64,000 bases of DNA. Origin: Fidelibacterota bacterium (GTDB lineage: Bacteria; Fidelibacterota; Marinisomatia; SCGC-AAA003-L08; D37C17). This document shows, one piece after another, positions 1-64,000 of this stretch. The DNA lies in the NCBI GenBank assembly GCA_030748955.1, contig JASMKZ010000001.1, positions 1 to 64,000 of the forward strand, in the 5' to 3' direction. How positions within the stretch are numbered: position 1 is the first letter of the stretch; each line of letters starts with the position of its first letter. The notes beneath the pieces were generated by a model that was given only the letters and a program-made list of their open reading frames with translations, was not told the DNA's origin and made no database searches. The translations under genes and the position numbers were made by a program.

Positions 1-61
1 AAAAAAATGCGTATGGGTTTGAACGCTAAAATAAAACAGAAGCTTAAATAGGTATTAGAAT

Positions 62-505
62 ATGTACAAAAAAATATTTGTTTTTCAATTTATCGTCTTT
101 ATTTCAGGCTGCTCTAATGGGCTAAATTCGTCAGAAGCCTGGATTGATTATAATGATATTTCAAAAATTAAAATTGGTATGAGTATAGAAGATGTTGCTA
201 CTACACTTGGCGATCCAATTTTGATTCTTGCTGACACGGAATATGATAATACTGCATATATTTTTTATAATTATCATATTAAGCGCTATAAATTAGGCGA
301 GGGTAAAATAAATACTAATAGTAGAGTAAATTTTGGTGAAAGGGCTACTTTGCTAAAATTTACCTTTATTGAGGGGAATTTATCATCATGGGAAGAGGAA
401 AAAATAACCCTATCTATGGCAACCCCTAAAGATGCGATGAGGGGTTCTTATTTAAAATATTTTTCATTTTTGGTTAATCTTATTGTTCTTATAAAAATAT
501 TTTGA
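62..505 (+). CDS. small lipoprotein, BamE/SmpA-like fold possible
   Basis: N-terminal signal with lipobox-like FISGC; 'IKIGMSIEDVATTLGDP' resembles the SmpA/BamE motif. Confidence 0.5.
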   Translation: MYKKIFVFQFIVFISGCSNGLNSSEAWIDYNDISKIKIGMSIEDVATTLGDPILILADTEYDNTAYIFYNYHIKRYKLGEGKINTNSRVNFGERATLLKFTFIEGNLSSWEEEKITLSMATPKDAMRGSYLKYFSFLVNLIVLIKIF

Positions 506-508
506 TTT

Positions 509-775
509 TTGAATATTATAATTTCTCAGCTTACAGATAAACAAATCGAAGGGCAGGGCGTGTTGTCTTGGCCTATATGGTCATGTGATGTTTCTGAATT
601 TGATTGGGAATATTATCAGCAGGAATCCTGCTTATTATTAGAAGGAAAGGTGGAGGTTAAAAGTGAATGTGAAACTGTCCGCTTTTCTACAGGTGATTTT
701 GTAGTTTTCCCCAAGGGGTTAAAATGTCACTGGAAAGTGACTAGCCCTGTTAAAAAACACTATACATTTAATTAG
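509..775 (+). CDS. cupin domain protein (DUF861/Cupin_3-like)
   Basis: TTG start; 'LLLEGKVEV...VRFSTGDFVVFPKGLKCHWKV' cupin pattern. Confidence 0.7.
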   Translation: MNIIISQLTDKQIEGQGVLSWPIWSCDVSEFDWEYYQQESCLLLEGKVEVKSECETVRFSTGDFVVFPKGLKCHWKVTSPVKKHYTFN

Positions 776-792
776 GCCCGGGGGTAAGCTTT

Positions 793-2031
793 TTGAACAT
801 TTATCTTTGTATAATTATTGGAGCTTTGCTCCTTGAGTTTTTTCTCTTTAGCCTTTCTAGGCGTCTTGATCTGCAGAATATTTCCACCAGTTTGCCAAAT
901 GCATTTAAGGGGTATTATAGTGCTAACGAATATGCTCGCTCACAAGACTATTTAGCTGAAAATACTCGCTTTTCATATTTAACATCTACGGTTGATCTTA
1001 TCATTATTCTCATTGTGATTTTTTTGGGTATTTTTAATAATGTAGATGTATGGCTTCGAGATTTTGGGTTTTCACCCATGGTTACAGGGCTGTTGTTTTT
1101 TGGGGTGTTGTTTCTTTTTCAAGATATTATCAGCACCCCCTTTTCATTATATCGCACCTTCCTAATTGAACAGAATTTTGGTTTTAATAAAACCACTCCT
1201 AAAACATATCTTGTAGATAAACTTAAAAGTTATTTCCTTCTTATCTTATTGGGAGGCTTTACTCTATTTCTCATTCTTATTTTCTTTCATAAATTTGGAG
1301 ATTATGCATGGCTTTACGCCTGGGCTGCGTTGTCTGTCTTGCTTGTGCTGGCGCAACCGCTGTTTACTTCTGTAATTGCACCTATGTTTAATAAATTTAC
1401 ACCATTAGAGGATGGGGAGTTAAAAAATAAAATTAATGCATTAGCTGAAAAAGTAAATTTTCCAATAAGTAGAATTGATGTTATGGATGGTTCTCGTAGA
1501 TCATCAAAGGCTAACGCCTATTTTTCTGGCTTGGGTAAAAATAAGCGTATCGCCCTCTTTGACACGCTTATAGAAAAACATAGTGTTGATGAGTTGGTTT
1601 CAATTATTGCTCATGAAGTTGGGCATTATAAAAAAAGGCATAATATCAAAGGCATTATAATGGGGGTTGTTCAAACGGGAATAATGTTTTACCTATTATC
1701 ACTCTTTATCAACAATGAGGCTTTGTTTGCTGCTTTTAAAATGGAAAATGTATCAATTTATGCAAGCCTTCTCTTTTTTAGCATATTGTATTCACCCATA
1801 GAATTAATTATGTCATTTTTGGGTAATGCAATTTCCCGGAAGCATGAATTTGAAGCCGATGCTTTTGCTAAAACCTCCATCGGTACTGGTAAAGATTTAA
1901 TTGAAGGTCTAAAAAAACTAACCGTTACCAATTTGGGAAATTTAACTCCGCATAAGTTAACGGTTTGGCTAAGCTATTCTCACCCCCCCGTGTTAAGCCG
2001 AATTAAAGCTCTTGATAATATGGGAAAATGA
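793..2031 (+). CDS. M48 family metallopeptidase, Ste24/CAAX protease-like
   Basis: HEVGH zinc motif, multiple TM segments, 'RKHEFEADAFA' downstream Glu motif; TTG start. Confidence 0.9.
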   Translation: MNIYLCIIIGALLLEFFLFSLSRRLDLQNISTSLPNAFKGYYSANEYARSQDYLAENTRFSYLTSTVDLIIILIVIFLGIFNNVDVWLRDFGFSPMVTGLLFFGVLFLFQDIISTPFSLYRTFLIEQNFGFNKTTPKTYLVDKLKSYFLLILLGGFTLFLILIFFHKFGDYAWLYAWAALSVLLVLAQPLFTSVIAPMFNKFTPLEDGELKNKINALAEKVNFPISRIDVMDGSRRSSKANAYFSGLGKNKRIALFDTLIEKHSVDELVSIIAHEVGHYKKRHNIKGIIMGVVQTGIMFYLLSLFINNEALFAAFKMENVSIYASLLFFSILYSPIELIMSFLGNAISRKHEFEADAFAKTSIGTGKDLIEGLKKLTVTNLGNLTPHKLTVWLSYSHPPVLSRIKALDNMGK

Positions 2032-3188
2032 TTCGCTATTTTAATTTTGTTCTAATATGCCTCTGTTGTGTTGGCATTCTATTTTCTCACAATACATATC
2101 CAATTATACTCATTCATGGATTCCTGGGTTGGGGAAGAAATGAATTGGCTGGATATTATTATTGGGGGGGGAAAACAGATTTAGAGGCTGAATTGAAATC
2201 TGCTGGATACGAAGTGTATACTGTTTCGGTTGGGCCTATTTCTCCTAATTGGGATAGGGCTATAGAGGCCTTTTATCAAATCAAAGGTGGTCAGGTTGAT
2301 TATGGTAATGAAAAGGCTGAACAGCATGGTATCATTCAAAGGCCTTATGGAAAAAATTATACCGGTCTTTACCCTCAGTGGGATGAAAAACATCCTGTTC
2401 ATTTAATTGGCCATAGTCAAGGAGGGGCTACTGCAAAAATGTTAGAGGTTTTATTAAAAATATCTATTCCAGAAGAAGCCTCTCCCCTGCTTTCAAGTGC
2501 GCATTCTGGCTGGATAAGCAGCGTAACCACTATATCTACTCCCCATAATGGAACCACTTTAGTGCCACTTATGTTAGATGCATTTCCCTTTGCCTTAAAT
2601 TTAGCCCCCTGGTTTGGTGGAATTGACAATGAAACTCTTGACAAATTGTACAGCTTTGATTTAGAACATTGGGGTTTAGAAAGACAATCCCATGAATCCC
2701 TTTCAGAATATTATAAAAGAATCGCTCAATCACCTGTGAGCAATGAAAAAAATCTCTGCTCATGGGATTTGTCTATTGCAGGCGCAGCAGAATTTAATAA
2801 CAATTACCAAGCAGATAAAGACGTTTATTATTTTTCTATTCCAACTTTTTCTACCGAAAAGAAAAGAAACAAACCCACGCATAAACCTGACAATAATATG
2901 TCGTTTCATCTTTGGCCAACTGGCATGCTCATTGGTAATGATGAAAATGCTCCCGATAGCAGCTGGTACGAAAATGATGGAATATGCAATACGGTTTCTA
3001 TGACAAAAATTGGCAATACTATTATGCCCCCCTACTCTGGCGCTGCTGAAAAGGGATTGTGGGTATCATTGCCTCGTCTAAATGTTGATCATCAGTCTAT
3101 TATTGGACACCATGCAAGCAAATCTGACAGAGACTCTCTGGTTGTATTATACAAGAATCATTGCAAATTATTATATTCCCTTAAATGA
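2028..3188 (+). CDS. secreted triacylglycerol lipase (staphylococcal/Geobacillus-type family)
   Basis: signal peptide; 'PIILIHGFLGWGRNELAGYYYWGG', GHSQGG nucleophile elbow. Confidence 0.85.
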   Translation: MIRYFNFVLICLCCVGILFSHNTYPIILIHGFLGWGRNELAGYYYWGGKTDLEAELKSAGYEVYTVSVGPISPNWDRAIEAFYQIKGGQVDYGNEKAEQHGIIQRPYGKNYTGLYPQWDEKHPVHLIGHSQGGATAKMLEVLLKISIPEEASPLLSSAHSGWISSVTTISTPHNGTTLVPLMLDAFPFALNLAPWFGGIDNETLDKLYSFDLEHWGLERQSHESLSEYYKRIAQSPVSNEKNLCSWDLSIAGAAEFNNNYQADKDVYYFSIPTFSTEKKRNKPTHKPDNNMSFHLWPTGMLIGNDENAPDSSWYENDGICNTVSMTKIGNTIMPPYSGAAEKGLWVSLPRLNVDHQSIIGHHASKSDRDSLVVLYKNHCKLLYSLK

Positions 3189-3850
3189 GCCCTTTTAATA
3201 AAGCGGTACTTTTTGATATGGATGGTGTCGTTCTTGATACAGAGCCTCTATATACAAAGGCCGAAATCCGTCTTTTTGGAGAGTATGGGGTTATAATCCC
3301 GGAAGAAGATTGGTCTCTATTTCGAGGGTGTGCCGAACAGGATTTTTTTGACCTTAGTATGAAACGATACCATATAACTGAAGATAAACATGTTTTTATG
3401 GAAAAGGGTCGAGGATATGTGAGGGATGAGTTTAAAAAAAGTTTGTCATTTATGCCCGGGTTTCACAAACTACATAAATTAGTTACACAGCGCTATAGTA
3501 TTGGCCTGGTAACAGCGTCGCCCAGACATAATTTAAATTGGCTGCAGACGCTCATTAATTTAGATGAATTATTTGAACATATTATATCTGGCGATGAAAC
3601 CAAAAAAAATAAACCACACCCTGAACCGTATCTTAGTATGATGGAAAAGCTTAATGTTAAGCCGGAAAATGTGGTTATTATTGAAGATTCCCTCCACGGT
3701 ATTCAGGCCGCATTGGCTTCTGGTGCAGCCGTTATTGCTAAAACCGGGTCTGTTCCTGAATCTGACCTTTCAATTGCCCATCGAATTATCACACATTTAG
3801 ATGAAGTTACTCATAATATGATTGAAGATTTGTTGCTGGGGGACAAATAA
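3185..3850 (+). CDS. HAD-superfamily hydrolase, beta-phosphoglucomutase-like
   Basis: FDMDGVVLDTEP motif I; 'KPHPEPYL' and 'VIIEDSLHGIQAA' motifs. Confidence 0.85.
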   Translation: MSPFNKAVLFDMDGVVLDTEPLYTKAEIRLFGEYGVIIPEEDWSLFRGCAEQDFFDLSMKRYHITEDKHVFMEKGRGYVRDEFKKSLSFMPGFHKLHKLVTQRYSIGLVTASPRHNLNWLQTLINLDELFEHIISGDETKKNKPHPEPYLSMMEKLNVKPENVVIIEDSLHGIQAALASGAAVIAKTGSVPESDLSIAHRIITHLDEVTHNMIEDLLLGDK

Positions 3851-3867
3851 TGTTGTAATATACAACA

Positions 3868-4287
3868 ATGAATATTCCGGAACTTCTTACTAATTTAACC
3901 ACACATTACAATGCCGTCCTCCGTCAATATTCTTCTCAATTATCTCTCACCACACCACAGGCATTTCATCTCCTTTCTATTCCAGTCGATGGCATTTCAA
4001 TGTCGGGCCTAGCAAACAAGCTCGGTCTAGATACCAGCACGCTCACACGAAATATTCAAAAATTAGAAAAAATGGGGTTTGTTAGAAGAGAACAAGATAA
4101 AAAAGATAGAAGAATATTGGTGGCGTACCTAACAGATAAAGGAAGGGGGAGGGTTGAAAAAATAGAAGAGTCTCTTCTAGATTTAAATTTTTCTATGATG
4201 AAATACATCGATTTAGATGATCAGGAAAATATTCCTGAAATGTTAGAAAAACTGGTTTGGGCAATGGATTGTATTCGTGAGGAATAA
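3868..4287 (+). CDS. MarR family transcriptional regulator
   Basis: winged-helix pattern 'LANKLGLDTSTLTRNIQKLEKMGFVRREQDKKDRR'. Confidence 0.85.
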   Translation: MNIPELLTNLTTHYNAVLRQYSSQLSLTTPQAFHLLSIPVDGISMSGLANKLGLDTSTLTRNIQKLEKMGFVRREQDKKDRRILVAYLTDKGRGRVEKIEESLLDLNFSMMKYIDLDDQENIPEMLEKLVWAMDCIREE

Positions 4288-5359
4288 ATTTAATTATACT
4301 GATTTTACCTCTCACTTATTGGCGTGGTATGACGGTCGTAGCCTCCATCTGCCTTGGAGAAATTGTAATGACCCTTATAAAATATATTTATCAGAAGTAA
4401 TGTTGCAGCAAACTCAGGTAAAAACAGTATTGCCATATTACCAAAAATGGATTAATAAATACCCAACAGTACAATCTGTGGCCAATGCCAATCAGGAACA
4501 AATATTAAAACAATGGGAGGGTCTAGGATATTATGGACGCGCTCGTAATTTTCATAAATCCTGCCAAATTATTGCTATGCAATTTAACGGAGATATTCCT
4601 GCTTTGCCTGAGGAATTTTCTAAATTGCCTGGAGTAGGTCCTTATATATCGGCGGCGGTTATGTCTATTGCCTTTCACCATCCCCTGCCTGCGATTGATA
4701 CCAACGCTATTCGTGTTGGGTCGCGCTTAAAAATGGTCAAGCTTTCTTCTCCGGCTGATTCAAAGGCAATTCATAGATATCTGTCTGACAACATTGCTAT
4801 TAAGCGTCCGGGTGATTTTAATCAGGCAATTATGGATTTGGGGCGGGAAATTTGTAAATCAAAGAATCCAGCATGTGCACTCTGTCCTGTTTCTAAATTT
4901 TGTAAAGCATTGGTTAATAATTTTGTTGATAAATACCCTATTAAAATAAAACCCGCTAAAAAGCCGCATTATAATATTGCCGTGGGCATTATTTGGAATA
5001 AGGGTCAAATATTAATTTCTAAACGAAAAGAAAATGGACTTCTAGGTGGCTTGTGGGAATTTCCCGGAGGTAAAATTGAAAAGGGTGAAAATGCCCAGAA
5101 ATGTATTGTTCGAGAAGTAAAGGAAGAATTGGGAGTTCTGGTTCAACCGGCTTCCTTTCTAAAGCAGATAAAACACGCCTATACCCATTTTTCCATCACA
5201 ATGAATGCTTATCATTGTGACTATTTGCAGGGCTCGCCGCGAGCCATTGGTTGTGATAATTGGAAGTGGATTACTCCAGAGGAAATTAGGCTATTTCCTT
5301 TTCCAAAGGCTAATCATAAGCTTTTTGATAAAATAATTGCGGTAGAGGGTGTATGTTAA
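4277..5359 (+). CDS. mutY: A/G-specific adenine glycosylase with C-terminal NUDIX-like domain
   Basis: 'LPWR...DPYKIYLSEVMLQQTQV', HhH 'LPGVGPYISAAV', FeS Cys cluster C-x6-C-x2-C-x5-C, 'GGLWEFPGGKIEKGE'. Confidence 0.93.
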   Translation: MRNKFNYTDFTSHLLAWYDGRSLHLPWRNCNDPYKIYLSEVMLQQTQVKTVLPYYQKWINKYPTVQSVANANQEQILKQWEGLGYYGRARNFHKSCQIIAMQFNGDIPALPEEFSKLPGVGPYISAAVMSIAFHHPLPAIDTNAIRVGSRLKMVKLSSPADSKAIHRYLSDNIAIKRPGDFNQAIMDLGREICKSKNPACALCPVSKFCKALVNNFVDKYPIKIKPAKKPHYNIAVGIIWNKGQILISKRKENGLLGGLWEFPGGKIEKGENAQKCIVREVKEELGVLVQPASFLKQIKHAYTHFSITMNAYHCDYLQGSPRAIGCDNWKWITPEEIRLFPFPKANHKLFDKIIAVEGVC

Positions 5360-6069
5360 AGTACAAATTATTATCATTATTTTTATATGTCAGCGGGCTT
5401 TTTGCATTTATATGCATAGCAGTTGTTTTAATTATACCTAGTTTTATTTTTCTTCCCTTTCTTTATGGGTCTGTCAGGGCTTGTTGTCGTTTTATGCTTT
5501 TCTCATTATTGCTGTGGCCAAAAATAAAAGGACAATTCCCCGCCGAAGGCACTTATATAATTATGATGAATCATTCTAGCTTTATAGATGTGTTTATTTT
5601 CCCATTAATTCCAAGAGGTGCCTGGACTGGGATAACAGCTGCTGAAAATTTTAAAATTCCCCTCTTTTCAACCATTATAAACCGAATTCAAGCTATTCCT
5701 ATAGATCGGAAAAACCGCCATACAGCCATTCAAAGTATAAAAAAGGCTGAGGATGTTTTAAAACAGGGCATTCATATAGGTATTCTTCCTGAGGGGACCA
5801 GAACGATTGATGGTAAAATGCGAGATTTTAAAAAGGGCGGGTTTCATATGGCAATTAATACCAATACAGCCATCATTCCTGTTGGTGTGTCCGGGGCATA
5901 CAGTTTTAAACCCAAGGATAGATGGTGGATGATGTCGGGGCCAATTTCTATTAATATCGGCACTCCCACCAATATCTCTGAGTATTCAGATTTGGGGGTG
6001 GATGGCCTAAAAAATAAAGTGGAATTAGCAATTAAAGAGCTATCAGGAGAATGTTATGAAGTTAAATGA
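5353..6069 (+). CDS. plsC: 1-acyl-sn-glycerol-3-phosphate acyltransferase
   Basis: NHSSFID (HX4D) and 'ILPEGTRTIDG' motifs. Confidence 0.85.
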   Translation: MLKYKLLSLFLYVSGLFAFICIAVVLIIPSFIFLPFLYGSVRACCRFMLFSLLLWPKIKGQFPAEGTYIIMMNHSSFIDVFIFPLIPRGAWTGITAAENFKIPLFSTIINRIQAIPIDRKNRHTAIQSIKKAEDVLKQGIHIGILPEGTRTIDGKMRDFKKGGFHMAINTNTAIIPVGVSGAYSFKPKDRWWMMSGPISINIGTPTNISEYSDLGVDGLKNKVELAIKELSGECYEVK

Positions 6070-6721
6070 AATGAATGTTGTAATTACTGGAGCAAATGGA
6101 ACTGTTGCCTCAGAATTGATTTCTTATTTTTCAAACAGGGCGGCCTTTGTGGTTGGAACCGTGCGGCAACTTAAGACAAATGTTGAAAATGAGAATAATT
6201 CAGCTATTATAGAAATGGATCCTCTAGATCATTATTCTATTGAAAGCGCAATCAAATGGATAAATAATCAGGCTGGGGATATACATTGTTGGCTAAATAT
6301 TGTAGGTGGTTTTTCAATGGGAAACCATGTTGGTGAGGTTCGTGACGAATGGAGTTATATGTATAATACAAATTTTATGACTACTCTTAACTGCTGTCAA
6401 CAAATACTGCCCAAAATGAGGGGGGGTGGCTGGGGAAGAATTGTGAATATGGGCGCTCAGGCGGCTGTTAACGGTATGCCTCTCTCTGGACCATACTGTA
6501 CCAGCAAGGCTGCCGTACACATGCTTACAAAAATTATTGCCTTAGAAAACGGAAATGGCGTTACGTGTAATGCTTTGCTCCCAGGAATAATTGATACTCC
6601 CTCCAACAGAAATAAAATGCCTGAAGCAGACCATGACAATTGGGTAGGGCTGAATAAAATTGCTGAAAGAATTGAAGCTTTATTTTTATCTGATGAAAAC
6701 GGTTCTTTAATAGATGTTTAG
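6056..6721 (+). CDS. SDR family oxidoreductase
   Basis: TGANGTVA cofactor loop; 'YCTSKAAV' YxxxK. Confidence 0.85.
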   Translation: MKLNEMNVVITGANGTVASELISYFSNRAAFVVGTVRQLKTNVENENNSAIIEMDPLDHYSIESAIKWINNQAGDIHCWLNIVGGFSMGNHVGEVRDEWSYMYNTNFMTTLNCCQQILPKMRGGGWGRIVNMGAQAAVNGMPLSGPYCTSKAAVHMLTKIIALENGNGVTCNALLPGIIDTPSNRNKMPEADHDNWVGLNKIAERIEALFLSDENGSLIDV

Positions 6722-7428
6722 TTCGCTCGTTTAAGTTTCTGATATACATAGGTGTTTACCATTGTTGCAAGCGGTATGCTAATAAACAGTCCCGCCCCTA
6801 GGGGTATAATAGAAACAAGCACAATAATTGACATTACTGCTCCTAATAAAAACAATTCCATTACATATCCTTTTGTTATTGCCATGCTTTTTTTCACCGC
6901 CTCTACAACATTATTCTCCCCATCTACCAAAAAATAATCGTAAAATTGTAGTCGCAAAGAAATATATACTAGGGGTATAATTATAATAAGTACAGGAATT
7001 GTCGTTGATACGCCCCCCCATGTTTCTGCGACCTGCAACATATCTAAATCTGATGAAATTGAAGATAGTAAAAGTATTATCCCGGGTGCGGCTGCCAGCA
7101 GCAGTATCGACAATGTAATTAGAGATGCTAATAAGTATGGTATTAATAGATGGAAGCTACCAAACAGTTGAGAGAAGTCTCCATCTTTATTATAAATTAG
7201 ATTTAGACAAATTCGCAACATTCCCAAATTGAGCCCCATTTGAAATAAATATGCTGCTACTGTAAATAGAATAGATTGAAGCGTAACATCTTGAAGCAGT
7301 CTGTCTTGTACAATCCCCAATATAAGGTTAAGGCTAAAAATGAATACTATTACCAAAACCATTAATCCCAAATTGGGCTTTAATATGTTCCATGCGCTAC
7401 TGATGATTTCTTTTTTCGAAAATTCCAT
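6718..7428 (-). CDS. multi-pass membrane protein, function unknown
   Basis: several hydrophobic segments; similar in style to the ORF at 46590..47309. Confidence 0.6.
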   Translation of the reverse strand: MEFSKKEIISSAWNILKPNLGLMVLVIVFIFSLNLILGIVQDRLLQDVTLQSILFTVAAYLFQMGLNLGMLRICLNLIYNKDGDFSQLFGSFHLLIPYLLASLITLSILLLAAAPGIILLLSSISSDLDMLQVAETWGGVSTTIPVLIIIIPLVYISLRLQFYDYFLVDGENNVVEAVKKSMAITKGYVMELFLLGAVMSIIVLVSIIPLGAGLFISIPLATMVNTYVYQKLKRAN

Positions 7429-7624
7429 TTAATACCCTAGATTAGATAAGATAAAATTAAGCCATTTTCCGTCAATGATTATACTTTTTTCAATAGAAGT
7501 TGCAGAGCTGCACTACATTATATCTATACGATATGGTTTTGTATTGATTTCCCGTATTATCTGTGGTCGGCGTGTGTCTTTATCGGTAATTTAAAGTCTG
7601 TGCAGATACAAAATATTTGAATTT

Positions 7625-8419
7625 ATGAAAATACCCTTTACAAAATGCCATGCCAACGGAAATGATTTTATTCTTATTTTATCGGAAGACTTTCCAGACA
7701 TGGGTGCCAAAGAATCATTAATTCAACAATTGTGCAACCGCAATACGGGCATTGGTGCCGACGGACTGTTTATCATTTTGCCTTCTGAAAAATACGATTT
7801 TTTCTTAGACTATTATAATTCCGATGGTTCCTGGGAAACTTTGTGTGCAAATGGTTCTCGATGTGCCTCAAAATTTATATATAGTCTTAATAATACCAGG
7901 CGAAAATTGAAATTTGAAACAGGCGCCGGGATACATACTGCCAAAATAAAATCTAATGGCGAAGTGTTGATGAGCATGAAAACTCCAATGTATAAATCAG
8001 AATGTCTTTCTCCCGAAGGGGTCTCTGGGTTTTTTGTTGATAGTGGTGCTCGACATTTTGTGTGTCCGTCAGATAATTTAGATGAAAAACATGTGTTAAC
8101 ATTGGGACGGAAGGTTAGATACTCTCAACTATTTAATCCTCAAGGAATTAATGTAAATTTTTATCGAATTCAATCTGATAACACAGTAGAAATTAGAACC
8201 TATGAAAAGGGAGTGGAACAACTTATGACATCCTGTTCATCCGGATCTGCTGCGGTAGTATATCATCTTTCTAAGAGCCGCGGCCTTATATCACCAATTA
8301 CAACCTCCTCTGCTGGTGGATCTCTTAAGTTTACTTTTGATGACAATTGGAGAGAGGCTTTTTGTGAGGGTCCGGCAGAATTGTTGTTTTCTGGTGAATT
8401 TGAAGGAAACCTTGTCTAG
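7625..8419 (+). CDS. dapF: diaminopimelate epimerase
   Basis: 'FTKCHANGNDFIL', 'NSDGSWETLCANGSRCA', 'TSCSSGSAAV'. Confidence 0.92.
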   Translation: MKIPFTKCHANGNDFILILSEDFPDMGAKESLIQQLCNRNTGIGADGLFIILPSEKYDFFLDYYNSDGSWETLCANGSRCASKFIYSLNNTRRKLKFETGAGIHTAKIKSNGEVLMSMKTPMYKSECLSPEGVSGFFVDSGARHFVCPSDNLDEKHVLTLGRKVRYSQLFNPQGINVNFYRIQSDNTVEIRTYEKGVEQLMTSCSSGSAAVVYHLSKSRGLISPITTSSAGGSLKFTFDDNWREAFCEGPAELLFSGEFEGNLV

Positions 8420-9194
8420 TTTACAGAACATTGGGGTATTATTAGATTTAGACGGAGTGGTTTATCAGGGGGGCTCTTTAATCCCTGGTGCGGCGAAAAC
8501 TATTCATATACTCCAACACAATAACATTCCCTTTCGATTTATTACCAACACTACTCGATTGACGAAAAAAAAGTTGGTGCACAAACTACATTCAATGGGT
8601 TTGTCTATAGAAATTAATGAGGTTTTTGCCGCCCCGCATGCTGCGGTTGAATATTGTAGGGGAAGGGGATATACAGCTATTGATTTGGTGGTTCCCGATA
8701 AAAAAATGGAGGAAGACTTTTCTGATTTCAGCTTGAATGTTGAAAACCCACAGGCTGTTGTATTGGGAGATATGGGTCGCGGGTTTACCTTTGGCTTGTT
8801 AAATTCTCTATTCAAAAAGATATTACATGGGGCCGAATTTGTGGCTATGCATAAAAATAAGTATTGGCATTCTGGCAGTGAGTTAACTCTAGATTTGGGC
8901 GCTTTTGTTTCAGCGCTTGAATTTGCCACTGACAAAGAGGCGGTGCTTATTGGCAAGCCTTCTCCCTATTTATTTCAATTAGCTGTAAAGCCTTGGAAAA
9001 TCCCTTTTCAATCAATTTATATGGTTGGAGATGATGTGGTTGGCGATATTGGTGGAGCCAATAATGTGGGCATGAAGTCTATTTTGGTTAAAACTGGAAA
9101 ATTTAGAAAAGAGGGGGTAGTCTGCCCAGGGAGCAAACCAAATTATATAATCAATTCTATAGCCGATTTACCGAATTTATTACAATTATATTGA
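8394..9194 (+). CDS. HAD-IIA family hydrolase (NagD-like)
   Basis: 'VLLDLDGVVYQGGSLIPGA', 'ITNTTRLTK', 'VGDDVVGDIGGANNVGM'; GTG 8394 preferred over the track start at 8316, which overlaps dapF heavily. Confidence 0.85.
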   Translation: MNLKETLSSLQNIGVLLDLDGVVYQGGSLIPGAAKTIHILQHNNIPFRFITNTTRLTKKKLVHKLHSMGLSIEINEVFAAPHAAVEYCRGRGYTAIDLVVPDKKMEEDFSDFSLNVENPQAVVLGDMGRGFTFGLLNSLFKKILHGAEFVAMHKNKYWHSGSELTLDLGAFVSALEFATDKEAVLIGKPSPYLFQLAVKPWKIPFQSIYMVGDDVVGDIGGANNVGMKSILVKTGKFRKEGVVCPGSKPNYIINSIADLPNLLQLY

Positions 9195-9608
9195 ATCTGA
9201 CAAATGGGTAAGTGCTATTTCGCCTGCTCTATAAAGATCTGTTTCATAAATGTTGTGTAAACCCTGTAACACCTCTGCTTTTTCTCCTACAGAAATTGTT
9301 ATAAATGGTATTGATAACAATTTGAGCATATCCTGTAAAACATACCCTGATTTTTGCCACGGCCCAGGGAAAAAGAGTATTCCACCGGTTTTGTTTCGTT
9401 GTCTCTGTATGGTTGTGGCAGCCTTGGCCTCATCGTTTGTTTGTATAATTTTTACCTTCATATCAAGACTTTTTGCAACCTTACGTAAATTTCTGTTTAA
9501 TTTATCCAAAGTAATATTGGGGTTGGCTTCTATTTTTCGATGCCCCAACAGGTCCATATTGGGACCATGAATAATAAGAACGTTTTTAGAGGTTGTGTGG
9601 TCACTCAT
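9186..9608 (-). CDS. type II 3-dehydroquinate dehydratase-like protein with divergent active site
   Basis: 'VLIIHGPNMDLLGHR' and overall AroQ length and order, but canonical catalytic motifs are altered. Confidence 0.7.
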   Translation of the reverse strand: MSDHTTSKNVLIIHGPNMDLLGHRKIEANPNITLDKLNRNLRKVAKSLDMKVKIIQTNDEAKAATTIQRQRNKTGGILFFPGPWQKSGYVLQDMLKLLSIPFITISVGEKAEVLQGLHNIYETDLYRAGEIALTHLSDSI

Positions 9609-10108
9609 AATTTTAACTGTTCAAGGTACATGTTTACAATTTTTTCGTGACAAGGAAAGGCAAGGTTGGGCAGTTTTTCTAATGGGAACAAGACCGCTTC
9701 TGCCGCATCATCGCCCGCCTTCAATGCTGACCAATCTTCAATTTGTACTTCCATTCCCACCAACAATATGTCCCCAAAAATTGTATTAAAATGACTGCAT
9801 GTTCCTAGCAGGCCTTTCACCTTACCCTGCAGGTTTGTTTCTTCAATCAGCTCTCGCTCTGCCCCCATTTCCGGCGTTTCTCCCCTTTCAATAAATCCTC
9901 CTGGCAAGCCCCACATTCCTTTTCCTGGCTCAGCGGCTCTTTTCACTAATAATAATTGTTTTTTGTATATACAAATTAGGGTGGCTGTTGGTTTTGGGTT
10001 TTCATAATGAATGGCTCCGCATTGTGAACAATGGTGGCGCATGTTGCCATCTTTTGCGCCAAATTGATTTTTTTTGCCGCAATTTGAACAGAATTCTAAG
10101 TATCCCAT
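9605..10108 (-). CDS. NUDIX hydrolase with N-terminal zinc ribbon (NudC-like)
   Basis: CxxC...CxxC ribbon; 'GLPGGFIERGETPEMGAERELIEET' Nudix box. Confidence 0.88.
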   Translation of the reverse strand: MGYLEFCSNCGKKNQFGAKDGNMRHHCSQCGAIHYENPKPTATLICIYKKQLLLVKRAAEPGKGMWGLPGGFIERGETPEMGAERELIEETNLQGKVKGLLGTCSHFNTIFGDILLVGMEVQIEDWSALKAGDDAAEAVLFPLEKLPNLAFPCHEKIVNMYLEQLKL

Positions 10109-10174
10109 AATTGAAATATAAGGTAGATTTCATCATTGTATAAAGACAGATAAAAATGCTAATATTTACGACCT

Positions 10175-11083
10175 ATGAATAAACAAAAAAACATACTTGC
10201 TGTGGGCTCTATAGCGCTTGACACGCTAATGACACCACGAGGAAATCGACAAAATATTTTAGGTGGGTCTGCTACATATTTCTCTATTTCTGCCGGACTG
10301 TTGGCCCCTGTAAAATTGGTTGGGGTGGTTGGAAGCGATTTTCCTGAAGATGGGTGGCAATTATTTCGCTCACGGAAAATAAATACTGATAATATATTGG
10401 TTGAAAATGGCCCGACTTTCCGCTGGGGAGGAAAATATAGTGATGATTATTCTACGAGAGATACTCTTTTTACCGAATTGGGAGTTTTTGAAAAATTTTC
10501 TCCTTCCATTCTAGATTCAGATAGAAATTCTCCCCTTGTATTTTTAGGCAATATCCATCCTGATTTACAATTGTCGGTGGCAAAATTAACACTAAATGCT
10601 AACCATATTGTAACCGATACCATGAATTTGTGGATTGATCTTTTCCCTGAAAAGGTGGCTGAAGTTTTGAAGCTTTCTACAATTTTATTAATTAACCACG
10701 AAGAGGCTGAACAGTTTACGGGGCAGTCAGAAATTGCAAGTGCGGCTAGCGAATTATTATCTTATGGACCAGAAATTGTTGTTATTAAAAGAGGTGCAGA
10801 TGGCGCCTATCTGGCTAATGGGGATGTTAGGCGTTCGGTACCCGTTTTCCCTATCAATATGCTGAACGATCCAACTGGTGCCGGCGACACTTTTGCCGGC
10901 GGCTTTATGGGATATCTCTCTCAATCTTCACGGCCAGATTTTCTTGAAGCTGTTATTATGGGCTCCGCCATGGCATCGTTTTGTGTTGAAGGGTTTGGTG
11001 TTGAGTCGCTTTTAAGCGCTACACCAGAACTGCTTGAACACAGGGTGTCAACAATTAAAAAAACATTGATGGAAACAGTGTAA
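10175..11083 (+). CDS. PfkB-family carbohydrate/nucleoside kinase
   Basis: 'LGGSATYFS' and 'NDPTGAGDTFAGGFMGYL'. Confidence 0.88.
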   Translation: MNKQKNILAVGSIALDTLMTPRGNRQNILGGSATYFSISAGLLAPVKLVGVVGSDFPEDGWQLFRSRKINTDNILVENGPTFRWGGKYSDDYSTRDTLFTELGVFEKFSPSILDSDRNSPLVFLGNIHPDLQLSVAKLTLNANHIVTDTMNLWIDLFPEKVAEVLKLSTILLINHEEAEQFTGQSEIASAASELLSYGPEIVVIKRGADGAYLANGDVRRSVPVFPINMLNDPTGAGDTFAGGFMGYLSQSSRPDFLEAVIMGSAMASFCVEGFGVESLLSATPELLEHRVSTIKKTLMETV

Positions 11084-11085
11084 TT

Positions 11086-11445
11086 GTGTCTGACCCTTCT
11101 CCTAGCCATACAGATTTTGAGGTGGTGAACAATCAATATCCCGATAGAGATTATGAGGTAAAGATTTCCGTGCCTGAATTTACTTGCGTGTGCCCGCGAA
11201 CAGGACAGCCCGATTTTGCTATAATTGAAATAATATACACTCCTAATAAATTAATTGTGGAATTAAAGTCCCTTAAATTATATGTTCAACAATTTCGTAA
11301 TCTGGGCATTTTTCATGAAAATGTAACAAACAAGATTTTGGACGATTTTCGACTTGCCTGCGAGCCCCGAAAAATTGATGTAATTGGCCATTTTAATCCA
11401 AGGGGTGGAATAAGCACTGTTGTTAGGGCCAATTGGCAAGAATAA
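11086..11445 (+). CDS. queF: NADPH-dependent 7-cyano-7-deazaguanine reductase
   Basis: 'EFTCVCPRTGQPDFA', 'LVQQFRN..IFHENVTNKI'-type motif; GTG start. Confidence 0.92.
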   Translation: MSDPSPSHTDFEVVNNQYPDRDYEVKISVPEFTCVCPRTGQPDFAIIEIIYTPNKLIVELKSLKLYVQQFRNLGIFHENVTNKILDDFRLACEPRKIDVIGHFNPRGGISTVVRANWQE

Positions 11446-11511
11446 TTTGTTTATTTATATAGAAAATGTTGTTAAATTTCTAGGCTGAAATAGTTTAAAA
11501 AAGGGCTGAAT

Positions 11512-11646
11512 ATGAAGGTCACAATAAAATATACCAATAGAAAACGAAAAAATAAACACGGATTTAAAAAGCGAATGAGTACAAAGGCTGGTCGTGCTCT
11601 TCTGGCAAGGCGACGAAAAAAGGGCCGGAAGACAATTTCTGCCTAA
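11512..11646 (+). CDS. rpmH: 50S ribosomal protein L34 (44 aa, absent from ORF track)
   Basis: hand translation [44 protein letters not shown]; immediately followed by rnpA. Confidence 0.95.
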
Positions 11647-11955
11647 TTGAAATATTCGCTCTCCTCATCGGAGTTTTCAAAAACAATGGGAACCTCCAAA
11701 TCCCTGCACTTTGGGGATTTATCATTTAAATATACCAAAAGCTCTAAACCTAAAATGGGACTTATAGTTTCAAGAAGATATGGAAACGCTATAGAGCGTA
11801 ATTTATTTAAGCGTCGCTGCAGATCTGCCTTTAAATCAATTATGGTTGATAATAATATGGGTTGTGTTGTAGTTGTGCGCCCTAAAAAGCCAGGCCTCTC
11901 TTTTAGGGCCATTCAAGAATCTTTCAATTCTATATATGATAAATTCTCTGATTAA
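11647..11955 (+). CDS. rnpA: ribonuclease P protein component
   Basis: 'VSRRYGNAIERNLFKRRCRSAF' RNase P motif; TTG start abutting the rpmH stop; position in cluster. Confidence 0.88.
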   Translation: MKYSLSSSEFSKTMGTSKSLHFGDLSFKYTKSSKPKMGLIVSRRYGNAIERNLFKRRCRSAFKSIMVDNNMGCVVVVRPKKPGLSFRAIQESFNSIYDKFSD

Positions 11956-12163
11956 ACATTTTTTTATCTTATTAATAAAATTATACAAAACCGTGCTTTC
12001 TGGTTTTCTTCCGGATGCCTGTCGTTTTACGCCGTCTTGTTCTAGTTTTGCAATTGGCGCCCTTGAAAAGCATGGCATAATTATGGGGGGCTGGCTCGCT
12101 TTAAAACGAATTGGTAAATGTCATCCGTTTAATAAAACAACAGGTTTTGATCCGGTGCCATGA
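11936..12163 (+). CDS. yidD: membrane protein insertion efficiency factor
   Basis: 'KTVLSGFLPDACRFTPSCSSFAIGALEKHG...CHPFNKTTGFDPVP'; start ATG 11936. Confidence 0.93.
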   Translation: MINSLIKHFFILLIKLYKTVLSGFLPDACRFTPSCSSFAIGALEKHGIIMGGWLALKRIGKCHPFNKTTGFDPVP

Positions 12164-13905
12164 ATGATACCTTTCGATATATCCTTGCTGGTGGGTTAAT
12201 ATTTTTAATTATTATTTTACAACCCGTTTATTTAGAATGGCTTGGATATGATACGGGCACAGTGTCTGGGGAAAATTTAGAGGTTATGGAATCTGAAAGT
12301 GTTGTTGCTGCGCGGGGGAAAAAAATCGCCCCATCTTTTGAGTCTGGGTCGGCTGCCATATTAACCAATCAGGGCCCTGTTGAATCATTTATAACTATAG
12401 TTACCCCTCTATATACTGCGACGCTCACCAATAGGTCCGGCGGCAGTTTTACAAATTATTTTTTATCCAGTAAAAATGCTGATGAATTAAAATATATTGG
12501 TGGATATAATGACGGAGGGGTTTTTAATCCCAACATTCCCGTGTCCTTAACAATTAACTCCGAAGAAAATTGTATGCCCTGCCTGGCAGATTATGATGAT
12601 AATGATGATAAATATAATTTTTTTAACCAACCATTTGCCTTGTTAAACTTTTCAAACCAGCAAGATACCATTTATTTAGATTATGGTTCTGTTGAGCTTA
12701 AATATGCTCTACAGGATGTTGATAGTAGAACAATTATTAACAAAACGGTTTCTTTTTCCGCAGATAAATATATTAATGAGCATTATTACGAAATTAATGA
12801 TGAGGTGTTTGAATATTCAAACAATCTGGAGCTCCTCTGGTATGGCGGCTTGCGACCATCAGAAGAAAAGGAAGAGGAAGATGTGGCTTATGGGTCTGGA
12901 ATTATCAGTCAGGCTGGTGAAATTGAAGATGTGCGGTCTACGGGCCCTGATGAAACTATAACCAGGGAAGTCTATAAAGGACAAACTGATTGGGTTGCCG
13001 TTCGTACAAAATATTTTATGTCAGCCATCATAACTGAAAATTCGGGGAAATACGCCACTCTTTCTGGCCATAATATTGACTTTGGACAACGAACACACAC
13101 GCCTCTATATCATGCATCTATTGGTTTTCCTTTGGATGTATCTACAATATCTTCCAGTGTTTATTTGGGGCCCCTTGATGTTGATTATTTATCTCATGCG
13201 GGGGCTTCCCTTGATGCTTCAATGGATTGGGGTTTTGCGCCCATTCGCCCAATTAGCAAGGGCGTTTTATGGGTGTTAAAATTTATGCATAATAAATTGA
13301 ATCTAAATTATGGGCTTGTTCTGCTTTTATTTGCGGTGCTGGTTCGATTAATTACAGGACCTCTTACAAAAAAAAGTTATGAGTCCAGCCAAAATATGCA
13401 AAAAATTCAACCGAAAATAAAAAAAATTCAAGCAAAATATAAAGGGGACCCCCAGCGCCTTAATAAGGAAACAATGGCTTTATATAAAACACATAAAGTA
13501 AATCCGCTTGGCGGATGTCTTCCTATTATGCTTCAAATGCCTTTATTGTGGGCTTTATTTATGGTTTTTCGTACTACAATTGAGTTTCGAGGGGCGCCAT
13601 TTATGTTGTGGATATCTGATCTATCAAAGCCAGACGTGGTATTAGCTCTTCCTTTTTCTATTCCCATTTATGGAGATGGTGTTGCCATATTGCCCCTGGT
13701 AATGGGGGCAACTCTCTTGCTAACTATGCGTATGTCCTCAGCAACAATGGATAAAAGTCAAAAACCCGTTATGTACTTTATGAATGGATTTTTTATTCTC
13801 CTTTTTAATACTTTCCCATCCGGACTTAACCTGTATTATACGGCCTATAATATGCTAAGTTTTTTCCAACAGCGAAGTATTAAAAATAAGCTTGCTAATC
13901 AATAG
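12160..13905 (+). CDS. yidC: membrane protein insertase
   Basis: C-terminal 60KD_IMP pattern 'YESSQNMQKIQPKIKKIQAKYKGDPQRLNKETMALYKTHKVNPLGGCLPIMLQMP'. Confidence 0.95.
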   Translation: MNDTFRYILAGGLIFLIIILQPVYLEWLGYDTGTVSGENLEVMESESVVAARGKKIAPSFESGSAAILTNQGPVESFITIVTPLYTATLTNRSGGSFTNYFLSSKNADELKYIGGYNDGGVFNPNIPVSLTINSEENCMPCLADYDDNDDKYNFFNQPFALLNFSNQQDTIYLDYGSVELKYALQDVDSRTIINKTVSFSADKYINEHYYEINDEVFEYSNNLELLWYGGLRPSEEKEEEDVAYGSGIISQAGEIEDVRSTGPDETITREVYKGQTDWVAVRTKYFMSAIITENSGKYATLSGHNIDFGQRTHTPLYHASIGFPLDVSTISSSVYLGPLDVDYLSHAGASLDASMDWGFAPIRPISKGVLWVLKFMHNKLNLNYGLVLLLFAVLVRLITGPLTKKSYESSQNMQKIQPKIKKIQAKYKGDPQRLNKETMALYKTHKVNPLGGCLPIMLQMPLLWALFMVFRTTIEFRGAPFMLWISDLSKPDVVLALPFSIPIYGDGVAILPLVMGATLLLTMRMSSATMDKSQKPVMYFMNGFFILLFNTFPSGLNLYYTAYNMLSFFQQRSIKNKLANQ

Positions 13906-13920
13906 TTTATTGCAAGTGAA

Positions 13921-15267
13921 ATGCTTCCCTATGATCAAGAAAACATTGTAGCTATTGCCACCCCCCCTGGCATTGGGGCCCTTGCCGTAGTGAGGCTGTC
14001 TGGAAGGGATTTAAAACCTTTATATAAAAGATTTACCCATCAACTACCCAAAAACAGGTTTGCATTATTTACAAAGCTTTATCACCCTATAAACAATATA
14101 ATTCTCGATGAGGTTGTTGCAACCTATTTTAAATCTCCTGCAAGCTATACCGGTGAAGACATAATAGAAATATCCTGCCATGGCGGTGCTGCTGTAAAAA
14201 ATTCTATTTTACAGGCCGCTATTGATGGTGGCGCAAGACTGGCTAGGCCTGGGGAGTTTTCATATCGTTCTTTTTTAAATGGAAAAATGGACCTGCTTCA
14301 GGCTGAGGCTGTTTCTGCTTTAATTTCTTCTAAAACATCCCAATCTGCCAAGCTAAGTCTTTGCCATCTAGAGGGAAAGGTTTCCACATTGCTTGGTGAT
14401 ATAAAATCTAGGGTAATAGATGTTCTCTCAATCATTGAAAATGAATTGAATTTTTCAGAAGATGAAATAAGCACCACCTCTTATTCGTCTATTCGTTTAA
14501 TAATTGAAGATGTCCAGTCTCAAATAGCCAAAATTATTAATTCTTCTATAATTGGGAAAAAAATATTTTCGGGTATTCGAATTATAATTTTGGGACGACC
14601 AAATACTGGAAAATCTAGTTTATTTAACGCAATATTGGGAGAAAACAGGGCTATAACCTCGCCTGTGGCCGGTACTACCAGAGACACTGTTGAGTCTTGG
14701 TTTGAGCTAGAGGGTGTTCCTGTGTGTTTGGTTGATACTGCTGGCATTTGGGAGTATGAGGGGCCGCTGGACGCCCTTGGGGTGGAAAAAACCATATCTG
14801 AAATGAAGCGGGCTGATTTGTTTATTATTGTGGATGATAAAAACCCCAACCATATTTTAAATGAACAATTTGAAGGCAAATATCAACAACACCATATTTT
14901 GGTTAAATCAAAGTCTGATTTGTCCAATTCCTCACCGACAAAAGAAACAAATATTATTTATACATCTTCAAAAGAAGGTCTTGGTATAAACAAGTTATTA
15001 ACATCTTTTTCCACATATATTTTAAATAATATTAATCTTTCAGACAGAGAGTCTGGCTTTATGATATCCCAGCGACAGCGGGGGTTGTTAGAAAATTCTT
15101 TGTTGTGTTTAGATGAGGCCATTGTACAGTTGGATTTGGGAATTGAAACGGATATCATAGCATCTACGCTTAATGGTTTTGTTGTTGCTATCAAAGATAT
15201 AGTTGGTGAAATACCTAATAAAGACGTTGTACAAAATATTTTTAATAATTTTTGTGTTGGTAAATGA
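13921..15267 (+). CDS. mnmE: tRNA uridine-5-carboxymethylaminomethyl modification GTPase
   Basis: '[22 protein letters not shown]'-like N-terminus, [12 protein letters not shown], 'IFNNFCVGK' C-terminus. Confidence 0.95.
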
Positions 15268-17078
15268 ATAATAAATCTATTGTGATTGTCGGCGGGGGCC
15301 ATGCGGGGGTAGAGGCAGCATTTGCTGTGGCAAATCTAGGAATAAAGGCCGTTTTGGTTACAATGGATATAAATGCGGTTGGCAGAATGAGCTGCAATCC
15401 GGCAATTGGTGGGCTTGGCAAGGGACACCTGGTAAAAGAAATTGATGCCCTTGGTGGGATTATGGGGAGAGCTTCAGATGCTTGCGGGCTTCAGTTTAAA
15501 GTGTTAAATAAATCTAAAGGAAGGGCGGTTTGGTCGCCTAGGGCCCAAATTGATAAGCATAAGTATGCCATATATATTCAGAAGGCTTTTTCTTCCCATA
15601 AAAATATATCTATTATTCAGGATGAGGTTGTTGATTTCTCTGTTGATAATGGGCGGGTTTCTAGTGTTGTTTTGCGAAAGGGTGGGACATTAAAAACCGG
15701 CGCCCTAATTGTTTGTTCTGGAACCTTTTTAAATGGATTAATACATATTGGAAATGAAAATTTTTCTGCTGGAAGATTTGGAGAACGCGCCGTTGTTGGT
15801 CTGTCAAATGTTCTTGTAAATAAAGGGTTTAGTGTTTCTCGTCTAAAAACAGGTACACCGCCACGCCTGCTATCATCATCAATTAAATGGGATGGCTTGA
15901 CACTATCTGGGGGCGATGAAAACCCCATCCCATTTTCAATTCTCACAGAGCGCCCATTTAAGCCAAAAAACATTCCCTGTCATATTGTTGATACTAACCC
16001 CAAGGTTCATAAAATATTATCTGATAATTTACAAAAATCTGCGATGTATTCCGGAAGTGTTGGCGGTGTTGGTCCCCGCTATTGTCCAAGTATTGAGGAT
16101 AAAATTGTTAGATTTGGTGACAGGGATAAACATCAGCTTTTTTTGGAACCAGAATGGATAAATTCAAATCAAATTTATGTAAATGGGTTTTCTACTAGCA
16201 TGCCAAAACATGTTCAGGAAATTGCTCTCCGTAGCATATCCGGGCTTAAAGATGTTCGGCTGGTTCGCCCTGGCTATGCAATTGAATACGATTACTTTCC
16301 GTCCTCCCAATTAAAAAGCACCCTTGAAACAAAAATGTTTGATGGACTGTTTTTCGCCGGACAAATGAATGGCACATCTGGATATGAGGAGGCTGCAGCC
16401 CAGGGCTTAATAGCTGGCGCTAACGCCGGACTCAAGCTATTAAATAAGGAGCCTCTTGTTTTGGGCAGAGATCAGGCTTATATCGGGGTGCTAATTGACG
16501 ACTTGATTACTAAAGATATAAATGAACCATATAGGATGTTTACATCTAGCGCTGAATATCGCCTTTCACTGCGGGCGGATAGTGCATCAATTCGACTAAC
16601 AGAAAAGGCCTATAAATTAGGGTTGGTCCAGGAAAATCAATATGCGCTTTTTAAGACTTATAAGAAGTCGGTTGATGATATTATAAAATATTGTAAAAAA
16701 ACCCGAATAGAGGTTGATGGTGAGTCGCTTTTGCTTTCAGATTATATTAAGCGCCCAAAAAAATATTTAATAAACTGCAGTGAAGGACGAAAGCTTTTAA
16801 ATGATTGTTTAATTGATTCAGCTTTCACCGCAGAGACAGAAATTAAATATGAGGGTTATGTAAAAATTGAAAATTCTAGGGTGAAAAATTTAAGGAAAAT
16901 GGAGGATGTTGTCATTCCCCGCCTTTTCGACTATTCGTTGCTCCCCAATCTTTCTTCTGAATCAAAAGAAAAGCTGGGGCGCATCAGGCCAGAAACGCTG
17001 GGGCAGGCTTCCAGGGTGGCGGGGGTTCGCCCTGCCGATATTGGTGTGCTCGCCATTTTTCTTAAATCTTTTTCTTAG
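15264..17078 (+). CDS. mnmG: tRNA uridine-5-carboxymethylaminomethyl modification enzyme
   Basis: '[13 protein letters not shown]', '[22 protein letters not shown]', '[14 protein letters not shown]'. Confidence 0.96.
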
Positions 17079-17079
17079 T

Positions 17080-17095
17080 TGTTTCACGTGAAACA
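17080..17095. promoter_or_regulatory. parS: parS centromere-like site, TGTTTCACGTGAAACA
   Basis: exact 16-bp palindrome matching the bacterial ParB-binding parS consensus; lies between the mnmG stop and the likely mfd ATG (17109). Confidence 0.9.
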
Positions 17096-17108
17096 ATTGT
17101 CTCCTATA

Positions 17109-20081
17109 ATGTCTATTGCTGATATGTCTACCTCTGTTGGGGTTGGTGGGGGGGTGTGTGTTTCTGGTTTTCATCCCGACTTTTTATTGCCACTAATAGA
17201 CGCAATTGATAATAGGTTGTTTATTACAATACATGATGACGTTTTTGCTTCATCTGTCAAATATTTGTCTGCTCTGTGGGATAATGACTCTTTTGTTTTT
17301 GTGTCGGACTTAGGGATAAACGCAGGTGTTCCGGCGGGGTTTGCCTCCTCTGAAGACCGATTTAATTTGAGGGCAAGAGAGGTTTTAGCTGAAGGCCTGG
17401 GTCCAATAAAAGTCATAGTTTCTTCAGAGGGTGGGGTTTCGATGCCAATACTTGGCTGTGGTATTGATAATAGGTTGGTTTTTGATCTTGGCGTCTCATT
17501 TGAAGAGTGTTATGGCTTTTTGGTTTCCGAAAACTATGTGTTGTCAGATTTTGTGGCTATGCCGGGAGAATTTTCTACTCGCGGCGGAATAATTGATGTC
17601 TTTCCTTTTTCGTCTTATTGCCCTTATAGGATTAATTTTTTAGATGAATTCCCAATAGTTTTTCGCTTTAATGTTGACAATCAATTAACAACTGAGCGTG
17701 TAAACAGCTTTGTTCTATCGTCTGTTTCAAAAAATAAACCCCTGGCGCTGAAAGATGTTTCTCTAAAAGAATTTTTGTCAGTGGCTCTAAATTCTTCTGG
17801 AGAGCTTATAATTGGTAGCCCTAATAAAATTCTAAAAAAGATACAACTACAAACCTTTACCTATAGACAGTTTTGTGCTGTTTATAAAAACAATTGTTCA
17901 TCTATGGATGCAGTGGATGGCCTTTCTTCTGTTGGTTTGGCTGATAAAAATAATAATATTTTTATTCCTTTATGGTTTATAGACAAAAAGCCTATGCAAG
18001 AAAAGGGGGGTGAAAGACCCGCTCCTTTAGGGTTGGGAAAAATTTGTCGGGGCGATTATCTTGTTCATAGAGACCATGGAGTTGGGGTTTGTATTGGTCT
18101 GGTTTTAAAGGAGGGGGGGGCGTCTGCTCAAGAGCTTCTTTCAATAAAATACAATGATGGGGGGGTAATTTCAACAGATATTGGATCTCTAGATCTAATT
18201 GCATTTTTTGCCCCTGCTGGCACAGAAGGGGTGGTGTTAGATTCTCTTTCCAAAAAGGGAAGTTGGGCGCGTAAAAAGTTATCTGCTAAAAAGCGGGCTG
18301 AAGAAGTAATGCAACACTTGTTAAGTCTTTATGTGAAAAGGCGTGGCTTATCGCGCCCCGCCTTTTCACAAGACCTGTCGCTGGAGGGGCCTTTTTTGGC
18401 GTCCTTTTCGTTTGAAGATACCCCTGACCAGATTAGTGCTTGGAATAATATATCAGATGATCTTTCTGCAAGTTCGCCCATGGATAGGCTGTTGTGCGGG
18501 GATGTTGGTTTTGGCAAAACAGAGCTTGCAATTAGGGCAGCTTTCAGGGTGGTGGTGGGTGGCAAAAGGGTGGTTGTGCTTTCTCCAACAACCATACTTG
18601 CAAATCAGTTGTGCTCATCGTTTTCCGCTCGCCTTGGGCCGGAGGCCATTTCTGTTGATATGGTTTCTCGTTTTAGGTCTCAAAAGGATTTGGGGGTGGT
18701 TAAAAAAAATATAATTGAAAATAATAATGATGTTTTAATTGGTACACATGTGGTTTTAAATGATGATTTATATTTAAAAAACATAGGTTTATTAATAGTA
18801 GATGAAGAACACCGGTTTGGCGTAAAACATAAAGAAAGTATAAGACAATTTAAAAGCAGTGTTGATGTTCTTTCAATGTCGGCAACGCCAATTCCTCGAT
18901 CTATGAATCTTGCGCTATCGGGTATTTATTCTATTTCTATGCTGCAAACACCCCCGAGGTTGCGGCTTCCAATAATAACTCGGGTTGAGTATTATGGTGA
19001 TTTAACTATAGTGGCGGCTATTAGTTTTGAGGTAGAAAGGGGGGGTCAGGTTTATTTTGTTCATAATGATATTGTCTCTATAAAAAATATTACACATAAA
19101 TTGCAGGGTTTATTTTCAAAACATGTTGTGCGCTTTATTCATGGCCAAGAGCCCCCTAAAAATATTGAGCAAAAAATGGGTGATTTTGTTTCTGGCAAAA
19201 CGGATATTTTGGTGTGTACATCTATTATTGAGTCTGGTATTGATGTTTCTTCCGCAAACTGTATAATTATTAACAATGCGCACCTCTTTGGCCTTTCTCA
19301 GCTTTACCAAATGAGGGGACGCGTCGGCAGGGGACCCCAACAAGCCTATGCATACCTTCTTGTTCCACGGGGGGTTTCTTTGTCGGAAAAGGCCTTTAAA
19401 AGAATTAAGTCTATTGAGGAGAATACTAGCCTTGGGGCGGGGTATAATGTTTCAATGAAAGACATGGAAATACGGGGGTCCGGCTCTCTTTTTGGTTATA
19501 AGCAGTCTGGTGGTGGCGGTTCTGTTGGTTATGAAATGTACACGCGCATGATTCAGCGGGCGCTACATGATTCTGGTGGGCTGGGGTTGGATTTTCGAAT
19601 TCTTCCTGAAGATGTTGTTATAGAGCTTTATAAAAAGCGGTTTATTCCTGAAGAATATATTGCTCTAGAAGGTGTTCGGATGTCTGTGTATAGGGATCTG
19701 GCTGTTGCCACAACAGAGGAGGCCTTAGATGGCGTTTTATATAATTTAGTTAACCGGTTTGGGCCTGCTCCTGATTCTGTAATAAATATTATAAATGAAT
19801 CTCGCCTAAGATTGGTTGCGTCTAGGGCTGGAATATGCTCTGTGGTGTTGCGACCCTGTGGCATTTTGTGTTCTGTTAAAAATAGGAGGGGGGATTTATT
19901 TGCTTCAGCTGTCCTCGATTATGTAGACAAATTGTTAAGAGAGGGGGGAATTAATTATCATATAATGCCCAACAACAACGATGTTTTGGGCCTATGTATT
20001 CATTTGGATAAAAATGAAGATAGTTATGCGTTCTTTTCTCGTTTTTTTGGTAAGTTTGATGCTTTGGTAAAGGTTAATTAA
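17109..20081 (+). CDS. mfd: transcription-repair coupling factor
   Basis: 'GDVGFGKTELAIRAAF', 'DEEHRFGVKHKE', 'SATPIPRSMNLALSG', 'YQMRGRVGR'; ATG 17109 preferred, because the track TTG at 17079 reads through parS (MFHVKQ). Confidence 0.95.
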   Translation: MSIADMSTSVGVGGGVCVSGFHPDFLLPLIDAIDNRLFITIHDDVFASSVKYLSALWDNDSFVFVSDLGINAGVPAGFASSEDRFNLRAREVLAEGLGPIKVIVSSEGGVSMPILGCGIDNRLVFDLGVSFEECYGFLVSENYVLSDFVAMPGEFSTRGGIIDVFPFSSYCPYRINFLDEFPIVFRFNVDNQLTTERVNSFVLSSVSKNKPLALKDVSLKEFLSVALNSSGELIIGSPNKILKKIQLQTFTYRQFCAVYKNNCSSMDAVDGLSSVGLADKNNNIFIPLWFIDKKPMQEKGGERPAPLGLGKICRGDYLVHRDHGVGVCIGLVLKEGGASAQELLSIKYNDGGVISTDIGSLDLIAFFAPAGTEGVVLDSLSKKGSWARKKLSAKKRAEEVMQHLLSLYVKRRGLSRPAFSQDLSLEGPFLASFSFEDTPDQISAWNNISDDLSASSPMDRLLCGDVGFGKTELAIRAAFRVVVGGKRVVVLSPTTILANQLCSSFSARLGPEAISVDMVSRFRSQKDLGVVKKNIIENNNDVLIGTHVVLNDDLYLKNIGLLIVDEEHRFGVKHKESIRQFKSSVDVLSMSATPIPRSMNLALSGIYSISMLQTPPRLRLPIITRVEYYGDLTIVAAISFEVERGGQVYFVHNDIVSIKNITHKLQGLFSKHVVRFIHGQEPPKNIEQKMGDFVSGKTDILVCTSIIESGIDVSSANCIIINNAHLFGLSQLYQMRGRVGRGPQQAYAYLLVPRGVSLSEKAFKRIKSIEENTSLGAGYNVSMKDMEIRGSGSLFGYKQSGGGGSVGYEMYTRMIQRALHDSGGLGLDFRILPEDVVIELYKKRFIPEEYIALEGVRMSVYRDLAVATTEEALDGVLYNLVNRFGPAPDSVINIINESRLRLVASRAGICSVVLRPCGILCSVKNRRGDLFASAVLDYVDKLLREGGINYHIMPNNNDVLGLCIHLDKNEDSYAFFSRFFGKFDALVKVN

Positions 20082-20086
20082 ATAGG

Positions 20087-21775
20087 ATGAAATTGATGTT
20101 AAAAATATTGCTGTTGTGTTTTGCCTCTTTGTTGTGTGCCGCCAAGGGAACGGTTTTAACAATTAATGATGAAGAGTATTCTTTGCATGATTTTTATTCC
20201 CGGTATCCTAAAAAACAGTGGGAGCGTGCTGATAGCCTGAAAAAGGACAAAATGTTTACAGATTTTATTAAAAGAGAGTTGTGCATTTTTGAGGCAAAAA
20301 AGGTGGGCTTACAAAACGATCCAGATATTGCTGTTAAAATAAGAGATCGGTCTTTACAAATATTGGTGAATGAAAGCTATGAACATTTTGTTGCTACTCC
20401 ATTAATTTCTCCATCTGAATTAGATGCAGCAAGACAAAATGCAAAAAAAGAACTGTTTGCAGGTCATATATTAATTGGTCATAGTGGGGCATATCTTGCC
20501 AATCCTCCTCAAAGAACGATTGACGAGGCCCTTCTTTTATCCCAACAGATTAAAGATGAGTTTGAGGCGGGTGAGAGCTTTAGTGTCTTGGCAAAAAAAT
20601 ATTCTGACGATCCTAGCGCTAAAAACAATAGTGGTTCCCTTGGTTGGGTTCAGTGGGGTAGAACTGTTCCTGAATTTCAGCGGGTTCTTTTTGGGTTGGG
20701 TGTGGATGTACTTTCTCCTCCTGTTTTAACGGATTTTGGTTATCACCTTATTTTAGTTTCTGATATAAGATCTTCTGAGCTTCAATATATGTCAGACGAT
20801 GCCTATGAAAGCTATGTTATAAATGTTTCTAAAAATAGCGTGCGGGAGCAGTTGCGAGAGGCGGCTGTTAATTATGATGCTAAAAAAATTGACGACTATG
20901 GGGTGTTGTTTAATCTTGCTGGTGTTGAGTTGGTGTTAGACGCCTTTAATCGCAATCAAAAAGATGGGTTTTTGTCTGAATCTGGCAACAAGGATTCTGC
21001 CTCCCTTCTTAAGGGGGTTGGGGGCGTGCTTTGTGTTTATAATGGCAGGGGGTATGGTCCGGGGTGGTTTTCTACAAGGCTTAAAAGGATTTCGTCTGCC
21101 AGGCAGCCCCGCCTTGATTCGGCTGATAAAATTATTTCTGCTTTGAAAACAATCATTTTACAAGACATTGCAATAAATGAGGGTTTTGCTGAGGGGGTTG
21201 AAAATATTTTTACCTTTAAGTATAAAAAAAATGAGGTGGTGTCTGACCTGTTATACGATGCATACTTAAAGCTCTTAGTAAATTCTGCAAAAAAACCAGA
21301 CTCTCTTGATGTTTTTGATTATTATGAAAATAACAAGTTTATTAAGTATATGGGGGATGAAAGGGTTGTTGTTAGAGAAATAAAAGTTTCTTCCAGGAGC
21401 GTTGCAGACAGTTTGGTTCGGCTTCTTGATTCTGGTGTAAACTTTGCTTTGTTAGCCCAACAAAACAGTTCTACTAATCCTGGCGATGGCGGCTTATATG
21501 GTCCTTTTTCAAGGAGAGATAGTGGGTCCCTTTTTGATGCGGCTTCTTTGTTGGGCGCGGGAGAATATAGTTCGGTATTGCCCACATCAAAAAATAGTTT
21601 TTCAATAATTCAACTTGTTGAGCCCGCTTCTGCTACGCCAATAGATGTTGATCGTGTTTATGTACAAATCGAATCTTTGTTAATAAAAGAGGGGCAGGAT
21701 GAGGCTAAGTCTGTAGGGGTTGACGGCTTGTTGAACAAATATACTATTATTAAAAATAGCGACTTATTGTTTTAA
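20087..21775 (+). CDS. peptidyl-prolyl isomerase, PpiC/parvulin type, secreted
   Basis: signal peptide; 'FAGHILIGH...FSVLAKKYSDDPSAKNNSGSLGWVQWG' rotamase domain plus a second parvulin-like segment. Confidence 0.88.
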   Translation: MKLMLKILLLCFASLLCAAKGTVLTINDEEYSLHDFYSRYPKKQWERADSLKKDKMFTDFIKRELCIFEAKKVGLQNDPDIAVKIRDRSLQILVNESYEHFVATPLISPSELDAARQNAKKELFAGHILIGHSGAYLANPPQRTIDEALLLSQQIKDEFEAGESFSVLAKKYSDDPSAKNNSGSLGWVQWGRTVPEFQRVLFGLGVDVLSPPVLTDFGYHLILVSDIRSSELQYMSDDAYESYVINVSKNSVREQLREAAVNYDAKKIDDYGVLFNLAGVELVLDAFNRNQKDGFLSESGNKDSASLLKGVGGVLCVYNGRGYGPGWFSTRLKRISSARQPRLDSADKIISALKTIILQDIAINEGFAEGVENIFTFKYKKNEVVSDLLYDAYLKLLVNSAKKPDSLDVFDYYENNKFIKYMGDERVVVREIKVSSRSVADSLVRLLDSGVNFALLAQQNSSTNPGDGGLYGPFSRRDSGSLFDAASLLGAGEYSSVLPTSKNSFSIIQLVEPASATPIDVDRVYVQIESLLIKEGQDEAKSVGVDGLLNKYTIIKNSDLLF

Positions 21776-21778
21776 TTA

Positions 21779-23050
21779 ATGTTTTTCAATAGATTTTTTG
21801 TTGTTGTTTTGGTTGGGGTCTTTTTTTCTCAAGGAAAAGTAGATGGTGTTGCCGCCATTGTGGGAAGCAATGTTGTTCTGCATAGTGACGTGCTACAACA
21901 ATCTCAGTTTTTTGCCATAGAGCAGCAGGTGGATCCATCAAAAAATCCTTATCTTTTTGAAGAGATATATGTTTCTACATTAAACAAGATAATCAATCAA
22001 TATGCTATATTAAGTGTTGCAGAGAAAGATACTAATATTATCATTTCCAACGATGAGGTTGATAGGGCTCTTAATCAACAAATAGATGATTTTATTTTAA
22101 AGGCGGGTTCTGAAAAATTGTTTTTGGAAATGGCTGGAATGTCAATGAGACAAATAAAGGCAGATTATTGGCAAGATATTCGAGATATGATGATGATCGA
22201 AAAATATCAGTATTCTAAAATTCAAAATGTTGATGTGAGTCGTGTAGAGGTATTACATTTTTTTGATTCTTTTAAAGATTCTATTCCTCGCCATCCTGAA
22301 AAATATAGTTTCAGTATAATAGAGGTACCTTTTTCTCCGGGCGATGCTTCTACGACAAAGGCTTATGATTTTCTCAATATACTAAAGGATGATATTCAAA
22401 TAAAGGGGGTTTCATTTGATTCTCTTGCTCAGCTGTATTCCCACGATCCTGGTTCGGCACCCATGGGGGGGCGTCTTGGATTTACCTATAGGGGGGCGCT
22501 GGTTAAAGAATATGAGGAAGTTTCTTATGCTATGGAAATTGGTGAAATTAGTGACCCAATTAAGTCTGATTTTGGATATCATTTAATAAAATTAATCGAT
22601 AAAAAAGGTGAAAAAATATCTACTCAACATATTCTTAGAACAATAGAATTTTCTGAAGATGACAAAACAAACGCATACGATGCTATTTATGATATTTATA
22701 CTCACACAAATAACAATTTTCCAGCATTTGATTCCCTGTCAAATATATTTTCAACAAAGTATAAAAATGGGTCTGGCAAATATATTGATTTCCCCACCTC
22801 GCGTATTCCAGAACATGTGTTTGTTGTGTTGAAAAATATGGATGTCGGTGAACTGTCTATGCCTATTGAAATGAGTGGTGGATATTTTTTAGTTTATTAT
22901 TATGACTACCAAAAAGAGTTTATTCCTGATGTTAATAATTCTTGGGATTTAATCTATAAATATGCAAAACAAAAAAAACATAATTCTATAATTAGTAATT
23001 TGGTAAAAAATATTAAAACTAACATTTATATAAATATTTTCAACAATTAG
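21779..23050 (+). CDS. SurA-like periplasmic peptidyl-prolyl isomerase
   Basis: 'VDGVAAIVGSNVVLHSDV' SurA N-domain; 'FDSLAQLYSHDPGSAPMGGRLGF' rotamase. Confidence 0.88.
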   Translation: MFFNRFFVVVLVGVFFSQGKVDGVAAIVGSNVVLHSDVLQQSQFFAIEQQVDPSKNPYLFEEIYVSTLNKIINQYAILSVAEKDTNIIISNDEVDRALNQQIDDFILKAGSEKLFLEMAGMSMRQIKADYWQDIRDMMMIEKYQYSKIQNVDVSRVEVLHFFDSFKDSIPRHPEKYSFSIIEVPFSPGDASTTKAYDFLNILKDDIQIKGVSFDSLAQLYSHDPGSAPMGGRLGFTYRGALVKEYEEVSYAMEIGEISDPIKSDFGYHLIKLIDKKGEKISTQHILRTIEFSEDDKTNAYDAIYDIYTHTNNNFPAFDSLSNIFSTKYKNGSGKYIDFPTSRIPEHVFVVLKNMDVGELSMPIEMSGGYFLVYYYDYQKEFIPDVNNSWDLIYKYAKQKKHNSIISNLVKNIKTNIYINIFNN

Positions 23051-23310
23051 TGTTTATAAATTAATTTTAAACTATGTTGTTAACACTGTTATTAACATAA
23101 AGAAATAGTTTAAGTATTTTTTATATGTGTTATATTTATAGTTTTAAAAAAAATCTATTTTTTTATATTTAAACATATCAACTTATATATAATACTTAAA
23201 TTAATATACTAAACTATGAATATATATATACCTTTTAAAAAAATGGATTTATTAGAAATAAACTTGTATAATAAAAAAGTTATAAATTCAACCAAAGAAA
23301 TAGGATAAAT
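23051..23310. other. candidate oriC / compositional switch region upstream of dnaN
   Basis: 260-bp very AT-rich gap; tandem 12-bp-spaced ttgttaaca (23077) and ttattaaca (23089), plus tgtttataa (23051), which are near-matches to TTATNCACA; strand composition flips here. Confidence 0.45.
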
Positions 23311-24426
23311 ATGAAATTTACACTTGATAAAAACGCGTTTTTAAAAAATTTACAACTATTATCTAAGGCCATACCTCAAAGATCAACACTGCCAATAATT
23401 AGTAGTGCTTTATTCATAGTTAAGGATGAAATTTTAAGTATGCGGGCGACGGATTTAGAAATATCTATAAATCTAAAATCTAAAATAGAAGGTGGTGAAG
23501 ATGGATGTGTTGCTATTCCTCTAGGAAAATTATTAGAAATAACGAGTGCTATGCCGGAAAAGAATATAGATTTTAGCGTTTCTGACATAGGTAAAATGAA
23601 TATTTCTTGTAATTCTGGGCGCTATACTATAATGGGGCAACCGTCAGAAGAATTTCCTTCAGAACAGGTTGTTGAAAATAGTAAAAGATTACAGGTTTCT
23701 TCAGGAGAGTTGAAAGATATGATTATTAATACATCTTATGCAGCCAGCAAAGATGATTTAAAACCAGTGCTTCAAGGAGTCTTATTTCAAATACAAAACG
23801 ATGGTATTGTTTCTGTTGCAACAGATGGACATAGATTAGTAAAATTAGAAAAGAAAAAACTTCATTCTATAGATTATATTGGCAATATTGTTGTTCCTAT
23901 TAAATTTTTAGCCTTACTTACAACACAATTAACCGGCGATGGAGATATTTCAATGTTAATTGGTGACAATCATATTCAAGTACAACTAGAAGATGTTACC
24001 ATAACTACACGAATAATTAAAGATCCATATCCAGACTATGAAGGCGTTATTCCAAAGAATAATACAAAGACATTAATAATAAATAAGAATAATTTCACAG
24101 AAGCAATAAAGAGAGTTTCTATTTTTTCTAATAAATCAAGCAAACAGGTAGCGCTAGAACTTTCCGAAAGCAGCATGACAATAACAACCGAAGATCCGGA
24201 AAATATAACAACAGGAAAAGAAATATTAGACTGTGATTATGATGGAGAGCCCATGACAATTGGTTATAATGCCTTTTATTTGAAAGAGGTACTACAACAC
24301 CAACAATCAGAAGAAATAAAAATAATGCTAAATTCACCATTAAATGCAGGACTATTTCTTCCAATAGATCAAAATGATAATGACAATAAAACCACCCTTC
24401 TAATGCCAATCAGACTAAACGATTAA
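23311..24426 (+). CDS. dnaN: DNA polymerase III beta sliding clamp
   Basis: 'LQLLSKAIPQRSTLPIISSALF', 'VATDGHRLVKLE', 'LNSPLNAGLFLP' C-terminus. Confidence 0.95.
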   Translation: MKFTLDKNAFLKNLQLLSKAIPQRSTLPIISSALFIVKDEILSMRATDLEISINLKSKIEGGEDGCVAIPLGKLLEITSAMPEKNIDFSVSDIGKMNISCNSGRYTIMGQPSEEFPSEQVVENSKRLQVSSGELKDMIINTSYAASKDDLKPVLQGVLFQIQNDGIVSVATDGHRLVKLEKKKLHSIDYIGNIVVPIKFLALLTTQLTGDGDISMLIGDNHIQVQLEDVTITTRIIKDPYPDYEGVIPKNNTKTLIINKNNFTEAIKRVSIFSNKSSKQVALELSESSMTITTEDPENITTGKEILDCDYDGEPMTIGYNAFYLKEVLQHQQSEEIKIMLNSPLNAGLFLPIDQNDNDNKTTLLMPIRLND

Positions 24427-24438
24427 TTTATTGTTCCA

Positions 24439-26684
<2,246 letters not shown>

Positions 26685-26699
26685 GAAAATAGGCTAATT

Positions 26700-29177
26700 A
26701 TGTCAGAAGAAATTATAAAAGGAACAGTTTTAGACAGAGACATTGTTAAAGAGATGTCTGAATCATATCTTAATTATTCGATGTCGGTCATTGTTAGTCG
26801 GGCGCTACCAGATGTGCGCGATGGATTAAAACCAGTACATCGTAGAGTGTTATATGGCACGTCAGACCTGGGCGCGTCTTGGAATCGAAGCTATAAGAAG
26901 TGTGCTAGAATAGTTGGCGAGGTATTAGGCAAATACCATCCCCATGGCGACACATCTGTTTATGACTCCCTGGTTAGAATGGCACAACCCTGGTCGTTGA
27001 GATATCCACTAATGGACGGACAGGGCAATTTTGGATCAATTGATGGTGATAGTGCAGCAGCAATGCGGTATACTGAAGCCAAAATGCACAGAATATCATC
27101 TGAAATTTTGCGAGACCTGGAAAAGAAAACAGTAGATTTTCAACCCAACTTTGATGACACCCTAGAGGAGCCTGTTGTTCTACCCGCAATAATTCCAAAC
27201 CTGCTTATGAATGGTGCCGACGGAATTGCTGTTGGTATGGCAACAAAAATTCCGCCCCATCATTTAGGAGAACTTTTATCAGGATTAAATGCCCTTTTAG
27301 ATAATCCAGAGATTACAATTGAAGAGCTTTTCACAGATCACATTAAGGGTCCAGATTTTCCAACAGGCGGGTTAATTTTTGGCATTGATGGAATAAAAAG
27401 TGCCTATACCACCGGTCGTGGCAAGGTAATAATGCGAGCAAAAACATTAATAGAAGAGCTCCCCAGCGGGAAAGAGGTAATAATTATTAATGAAATTCCC
27501 TTTCAGGTAAATAAGGCGAACCTAGTAGAGAAAATAGCCCACTTGGTAAGAGATAAAAAAGTAGAGGGCATATCTGATTTGCGGGATGAGTCTGACAAAG
27601 ATGGAATAAGAGTTGTTATTGAATGCAAAAGAGACGCTATCGCATCCATTGTGTTAAATAATTTATTTAAATATTCTCAACTACAAGATAGTTTTGGCGT
27701 TATTATGTTAGCGCTCGTAGATGGAATTCCAAAGGTTATGAACCTTAAAACGATGCTGCAACACTTTCTCGATTTCAGGCGGGAAGTAATTATAAAAAGA
27801 ACCCGCTTTGAATTAAGTGAAGCCGAAGATCGCGCCCATATATTAGAAGGTTTGAAAATTGCACAAGAAAATATTGATGAAATAATCAAATTGATAAAAG
27901 GTTCTTCCGACCCAGATGAAGCCAAGCAGGGGCTTATACAAAAATTTTCTCTATCAGAGCGACAGGCAAAAGCAATTTTGGATATGCGCCTACAAAGACT
28001 AACCTCGCTAGAAGTAAATAAAATAGTAAAAGAATATGGTGAATTAATAGAGACAATTAAAGGCTTAAAGGAAATTTTAGAAAGCCACGAACTACAAAGC
28101 AACATAATTAAAGAAGAATTTACAGAGGTTGGTGAAAGGTATAATGATAAACGCCGGTCAGAAATAATTCCAATATCTGGAGATTTATCTATTGAGGACA
28201 TAATAGCAGATGAAGATATGGTGGTAACCATCACCCATAATGGCTATATCAAAAGGCTACCCTCTGCCACCTGGAAAACACAACGTCGTGGAGGAAGGGG
28301 AATGAAGGGAGCCCACACCAAGGACGACGATTTTATTGAACATCTATTTATTGCATCCACACACAATTACATGCTCTTTTTTACAGATAGAGGCAAATGT
28401 TATTGGATGAAGGTACATGAAATTCCGCCAGGAATGCGCACGTCTCAAGGGCGGGCAATTGTCAATCTTATTGGTTGTGAAGCTGGAGAAAAAGTAAAAG
28501 CATTTGTATCAGTTAAAGAGTTTAACGATACAGATTTTATAGTCATGGCAACCCGGAATGGAATTATTAAAAAAACGGCCCTATCTATGTACAGCCGACC
28601 AAGGAAAGGCGGTATATATGCTATTGAAATTAGAGACAATGATGAATTGATCCAAGCAAAAGTGTCTCATGGGTGCCAAGATATTATCTTAGCGACATTT
28701 AGTGGAAAATCCATACGATTTAATGAAAATGATGTAAGAGGAACTGGCAGAAAAACCATGGGGGTAAGGGGTATTCGTCTTGGCACAAAAGACGACTATG
28801 TAATAGGCATGTTGATTGTAAGGCGAGAGGGTTCTGTTATGGTGGTGACCAACAAGGGTTATGGTAAGCGAAGCGACTTATCAGAATATAGAACTCAAAA
28901 TCGCGGTGGAAAGGGAGTTATTACCATCAAAACAACAGATAAGGTGGGTAATCTTATTGGAATAATGGAAGCTATTGATGAAGACGATATAATGCTAATC
29001 ACTGACAGAGGAATTATGATTAGGCAACCAGTAGGCAATATTCGAACAATTGGCAGAAATACTCAGGGAGTTCGTTTAGCTAAACTAGATGATAAAACAT
29101 ATATTACCTCAGCAACACGGGTGTTAAAAGAGGAAGAAAACAACGAAGGGGAAGAAACGCCTGAACCCGAAGAATGA
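26700..29177 (+). CDS. gyrA: DNA gyrase subunit A
   Basis: '[27 protein letters not shown]'-type N-terminus, catalytic '[11 protein letters not shown]', acidic tail. Confidence 0.97.
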
Positions 29178-29874
29178 CCCCCTTTCAAAGCTTAATAATA
29201 CACTGGAAATCCTAAATTCCAGAATTAACAATGCTGCGATTAAATCTAATCGAACATCCAACGACATCACGCTTGTTGCGGTAACAAAATCCTTCCCACC
29301 CAGCATTTGGGAAACGGCCATAAATCACAATCTTACCACCCTGGCAGAAAACAGAATTCAAGAAACAAAACAAAAACTTAAAAAATTTAAGGATAGAGAT
29401 AAAATAGTCCTCCATTTTATTGGGCGACTTCAAAGCAACAAGGCAAGAAAAGCTGGGCAGATGTTTGACGTAATTCAAACAATAGATTCAATTAAATTGG
29501 CAAAGCGGTTAAATATCATTTCAGCAGAAACAAATAAATTACAGAAAATATATTTACAGGTAAATATTGGTAATGATCCTCAAAAACAAGGATTTTCAAT
29601 AAAAGAAATTATTGATTCAGCAAAAGAAGCTTCAGAACTAGATAGCTTAGAAATAGGTGGTATTATGACAATGCTCCCCCAGGGAATACCAAAAACCACA
29701 TTGAGAGATTATTATAAAAAAACATGTGAAATTAAAAATGAAATTAACGAATCAGTTAATAGTAGTTGTAATAATCTTTCTATGGGAATGAGTAATGATT
29801 TTGAGATTGCTATAGAAGAAGGAGCCACACATATCCGCATTGGAACGGCCCTATTTGGAGCAAGGCCACAGTGA
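29178..29874 (+). CDS. yggS: YggS/PLPBP family PLP-binding protein; start ambiguous (non-ATG start or 1-nt frameshift near 29178-29182)
   Basis: hand-translated upstream frame '..[80 protein letters not shown]' continues into track ORF 29461..29874. Confidence 0.85.
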
Positions 29875-30308
29875 AGCTGCGCGTTATAACCAAACAACTA
29901 TCCAATAAACTCCCATTAGAAAACAAATTACAGAAACGTTCCAATATTAGCCATAATAACTTTGAAAATATTTATAAGCTTCTTCACTCAAAAAAAATAA
30001 CCGAACTACATGTTACAGATGCAACATATTCCAATAAAATTCCGAAAGGGGAAATAATTCAAGTTAAAGACCACATCAACAAAACAGGATCAAATATATT
30101 AATTGGAAGACAGACATTGTTGAATATAAATTTTATTGATATGACGGAGACCTATTCCTTTGAAAAAAATGCTATTATTACTGCCTGTTGTGGAGAAGCG
30201 TTAAATAAAAACCTTGACTATCCTAGCCATTTTCTCTGTCATATCACCACCCTCGCCAAGGCCCTCAAAATCCCCACAATTAAGGGCTTTTTGTATAACA
30301 CCCCATAA
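29871..30308 (+). CDS. small protein resembling part of a purine nucleoside phosphorylase
   Basis: '[33 protein letters not shown]' resembles the PNP 'DHINLTGxNPL...FxDMTxxY' segment; GTG start overlapping the yggS stop. Confidence 0.5.
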
Positions 30309-31280
30309 ATGAACCTGTATTGCAATGTAAAACGAGGCGAAAACATTGAAAGTAGACACGAAGTATATGCTCTTGCAATTGATGAAGATGGCAAAACAAT
30401 ATTTTCAACGGGAAATCCAGACTATTCTACCTGTATTAGATCATCGCTAAAACCATTTCAAGCATCGGCAGCCATACTAGAAGGCGCAACAGAATTAGCC
30501 GGATTTACTAATGAAGAAATTGCACTCATGTGTGCATCACATAACGGCGAAGAAATTCATGTAAAAACAGCAAGAGGGATGATAAATAAATTAGAATTAA
30601 ACGTTTCACATTTGAAATGTGGCAGCCACCCCCCCTATGATGTTGGTGCAAGAAATAGGGCGCGGAAAACAGGGCCAACTCCTTTTCACAACAATTGCTC
30701 TGGCAAGCATTCTGGCATGTTATCTCTAGCCATCAAACTAGGAGCGAAAACCGACAACTATGTTTCATATAATCATCCAGTTCAACAAAAAATTTTTGAG
30801 CAACTTAAGAGATTAACGGGAAAAAATAATTTTCCCTATGGCGTAGATGGTTGTAGTGCACCAACCCCCTTTTTAACCCTAAAGGAAATTGCAAAACTTT
30901 TCCAAGCCCTAGGACTCAACAAATTTCCTGAGCTCACAACCGCATATAACGCTATGGCCAACCACCCATATTTAACGGCGGGAAAAAATAGATTTGACAC
31001 AGATTTTAATAACGCTATAAATGGCAGGGGAATAACAAAGGTGGGTGGAGAAGCCATTCGTGGAATGGTTATTAAAACAGCAAAATATGGCGTTGTTGGA
31101 ATAGCACAGAAAATATTGGATGGAAATCAGCGAGCCAACGAAACGGCAATTATGACCATTTTAGATCATCTCGACCTATTGAAAATAGCCGAAAATGAAA
31201 AGCTAGAAAAATATAAAACAAAAAAATTATTTAATCACAACAAAGTACATATTGGTGATATAAAGGGGATAATTATTTAA
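30309..31280 (+). CDS. L-asparaginase II family protein
   Basis: 'RSSLKPFQASA', 'LMCASHNGE', 'NNCSGKHSGML'. Confidence 0.85.
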   Translation: MNLYCNVKRGENIESRHEVYALAIDEDGKTIFSTGNPDYSTCIRSSLKPFQASAAILEGATELAGFTNEEIALMCASHNGEEIHVKTARGMINKLELNVSHLKCGSHPPYDVGARNRARKTGPTPFHNNCSGKHSGMLSLAIKLGAKTDNYVSYNHPVQQKIFEQLKRLTGKNNFPYGVDGCSAPTPFLTLKEIAKLFQALGLNKFPELTTAYNAMANHPYLTAGKNRFDTDFNNAINGRGITKVGGEAIRGMVIKTAKYGVVGIAQKILDGNQRANETAIMTILDHLDLLKIAENEKLEKYKTKKLFNHNKVHIGDIKGIII

Positions 31281-31404
31281 ACAATTTATAACCATTATGA
31301 CCCATCCAAACCATCCCGACATATAATGGTTTGAGAATAAGCAGGCCCCTTTCTTCCATTCAATTATTTCATCCAAAGATTAATTAACCCTAAATTTCCT
31401 GTCT

Positions 31405-32991
31405 ATGAAATTCAATAAATATTTATTTTTAGTATTTTTAGGAGCGGTGCTTCTGTGGGGCTTTAAGTCTGATGCCGCCAAAGATCAATTTCAAAAAATG
31501 AAAACACTCACCCAAATTATTCGCCTAGTTAGTGAAAATTATGTGGAAGATGTGGATATGAACGATATTCTAGATGGCGCAATTATTGGTCTGTTAGATA
31601 AACTAGACCCCCATTCCAGCTATATTTCGTCTGATCAATTTGAACTAATTAATGAACAATTTGATGGAGCCTTTGAAGGTATTGGTATTGAATTTAATAT
31701 TTTGGAGGGATATATTACCGTTATTTCTCCCATCCCAGGAACCCCCTCAGACAGGGCGGGGCTTCAGACTGGTGACAAAATAGTGCGCATTAATGATAAA
31801 TCGGCATACAAAATCACCCAAAAAGATGTGATGGAAAAATTGCGCGGTCCAAAAGGAACGCCCGTTGACGTTACCATTTCCCGCCCCGGAATGGATGAAG
31901 ATTTTGATGTAACCCTAGTAAGAGATAAAATTCCCATTGTGAGCGTGATGGCATCATTTATGGTTGATGATGAAACAGGATATATTAAAGTGGGTCGGTT
32001 TGCTAGGGCTACGGCAAAAGAAATTGATGAATCTCTTTCTAAGCTAGAAAATATGGGTATGAAGCAGCTTTTACTAGACCTTAGGAACAATGGAGGGGGA
32101 ATGATGGATCAAGCTATCAGTATTGTGGATATGTTTGTTTCTTCACGAGATACTATTTTATTTACGAAAGGTAAAATTTCCGGATCAACAGAAGTATATC
32201 GTGCCCGAAAAAGCAGCCTAGATAAAGACTATCCAGTTGTGGTTCTTATAAATAGAGGATCTGCCAGCGCTAGTGAAATAGTGTCTGGTGCATTTCAAGA
32301 TCTAGACAGGGGGTTAGTAGTAGGTGAAACCAGTTTTGGCAAGGGGTTGGTACAACGGCAATACCCTCTTAGAGATGGCTCAGCAGCACGTATTACTATT
32401 GCTCGATATTACACGCCATCAGGGAGGTTAATCCAGCGACCCTATGAAGATATTGGCGACTACTATACCGACTTGGGAAAAGATAGTAGAGAAGCTACAG
32501 ATTCTACGCTGGCAGAGAAACCTATTTTTACTACCCAAAAAGGAAGACATGTTTATGGTGGCGGAGGAATAACACCAGATATTTTCTCTGAAATGAATTT
32601 AGACTTTAATGAAAGCACTCGAGAAATTTTATTTCACCCCGATCGACCAACCTTTCAGTTTGCTGGAGAATTAAAGAGCGAGATTGAGGGGAGATATAAA
32701 ACATTTAAAGATTTCACAGCCTCTTATCAATTGAAAAACAAACAACGAGACAAATTTTTTCTATGGTTAAAAAATCAAGAAATAGATTTTGAAACAGAAG
32801 AATTAGAAGAAAATTGGGCATATATTGAAAACAGAATATTGGCCAATGTGGCCAGCAGTATCTGGGGAAAAGAATTTTTATACAAAAAATTGTTAGATAC
32901 GGATAAACAAGCACAGAAGGCATTACTTCACTTTGACGAGGCTAAAGAATTGATTGGCACATTATATTCTCAAGATCCCGTATCAGAATAA
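31405..32991 (+). CDS. S41 family carboxy-terminal processing peptidase
   Basis: PDZ 'ITVISPIPGTPSDRAGLQTGDKIVRIND'; 'LLDLRNNGGGMMDQAI', 'INRGSASASEIVSGAFQD'. Confidence 0.93.
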   Translation: MKFNKYLFLVFLGAVLLWGFKSDAAKDQFQKMKTLTQIIRLVSENYVEDVDMNDILDGAIIGLLDKLDPHSSYISSDQFELINEQFDGAFEGIGIEFNILEGYITVISPIPGTPSDRAGLQTGDKIVRINDKSAYKITQKDVMEKLRGPKGTPVDVTISRPGMDEDFDVTLVRDKIPIVSVMASFMVDDETGYIKVGRFARATAKEIDESLSKLENMGMKQLLLDLRNNGGGMMDQAISIVDMFVSSRDTILFTKGKISGSTEVYRARKSSLDKDYPVVVLINRGSASASEIVSGAFQDLDRGLVVGETSFGKGLVQRQYPLRDGSAARITIARYYTPSGRLIQRPYEDIGDYYTDLGKDSREATDSTLAEKPIFTTQKGRHVYGGGGITPDIFSEMNLDFNESTREILFHPDRPTFQFAGELKSEIEGRYKTFKDFTASYQLKNKQRDKFFLWLKNQEIDFETEELEENWAYIENRILANVASSIWGKEFLYKKLLDTDKQAQKALLHFDEAKELIGTLYSQDPVSE

Positions 32992-33093
32992 ATAAGAAAA
33001 TTTTCTTTATCAAATGGAATAATACCCCTAATTTTATAGACTAATTTCTACATTAGAATTTCAATTAATTCGTAATTAAAAAGGATAAGAATA

Positions 33094-33705
33094 ATGGTTC
33101 AACTGTTTATTGATGGTGGCGGGTTCATGTGGCCCATTTTATTTATTTTCATTATTGGTTTTGTGTTCGTAATTGAGCGCTTATACCATCTATTTAAAGG
33201 CTTATCAAGCAATGAAGACTTTGCCTATGAAGTTGCTGAAACAGTGAAACAGTCTGGAATTGATTCCGCAAAAACACAGTGCGAAGGCGCCGTAGGTCCT
33301 GTTGCCAATTTATGTTTATCTGCCCTAGATCGAGCAAGGATTGGTGCGGATGAGGCCGAACATGCTTTGGATCATTCTGGAAGTATTGAGATGGCATCCA
33401 TGGAAAAAAACATGACCTGGATTTCACTCTGCATTGCAACAGCCCCCATGTTGGGATTTTTAGGAACGGTTTGGGGAATGATACAGGCTTTTAATGATAT
33501 AAAGATGGCAAACGATATTTCTCCTGCGGTTGTAGCTGGCGGTATTTCAGTTGCCCTGCTAACAACCGCGTTTGGCTTGGTAGTGGCTGTGGTCCTGCAG
33601 ATATTCCAAAATGCTGTGTTGTATATTATTGACAACCAGATTGTTACCCTTCAAAAAAGCACAACCGCCCTTCTTCACGCCATAAAGGATAGTGATAAAG
33701 CTTAA
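33094..33705 (+). CDS. MotA/TolQ/ExbB proton channel family protein
   Basis: 'IATAPMLGFLGTVWGMIQAF...AVVAGGISVALLTTAFGLVVA'. Confidence 0.92.
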   Translation: MVQLFIDGGGFMWPILFIFIIGFVFVIERLYHLFKGLSSNEDFAYEVAETVKQSGIDSAKTQCEGAVGPVANLCLSALDRARIGADEAEHALDHSGSIEMASMEKNMTWISLCIATAPMLGFLGTVWGMIQAFNDIKMANDISPAVVAGGISVALLTTAFGLVVAVVLQIFQNAVLYIIDNQIVTLQKSTTALLHAIKDSDKA

Positions 33706-33723
33706 AACTTCCCCAAAAAGGGT

Positions 33724-34125
33724 ATGATTAAAAAACAAAGAAGACCCATGCAGGAAATAAATTCGTCTTCCATGGCGGATATAGCATTTTTATTGCTGGT
33801 ATTTTTTTTGGTGACCACCACTATTTCTATGGATAAGGGCATTAGCTTGGTCCTACCATCTGAAGGAAATGAGCTTGAAGTAAACCGAAAAAATATTGTA
33901 AATATTCTTATGAATGAAAGCGGAAAAGTTTTGTTGGATGATAAACCAACCAAGGTTAATGACATCAAGGGAATGGTGGAAAAGAAGCTTTCTGGTAATC
34001 CAAACCTCATTTTCTCTGTTCAGACACATCCCAGAACCAAATATCAAGACTACCTTAAAGTGCTTGACCAGTTAAAGGAAGCAAAAGCCACAAAAATATC
34101 AATAGCAAACCCGCCTGCATTTTAA
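33724..34125 (+). CDS. ExbD/TolR family biopolymer transport protein
   Basis: 'EINSSSMADIAFLLLVFFLVTTTI'. Confidence 0.92.
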   Translation: MIKKQRRPMQEINSSSMADIAFLLLVFFLVTTTISMDKGISLVLPSEGNELEVNRKNIVNILMNESGKVLLDDKPTKVNDIKGMVEKKLSGNPNLIFSVQTHPRTKYQDYLKVLDQLKEAKATKISIANPPAF

Positions 34126-34131
34126 TATAAT

Positions 34132-34542
34132 ATGAAAATAGAAAGAAAAACGCATACCAGTAAAGAAATATCTACCTCATCCATGCCAGATATTATTTTT
34201 ATGCTCCTGATATTTTTCATGGTGACAACTGTAATGCGAGAATATGAAGGGCTGGATATTATTATGCCCCGGGCAAAAATGATTGAAAAATTGGAAAGCA
34301 AACGACACACCTCCTATGTATGGGCAACAAAAGATGGTCTCGTTTCGGTGGACGATCGCATTATTAATATTAATAATCTATCTGGGCTAATGTACAACAA
34401 GATAGCCAAAGACCCTAAAATTACAGTTTCATTGAAGTCTGATGAAAAAACAACAATGAAACTTATTACTGATATTCATACCCAGCTTCGAACAGCAAAC
34501 GCATTAAAACTTAGCTATTCAGCCCTTACGAAAGCGCCCTAA
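34132..34542 (+). CDS. second ExbD/TolR family protein
   Basis: 'EISTSSMPDIIFMLLIFFMVTTVM'. Confidence 0.9.
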   Translation: MKIERKTHTSKEISTSSMPDIIFMLLIFFMVTTVMREYEGLDIIMPRAKMIEKLESKRHTSYVWATKDGLVSVDDRIININNLSGLMYNKIAKDPKITVSLKSDEKTTMKLITDIHTQLRTANALKLSYSALTKAP

Positions 34543-34544
34543 CC

Positions 34545-35174
34545 GTGATTATTAGAACTGACCCATTATTAGTCCATTATCCTGTTAGAATTCGGGAAGT
34601 TACCATTGGGGTAATCCTATTTTTAACCTTTATGTTTTATTTTTTCCCCCGGTTTTTAGGAGAAGGGGAACGCAGCAATTTTACAGTTGTTGATGAAATA
34701 GAAACGTTTGATATTCCTCAAACCGAGCAGATAAAAATTCCCGAACCACCAGCGAGGCCTTCAGTACCAGTAGCTTCGGAAGATGAATTTTTTGATGAAG
34801 ACATTACTATTGAAGATACAGACTTTGATGATTTTGAAGACTGGGATGCACCGCCACCCCCCCCATCAGAGGGCCCCAATGTAAAATTTATTCCCTATGA
34901 TAAAGCTCCAAAACCAAAAATTCCAATTAGACCGATATATCCTGAAATTGCCCAGGAAGCAGGAATTGAGGGAACGGTGTATATCCAGTTTTTTATAAAT
35001 GCCAAAGGCAATGTAACTGAAGCATGGGTTCAAAAAGGAATTCCCAATACGGGGTTAAATGAAGCCGCATTAGCTGCAGTAAAAAAATCTAAATGGAAAC
35101 CAGCCCAACAGCGGGATAAAAAAGTGGGTGTTTGGCAAACTGTGCCAGTGAAGTTTGAGCTTACCTCACATTAA
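34545..35174 (+). CDS. TonB family energy transducer
   Basis: single N-terminal TM, acidic/Pro linker, 'PEIAQEAGIEGTVYIQFFINAKGNV...AALAAVKKSKWKPAQQ' TonB_C. Confidence 0.9.
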   Translation: MIIRTDPLLVHYPVRIREVTIGVILFLTFMFYFFPRFLGEGERSNFTVVDEIETFDIPQTEQIKIPEPPARPSVPVASEDEFFDEDITIEDTDFDDFEDWDAPPPPPSEGPNVKFIPYDKAPKPKIPIRPIYPEIAQEAGIEGTVYIQFFINAKGNVTEAWVQKGIPNTGLNEAALAAVKKSKWKPAQQRDKKVGVWQTVPVKFELTSH

Positions 35175-35322
35175 AAATCTAGAATAAAGACTATCCCCGT
35201 GACCCCCAACCCAACCCCAGCCGTAGAGAAAAAATATATTAATAATCAAGCTTAATTTTGAAGCTACCAAGGAAGGGATTAAAAAAGAGACCTCCATTAG
35301 CCATCTCATTTAATATTTATTC

Positions 35323-36102
35323 CTATTTTGTATCAATCCCAAACAGTTTATTATAAATCCACATAATCGGATCATAAAAGCGGTCCACCACCCTTTCCTT
35401 TAAGGGAATAATTCCATTATCCGTAATCTGAATATGTTCGGGGCAGACATCCGTACAGCAGCGGGTGATATTACACATACCCGATCCAAACTCATTTTTT
35501 ATTTTAGGAATGCGGTCCCCCCTATCCAATGGGTGCATTTCCAGTGAAGCTAAGCGGACCATAAAGCGCGGACCGACAAACCTCTCCTTCTTATCCTGAT
35601 CCCGGAGAACGTGGCAAACATCCTGACAGAGATAACATTCAATACATTTTCTAAATTCCTGAATTCGCTCGACATCCTGCTGATACATAACATGGTCCTC
35701 ACCATTTTTTTTCACCCGTGGCTTGAAGGGCGGAATCATTTTATTCTGCTTATAATTCCAGGAAACATCTGTAACTAGATCTTTAATAATAGGAAATGTT
35801 TTTAAGGGTTGGATAGTAATACTATCATCTTCTGCAAACTCATTCATTCGAGTCATACAAGATAGTTTTGGCCGACCGTTTATTTCCATACTACAGGAAC
35901 CGCACTTTCCCGCCTTACAATTCCACCGGACAGCCAAATCATTTGAATGTTCTGCCTGGATGCGGTGAATAGCATCTAGGACTACCATGCCCCGCTCTAA
36001 CTTTATACTGTACGTTTTAAATTCACCCTTTTCTGCACTCCCACGCCATATATTAAACTTACGCTCCAATTCCGCCTCCCTCCAATTCCGCCAATGAAGC
36101 AA
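35323..36102 (-). CDS. sdhB: succinate dehydrogenase/fumarate reductase iron-sulfur subunit
   Basis: 'CKAGKCGSCSMEINGRPKLSC', 'CIECYLCQDVC', 'CCTDVCPEHI'. Confidence 0.92.
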   Translation of the reverse strand: MLHWRNWREAELERKFNIWRGSAEKGEFKTYSIKLERGMVVLDAIHRIQAEHSNDLAVRWNCKAGKCGSCSMEINGRPKLSCMTRMNEFAEDDSITIQPLKTFPIIKDLVTDVSWNYKQNKMIPPFKPRVKKNGEDHVMYQQDVERIQEFRKCIECYLCQDVCHVLRDQDKKERFVGPRFMVRLASLEMHPLDRGDRIPKIKNEFGSGMCNITRCCTDVCPEHIQITDNGIIPLKERVVDRFYDPIMWIYNKLFGIDTK

Positions 36103-37891
36103 AACCTATATCTGCTAATTCTTTTGGCGGATCTTCCCGCCTAACCTTTTCAGCGGACATCCCGGAATCTGTCCTCTTAATTACAATATTATATTCCAAT
36201 CCTTCCTCCTGTTCACCTACAAAATCAAGGCGGGTATGAGCCCCACGACTTTCTTGTCGGATAAGAGCCGCCCTAGTAACCGCTTCGGCAGTAACAATGA
36301 GATTTTTTAAATCCAAGGCTTCATTCCAGCCAGGATTATATTGAGCAGAAGCGGGGACAGAGATTTTTTTAATGTCTGCATTTAGTTCCTGCAACTTATT
36401 CAAGCCCGCCTCCAATTCTTCGCCAGTACGGACAATACTAACAAATGTCTGCATTATATTCTGCAATTTTTCATGTACCAGATAGGGGTTTTTGCCATTC
36501 TCCCTGTTCAGTATGTCCGTTGCACCCTTAATAATTTTACCCACCTCTTCATTACTACATTTTAATTGTCCAGAGAGGCTATTTATATAATCGGTTGCGC
36601 CGTCCCCGGCTAGCTTTCCGAACACCAAAAGGTCAGAAAGTGAGTTACCTCCCAAACGATTGGCCCCATGCATGCCGGCGGCACATTCACCGCAGGCAAA
36701 TAATCCTGGGACATTCGTCTGTTGGCTATTGCTGTTTACCCGGATGCCACCCATAAAATAATGTAGAGTGGGACCCACCTCCATTGGCTGTTCGGTAATA
36801 TCTATTTCTGCCAGCTCCTTAAACTGATGATACATTGATGGCAACTTCTTTTTTATAAATTCAGCTGGCCTTCGGGATGCGATATCCAAAAAAGCACCAC
36901 CATTAGGAGAGCCCCTACCAGCTTCAACTTCTTTTTTAATGGCGCGGGCAACTACATCCCGGGTTAGGAGTTCGGGCGGGCGGCGGGCTTCACGGTCACC
37001 ATCAAGCCAACGAGATGCTTCTTCTTCAGTATCAGCAGTTTCACTAGCAAATTTTTCCGGAATATAATTAAACATAAAGCGTTCACCCTCACTGTTTAAC
37101 AAAACCCCACCATCTCCTCTTACACCCTCAGTGACCAGGATTCCCTTAACGGATGGCGGCCAAACCATGCCTGTAGGATGAAATTGTGTAAATTCCATAT
37201 CCATCAATTCTGCCCCTGCACGATATGCCATTCCAAGACCATCACCAGTATACTCCCAAGAGTTGGAAGTTACCTTCCAAGCCTTTCCACCACCACCGGT
37301 AGCTAGTATAATTGCCTTGGCTTTAAATAATACAAAGCGGCCGGTTTCCCGCCAGTAAGCAAGCAACCCTGAAACTTTACCCCCATCTAATATAATATCC
37401 AATCCAGTACATTCCATATGGGTGGATATGCCGTGATGCACACAAAAATCCTGAAGTGTGCGAATAATTTCTAATCCGGTGCGGTCACCTACATGAGCCA
37501 GGCGGGGATAGCGATGTCCACCGAAGTTCCGCTGATTGATGAGTCCTTTGTCGGTGCGATCGAATACAGCGCCCCATTCTTCCAATTCACGCACTCGATC
37601 CGGCGCCTGTTTGGCATGGAGCTCTGCCATCCTCCATTGATTTAAAAACTTTCCACCCCGCATAGTGTCACGAAAATGGATTTTCCAATTATCCCGAGAA
37701 TCAACATTGCCCAGAGATGCTGCAATACCACCCTCGGCCATGACGGTATGAGCTTTTCCAAGCAGTGATTTCGATATAATTCCTGTACTTAGCCCCTTAC
37801 TAGCACATTCAATAGCTGCCCGTATTCCAGCACCGCCAGCACCAACAACCAATACATCATGTTCTATAGTCTGAATATCTGAATAATCCAT
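36059..37891 (-). CDS. sdhA: succinate dehydrogenase/fumarate reductase flavoprotein subunit
   Basis: 'VVGAGGAGIRAAIECASKGL', 'HTVMAEGGIAASLGN', 'QFHPTGM', 'HGANRLGGNSL'. Confidence 0.95.
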   Translation of the reverse strand: MDYSDIQTIEHDVLVVGAGGAGIRAAIECASKGLSTGIISKSLLGKAHTVMAEGGIAASLGNVDSRDNWKIHFRDTMRGGKFLNQWRMAELHAKQAPDRVRELEEWGAVFDRTDKGLINQRNFGGHRYPRLAHVGDRTGLEIIRTLQDFCVHHGISTHMECTGLDIILDGGKVSGLLAYWRETGRFVLFKAKAIILATGGGGKAWKVTSNSWEYTGDGLGMAYRAGAELMDMEFTQFHPTGMVWPPSVKGILVTEGVRGDGGVLLNSEGERFMFNYIPEKFASETADTEEEASRWLDGDREARRPPELLTRDVVARAIKKEVEAGRGSPNGGAFLDIASRRPAEFIKKKLPSMYHQFKELAEIDITEQPMEVGPTLHYFMGGIRVNSNSQQTNVPGLFACGECAAGMHGANRLGGNSLSDLLVFGKLAGDGATDYINSLSGQLKCSNEEVGKIIKGATDILNRENGKNPYLVHEKLQNIMQTFVSIVRTGEELEAGLNKLQELNADIKKISVPASAQYNPGWNEALDLKNLIVTAEAVTRAALIRQESRGAHTRLDFVGEQEEGLEYNIVIKRTDSGMSAEKVRREDPPKELADIGFASLAELEGGGIGA

Positions 37892-37892
37892 T

Positions 37893-38744
37893 TTAATTTC
37901 CCCAGGTGCTGAAGTCTGTCCAAATTCCCCTGGACACTAATCGCACATAAATATCTGTCAGCGCTACCCATACCATGCTGATCCAAGCCCAGAACATATG
38001 TCTGCCATTCAGCCAAGAAACACTCTGCCAGATTTTAAAACGCACTTTTTCTTTACCCTTTGGACAGGTAAAGCAATCGTGCCTACCCCCACTGAGATGC
38101 CGGAATGCATGACAGCCGAAAGTATAGCCTGCTAGGAAAATTGGGTTTAAAAGCAGGATAATAGACCCCACTCCCACGCCAATTTTTCCATTCCGAAAAA
38201 AGGAGAGAAATGCGTCGTATGATAAAACTGCTACAAAACCAATGGCTATGTAGAGGGTGAAACGATGTAAATTTTGTACAACCAACAATGCTGTTTCACC
38301 TTTATAATTTTTTTGAGGCACACCGGTTACTGCGCAAGCTGGAGGCGAAAGAAAGTAGGAGCGGTAGTAAAATTTTCGGTAATAATAACAAGTGAGGCGA
38401 AAGGAAAGAGGCCCGGCTAAAATCAGGATGGCAGGGGTTACAGGAATGAGATTAGGCATCCATTCCGGCCAAGAGCCAAACCAGGCATGGAGTAGTGGAG
38501 CAGAACCAGCAGCGCTTTCTTCAATAAAAAGCAATGGTGAATAAAAGGGTGACAGGTATCCGCCAAAACCTTCATGCCCTGCGCTGAACCAGTAATAATC
38601 ACCCTGGAACATGGCCCAGGTGGTATAAATGACAAAACTTAAAAATCCTAACCCTGTTAAAAATGGTTCAAGCCACCATGTATCAGAACGGTGGGTTTGA
38701 AAAAGGCCGACTTCATTGGCGCCCATTGCCTGTTCATTTTTCAT
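37893..38744 (-). CDS. succinate dehydrogenase membrane/cytochrome b subunit (single long chain)
   Basis: TM-rich; operonic with sdhAB; His-bearing TM segments ('NLHRFTLYIA', 'GCHAFRHL'). Confidence 0.8.
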   Translation of the reverse strand: MKNEQAMGANEVGLFQTHRSDTWWLEPFLTGLGFLSFVIYTTWAMFQGDYYWFSAGHEGFGGYLSPFYSPLLFIEESAAGSAPLLHAWFGSWPEWMPNLIPVTPAILILAGPLSFRLTCYYYRKFYYRSYFLSPPACAVTGVPQKNYKGETALLVVQNLHRFTLYIAIGFVAVLSYDAFLSFFRNGKIGVGVGSIILLLNPIFLAGYTFGCHAFRHLSGGRHDCFTCPKGKEKVRFKIWQSVSWLNGRHMFWAWISMVWVALTDIYVRLVSRGIWTDFSTWGN

Positions 38745-38769
38745 ATGTTTTTAGAGTTTGCTTGTTTAA

Positions 38770-39135
38770 TTACCGTGTAATGAGAATTCCTAAACCAATA
38801 CCACCGAGCCCCAACAATATACTACCCAGCATATAAATGGCAGTCATTTTAAAGTGACCTGCTTGTAGCATTTTAAATAATTCTAATCCAAATGTTGAAA
38901 ATGTAGTGAAACCACCCAAGATACCAATGGCAACAAATTCCTTTAAGGGTAAAGTAGAATTTTTTTCTAATCCCAATCCAACAAAAATACCCAGGAGGGT
39001 ACAGCCAATAAAATTAACAGAGAAGGTGCCCACAGGAAAACCGAATCGGTTAGACTGAGTTAGCCAAGTTGACGTGAGATATCTAAGAGAGGCGCCGATG
39101 AAACCGCCGGCTCCTACTAAGACGATTTCTTTCAT
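38770..39135 (-). CDS. crcB: fluoride ion transporter CrcB
   Basis: 'GGFIGASLRYLTSTWL', 'GTFSVNFIGCTLLG', 'GILGGFTTFSTFGLE'. Confidence 0.94.
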   Translation of the reverse strand: MKEIVLVGAGGFIGASLRYLTSTWLTQSNRFGFPVGTFSVNFIGCTLLGIFVGLGLEKNSTLPLKEFVAIGILGGFTTFSTFGLELFKMLQAGHFKMTAIYMLGSILLGLGGIGLGILITR

Positions 39136-39145
39136 TTAGTCGATA

Positions 39146-39493
39146 TTAAAAAGGAACATCTTCATCAGAAAATGGTGTAGCAACCGAAGCATCGGCCATT
39201 TCAGGCTGAGGAGGTGGAAAATCATTATTGTTTATATCGGGAGGGGTTGCCATAACTTCCTGACCATACGTTTTTATTGCCAATTGATTTACCTGTTCCT
39301 TTATGTCCCGGTCAGCCCAAACGGTATCATGATATTCCTCATCACTTCCCTTTTGGCTAGGGAATCCTACGAACAGTCCATTTATACCTTCTACCAGCTT
39401 AAAACCCTTAAGTGTAAATCCATCTTCTGTCTGTAAATCAAAAAACGCACGGATTTTACCCCAACTGCCCTTATTCATTCTTTCAATTTTCAA
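39146..39493 (-). CDS. spoVG: SpoVG family protein
   Basis: 'KIRAFFDLQTEDGFTLKGFKLVEGINGLFVGFPSQKG'. Confidence 0.85.
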   Translation of the reverse strand: MKIERMNKGSWGKIRAFFDLQTEDGFTLKGFKLVEGINGLFVGFPSQKGSDEEYHDTVWADRDIKEQVNQLAIKTYGQEVMATPPDINNNDFPPPQPEMADASVATPFSDEDVPF

Positions 39494-39745
39494 TGTTAAT
39501 TTCCTCTATTAATGTAGGTCTAAATATACAGAGCTATTTGTATGTAGCACAAAGAAGGAATTGAGAAAAAATGTAATATGCGTGAATGTATTTTTTTAAG
39601 AGAATCGCAGATTTTAAGTATGTTGTTGTTAATAATATGATTTTACATTTTCCCATTTTTAAAACCGCTCAATATCTTGGTCATTTTAATTAAAGGCCTG
39701 TAAATTTTCCCCACAATTAAGCTATACGAGTCAAGGATTACATTT

Positions 39746-42439
39746 ATGAAAACAGTCTATTTCTTTGGAGATGGAAAAGCAGATGGTTCTGCTTATGACA
39801 AAAATATACTTGGAGGTAAGGGCGCCAATCTAGCAGAAATGACCACATTGGGAATCCCCGTACCTCCAGGATTTACTATTAGCACCGATGTCTGTACATA
39901 TTTTATGCAGAAAGGAGAATATCCAGCAGATTTAACAAATGAAGTAGAAAACAATCTTCATCAAATAGAAAGCATCATGGGACATACATTTGGTGATAGC
40001 AATAACCCACTATTGGTTTCTGTGCGCTCAGGAGCCCGCCAGTCCATGCCCGGCATGATGGAGACGGTGCTAAATATTGGCCTAACATCCCAAACGATTC
40101 CCGGGCTGATTCAGAAATCAGGGGATGAGCGTTTTGCTTATGATGCCTACCGCCGCCTAATTACAATGTATGCAGATGTGGTAATGGAGAAAGCTGCGGA
40201 TATAGAGCTAGGGGAGGGGGAAGGAATCCGTGAAAAATTAGAAGCGCTTTTGGAAAATTTAAAACTTAAGAAAAAGGTAAAAAATGACGCTGATTTAGGT
40301 GCGGAGGATCTTAAATGTCTTTGTGAAAAATTCAAGGAAACCATTAAAACACATTTAGGACAAGAATTTCCAAATGATCCACACACCCAACTTTGGGGAG
40401 GCGTTACCGCAGTTTTTAAATCTTGGCATGGCAAACGAGCAGCCCATTATCGTAATATAGAAAATATCCCCAGCGAATGGGGCACTGCCGTGAATATACA
40501 GGCAATGGTATTTGGAAATATGGGTGAGGACTGCGCAACAGGGGTAGCGTTTACTCGTAATCCTGCTACGGGAGAAAATAAATTTTATGGGGAATGGCTG
40601 CAGAATGCACAGGGAGAAGATGTTGTGGCGGGATTGCGTACCCCCAACCCATTAAATGAATCCAGTCGAATTGGTGGTGGTGAAAGTTTGCCAACATTGG
40701 AAAATAATATGCCAACCATTTATGCTGAATTAGCTGCCATTCAACAGCGTCTGGAAATCCATTACCATGATATGCAGGATATTGAATTTACTATTCAAAA
40801 TGGCCGACTATGGATGTTACAAACGCGCACAGGAAAACGAAATGGCGCTGCAGCAATTCGTATGGCAATGGAAATGTTAGAATCTGGAATGATAGATGAA
40901 GAAACAGCAATAATGCGAGTTAACACAGAGCAATTAGATGAAATAATGCATCCTACATTAGACACTGATATTGAAAACAGCTTTTCTATTATGGCCACAG
41001 GATTACCGGCGGGGCCAGGGGGGGCATCAGGACAGATTGTATTCACGGCAGATGATGCGGAAAACTGGCATAATAATGGAAAAAAAGTCATTTTAGTTCG
41101 GAAAGAAACATCTCCGGAAGATATTCATGGCATGTATGCTTCACAGGCAGTTCTCACAGCGCGTGGTGGCATGACTTCCCATGCAGCCCTGGTTGCCAGA
41201 GGATGGGGAAAGTGCTGTGTGGTGGGATGTTCCGAAATGCAAATTTCCACTATTGACAAAACACTTTCCAGCAACGGGACTCTTTTAAAAGAAGGAGACT
41301 GGATCACATTAAATGGCAGCACAGGAAATGTATATGCAGGAGAAATTCCATTAAAGGCTGCGGATTTACAGTCCAATATTTTTTTTAAAAAACTGATGAA
41401 GTTGGCAGATAAACATAGAGCTATGGGAGTTCGAACCAATGCAGACAGTCCAATAGAAGCGAAACAGGCACTTGAATTTGGAGCCCAAGGCATTGGACTA
41501 TGTCGCACAGAGCATATGTTTTTTAACCCGGAACGCATCATGTCTATACGGGAAATGATTATAGCTGAAAATGAAGAGGATCGGAGAAAGGCTATCATGA
41601 AATTATTACCTCATCAGAAATCTGATTTCTATGAAATCCTTAAAACTATGGCACCCTACCCGGTAACCATTCGCCTATTGGACCCCCCGTTGCATGAATT
41701 TCTTCCGCAGGAAAACTCACAAATACAGGAATTAGCTCAATCTCTAAAGATGTCTCGAAATAAATTAGATGCACGGATTGAACACTTACATGAATTAAAC
41801 CCAATGTTGGGGCATAGGGGCTGTCGACTAGGAATTTCTTACCCTGAAATTACAGAAATGCAAGCCAAGGCAATTTTTGAGGCTACAGCTGAATTAATAA
41901 TGGAGGGCATTGTTCCACATCCTGAGGTCATGGTGCCTCTGGTAGGCTCAGTTTCAGAGTTTATACACCAAAGAAAAATTATTGATGCCATGGCGAATCA
42001 AGTACAAGAAAAAAACAAGGTAAAAATTGATTATTTAGTGGGAACCATGATTGAACTGCCGCGGGCTTGTGCCACGGCAGATAAAATTGCCAAGGAAGCA
42101 GAGTTTTTTTCTTTTGGTACCAACGACCTCACTCAAACGGCCTTTGGATTTTCTAGAGACGATATAGGCAGTTTTCTGCCGGACTATTTAGAACAAAACA
42201 TATTGCCAGGGGATCCTTTTCAATCCATCGACAAAGAGGGTGTAGGTAGCCTGGTTACAATGGGGGTGGAAAAAGGCCGTTCAGTTAACGCAAAATTAAA
42301 AATTGGTATTTGCGGAGAGCATGGAGGAGATCCTCAGTCTATTCATTTCTTTCAAAAATCGGGGCTGGACTATGTGAGTTGTTCACCATTCAGGGTTCCC
42401 ATTGCCAGGCTTGCAGCCGCACAGGCAGAGGCGGGTTAA
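39746..42439 (+). CDS. ppdK: pyruvate, phosphate dikinase
   Basis: 'LGGKGANLAEMTTLGIPVPPGFTIST', 'ARGGMTSHAALVARGWGKCCVVG', 'GICGEHGGDP'. Confidence 0.97.
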   Translation: MKTVYFFGDGKADGSAYDKNILGGKGANLAEMTTLGIPVPPGFTISTDVCTYFMQKGEYPADLTNEVENNLHQIESIMGHTFGDSNNPLLVSVRSGARQSMPGMMETVLNIGLTSQTIPGLIQKSGDERFAYDAYRRLITMYADVVMEKAADIELGEGEGIREKLEALLENLKLKKKVKNDADLGAEDLKCLCEKFKETIKTHLGQEFPNDPHTQLWGGVTAVFKSWHGKRAAHYRNIENIPSEWGTAVNIQAMVFGNMGEDCATGVAFTRNPATGENKFYGEWLQNAQGEDVVAGLRTPNPLNESSRIGGGESLPTLENNMPTIYAELAAIQQRLEIHYHDMQDIEFTIQNGRLWMLQTRTGKRNGAAAIRMAMEMLESGMIDEETAIMRVNTEQLDEIMHPTLDTDIENSFSIMATGLPAGPGGASGQIVFTADDAENWHNNGKKVILVRKETSPEDIHGMYASQAVLTARGGMTSHAALVARGWGKCCVVGCSEMQISTIDKTLSSNGTLLKEGDWITLNGSTGNVYAGEIPLKAADLQSNIFFKKLMKLADKHRAMGVRTNADSPIEAKQALEFGAQGIGLCRTEHMFFNPERIMSIREMIIAENEEDRRKAIMKLLPHQKSDFYEILKTMAPYPVTIRLLDPPLHEFLPQENSQIQELAQSLKMSRNKLDARIEHLHELNPMLGHRGCRLGISYPEITEMQAKAIFEATAELIMEGIVPHPEVMVPLVGSVSEFIHQRKIIDAMANQVQEKNKVKIDYLVGTMIELPRACATADKIAKEAEFFSFGTNDLTQTAFGFSRDDIGSFLPDYLEQNILPGDPFQSIDKEGVGSLVTMGVEKGRSVNAKLKIGICGEHGGDPQSIHFFQKSGLDYVSCSPFRVPIARLAAAQAEAG

Positions 42440-44640
42440 GGACACATTCTAGCATCCTGCTCACCTAAATACCGCTCTACACAGTCTGGATAGGGCGGAC
42501 AAATTTTGTTTTGGGAAATATTAAATATTTTTAATTCAGGCAACATTTCACAAATACTTTCAGGTATGGTTGTTAACTCATTAACCCCCAAATACAAATA
42601 ATACAAGCGCATATTTTTCCATTTTTGAACCCCAATTTCAAGTGGCTGTCTCCCATCTAAACTTTTGTTTTGTGATATAAAATCATTAAGAATGGAGATG
42701 TCTTTTTCAAAATAACATTCACCATCAATATCAAAATAACCATAGGGACAAAAACTTTTTTCGCAATTGACAGTATTCTGAGCTCCAATATAATCAAAAC
42801 ATTGCAAATATGGAGGACAGAGCAAATTATTTGTCACTTGAAAGCTCTGTAAATTTGGATATATTAAGCAAAAATTTTCTGGGAGTGCTTCTAGATTATT
42901 ATTATTCAAATTTAAATACTCAAGCCGGTATAGTTTATTAATACTTTCGGGCACATTAGTAATACCAATTCCATCCAAACTTAATTGTTGAAGGCGATTA
43001 TTTTTCCAAACCTGATATCCGATTAATAGTGGATGATATCCGGTAATTACCTCATTGGTTCTTGTAAAATCAATGAGAACTTGTAAATCATCATAGTAAT
43101 AACATCGACAATCAAAAATAACATGACCTTCGGGGCAGGCAAAAGTAGGAGCACAATCATCAATATTTTGAAACTCCACATTTTCAACCTGGCTTTCGGG
43201 GTAGGTAAAAACGGGGGTACAATCATCAATATTTTGAAAGCCCACATTTTCAATGCATGATGGGTAGGGTGGACAAATAAAATTATTTGTCATATCAAAT
43301 GCAGATAATTTTGAATGAACATCACAAATACTTTCCGGCATTTCAGTCAATTGATTGCCAGCCAAAATCAGTCGATTCAATTTTCCGCCAATCCAATTTT
43401 GCATTCCACCAGTATCACCAATTTCAAGCGGAGACCACCCCTGCAATGACGGATTATTATCAATAATATCTTGCAGAATTTTTAGATGCTCCGTAAAATA
43501 ACATTCTCCATCAATTTCTGAATAATTATCTGGACAAAGATATTCACAATCATCAATATTTTGAAAGCCCACATTTTCAATGCATGATGGGTAGGGAATA
43601 CAAATAGCGTTATTGCTGAGGTCAAGCATTGAAAGGTTCGAGTACACATCACAAATATTTATGGGAATATTGGTTAAGTTCAATGAGGATAGATCAAGTG
43701 AAACAAGCCTCATATTTTTCCATTCTTGCTTGCCGATTTCAAGAGGATCCATCCCCTTTATGCTTTCATTATTATCTATAAAACCTTGTAAAATATTAAT
43801 ATAATTATGAAATTTTTCTAAATGTAATTCTGACGAGCTATTATGAAAAAAAATGAGTTCACTATTATCGGAAACCTCACTAGAAGAAATATTGGTGTTA
43901 TTTAGCGTCGCATCGTCACAAGCCTGAGTATTCTGATATCCAATATATTCGAAACAATGAGGATAGGGAGGGCATATGAAATTATTTGATACATCAAAGT
44001 ATTGTAGTGTTGGATACACATCACACAAATTTTCCGGGAGAATAGTAAGATTATTATTTATAAGATTTAAATGAGACAACATTCCATTATTCCAGTGCTG
44101 GAAGCCAATATCTTTACCGAGCTCTAAAGGAGCTGATCCCTGTAATGCAGCATTGGTATCGATTATAGATTGGAGAATTTGTAAATGATTATTATAATAA
44201 CATTCCCCCTGAATTTCTGTATAATCTTCTGGACAATTAAATGATTCACAATCATTCGTTTCCTGTTTACCTATATAATCAAAACAATAGGGATATGGAG
44301 GACATATCTTATTATCAGAAAGATTAAGCTGAGAATAATAGGGATAAATACTACATACTCCTTCGGGGAGAGTAGAAATATTATTTTTTTCTAAATCGAG
44401 ACGGATAAGGTCTTTTAAAAGTCCTATACTATCCGGAATGGCAGAAATATTTTGATTTCCAAGATAAAGGTATGTGAGGCGGCTATCTGTCCACTCCTGA
44501 TGTCCTATATTGAGGATATCGGTGTTTTTCAGATTTTTATTAATATCAATGAAATCCTGTAAAACATCTATATGTTGCTTAAAATAACATCCTCCATCAA
44601 TTTCAATAAAATTACTTGGGCAATCCGCACTGTACGCAAA
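42436..44640 (-). repeat. six tandem ~105-115-aa LRR/Cys modules (coding repeat array)
   Basis: module boundaries at CPSNF, CPEDY, (NSSSELHLEKF), CPDNY, CPEGH, CPYGY; 51-bp exact repeats at 43219..43269 and 43546..43596, 327 bp (109 codons) apart. Confidence 0.85.
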
Positions 44641-44691
44641 ATTATATAGAAACCATACGAGAAATAGATTTTTTAAAGCCATAGTAAGCAT
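42436..44691 (-). CDS. secreted modular leucine-rich-repeat / Cys-capped repeat protein
   Basis: signal peptide (MALKNLFLVWFLYNFAYSA); six consecutive modules 'CPxxYxEIDGECYFxxHLxILQxIIDxNxSLxGxxPLEIGxQxWxNxRLxxLxLxxNxLTxIPESICDV..FDxxNNxICPPYPxCxExxGxQNxxxC'. Confidence 0.88.
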   Translation of the reverse strand: MLTMALKNLFLVWFLYNFAYSADCPSNFIEIDGGCYFKQHIDVLQDFIDINKNLKNTDILNIGHQEWTDSRLTYLYLGNQNISAIPDSIGLLKDLIRLDLEKNNISTLPEGVCSIYPYYSQLNLSDNKICPPYPYCFDYIGKQETNDCESFNCPEDYTEIQGECYYNNHLQILQSIIDTNAALQGSAPLELGKDIGFQHWNNGMLSHLNLINNNLTILPENLCDVYPTLQYFDVSNNFICPPYPHCFEYIGYQNTQACDDATLNNTNISSSEVSDNSELIFFHNSSSELHLEKFHNYINILQGFIDNNESIKGMDPLEIGKQEWKNMRLVSLDLSSLNLTNIPINICDVYSNLSMLDLSNNAICIPYPSCIENVGFQNIDDCEYLCPDNYSEIDGECYFTEHLKILQDIIDNNPSLQGWSPLEIGDTGGMQNWIGGKLNRLILAGNQLTEMPESICDVHSKLSAFDMTNNFICPPYPSCIENVGFQNIDDCTPVFTYPESQVENVEFQNIDDCAPTFACPEGHVIFDCRCYYYDDLQVLIDFTRTNEVITGYHPLLIGYQVWKNNRLQQLSLDGIGITNVPESINKLYRLEYLNLNNNNLEALPENFCLIYPNLQSFQVTNNLLCPPYLQCFDYIGAQNTVNCEKSFCPYGYFDIDGECYFEKDISILNDFISQNKSLDGRQPLEIGVQKWKNMRLYYLYLGVNELTTIPESICEMLPELKIFNISQNKICPPYPDCVERYLGEQDARMCP

Positions 44692-44862
44692 ATAATTTAC
44701 AATTAATGTATGAGATGATGGAAAATATAGAAGTGTTTTTTTCAAAAGCTACCATTTTCATAAATTCACCATTTGTAACAGTATATTACAGAAAACAGAA
44801 AATAGAAGGATTTATTAGAGGAGTATTGTTAACTTCTTTTCTAAATTATGGAGGAAATTGGT

Positions 44863-46461
44863 ATGAAAACAGGAAAAGCGATTATTACGGCAATAATCTT
44901 ATTGTATACTTCTCTTATTGTTGCAGAAGAATATACTCCTGAACAGAAGCAGGCGCTGGGTCAAAAAGCCCTTCATGAAATGATGCAGAAAATATTTTCT
45001 GAAGCCATGGCGGCAAAGCGCGCTTTTTTAGAGAGCAACCAAAGAGAGATTCCCTTATCGAATTTTGCCACCACTGCCCCGCGTTCTGAATTTATTGTAA
45101 ATGCCGATATATCAGAGGAATTGGCCGCTGGAACACAATCATCAACGGTATATGTTTCTACTGATGGTCAACTTACATGGCAATCAGCTCCTGCTATCCC
45201 CTTGGGAACAGCAGGATATGAAACAACATGGGGCGGTATTATTACCACCAATGATGGTAGCTCAGCGCATTCTTACTTGTCGGGACTTGTAGATTCCGAA
45301 GCTCTAGGAGAGGGCTTTGGAACGATAATTGTTTCTGGCACTCCTCATAACATTGACGGCAACTGGCCTCCAGGAAGCAACTTGTATGCCCACATGGTAG
45401 ATGAACCCTCTGGAGATGCTTCTTCAAATTATGATATTACTGCAGTTCAAGGCACTTACAAGGGTAATGATGCGGTAGATGGGGAGGGTAACGAATATAT
45501 AGATGTGGAAAGATTTTATATGAACCTTTCACTTAATGGCGGCTGCTGCGATGAAGGCGGACTTTTTGGCCCTTGGTATTTATATGGTGTGGGGATTGTC
45601 AACCCCGAAGCCGAGGAAGCTGTGGCCTATGCTATAGGGTATGGTGATGGCGGTTTTGGCCAGCTAACCCCCGGTCTTTTAAAATTAACCGGCGATCTAT
45701 CTACAGGCGACATTGGCAGTTTTGATTATATAACTACCAACATTTCCTATAGTACCAGCGGAAATGATATGCAGGCTACAGCGCTCATGAGCTATATAAT
45801 AAATGACAGCCAGTGGGGCACCTGGCCCAATTCTTATAATGGTTTTATTGTTCTGGGCGTAACTGTAGAAGCTTCTCTTGATGGCTTAGATGTAGCGGCC
45901 GAAGTTTTAGACCAAACTAACCCCGGTCTTATGATTTGTACGACTACTTCTCAAGAAGGCAACATTCCACTTTCTCTTAGTAACCCTGAATTTGATAGTG
46001 AAACCAATACGCTATCGGTTTCTTATTCTGATGGTGATGGCAACCTGCCATGGTTTAAATCTGCCCAGATTTGTGATTCTGGTACAGATAACTGTTTTTT
46101 CCAAATGGACATGATTCCTGATGGCCATACCTATGAAGATGGCGTCCGATTTTCTGCGTCATTTGACAGTGGAGATGTTTCCAATGGAGATTATGACGCT
46201 CATTTCTGGTTTGCCGATGATGATATTGAAAACTATCCAAGCGCACAAATAAACTTGCCTATTACTGTTGGAAGCGGCGGTGGCGGCTGTGCCTTAGAAG
46301 GTGATTTAAATGCTGACGGTATACCAAATGTGCTTGATATTGTGTTACTGGTAAACTTGGTTCTCGGCGGTAATGAGCCTGGTGACTGTTCTGATGTAAA
46401 CGGGGACGGCATATTAAATGTGCTGGATATTGTACTGCTTGTGAATATTGTTCTAGGCTGA
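44863..46461 (+). CDS. secreted protein with C-terminal dockerin type I-like repeats
   Basis: signal peptide; C-terminus 'GDLNADGIPNVLDIVLLVNLVLGG...SDVNGDGILNVLDIVLLVNIVLG'. Confidence 0.88.
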   Translation: MKTGKAIITAIILLYTSLIVAEEYTPEQKQALGQKALHEMMQKIFSEAMAAKRAFLESNQREIPLSNFATTAPRSEFIVNADISEELAAGTQSSTVYVSTDGQLTWQSAPAIPLGTAGYETTWGGIITTNDGSSAHSYLSGLVDSEALGEGFGTIIVSGTPHNIDGNWPPGSNLYAHMVDEPSGDASSNYDITAVQGTYKGNDAVDGEGNEYIDVERFYMNLSLNGGCCDEGGLFGPWYLYGVGIVNPEAEEAVAYAIGYGDGGFGQLTPGLLKLTGDLSTGDIGSFDYITTNISYSTSGNDMQATALMSYIINDSQWGTWPNSYNGFIVLGVTVEASLDGLDVAAEVLDQTNPGLMICTTTSQEGNIPLSLSNPEFDSETNTLSVSYSDGDGNLPWFKSAQICDSGTDNCFFQMDMIPDGHTYEDGVRFSASFDSGDVSNGDYDAHFWFADDDIENYPSAQINLPITVGSGGGGCALEGDLNADGIPNVLDIVLLVNLVLGGNEPGDCSDVNGDGILNVLDIVLLVNIVLG

Positions 46462-46492
46462 TACTTATTTAAGATATAATATTATTTTATAT

Positions 46493-46517
46493 AAGCCCCT
46501 GTTAAATGCAGGGGCTT
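46493..46517 (+). terminator. intrinsic terminator-like hairpin downstream of the dockerin gene
   Basis: perfect 9-bp stem aagcccctg/caggggctt with loop ttaaatg, followed by T-rich 'cttattttat'. Confidence 0.8.
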
Positions 46518-46589
46518 CTTATTTTATATAATATTTTCTTAAACAATAAGAACCCCATATATTATACTCTCAATATATAAAGGACTCAT

Positions 46590-47309
46590 ATGAATTACAC
46601 TTCTACTAAAAGCAATCAAGCCTTAATGGCCCAAGCCCTTAAATCTCTAACGGGGAAATGGGGTATAGCAATCGGCGCATGGCTCGTATTTTTTATTTTG
46701 ACTGATTTTCAAGTGGGCTGGGAATGGCAGGGGGATGATGGTGGAGACTATAAAATTGGTTTGAAAATAATTGGCTTATTAATTGGCGGTCCATTAGCTC
46801 TTGGGTATACAACGTTAATATTACTTATTTCAAGAAATCAAAAGCCAGATTTTGCAATTTTGTTCAGCGGATTTAAACGCTTTGGTATTTCTTTGGCGGC
46901 ATATTTATTAATGGCTATATTCATCATACTTTGGTTTCTTTTATTAATTATTCCTGGAATCATTGCATGCCTGCGATATTCGCAGACTTGGTATATTTTA
47001 TCAGAAGATGAAAATATTGGACCATTAGAGGCTATTACAAAAAGTAAAGAAATGATGGTTGGCAATAAATGGAAATTATTTTGTCTCTATTTCCGATTCA
47101 CCGGATGGTTTATTTTATGTATTGTTACTCTTGGATTCGCGGGATTATATGTGGGGCCCTATTTAAGTCAGAGTTGTGCCAATTTTTATAATGACTTAAT
47201 AAATGATAATCTTATAGAAAAAACAGATCCCGATGAAAAAAACCAGGAAACGAATGAAGATAAACTAACAGAATCTCATGAACCTGAAGAAGAAGAGACA
47301 GGAGCTTAA
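46590..47309 (+). CDS. multi-pass membrane protein (DUF975-like)
   Basis: hydrophobic segments, 'IIPGIIACLRYSQTWYILSEDENIGPLEAITKSKEMMVGNKWKLF'. Confidence 0.7.
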   Translation: MNYTSTKSNQALMAQALKSLTGKWGIAIGAWLVFFILTDFQVGWEWQGDDGGDYKIGLKIIGLLIGGPLALGYTTLILLISRNQKPDFAILFSGFKRFGISLAAYLLMAIFIILWFLLLIIPGIIACLRYSQTWYILSEDENIGPLEAITKSKEMMVGNKWKLFCLYFRFTGWFILCIVTLGFAGLYVGPYLSQSCANFYNDLINDNLIEKTDPDEKNQETNEDKLTESHEPEEEETGA

Positions 47310-48373
47310 TTTACTATTTTATGAAAAGCCTCTAATGTTTTTTCTATATCATCTCCGGTAATACCATAATGCGTTACCAATCTAAAGCGGTCAGGACTGC
47401 TTTCAATAAAGCGAATATTATCTAGGGCGATTTGAAAGGGATAGACTGTAATATTTTTAGTTTGGCGGGCTAGCTGTTCACATCGTTTGGCGCCTTTTTC
47501 TATATCAAAGTAAAGTATATTACTTTTAATACTTTCCCTATCAATTGATAAACCTTCAATTTCACCAATCCCTTCGGCAAGGCGCCTAGTATTTTTATGA
47601 TCTTCCTTTATCTGATCTAACATATTATCTAATGAATACATACCGGCAGATGCTATGATTCCCGCCTGTCGCATACCTCCACCTAGCGCCTTTCGAGTTC
47701 GTCTGGCATGATAGATAAATTTTTCACTACCACAAATTACAGATCCAATTGGGGCTGCAAGTCCTTTTGATAAACAAAAAGTTACAGAATCAGCATCTTT
47801 GACAAGCTCACGGACACCAACACTAAGGGCAACGGCAGCATTAAATATTCTAGCCCCATCAATATGCAGTTTCATATCATTATCACGGGCAATTTGAGCC
47901 ACATCCTTAATATAGTCTGTCGAAATGGGCGATCCATTACAGAGATTGTGGGTATTTTCCAGCGTGATGGCAGATGTTTTTGGAAAGTGATCATTATCCA
48001 TGCGGATAGCAGATTTTATTTCATCAATATCAATAGTACCATCTATTTGATTTGTTAGCTGTCTTGAATGGATCCCGCCAAATGCAGAGATGCCGCCAGC
48101 TTCATAAACAAAGGTATGGGCCTTATGGCCCAATATAATTTCACTGCCCCTTGGGCAATGAACTAAGATAGATGCCAAATTTCCCATAGTTCCGCTGGGA
48201 ACCAACAATCCCCCCTCTTTTCCCATAATTAAAGCAGCTTTTTGTTCTAGTTTATTGACACAGGGATCTTCCGCAAATACATCGTCACCCAGCTTGGCGC
48301 TTGCTATAGCTTTACGCATTTCATCTGATGGAAGAGTAACCGTATCACTTCTAAGATCAATTATATTATTCAA
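47306..48373 (-). CDS. ltaE: low-specificity L-threonine aldolase
   Basis: 'DLRSDTVTLPSDEMRKAIASAKLGDDVFAEDP', 'LHIDGARIFNAAVALSV', 'SKGLAAPIGSVICG'. Confidence 0.93.
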   Translation of the reverse strand: MNNIIDLRSDTVTLPSDEMRKAIASAKLGDDVFAEDPCVNKLEQKAALIMGKEGGLLVPSGTMGNLASILVHCPRGSEIILGHKAHTFVYEAGGISAFGGIHSRQLTNQIDGTIDIDEIKSAIRMDNDHFPKTSAITLENTHNLCNGSPISTDYIKDVAQIARDNDMKLHIDGARIFNAAVALSVGVRELVKDADSVTFCLSKGLAAPIGSVICGSEKFIYHARRTRKALGGGMRQAGIIASAGMYSLDNMLDQIKEDHKNTRRLAEGIGEIEGLSIDRESIKSNILYFDIEKGAKRCEQLARQTKNITVYPFQIALDNIRFIESSPDRFRLVTHYGITGDDIEKTLEAFHKIVN

Positions 48374-48448
48374 TTTATATTTTCCTATAATTCATACAAG
48401 TTTCAATTTAATCCACATTTATGCCAAAGCATAATCCTAAATTTAAAC

Positions 48449-50002
48449 ATGGGTTATAAAATAAATTTAGTAAATGGTAATATTATTACGCTGGACGAAT
48501 CATGCCCAAGGGCGGATACTATTTCTTTGGAAAATGGCAAGATTGCCGGTATAAATGCTATAGATCATAACCATAAAAGCATAGATCTTCAAGGTGCCAC
48601 AGTTATTCCCGGATTTACCGACTCTCACTTTCATCTCACCAATTTAGGGAAACAGCTGGACACGCTTCAACTGAAAGACTGCAGATCACCCAATGAAGTT
48701 GCTGAAAAAGTATTAAAGAAAAGTGCAAAGATGAGCCATAATGATTGGATAATAGGATTTGGCTGGGATCATAACAAATGGCACAAGCCCAAATTTCCCA
48801 AAGCAGATATTCTAAACTCACTGCCAATTTCCCAGCCAATAATGTTAAATAGAATTGATGGTCATTCAGCCTGGGTGAATCAAAAAGCTATGGAACTCTC
48901 GGGGCTGGATGTAACACCCACTCCCCCAGATGGAGGAGATATAATTAATGACTGCATTCTCATTGATAATGCAATGAATCCGGTTCAATTTGTCATGCCC
49001 AAACCAGATGAAACCATAGTTGAAAAGTGGATAAAATTAGCCTTAGAGATTATTATTACTAGAGGAATTACTAATATCCATGATGCTTGGCAAGACCCAA
49101 TAACCGTGAAAGTATTACAGCAATTATCAGAAACAGGAAAACTTCCCATACGCATTTATGGTATGTTGGGCAGCAGCCACCCCAAACTCTTGAAGCATTT
49201 TTTTAAAGAGGGCATTTCCCGTTCAGAAAAATATACCATTCGATCTGTAAAAGCATTTATTGATGGCGCTCTGGGGAGTCGTGGGGCAGCTTTATTGGAA
49301 CCCTATTGTGATGACATCAATAATTGTGGTCTAATTTTAATTTCAGATAAAGACTTTAAAAAACTGGCACAAAAATGTCAGGATGCGGGTTTTCAACTTT
49401 GCACTCATGCCATTGGTGATCGTGGGAATAAAATGGTTTTAGATATTTATTCAGAGTTTACCAAAACATTAAAAAACCATCGCTGGCGGATTGAACATGC
49501 CCAAATGATATGTGATGAAGACATCCCACAATTTGCAAGAGCTGGTATTGTACCATCTATGCAGCCAAGTCATTGTACAAGCGATATGCCATGGCTACAT
49601 GATAGGCTGGGCTCAAATCGATTACATCGAATATCACGTTGGCAGTCATTCATTGATGCTGGATGTAAAATACCCGGGGGATCTGATTGTCCTATTGAAG
49701 AGGGCAATCCAATATTCGAATATTACGCTGCCGTTACTCGGAAAAATCATAATGGTACGCCAAATGATGGTTGGCAGAAACAGGAGGCTGTGAGCAGAAT
49801 AGATGCCCTAAAAATGTTTACTACTTGGGCTGCCTATGGCGAATTTGCAGAACATAAACGAGGGAAAATACGGCCAGGGTTTGATGCAGATTTAACGTTT
49901 CTAAATCAGGATATAACGGAATGTCCGGAAAAAGAAATTTTAAAAACAGAAGTGCTGGGAACTATGGTTGCAGGGGAATTTATATTTAATAAATTAAATT
50001 AA
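48449..50002 (+). CDS. amidohydrolase family protein (YtcJ-like)
   Basis: 'VIPGFTDSHFHLTNLGKQLD', 'VKAFIDGALGSRGAALLEPY', 'GSDCPIEEGNP'. Confidence 0.9.
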   Translation: MGYKINLVNGNIITLDESCPRADTISLENGKIAGINAIDHNHKSIDLQGATVIPGFTDSHFHLTNLGKQLDTLQLKDCRSPNEVAEKVLKKSAKMSHNDWIIGFGWDHNKWHKPKFPKADILNSLPISQPIMLNRIDGHSAWVNQKAMELSGLDVTPTPPDGGDIINDCILIDNAMNPVQFVMPKPDETIVEKWIKLALEIIITRGITNIHDAWQDPITVKVLQQLSETGKLPIRIYGMLGSSHPKLLKHFFKEGISRSEKYTIRSVKAFIDGALGSRGAALLEPYCDDINNCGLILISDKDFKKLAQKCQDAGFQLCTHAIGDRGNKMVLDIYSEFTKTLKNHRWRIEHAQMICDEDIPQFARAGIVPSMQPSHCTSDMPWLHDRLGSNRLHRISRWQSFIDAGCKIPGGSDCPIEEGNPIFEYYAAVTRKNHNGTPNDGWQKQEAVSRIDALKMFTTWAAYGEFAEHKRGKIRPGFDADLTFLNQDITECPEKEILKTEVLGTMVAGEFIFNKLN

Positions 50003-50886
50003 AGTTCATTAGTAAGACAGTGGACAGAACCTCCACTCAAATGAAACTGAGTAAGAGACACAACAGAATGGGTAATATTATGTTCTGTTAAGGCAGTCCT
50101 TACGGTTTCAGAGTTAAATTCTGCCGCTCCAATTAATTGACCTGGCAATGGCAGACAGTTCACGGCAAAACTCCCCAATTTACCTGTAGTGCCAATGGCT
50201 TCTTCTGGTGGAATCTCCAATATGGGAATATTTCGATGATGCATCATTTTTATTAACTGATCCACAGAGTCCTTTTCTAATAAGGCAGTACATACAATCA
50301 GTAAACAAAGCTCATTATCTAAATTAAATACGGGCGTACAAAGGGTGTCCAAATGAAAGGAGTCAGATCGTAAAATCAGCAGCTCTTCCACACCTAACAG
50401 TTCAGCAGTCTTTTCGTTCCCCTTACGGCTATTTCGAGATTCTCCTGCAAATAATATATTTTCATTAGAACAATAATAGAACTCTCCTCCTTCTATAAAA
50501 TGATTATCATCATGGGGAAGTGTATGAACTTTAACATCTTGACCCATTAACCATTCTTCAATTATTTTTTCTTCAGCCTGACGCTCTTTTTCCCTAAATC
50601 GGGCAACGACAACATCACCTTTTTGATTGCTCACATATAAATCTCGTACAAACACAAAATCATGTTTCCATTTTTTTGAATTCATACCATCCAACCTTAA
50701 AGGAAAGGGAATAACATCTAAGGCAAAAGATGTTTCGGTAAGCATTTGAGAAAGAGCCATCCACTCCCTTTCAAGCAATCCCTGATTTGGTTGGATGCCT
50801 AGAACCATGGCAGGGTTATCCTCATATTGAGGTGTACCATTACCCCACCAAGGGTTATTGGGTAATGATGATATAATAATTTTCAA
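49999..50886 (-). CDS. amidinotransferase/dimethylarginine dimethylaminohydrolase-like protein
   Basis: 'HDFVFVRDLYV', 'HFIEGGEFYYC', 'SFHLDTLCTPV', 'SGGSVHCLTNEL' guanidino-modifying enzyme motifs. Confidence 0.85.
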   Translation of the reverse strand: MKIIISSLPNNPWWGNGTPQYEDNPAMVLGIQPNQGLLEREWMALSQMLTETSFALDVIPFPLRLDGMNSKKWKHDFVFVRDLYVSNQKGDVVVARFREKERQAEEKIIEEWLMGQDVKVHTLPHDDNHFIEGGEFYYCSNENILFAGESRNSRKGNEKTAELLGVEELLILRSDSFHLDTLCTPVFNLDNELCLLIVCTALLEKDSVDQLIKMMHHRNIPILEIPPEEAIGTTGKLGSFAVNCLPLPGQLIGAAEFNSETVRTALTEHNITHSVVSLTQFHLSGGSVHCLTNEL

Positions 50887-50966
50887 AATGCTATTCTAAT
50901 GTAAAATATAGGGGTTATAATTTTCAATTCTTAGGGGTGTATTAAAAAGGGCAAATTAATAACTCA

Positions 50967-51809
50967 TTAAAACTCCAGCTCCACCATGTACCCTGTGTGC
51001 TTGCGCATATTTACTACTGTTCCATCATCAAAAATCAAGTACTGGCCCTTAACCCCCCATAGTCGGCCAGCAATTTCCCCTAATTTATCGAAGCTAAGAG
51101 ATTTCACTTTTTCTGGATATTCATTTACCGGGTAATTAATTTCAGTAATGTTATCTTCTTCACTTATATAATTCTGCAGATCCGAAGGGAGATGGGCTAT
51201 AATCTCCTTTTTTGCTATGGTTAAATCTACCCCTTCTATGAGCTGGTTTTTCAACATCCGCTGCCAATTGGTTCGATCAGATATATGTTTTTTCAAGGCA
51301 ACCTCTATGAGCCCTGCAGTATAACGGTTGGGAGTTTTCGCCAATTTAATTGCTTGCCAGGCGCCTTGATCAATCCAGCGAGCTGGTATTTGACCTGAGC
51401 GTGTTACTCCCACTTTTATACCACTGGAAATTGCCAAATATACAATGTGATCCTGTAGACAGTGATTCTCTGCCCATTCCATATCTCGGGCAATGCCATC
51501 TTGTGCCCGACAGAGTTCGGGCCTGAAAATACATTCAGATGTTTCCGGAGCATTGAGAAAACAGGGGTAACAAAATCCCTGGGCAAAAGATTTATTTGTT
51601 TTCCGTCCGCAGGCAACACAGTAAATTTCCTTCAGCCATTTGAAAGCAATGTACTTGCCAATAAGAGGGTTCATATATACCAGCTCATCACCAATTGGCA
51701 ATTCGTATTCTATGGGATTTACCAGTTTGGTTTCCATTTTTAAAAGAGTACCATTGTATCGCATAGTTAAAATTACAGGATATTTTATTAAAATAATTAA
51801 AAATTCCAT
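50967..51809 (-). CDS. DUF2797 family protein
   Basis: Cys-rich 'IYCVACGRKTNKSFAQGFCYPCF', 'IKVGVTRSGQIPARWIDQGAWQAIKLAKTPNRYTAGLIEVALK'; real start may be ATG internal (MRYNGT). Confidence 0.8.
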   Translation of the reverse strand: MEFLIILIKYPVILTMRYNGTLLKMETKLVNPIEYELPIGDELVYMNPLIGKYIAFKWLKEIYCVACGRKTNKSFAQGFCYPCFLNAPETSECIFRPELCRAQDGIARDMEWAENHCLQDHIVYLAISSGIKVGVTRSGQIPARWIDQGAWQAIKLAKTPNRYTAGLIEVALKKHISDRTNWQRMLKNQLIEGVDLTIAKKEIIAHLPSDLQNYISEEDNITEINYPVNEYPEKVKSLSFDKLGEIAGRLWGVKGQYLIFDDGTVVNMRKHTGYMVELEF

Positions 51810-51848
51810 TTGCTTTATACGTTATCGGTGGACGTAAGTTTTGTATAT

Positions 51849-54350
51849 ATGGCATCAGATTTACATAATTTAATTATTGTAGAATCCCCTTCAAAAGCGA
51901 AAACGCTGAAACGCTTCTTAGGTAATGAATACCAAATTGAAGCATCGGTGGGGCATATACGCGATCTGCCCAAAAGCGATCTTGGAGTAGATGTAGATAA
52001 TGGATTTAAACCTACTTATGTTGCATCCAAAGATAAATCAAAAGTTATTACTCAGCTAAAAAAATTGCTGAAGAATGCTTCAACTTTATATTTAGCTACT
52101 GATCCGGATCGTGAGGGTGAAGCCATTGCCTGGCACCTAATGGAACTTCTGGATCCAAAAATTCCTGTTAAACGATTGGCTTTTCATGAGATTACAAAAA
52201 CAGCCATTCAAGAATCTTTTGACCATATACGCGACATTGACCAATCCCTAGTAAGTGCACAAGAAGCCCGTCGAATCCTAGATAGGCTATGGGGATATTT
52301 GGTTTCAAAAAAATTATGGTTTAATGTAAAGGGCGGTTTATCTGCTGGCCGGGTTCAAAGCCCAGCTGTAAAAATTGTAGTTGACAGAGAAAAAGAACGT
52401 GCCAGATTTATTGAAAGTGAGTATTGGAGTATTATTGCCCAGCTTTCATCAAACGAAGAATTTTTTGAGGCACGCCTAAAAGTATTAGATGGACAAAAAA
52501 TTGCTATTGGTAAAGATTTTGACAAAGAAACGGGTAAACTTTCAAAGTCTAATTTATTAGCGCTAGATAAGACTAAAGCTGAAAGTTTAACTGAATCATT
52601 TCTAAATTCAGATTGGAAGGTGTCTAAAGTTGAGCAGAAACCCGCCAAGCAAAATCCTTACCCACCATTTATTACATCCACTTTGCAGCAAGAAGGGGTT
52701 CGGAAATTAAGGATGTCCTCTCAACAGGTAATGCGTAGCGCACAAAAGCTCTATGAGGAAGGTTACATAACCTATATGCGTACGGACTCTGTGAGCTTAT
52801 CCAGCGAAGCAATTAATGGATCTCGAAATGCAATTGAATCTTTATTTGGAGCAGAATATCTGCCAGAAACCCCACCCATATATAAAAGTAAAGTAAAAAA
52901 TGCCCAGGAAGCACACGAAGCAATTCGGCCAGCTGGATCTACTTTTAAAAACCCTAAAGACATACGGGGAAAGCTGGATAATCAAGAATGGAAACTCTAT
53001 GACATGATTTGGAAGAGAACCCTTGCCAGCCAAATGAAATCTGCAAAATTACTTAAAACAACGGTGGAAATTTCTGATGGGAAAGCTATGTTTGATGCTC
53101 ATGGTAAAGTGATAGAATTCCCAGGATTTTTAAAAGTATATGTTGAAGATATTGACGATCCTAAAAAGGAAAGAGATGACAAAGAATCCATACTTCCTCC
53201 CATGCAGGAAGGCGAATCAGTAACTGGTAAAGAATTTACTCCAAACCAACATTTTACCAAACCATCACCACGATTTACAGAGGCAACGCTGGTAAAAGAG
53301 CTTGAGGCCTTGGGGATTGGCAGACCCTCAACGTATGCTGCAATTATGGGCAACATCCAAAATCGCGGATATGCTAGAAAGGTTAACGGTGCACTCATTC
53401 CAACATTTACAGCCTATGCGGTGGTACAGTTTTTAGAAGCTAATTTCACCGATATGGTAAATCTTCAATATACTGCTAATTTAGAAAACACACTAGACGC
53501 CATTTCACGAAACGAAATGAAATCTGAAGAATTTCTCACCCATTTTTATAAGGGAGAAAATGGGACTGCAGGACTCGAAGCATTATTAGAAAACGAAGTG
53601 GATAAAGAAAAATCCCGAACTATCATGGAGTTAAAAGATGATTCAGATAAAACCATTACGGTAAAAATTGGGCGTTATGGGGTGTACATCCAGGATGGAG
53701 AAACAAATACCACCCTGCCGGATGATTCTATACCCAGCGAATTAAATTTTGAACACGCGTTGCAAAGTCTGGAGAAAAAAGCTGAAGGTCCCACAGAATT
53801 GTGCAACCATCCAGATTCTGGTGAACCCGTTTTATTGAAAGATGGCAGATTTGGACCATATGTTCAATGCGGTGATAAAATGAAATCGTTATTACCGGGA
53901 ATGACCTTAGAAGAAGTAACTTCAAAGATTGCTCTTGACTTAATTGCACTGCCCAAAGATTTAGGTAAACACCCGGAGAGCGGCGATATGGTTAAATCTG
54001 ATATTGGTAGGTACGGGCCCTATATTCGTTGTGGAAAAAATACTCGAAGTGTTATTGCGCCTGATAGCATTCTTCAATTAACCCTTGAAAGAGCAGTAGA
54101 AATTTTAGCAATGGAGAAAGCAAAATCGGGTTCTCGGGTTATTAAAGAATTGGGGATTGATCCAAAAACACAGATGGCAATTGAAATAAAGGATGGCAGA
54201 TATGGCTCCTATGTCACGAATGGAAAAATTAATGCAACCCTCCCCAAGGCAACACCATCAGATGAAATTACACTAGATATTGCCCTGCAGCTTATAGCAG
54301 AAAAAAAAGCTAAAGGTCCATCCAAGCGTCGGTTTAAAAAAAGAAAATAA
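51849..54350 (+). CDS. topA: DNA topoisomerase I
   Basis: 'LIIVESPSKAKTLKRFLG', 'YITYMRTDSVSLS', 'GIGRPSTYAAIM'; C-terminal GRYGxYIxxG repeats. Confidence 0.95.
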   Translation: MASDLHNLIIVESPSKAKTLKRFLGNEYQIEASVGHIRDLPKSDLGVDVDNGFKPTYVASKDKSKVITQLKKLLKNASTLYLATDPDREGEAIAWHLMELLDPKIPVKRLAFHEITKTAIQESFDHIRDIDQSLVSAQEARRILDRLWGYLVSKKLWFNVKGGLSAGRVQSPAVKIVVDREKERARFIESEYWSIIAQLSSNEEFFEARLKVLDGQKIAIGKDFDKETGKLSKSNLLALDKTKAESLTESFLNSDWKVSKVEQKPAKQNPYPPFITSTLQQEGVRKLRMSSQQVMRSAQKLYEEGYITYMRTDSVSLSSEAINGSRNAIESLFGAEYLPETPPIYKSKVKNAQEAHEAIRPAGSTFKNPKDIRGKLDNQEWKLYDMIWKRTLASQMKSAKLLKTTVEISDGKAMFDAHGKVIEFPGFLKVYVEDIDDPKKERDDKESILPPMQEGESVTGKEFTPNQHFTKPSPRFTEATLVKELEALGIGRPSTYAAIMGNIQNRGYARKVNGALIPTFTAYAVVQFLEANFTDMVNLQYTANLENTLDAISRNEMKSEEFLTHFYKGENGTAGLEALLENEVDKEKSRTIMELKDDSDKTITVKIGRYGVYIQDGETNTTLPDDSIPSELNFEHALQSLEKKAEGPTELCNHPDSGEPVLLKDGRFGPYVQCGDKMKSLLPGMTLEEVTSKIALDLIALPKDLGKHPESGDMVKSDIGRYGPYIRCGKNTRSVIAPDSILQLTLERAVEILAMEKAKSGSRVIKELGIDPKTQMAIEIKDGRYGSYVTNGKINATLPKATPSDEITLDIALQLIAEKKAKGPSKRRFKKRK

Positions 54351-54437
54351 AATTTTTATTGCGGACAAGGCATTGGCGTCCACATCCATAACACTCTAAG
54401 TTTTCCACTAATTATTAAGTATATAAAAAGGATTTAA

Positions 54438-56084
54438 ATGGCTGAAAATAATTCCAGTTCTTTGATGGAAAAAGTAATTTCTCTTTCAAAACAGAGAGGC
54501 TTTGTGTTCCAGAGCAGTGAAATTTATGGCGGATTGAAATCTGCCTATGATTACGGCCCCCTTGGAGTGGAGTTGAAGCGTAATATTATGAACGAATGGT
54601 GGCGCTCAATGGTGCATGAACGGGAGGATGTCGTTGGAATTGATGCCTCCATTATCATGCACTCAAAAGTTTGGCATGCGTCTGGGCATTTGGCAGGATT
54701 TTCTGACCCCCTGGTGGATTGCCTAATCAGCAAGGAACGATTTAGGGCGGATAAAGCGCCACGACCCCAGCCCAAAGATGAACTTCCTATTGAATGTGCC
54801 GATAAAGGACAGGCAAAAATATATTTGGAGGCTATTCAAAAACGGTTCAATATTGAATTAAAGCGCAATGGAAAAACACTGTATGGCATGAAAGTTATTG
54901 ATGAAAATACAATGGGCTTTTTCCCTGACGATAGTGGCAAGCCCGCAGAAACATTTCCATATAAGGGTTATGTAAGCCCCACTTTTGGAAGCCCTTTTCT
55001 CAGTGATGAGCGTCAGTTTAATTTGATGTTCCGCAGCCAGATTGGCCCTATTGATGTGATGGGTGACATCACCGCTTATGTAGAACAAAATAAAGAATTA
55101 GATGGGAAAGAGTTGCGGACAGGCATTGAAGAAATAGTAAAAAAATCCGCAGTGTATCTCCGGCCTGAAACAGCCCAAGCCATGTTTGTGCAATTTCTTA
55201 ATTGTCAGCAGTCCATGAGCATGAAAGTTCCCTTTGGTATTGCCCAGATGGGAAAGAGTTTTCGGAATGAGGTTACTGTTGAGCATTTCATTTTCCGCTC
55301 CTGCGAGTTTGAGCAGATGGAAATGGAATTTTTTGTAGAACCTGGCTCTCAAAAAGAATGGCTGGATTATTGGCGTGACAGACGCATGGAATGGTGGCAG
55401 AAACTGGCAAATGACCCTAGTAAATTTCGATATAGAGCCCATGAAAAAGATGAGCTTGCACACTATGCTGATGCCTGTTATGATATTGAATATGAATATC
55501 CCTGGGGATTTGATGAATTAGAGGGTGTTGCCAGTCGAACGGACTATGATTTAAAAAAACATGCCGAACATTCAGGCGCTAAACTCAGTTATTTTGATCA
55601 ACAAAAACAAGACCCCGAAACAGGTAAAAATGGTTGGAGATATACGCCTTATGTAATTGAGCCCGCAGCAGGGGTAACCCGAGGACTTTTGGTATATCTT
55701 TTAGATGCCTACCATGAAGAAACCGTACCCAACGCCGATGGTGCAGATAGCTCTCGGGTAGTAATGAAACTTCACCCCAGATTGTCGCCTATTAAAGTAG
55801 CAGTGCTTCCCCTTGTAAAAAAAGAGGGTCTGCCAGACATTGCCAGAGAAATGGTGAGCGGATTTTTCAAAGCCGGCATCAATGCCCGTTATGATGAGCA
55901 GCATTCCATTGGCAAACGTTACCGGCGGCATGATGAAGCCGGCACTCCCTACTGTCTCACCATTGATGGGCAGACTAAAGAAGATGGAACCGTTACCATT
56001 CGTGATAGAGATACAATGAAGCAAGAGAGAATTTCTAAAGACGAAGCTTTACAGATTATACAGAAACGGCTTATTGAATCGTAA
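54438..56084 (+). CDS. glyQS: glycyl-tRNA synthetase, single-chain class II
   Basis: 'RGFVFQSSEIYGGLKSAYDYGPLGVELKRNI', 'RPETAQAMFVQF', 'FRNEVTVEHFIFRSCEFEQMEMEFF'. Confidence 0.96.
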   Translation: MAENNSSSLMEKVISLSKQRGFVFQSSEIYGGLKSAYDYGPLGVELKRNIMNEWWRSMVHEREDVVGIDASIIMHSKVWHASGHLAGFSDPLVDCLISKERFRADKAPRPQPKDELPIECADKGQAKIYLEAIQKRFNIELKRNGKTLYGMKVIDENTMGFFPDDSGKPAETFPYKGYVSPTFGSPFLSDERQFNLMFRSQIGPIDVMGDITAYVEQNKELDGKELRTGIEEIVKKSAVYLRPETAQAMFVQFLNCQQSMSMKVPFGIAQMGKSFRNEVTVEHFIFRSCEFEQMEMEFFVEPGSQKEWLDYWRDRRMEWWQKLANDPSKFRYRAHEKDELAHYADACYDIEYEYPWGFDELEGVASRTDYDLKKHAEHSGAKLSYFDQQKQDPETGKNGWRYTPYVIEPAAGVTRGLLVYLLDAYHEETVPNADGADSSRVVMKLHPRLSPIKVAVLPLVKKEGLPDIAREMVSGFFKAGINARYDEQHSIGKRYRRHDEAGTPYCLTIDGQTKEDGTVTIRDRDTMKQERISKDEALQIIQKRLIES

Positions 56085-56099
56085 ATAAACTTCCAAAAG

Positions 56100-57185
56100 A
56101 TGTCGCCCAAGTTTAGTATTCATCCTAATATTGCACAGGCTGAAACCCTTTCTTCTGAATTTTATGAAAATCCTGAAATATTTATAGATTGTAAAGAAAA
56201 GATTTTTGCAGCTTCCTGGCAATTTATCACCCACTTATCGACCTTTAACGATCATACTATTTTCCCCTTTTCATTTTTGAAAGGATATATAGATGAGCCC
56301 CTGCTCCTCATTAAAAATGAGGATGTTATTAATTGTTATTCAAATGTATGCACCCATCGCGCCCATTTAGTGGCAAGTCGGCCATGTAGTATTAATACAT
56401 TGCGTTGTCTCTATCATGGTCGCAATTATAATCTGGATGGCACCTTTAAATCTATGCCGGGATTTGAGGGTCTACAGGATTTCCCAACTAAAAAGGATAA
56501 TCTGAAGTCTATACCCATTTTTACTTGGAATAATTTTGTTTTTGCATCACTGAATGCCAGTATTGATATGACCTCGGTTCTAAATGATATTGAACAGCGA
56601 CTTCCTAGCTTCCCCTTTGATGATCTTACTCATGATGAAGATAGTTCAAAGAGCTGGGAAATTAATGCCCACTGGGCACTTTATTGTGAAAACTATTTAG
56701 AAGGATTTCATGTACCCTTTGTACACAAAGGATTGGCAAAAGATATTGATGTGAACACTTACGAAACCAAATTATTAGAAAATGGGGTTTTGCAAATTGC
56801 AGAGTGTGAAGAGCCGCTTGAAATATTGAAAGATCCTCGATCGCCCTCACGAAATATTTATGGATTATACTATTGGATATTTCCCAATATTATGTTGAAT
56901 TTTTATTCTTGGGGTTTATCGGCGAACATTGTAGAGCCTATTTCAACACAGAAAACCAGAGTCCGGTTTTTGTCATTTGTAATAAACGAAATGGCACAGC
57001 CCCAAGAAGGTGATGCAACATTAGAAAGGGTTGAACTGGAAGATCAGTCAGTAGTTAAGAGCGTACAAAAAGGAATTAAATCAAGGTATTATAAAAGAGG
57101 AAGATATTCACCCCTACATGAAAAAGGGGTGCATCATTTTCACGGACTGCTGGCAGACGCCCTTAATTCTTCAGTATGTTCATAA
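56100..57185 (+). CDS. Rieske [2Fe-2S] ring-hydroxylating oxygenase alpha-subunit-like
   Basis: 'CTHRAHLVASRPCSINTLRCLYHGRNYNLDG' Rieske motif; 'NYLEGFHVPFVH' mononuclear iron ligand region. Confidence 0.88.
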   Translation: MSPKFSIHPNIAQAETLSSEFYENPEIFIDCKEKIFAASWQFITHLSTFNDHTIFPFSFLKGYIDEPLLLIKNEDVINCYSNVCTHRAHLVASRPCSINTLRCLYHGRNYNLDGTFKSMPGFEGLQDFPTKKDNLKSIPIFTWNNFVFASLNASIDMTSVLNDIEQRLPSFPFDDLTHDEDSSKSWEINAHWALYCENYLEGFHVPFVHKGLAKDIDVNTYETKLLENGVLQIAECEEPLEILKDPRSPSRNIYGLYYWIFPNIMLNFYSWGLSANIVEPISTQKTRVRFLSFVINEMAQPQEGDATLERVELEDQSVVKSVQKGIKSRYYKRGRYSPLHEKGVHHFHGLLADALNSSVCS

Positions 57186-58567
57186 TATTCTACATTTTCA
57201 AATTGTTCTAAAAAGGTAGCACAAGAATCCTTATTCCCAACAACAACCATCATAAAATTGTTGGGGTCAAACATCTTAACTGCCACATCATTTATCTCTT
57301 CCAGCGTTACACTTTGTATATAGTTCCATTTATTAGATATTTCATCTAAACTATAACCGTTCAAATTATAATTATCCTGAATAAATGTTGACAGCTGTCT
57401 AGGATTGTGTAGCCTATTATTATAGTAATTTATTTTTGCTTTTTTAGCATATTCGAGCTCAGATTCGGTAATTGAATTATTAGATAATATCTTAAATTCA
57501 CTCTTTAATTCATTATACAATCGAGAAAGCCCTTCATACTGAATGATACCTCTTATTTGAATAGATGGAATTGTTGGATGTTTTCTTAGGCTTGAATGGA
57601 GTTCACCATAGTATTCAAATTTTGAATGAATATTTTTTAGCCTACTACTAAATCCATGAGCACCAAAGACATCGTGAGCGAGAATGCCTGCATATAAGCG
57701 CTTATCACTTGTGCTTGGAGCCCATTTTACAATATCAATTTGAGCATCTTTATTGTTTTCAACATGTATAAAACGAAGCTTAATTCCAGTTTTATCATTT
57801 AAGTTAATAGAATAGTTTCTTTTTTCTGGAATTTTATTAGAAGGCTGCCAATCTCCAAAATATTTATCCACCATTTTTTTTACATATATTGCATTAACAT
57901 CTCCACTAACCATAATTGTAATATTTTCAGGTGTAATAAAATTATGGTGCCATTTTAATAATTTTTTCTTACTGGCAATAGGTTTTGGGTGAATATGATG
58001 ATATATATTAGCATATTGATGTACATTATGTTTATAGAGTAACTGTTTAGATCTAATAAGTGAAGTTTTGGGAGAGGTTGCAAAAACAATAGATGATAAA
58101 AATTTCTTTAACCATATTGGATATGTAGGATGAATCAAAATTTCAGAAATAAGTTCAAGTCCTTCATTTAAATCTTCTTTTAAAAAATAATCCTGAATAG
58201 TGCCATGAACAAAATTCAGGTGGAAACGCTTAAAGCGACCATCATCACTACCGAGAGAAAACAATTTATCTCGTATATGATTATTTGATGGATACTTAGA
58301 AGTTCCTTGATTCATTGCATCAAAAGCATCTGTTGATATTCCTATCTGGTTCTCATAATCATCCAATTTACTTGCATTAATATAAACATTGACGTAGGCA
58401 ATAGGATTATCATAGTTGGGAGCAATAAGTACCCGCAAACCATTTTCAAGCCGATATTCTTCTATATAAGGGAGATTATTTTCAGCATAGAGCGAAGTAA
58501 TTAAGTAACATAGAACAATGGCATGGATAAAATATGAAATTCCCAGTTTATTTTTTAATGTAATCAT
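57140..58567 (-). CDS. M16 peptidase-like protein without HxxEH (predicted inactive)
   Basis: 'LENGLRVLIAPNYDNPIAYVNVYINA' and M16_C-like 'ENITIMVSGDVNAIYVKKMVDKYFGDW'; motif position reads GISTDAFDAMNQGT. Confidence 0.85.
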   Translation of the reverse strand: MITLKNKLGISYFIHAIVLCYLITSLYAENNLPYIEEYRLENGLRVLIAPNYDNPIAYVNVYINASKLDDYENQIGISTDAFDAMNQGTSKYPSNNHIRDKLFSLGSDDGRFKRFHLNFVHGTIQDYFLKEDLNEGLELISEILIHPTYPIWLKKFLSSIVFATSPKTSLIRSKQLLYKHNVHQYANIYHHIHPKPIASKKKLLKWHHNFITPENITIMVSGDVNAIYVKKMVDKYFGDWQPSNKIPEKRNYSINLNDKTGIKLRFIHVENNKDAQIDIVKWAPSTSDKRLYAGILAHDVFGAHGFSSRLKNIHSKFEYYGELHSSLRKHPTIPSIQIRGIIQYEGLSRLYNELKSEFKILSNNSITESELEYAKKAKINYYNNRLHNPRQLSTFIQDNYNLNGYSLDEISNKWNYIQSVTLEEINDVAVKMFDPNNFMMVVVGNKDSCATFLEQFENVEYYEHTEELRASASSP

Positions 58568-58568
58568 T

Positions 58569-59987
58569 CTATTTTTCAGGATCCCAAAGCCTTAATACAA
58601 ATTGATTTGCAACAAATGAAACTATTGGTGTGTACCAGTGTTTTTTATCATCATTCAGAGATATAACAATGGTTTTTCTATTGTCCTTATTAAAATATTT
58701 TTTTACGACACGCTTAATATCGTCATTTGTAAGCTCATTTAATATTTCCAACTCTCTGTTATAATATTTGTAATCTCCCCATATAAGTTCTGCGTAAATA
58801 AGCCGTCTCGCAATCACCCTATAGGCATAATATTCTTCATATTCCTCTAGTAGTTCCAATCTTTTATATTGTTCAAGTAGCATGTCCCCTATTCCATTAT
58901 CACCAATATATTTAAAGGTAGACAATACCTGTTTATTTATTTTATTTGCTGATCCTGTTCTAAACACATTGAAACAATGAAGTATGAATCCGGAATATCC
59001 AAGCATGGGCATATATTGAACTTCAGCACCTATAAATAACCTTCTATTTTTACTAAATCTTTTAAAAAGATCATCCCTTTTTTCAATCGATAATTCAATA
59101 ATATTAGTAATATGTTTTAGAATAACTGCATCATCTTCCCGCGTAGATGGCATATAGAAAAATGAACTAACTGCCCCACCAGGAAATGTAAACCAATTAC
59201 TACTTGCAGAATGTCTAGATATAGAAGCAGTCAGCTCAATTCCCTCGATGGATAAAGATGGATCTGCGGGTATATTATCAGATGGGGGAATGTGTCCAAA
59301 ATAGCTATATATCATTTTTGTTGTTTCTATTGGCTCAACATCTCCCACAATCACAAGAACAGCATTATTGGGTGAATAATATGATTCATACCATGATATA
59401 CAAGATTTAGTTGTTAAGCTATTGATCTGGCCAGGATCAGGCCATATTGATTGATAGGGGTGACCTTTTGGCATAAATTCATCAAAAGCATTGTTAAATG
59501 CTAAACCTGTTTCATTTTTTTTCCATTCACTCCAATCAACATAATATCTTTCCTTCATTTTTTCTAGAACACCATCATTTATTATAGTGTTTGTCATTCG
59601 ATCTGATTCTACATCTAATATAAAATCAAGTCCATCAATGTGAATCTCTGTATAAAAAAGAGAAATATCATACGTGGTACGGTCACCATAATTCGCACCC
59701 AATTCATCACGCATCTTAGAGAGTTTTTCATTAGGATATAATTGTGTTCCCTCTATAACAATAGCCTTAGTGACAATATCATTTATACCTCTTGTTCTAT
59801 TAGGCTCATCATGACTGCCAACATTATATGCAATATTCACAGCCACTTTTGGCGCACCATGACGTTCCATTAAAATTACTTTTAATCCGTTGGGAAGAAA
59901 AAAATCATGAATATCTCCATCCAATGCATTTGATGAGGAAATTAGTAAAACGGAGAAAAGTAAGGAGGGGAGAAATTTTAGGGTCAT
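58569..59987 (-). CDS. M16 peptidase-like protein without HxxEH (predicted inactive)
   Basis: 'LPNGLKVILMERHGAPKVAVNIAYNVGS', 'NAVLVIVGDVEPIETTKMIYSYFG'; motif position reads GINDIVTKAIVIEGT; start at MTLKFLPSLLFSVLL preferred over track start 60068. Confidence 0.85.
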   Translation of the reverse strand: MTLKFLPSLLFSVLLISSSNALDGDIHDFFLPNGLKVILMERHGAPKVAVNIAYNVGSHDEPNRTRGINDIVTKAIVIEGTQLYPNEKLSKMRDELGANYGDRTTYDISLFYTEIHIDGLDFILDVESDRMTNTIINDGVLEKMKERYYVDWSEWKKNETGLAFNNAFDEFMPKGHPYQSIWPDPGQINSLTTKSCISWYESYYSPNNAVLVIVGDVEPIETTKMIYSYFGHIPPSDNIPADPSLSIEGIELTASISRHSASSNWFTFPGGAVSSFFYMPSTREDDAVILKHITNIIELSIEKRDDLFKRFSKNRRLFIGAEVQYMPMLGYSGFILHCFNVFRTGSANKINKQVLSTFKYIGDNGIGDMLLEQYKRLELLEEYEEYYAYRVIARRLIYAELIWGDYKYYNRELEILNELTNDDIKRVVKKYFNKDNRKTIVISLNDDKKHWYTPIVSFVANQFVLRLWDPEK

Positions 59988-59994
59988 TAAGGTG

Positions 59995-61173
59995 TTATTC
60001 CACAGTTCCGGTATCATAATTATAAATACCAGTAATGGTTTCTCCTTTGATTTCAAGCACATCATCAATTTCTATAAGACTAACTTTACTCCAACTCATT
60101 TCATCTGAAGCATTAATGTTTAATTTAAATTTTGCTTCATAAGCTAGGCCAGATGGACGATAAAATATTCTAACTATCATAACTTCCTGGGACGGATTTC
60201 TAGCATACAGTCCAGTAGAACCAGGCTTTATAACCCTGACATTTTTCTTAACGACTTCTTGGTTTACTTTTAATTGTTCTAGTTCTAAAATTAGTTTTTT
60301 CAGATCTAATTCATAATCTGTTTTTTGCTTAGTTTTTTCGGACTTAGATAGGAAAATCATTTCCCCTTCATGTGTAGTGAGGCGTTTAACTTGAGGGGTC
60401 TGAGAATTTTCAGTATCAAGACTCACTTTTTCCTGTAAATAAAATCCCAGCTCAGAGCCCGTAATAAAATCATCTCCGTTTGAATTAGCTTTTTTATCCT
60501 TTAAACCTGAAATAAGATTTTTTGTAAATGCGGAATGCTCCCACTCATCCTTTTCTAAAACCTTCTCATCTTTTTGACCAGCAGTAATAATTTGCCGGGC
60601 ATTTTCTCGTGTAATTTTATCAAGATAGTCAGGGGTATTTTTACTTAATCCTCGAGTATTAACAGCGGCGAGCCCACTATAACAAGCATCCACTAAAAAG
60701 AGCATATGCTTTGCCTTTGAAAATTTTGAAATACTTCTAAGATCTTCCATGGGGATGGCGGAAAAATATAAATTTTCTACATCTGCATCTGAGGGCATCA
60801 AAAAACCAGCATCTCCTTCTTCAAGTCCCAATTCTTCAGTCTCGCCGTGTCCCGCAAAATAAAAAACTACGCGATCATTCTCACCCGCAGATTTTAGCAG
60901 CTTACTCATTTCTTTATTAATATTTGATTGTGTAGCCTCTTTATCAATTAATACTCGAACATCATTTCTAGAAAAATTAAAATTATTAATCAACATATTC
61001 TTGACTGCCAGAGCATCTTCGACTGCATAATGTAAATCTGGAACATTTTCATAGTCATTAATACCAATAATTAATGCCCATGAACGATCATAAATTCCTC
61101 CATCATTAATATTTTGCGTTAATGCAATAGCCAGAAAGCAAAAATAATATTTTAGCAAAACCCTCATAATCAT
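59995..61173 (-). CDS. secreted caspase/metacaspase-like protease (peptidase C14)
   Basis: signal peptide; 'RSWALIIGINDYENVPDLHYAVEDA', 'FYFAGHGE' (His), 'LVDACYSGLA' (Cys). Confidence 0.92.
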   Translation of the reverse strand: MIMRVLLKYYFCFLAIALTQNINDGGIYDRSWALIIGINDYENVPDLHYAVEDALAVKNMLINNFNFSRNDVRVLIDKEATQSNINKEMSKLLKSAGENDRVVFYFAGHGETEELGLEEGDAGFLMPSDADVENLYFSAIPMEDLRSISKFSKAKHMLFLVDACYSGLAAVNTRGLSKNTPDYLDKITRENARQIITAGQKDEKVLEKDEWEHSAFTKNLISGLKDKKANSNGDDFITGSELGFYLQEKVSLDTENSQTPQVKRLTTHEGEMIFLSKSEKTKQKTDYELDLKKLILELEQLKVNQEVVKKNVRVIKPGSTGLYARNPSQEVMIVRIFYRPSGLAYEAKFKLNINASDEMSWSKVSLIEIDDVLEIKGETITGIYNYDTGTVE

Positions 61174-61197
61174 GCAAATTTAATAATTATTAAATAA

Positions 61198-61653
61198 TCA
61201 CTCCAATTCGTTTAATATATCTTTAGCATGAGATTTTACAGATACTTTTTCATATACTTTTTCAATCATACCATTTTCATCTATAATATATGTTACCCTT
61301 GAAATTCCCATATATTCTCTACCCATAAATTTCTTTTTTCCCCACACGCCATAGTCTTTAAGCATTTCATGGTTTTCATCGCTAAGTAGAAAATAGGGAA
61401 ATTTCTTTTTTTCACAAAATTTTTTCTGTTTTTTAGGAGGATCTGCTGAACATCCTAATATTTGTATATTTTTTTCTTCAAATTGTTGGAATTCATCCCG
61501 GAATCCCTTGCCCTCAACTGTTCAGCCAGGCGTACTTGCTTTTGGATAAAACCATAATATAACCTTCTTATTCTTATAATCAGACAGAGAAACAGGATTT
61601 TCATCTTGGTTCTGTAAGGTAAAATCTGGGGCTTTATCTCCTACTTTTAACAA
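61198..61653 (-). CDS. selenocysteine-containing peroxiredoxin (Bcp/PrxQ-like), UGA = Sec44
   Basis: hand translation from TTG 61653: (M)LKVGDKAPDFTLQNQDENPVSLSDYKNKKVILWFYPKASTPG[U]TVEGKGFRDEFQQFEEKNIQILGCSADPPKKQKKFCEKKKFPYFLLSDENHEMLKDYGVWGKKKFMGREYMGISRVTYIIDENGMIEKVYEKVSVKSHAKDILNELE*; TGA at 61522..61524 is exactly at the peroxidatic Cys. Confidence 0.88.
61488..61506 (-). promoter_or_regulatory. candidate bacterial SECIS hairpin for the peroxiredoxin
   Basis: transcript strand GGATTC-CGGGAT-GAATTCC starting 16 nt after the UGA; 6-bp stem with one bulge, loop contains GG. Confidence 0.6.
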
Positions 61654-61732
61654 AATTATTCTCCTAATTTATTTGATTTACTTTACTCTATAGCATACAG
61701 TTTAAATTACCAACCATTATTAATGAGGAAAA

Positions 61733-61984
61733 ATGATAAAAATTTATACAACTAATTGGTGAGGGCCTTGTATAGCAGCTAAAAAAATGCTGGATGGCAT
61801 GGACATGTCATATGAAAATATAGATATTGAAAAACAAGGGTTAAGCCGAGAAGATCTGGCAAAAATTACTGGTGGCCATACGGTTCCACAAATTATCATT
61901 AATGGTAAAGCAATAGGTGGATTTAATGAACTCCTTCAATTAAACAATTCTGGTAAACTGAAAGAACTTTTAAAAGATGACTGA
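61733..61984 (+). CDS. selenocysteine-containing glutaredoxin-like protein, UGA = Sec10 in W-U-G-P-C
   Basis: hand translation from ATG 61733: MIKIYTTNW[U]GPCIAAKKMLDGMDMSYENIDIEKQGLSREDLAKITGGHTVPQIIINGKAIGGFNELLQLNNSGKLKELLKDD*; TGA at 61760..61762; 'HTVPQIIINGKAIGGFNEL' is the glutaredoxin TVP/GG signature. Confidence 0.88.
61787..61800 (+). promoter_or_regulatory. candidate bacterial SECIS hairpin for the glutaredoxin
   Basis: ATGC-TGGATG-GCAT, 4-bp stem with GG in the loop, starting 25 nt after the UGA; contains the ATG that the ORF track chose as start. Confidence 0.45.
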
Positions 61985-62615
61985 TTTATTAACTGAAAAT
62001 ATTCACAGGTATTGTAAAGAACATACGGCATCTGATAATAGATTGCTATCTGAATTAGAACAATACACTTGGGCAAATGAAGATGTTCCCCAAATGATTT
62101 CAGGACAAATGGTGGGAAAATTTCTTCAGTCTATTATTAGAATGATTGTTGCCCAAAAAATAGTAGAAGTAGGCACCTTTACCGGATACAGCGCGTTGCA
62201 GATGGCTGAAGCCATTCCTTTACATGGCGAAATTCATACATGTGAACTTATGAAAAAACACGCAGAAACAGCACGGTCTTTTTTTGATAAATCAGATTAT
62301 GGAAAAAAAATAACTATACATGAAGGTCCAGCCCTTAAAAGTCTTGAAACCCTACAAGTTGGGAATTTTGATATGGCTTTTATAGATGCTGATAAATCAA
62401 ACTATCTAGACTATTATAAACGCTGTTTAATGCTTATACGAGAAGGAGGTGTAATAATTTTAGATAATATGTTATGGAGCGGATCAGTTGTTGACCCTAA
62501 TGATGATGATTCTAAATCGCTGAGAAAGACAGGGGATTATATACAAGAAGATACTAGGGTGTTTAATATGCTGTTTCCGATAAGAGATGGACTTATGCTC
62601 TGTATTAAAAAATGA
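61977..62615 (+). CDS. class I SAM-dependent O-methyltransferase
   Basis: 'KIVEVGTFTGYSALQMAEAI', 'FDMAFIDADKSNYLDYYKRCLMLIREGGVIILDNMLWSG'. Confidence 0.92.
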   Translation: MTDLLTENIHRYCKEHTASDNRLLSELEQYTWANEDVPQMISGQMVGKFLQSIIRMIVAQKIVEVGTFTGYSALQMAEAIPLHGEIHTCELMKKHAETARSFFDKSDYGKKITIHEGPALKSLETLQVGNFDMAFIDADKSNYLDYYKRCLMLIREGGVIILDNMLWSGSVVDPNDDDSKSLRKTGDYIQEDTRVFNMLFPIRDGLMLCIKK

Positions 62616-63793
62616 AAAATAAAAATATTCTTATTGTGGTCACCGGTTCTATTGCAGCTTACAAGGCCTGCGAAGTAGTACGCCTTTTAAGGAAAGAGGG
62701 CGCCAATGTACAGGTAATGATGTCCAAATCTGCAATGGAATTTGTTGGCAAGACAACCTTTGCTGCCCTCACAGACAACGAAGTTATTACCGAAATATTT
62801 CCCAAAACGCCTAAAGCAGGCCTAGAGCATATAGAAATGGCCATTGAATTAGATGCCATTGTGGTGATACCTGCAACTGCGAACACCATCTGTAAAGTAG
62901 CCAATGGAGTTGCAGATGATGTGGTAAGTACAACACTTTCTGTTTGTGAGCAGCCAACCCTGTTTGCCCCAGCCATGAATTTTCGAATGTGGCAAAATCC
63001 CGCAACTTTGGAAGCGGTAGAAAAACTGAGAAAAAAAGGCAGTATAGTTTTAGACCCTGAAGAAGGTCAGCTTGCCAGTCTACATGAAGGTGAAGGACGG
63101 CTCCCAGAATTGATTGACATACTAAATGGAATACGTTCTTTGTTCGAAATTCCCCTGCCATTACAAGGTAAAAAAGTATTGGTTACTGCAGGGCCTACTC
63201 GTGAAGCCATTGATCCCGTACGATTCATTTCCAACCGATCTAGCGGAAAAATGGGGTACTCCCTGGCAGAAAAAGCCAAAGATTTTGGAGCAGAGGTAAG
63301 CCTTATTTCTGGACCCGTATCGCTTTCACCAATCCCTGAAGTTCATATGTTGGTTGTGGAAACAGCAGAAGAAATGGCAGTTGCCGTAAAAAATAATTGT
63401 AGCGATGCAGACTATCTATTCATGGTGGCAGCTGTTTCAGACTATTCACCTGCCGATCCCCCCGATAAAAAGATAAAACGAGATAGTGAAAATAAATCTA
63501 TAGAGCTCAAACCCGCTCTAGATATTTTAAAATCCATCAAAGGGAAAACAAAGGGGAAAATAATTGCATTTGCTTTGGAAACCCATGATGGAGAAGTGGA
63601 GGCTCAAAGAAAATTAGTAGAAAAAGGAGCTGATTTTATTATTCTTAATTATGCCAATGAAAAAGGTGCAGGTTTTGAATCTTCAACCAATCGTGTTACC
63701 ATTTTCAGCAAATCAGGCAATCAAATTGAATTAAAAAAAGACCGTAAAGATAGAATTGCAAAAAAAATTATCGAGTATATTCTAAATAATTAA
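62612..63793 (+). CDS. coaBC: bifunctional phosphopantothenoylcysteine decarboxylase/phosphopantothenate-cysteine ligase
   Basis: 'VVTGSIAAYKACEVVRLL', 'APAMNFRMWQNPA', 'VTAGPTREAIDPVRFISNRSSGKMG'. Confidence 0.95.
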   Translation: MKNKNILIVVTGSIAAYKACEVVRLLRKEGANVQVMMSKSAMEFVGKTTFAALTDNEVITEIFPKTPKAGLEHIEMAIELDAIVVIPATANTICKVANGVADDVVSTTLSVCEQPTLFAPAMNFRMWQNPATLEAVEKLRKKGSIVLDPEEGQLASLHEGEGRLPELIDILNGIRSLFEIPLPLQGKKVLVTAGPTREAIDPVRFISNRSSGKMGYSLAEKAKDFGAEVSLISGPVSLSPIPEVHMLVVETAEEMAVAVKNNCSDADYLFMVAAVSDYSPADPPDKKIKRDSENKSIELKPALDILKSIKGKTKGKIIAFALETHDGEVEAQRKLVEKGADFIILNYANEKGAGFESSTNRVTIFSKSGNQIELKKDRKDRIAKKIIEYILNN

Positions 63794-63879
63794 TGCCTAA
63801 AAATTAATAAACTATTACATAAATCAATTCAGTACTAACCACCAGGGTTTAAATTTTTGTAAATTACGGGCTAGGCATT

Positions 63880-64000
63880 ATGATAGAATCCTACAAAGAC
63901 AGTAATCAAATCACATCGCCAGATAAATTCGAAGAGGACGTATTAGTCGAGCAATCGTTGCGTCCAAGTTGTTTTGACGATTTTATTGGGCAACAGGAAA
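63880..64000 (+). CDS. ruvB: Holliday junction branch migration helicase RuvB, N-terminal part (truncated by window edge)
   Basis: hand translation MIESYKDSNQITSPDKFEEDVLVEQSLRPSCFDDFIGQQE..., matching the RuvB 'LRPxxxxDFIGQ' start. Confidence 0.85.
   Translation, partial: MIESYKDSNQITSPDKFEEDVLVEQSLRPSCFDDFIGQQE

Follow-up and report, generated by a model that had tools for sequence, protein, structure and literature searches.

A predicted secreted caspase gene followed by two M16B genes without catalytic residues in one Neomarinimicrobiota species

Gene content of the locus

The window, by which we mean the whole 64,000-nt stretch of DNA that was analyzed, comes from the genome of an uncultured marine Neomarinimicrobiota bacterium (here G000) and carries three closely spaced genes on the minus strand, called the triplet below: a caspase gene, M16a, and M16b. 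These genes and their neighbors are arranged as follows.

56100-57185, plus strand, Rieske oxygenase gene, convergent to M16b
58567-57140, minus strand, M16b gene, 475 aa (ORF list, Pfam, and tree)
59987-58569, minus strand, M16a gene, 472 aa from ATG (ORF list, Pfam, and tree)
61173-59995, minus strand, caspase gene, 392 aa (ORF list and Pfam)
61653-61198, minus strand, Bcp-type peroxiredoxin gene with an in-frame TGA (TPGU, predicted selenocysteine)
61733-61979, plus strand, glutaredoxin gene with an in-frame TGA (NWUGPC)

The ORFs reproduced the minus-strand triplet of the initial annotation, running from 61173 to 57140 with only a few nucleotides between genes: 7 nt separate the caspase gene from M16a, and 1 nt separates M16a from M16b. 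A TTG start of M16a at 60068, overlapping the caspase gene, is unlikely, and the ATG is preferred. Coding composition is normal, and inspection of the sequences showed that each product opens with a hydrophobic signal-like segment. The peroxiredoxin gene runs in the same direction, stops some 25 nt short of the caspase gene, and is possibly the first gene of the caspase-M16a-M16b transcript. A promoter and terminator scan of the locus returned no more sites than did shuffled sequences. At the other end, M16b and the convergent Rieske oxygenase gene share 46 nt (57140-57185) at their 3' ends.

The peroxiredoxin gene was missing from the gene list of the initial annotation, which started past this TGA-containing gene. 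Together with the glutaredoxin gene, it forms a divergent pair of predicted selenoprotein genes, and SelA is present in the genome. Every locus of the family that was read has the selenocysteine form of the peroxiredoxin; that of the glutaredoxin was seen in the source genus only, with Cys in the related genera read.

With respect to the caspase, its sequence matches Pfam C14 (PF00656) with an E value of 5e-23 and metacaspases in the PDB. The p20 domain (approximately residues 30 to 265) holds the GHG and DACYSG motifs, the His/Cys dyad is intact, and the C-terminal extension has no Pfam match. The signal-like N terminus and both motifs bear out the original description of a signal-peptide caspase with complete catalytic motifs, and the product is predicted to be a secreted C14 caspase-like protease of the orthocaspase/metacaspase type. 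Prokaryotic caspase homologs (orthocaspases) share the C14 p20 domain and the His/Cys dyad with it. In a survey of these homologs, about half were found in predicted operons, 23 with other proteolysis domains, and M16 goes unmentioned in its main text (PMC3501461). A role in antiphage defense was rejected, as PADLOC returned a generic caspase model only and nothing for M16a or M16b.

Loss of the active site in M16a and M16b

Pfam places M16a in the M16 family by both its C-terminal (M16_C, 5e-12) and its N-terminal (3e-7) domain and M16b by M16_C (6e-18). Both ORFs are full length and have no internal stop in this AT-rich genome, the other frames holding 21 to 74 stops. Scanning the two whole sequences returned neither HxxEH nor HExxH, confirming the previously noted loss of HxxEH in both proteins; an alternative zinc site of the HExxH type, which would have spoken against that reading, was likewise found in neither.

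Catalytic columns were compared with those of 34 aligned relatives, which had been drawn from 80 genome loci. Where the active subunit has H, E, H, N, A, and a distal E, invariant in 34/34, M16a has D70, K74, A75, G101, D102, and D151, the last of these changes (E to D151) removing the third zinc ligand as well. The H/E/H substitutions of the initial annotation were right in substance, but an alignment with more sequences shows one inserted residue within the motif helix of M16a, so that the I/K/A is better read as D70/K74/A75. Among columns conserved in ≥85% of the relatives, M16a has kept 0 of 7 catalytic ones versus 39 of 67 others (Fisher p = 0.004).

M16b belongs to a subunit type that never has the zinc site in the relatives examined. 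It has in addition lost the substrate-binding R/Y pair, which completes the M16 active site (PMC12731061): the R found in 29/29 relatives is H314, and the Y found in 29/29 is G321, the alignment near the Y being uncertain by 1 to 2 residues. An M16B peptidase carries HxxEH and the distal Glu in one subunit and the R/Y pair in its partner or C-terminal domain, and M16a and M16b have none of these. Judged by sequence, M16a is the former active subunit of an M16B heterodimer whose catalytic machinery has been lost, and M16b is the usual inactive subunit, here deprived of the R/Y pair as well. This agrees with the original impression that both subunits look inactive, the zinc and catalytic residues being replaced in M16a and absent from M16b.

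Descent, predicted fold, and residual constraint

In phmmer searches of the PDB, M16a matched bacterial M16B enzymes (4nnz, 1e-25; active subunit of 3amj, 2e-22) and M16b matched the inactive subunit of 3amj (1e-8). A tree of 50 M16B proteins placed M16a as sister to the active subunits (support, 0.997) and M16b as sister to the inactive subunits (support, 0.94) of G050, G115, G127, and G128, where the genes of the pair are likewise in a-b order and no caspase adjoins them. As in an M16B pair, M16a and M16b are adjacent a/b genes from distinct subunit clades, and the tree and gene order indicate that they trace to an ordinary active/inactive M16B operon of other Neomarinimicrobiota. Their terminal branches, 1.55 and 1.92, are the longest in the tree.

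The AF2 models of M16a and M16b have pLDDT values of 86.7 and 82.0, with Foldseek E values of 1.4e-29 and 2.8e-26 and TM scores (query) mostly of 0.65 to 0.77. The top matches are M16B and related M16 subunits, those of Sphingomonas A1 included, and both proteins are predicted to keep the M16 fold of two repeated alpha/beta domains. Furthermore, broadly conserved columns are kept more often than clade-only columns both in M16a (39/64 versus 33/116; p = 3e-5) and in M16b (14/27 versus 33/124; p = 0.02). This preferential retention, together with the normal composition, argues that the two genes are not junk, although it does not tell whether the constraint preceded or followed the loss of activity.

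M16B pairs are described as consisting of one active and one inactive half, and our literature search, which was not exhaustive, found no published bacterial pair with both halves dead. The best sequence and fold matches are the bacterial heterodimers of Sphingomonas A1 (Sph2681/2682; PDB 3amj), Pseudomonas (PA0371/PA0372; PDB 4nnz), and Thermus (TTHA1264/1265). M16a and M16b resemble these in their M16 fold, in their two adjoining genes, and in the active-then-inactive order seen in the relatives examined, but M16a lacks both the zinc ligands and the catalytic Glu, M16b has no R/Y pair, and the two share one apparent operon with an adjacent caspase gene. Another M16B pair, core I/core II of the mitochondrial bc1 complex, has no R/Y pair and usually shows no proteolytic activity (PMC12731061). 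These proteins differ from M16a and M16b in being mitochondrial respiratory subunits that are not secreted and have no caspase, and no specific sequence affinity to them was found.

Distribution of the triplet

The triplet occurs in one genome only, G000. No close M16a match was found outside G000 among the 60 nearest relatives, the best (30% identical) being an active enzyme, and no close relative of M16b was found in any other of the 245 phylum genomes (best match, 27%). An ortholog search of the genome contigs, for which M16a alone was the query, returned nothing. We gathered 80 M16a-related loci by patterns of which HxxEH was not a part; the upstream subunit retains HxxEH in 80/80 of these other M16B operons, and no caspase was found near any of them in 0.95 Mb of flanks. 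A viral or mobile origin was rejected, as no relatives were found in viral contigs.

At the syntenic locus of G005, the stops of the Rieske oxygenase and peroxiredoxin genes lie about 23 nt apart, and in G001, glyS and the peroxiredoxin gene abut; neither locus holds any of the three triplet genes. Since the flanking genes lie so close together, the triplet is most readily taken as an insertion between two convergent genes that lie next to each other in a congener. G002 keeps the peroxiredoxin-caspase arrangement, with a caspase of 66% identity, up to a contig end inside the caspase gene, and on its Rieske-side contig a different gene comes next. The M16 pair was not found in G002 to G004, the locus being contig-broken in G002 and unassembled in G003 and G004. 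The conserved caspase-M16 linkage expected in the initial annotation was therefore largely not found, as a syntenic counterpart was seen for the caspase alone, in a single other species, at a contig end.

Other M16 and caspase loci

PF00656 caspases at an E value of 1e-12 are confined to 26/244 phylum genomes. M16 genes lie beside caspase genes in two further types of cluster, a partial echo of the linkage.

5410-13148 of L082 (G000, contig C322), active M16A gene, gene for a small protein ending in CxxCH (haem-like), and two large secreted caspase genes in a row
6575-9378 of L146, pair of the second M16 lineage with both halves lacking HxxEH (also in L147, L148, L149, and L151)

The first type is partly conserved in G004 and G005, where the M16A gene lies near one caspase gene. 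Its M16A protein in G000 is intact (HFLEH), so the statement that the caspase is the only active protease holds for the operon but not for the genome. We rejected an active M16 partner acting in trans: this M16A protein is the sole other M16 found in the genome and, as a single chain that supplies both of its own halves, needs no partner.

The second type belongs to another family of the same order (family f4). The first subunit of some of its pairs reads NxxAH or HxxTH, and the ortholog in G035 (L172) is active. In 3 of the 5 species with such a pair (G025, G034, and G039), a convergent caspase gene follows, outside the M16 operon, and in G028 and G040 there is no caspase nearby. Thirteen further caspase-bearing stretches hold no M16. 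The tree suggests that M16B pairs with two dead halves arose at least twice in the phylum. Such pairs are only loosely associated with caspases. Besides the window, 2 M16 loci lie near independent caspase loci versus 0.14 expected (P of about 0.009), a post hoc statistic with a roughly guessed expectation on which we do not rely.

Discussion

We tentatively favor the explanation that M16a and M16b form a pseudoenzyme clamshell made with the exported caspase. In this scenario, a single Neomarinimicrobiota species would have gained an accessory block of about 4 kb comprising the caspase gene, M16a, and M16b, inserted between convergent genes and behind the peroxiredoxin gene. The pair goes back to an ordinary secreted M16B heterodimer with one active and one inactive subunit, of which one half then lost the zinc site and the other lost the substrate R/Y pair, the predicted fold being kept. 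The two chains may still form an M16 clamshell, a noncatalytic binder or scaffold that is made with, and probably acts beside, the exported caspase and that might present or sequester peptides or restrain the caspase. This account builds on the observed gene layout, descent, catalytic-residue loss, predicted fold, and restriction to one lineage, and it adds a functional tie to the caspase that we infer.

We counted in its favor the tight same-strand layout, the subunit-wise grouping in the tree with the same gene order, the retention of other columns versus catalytic ones, the confident M16 fold models with normal coding composition, and the second, independent lineage with two dead halves, which has a caspase next door in three species. 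Counted against it were the occurrence of the triplet in a single genome, the longest branches of the tree, which decay would also give, and the family f4 pairs, whose neighboring caspase genes are convergent or missing.

The clamshell is preferred over slow decay, which is nevertheless a serious rival, although in our view a less likely one. Here, an M16B operon acquired beside the caspase gene would have lost its function and would be drifting with selection weak or absent, tied to the caspase by position alone. The branch lengths fit such a relic, as do the absence of the pair at the locus of G001 and G005, the failure to find it in G002 to G004, the loss of many otherwise invariant residues (R/Y pair included), and a GC3 of the genes about 1.5 to 1.9 standard deviations below that of the window's genes. 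Two M16 ORFs without a single internal stop in an AT-rich genome argue against it, as does the preferential retention of noncatalytic conserved columns, though part of this retention could predate the loss of activity.

It is unlikely that the pair has a nonproteolytic role of its own apart from the caspase, for example, as an envelope scaffold or in peptide binding. The caspase-less pairs of G028 and G040 would suit such a role, for which the structural, proteolytically inactive bc1 core I/II provide a precedent (PMC12731061), but the gaps of a few nucleotides inside a caspase operon and the caspase genes adjoining dead pairs in family f4 speak for a connection. That M16a or M16b is still a peptidase through an unrecognized metal site is highly improbable. 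A His-rich stretch of M16b (around residues 180 to 208) would speak for it, but this stretch is partly of low confidence in the AF2 model and lies outside the active-site helix, M16a has each of its three zinc ligands and its catalytic Glu replaced, and neither protein contains HxxEH or HExxH.

For the clamshell with the caspase, the proposal of the initial annotation that the M16 pair serves the caspase as a chamber or adaptor is a hypothesis to which the second dead lineage beside a caspase lends weak circumstantial support. A broader and quite speculative extension is that M16B clamshells of Neomarinimicrobiota repeatedly lost catalysis and were combined with exported caspases as periplasmic regulators, inhibitors, or substrate carriers. 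Two apparently independent cases of pairs with both halves dead, one in the source genus and one in family f4, can be compared with active sisters. If the M16 pair does control the caspase, it would constitute a pseudoprotease-caspase module and give a handle on the role of exported bacterial caspases.
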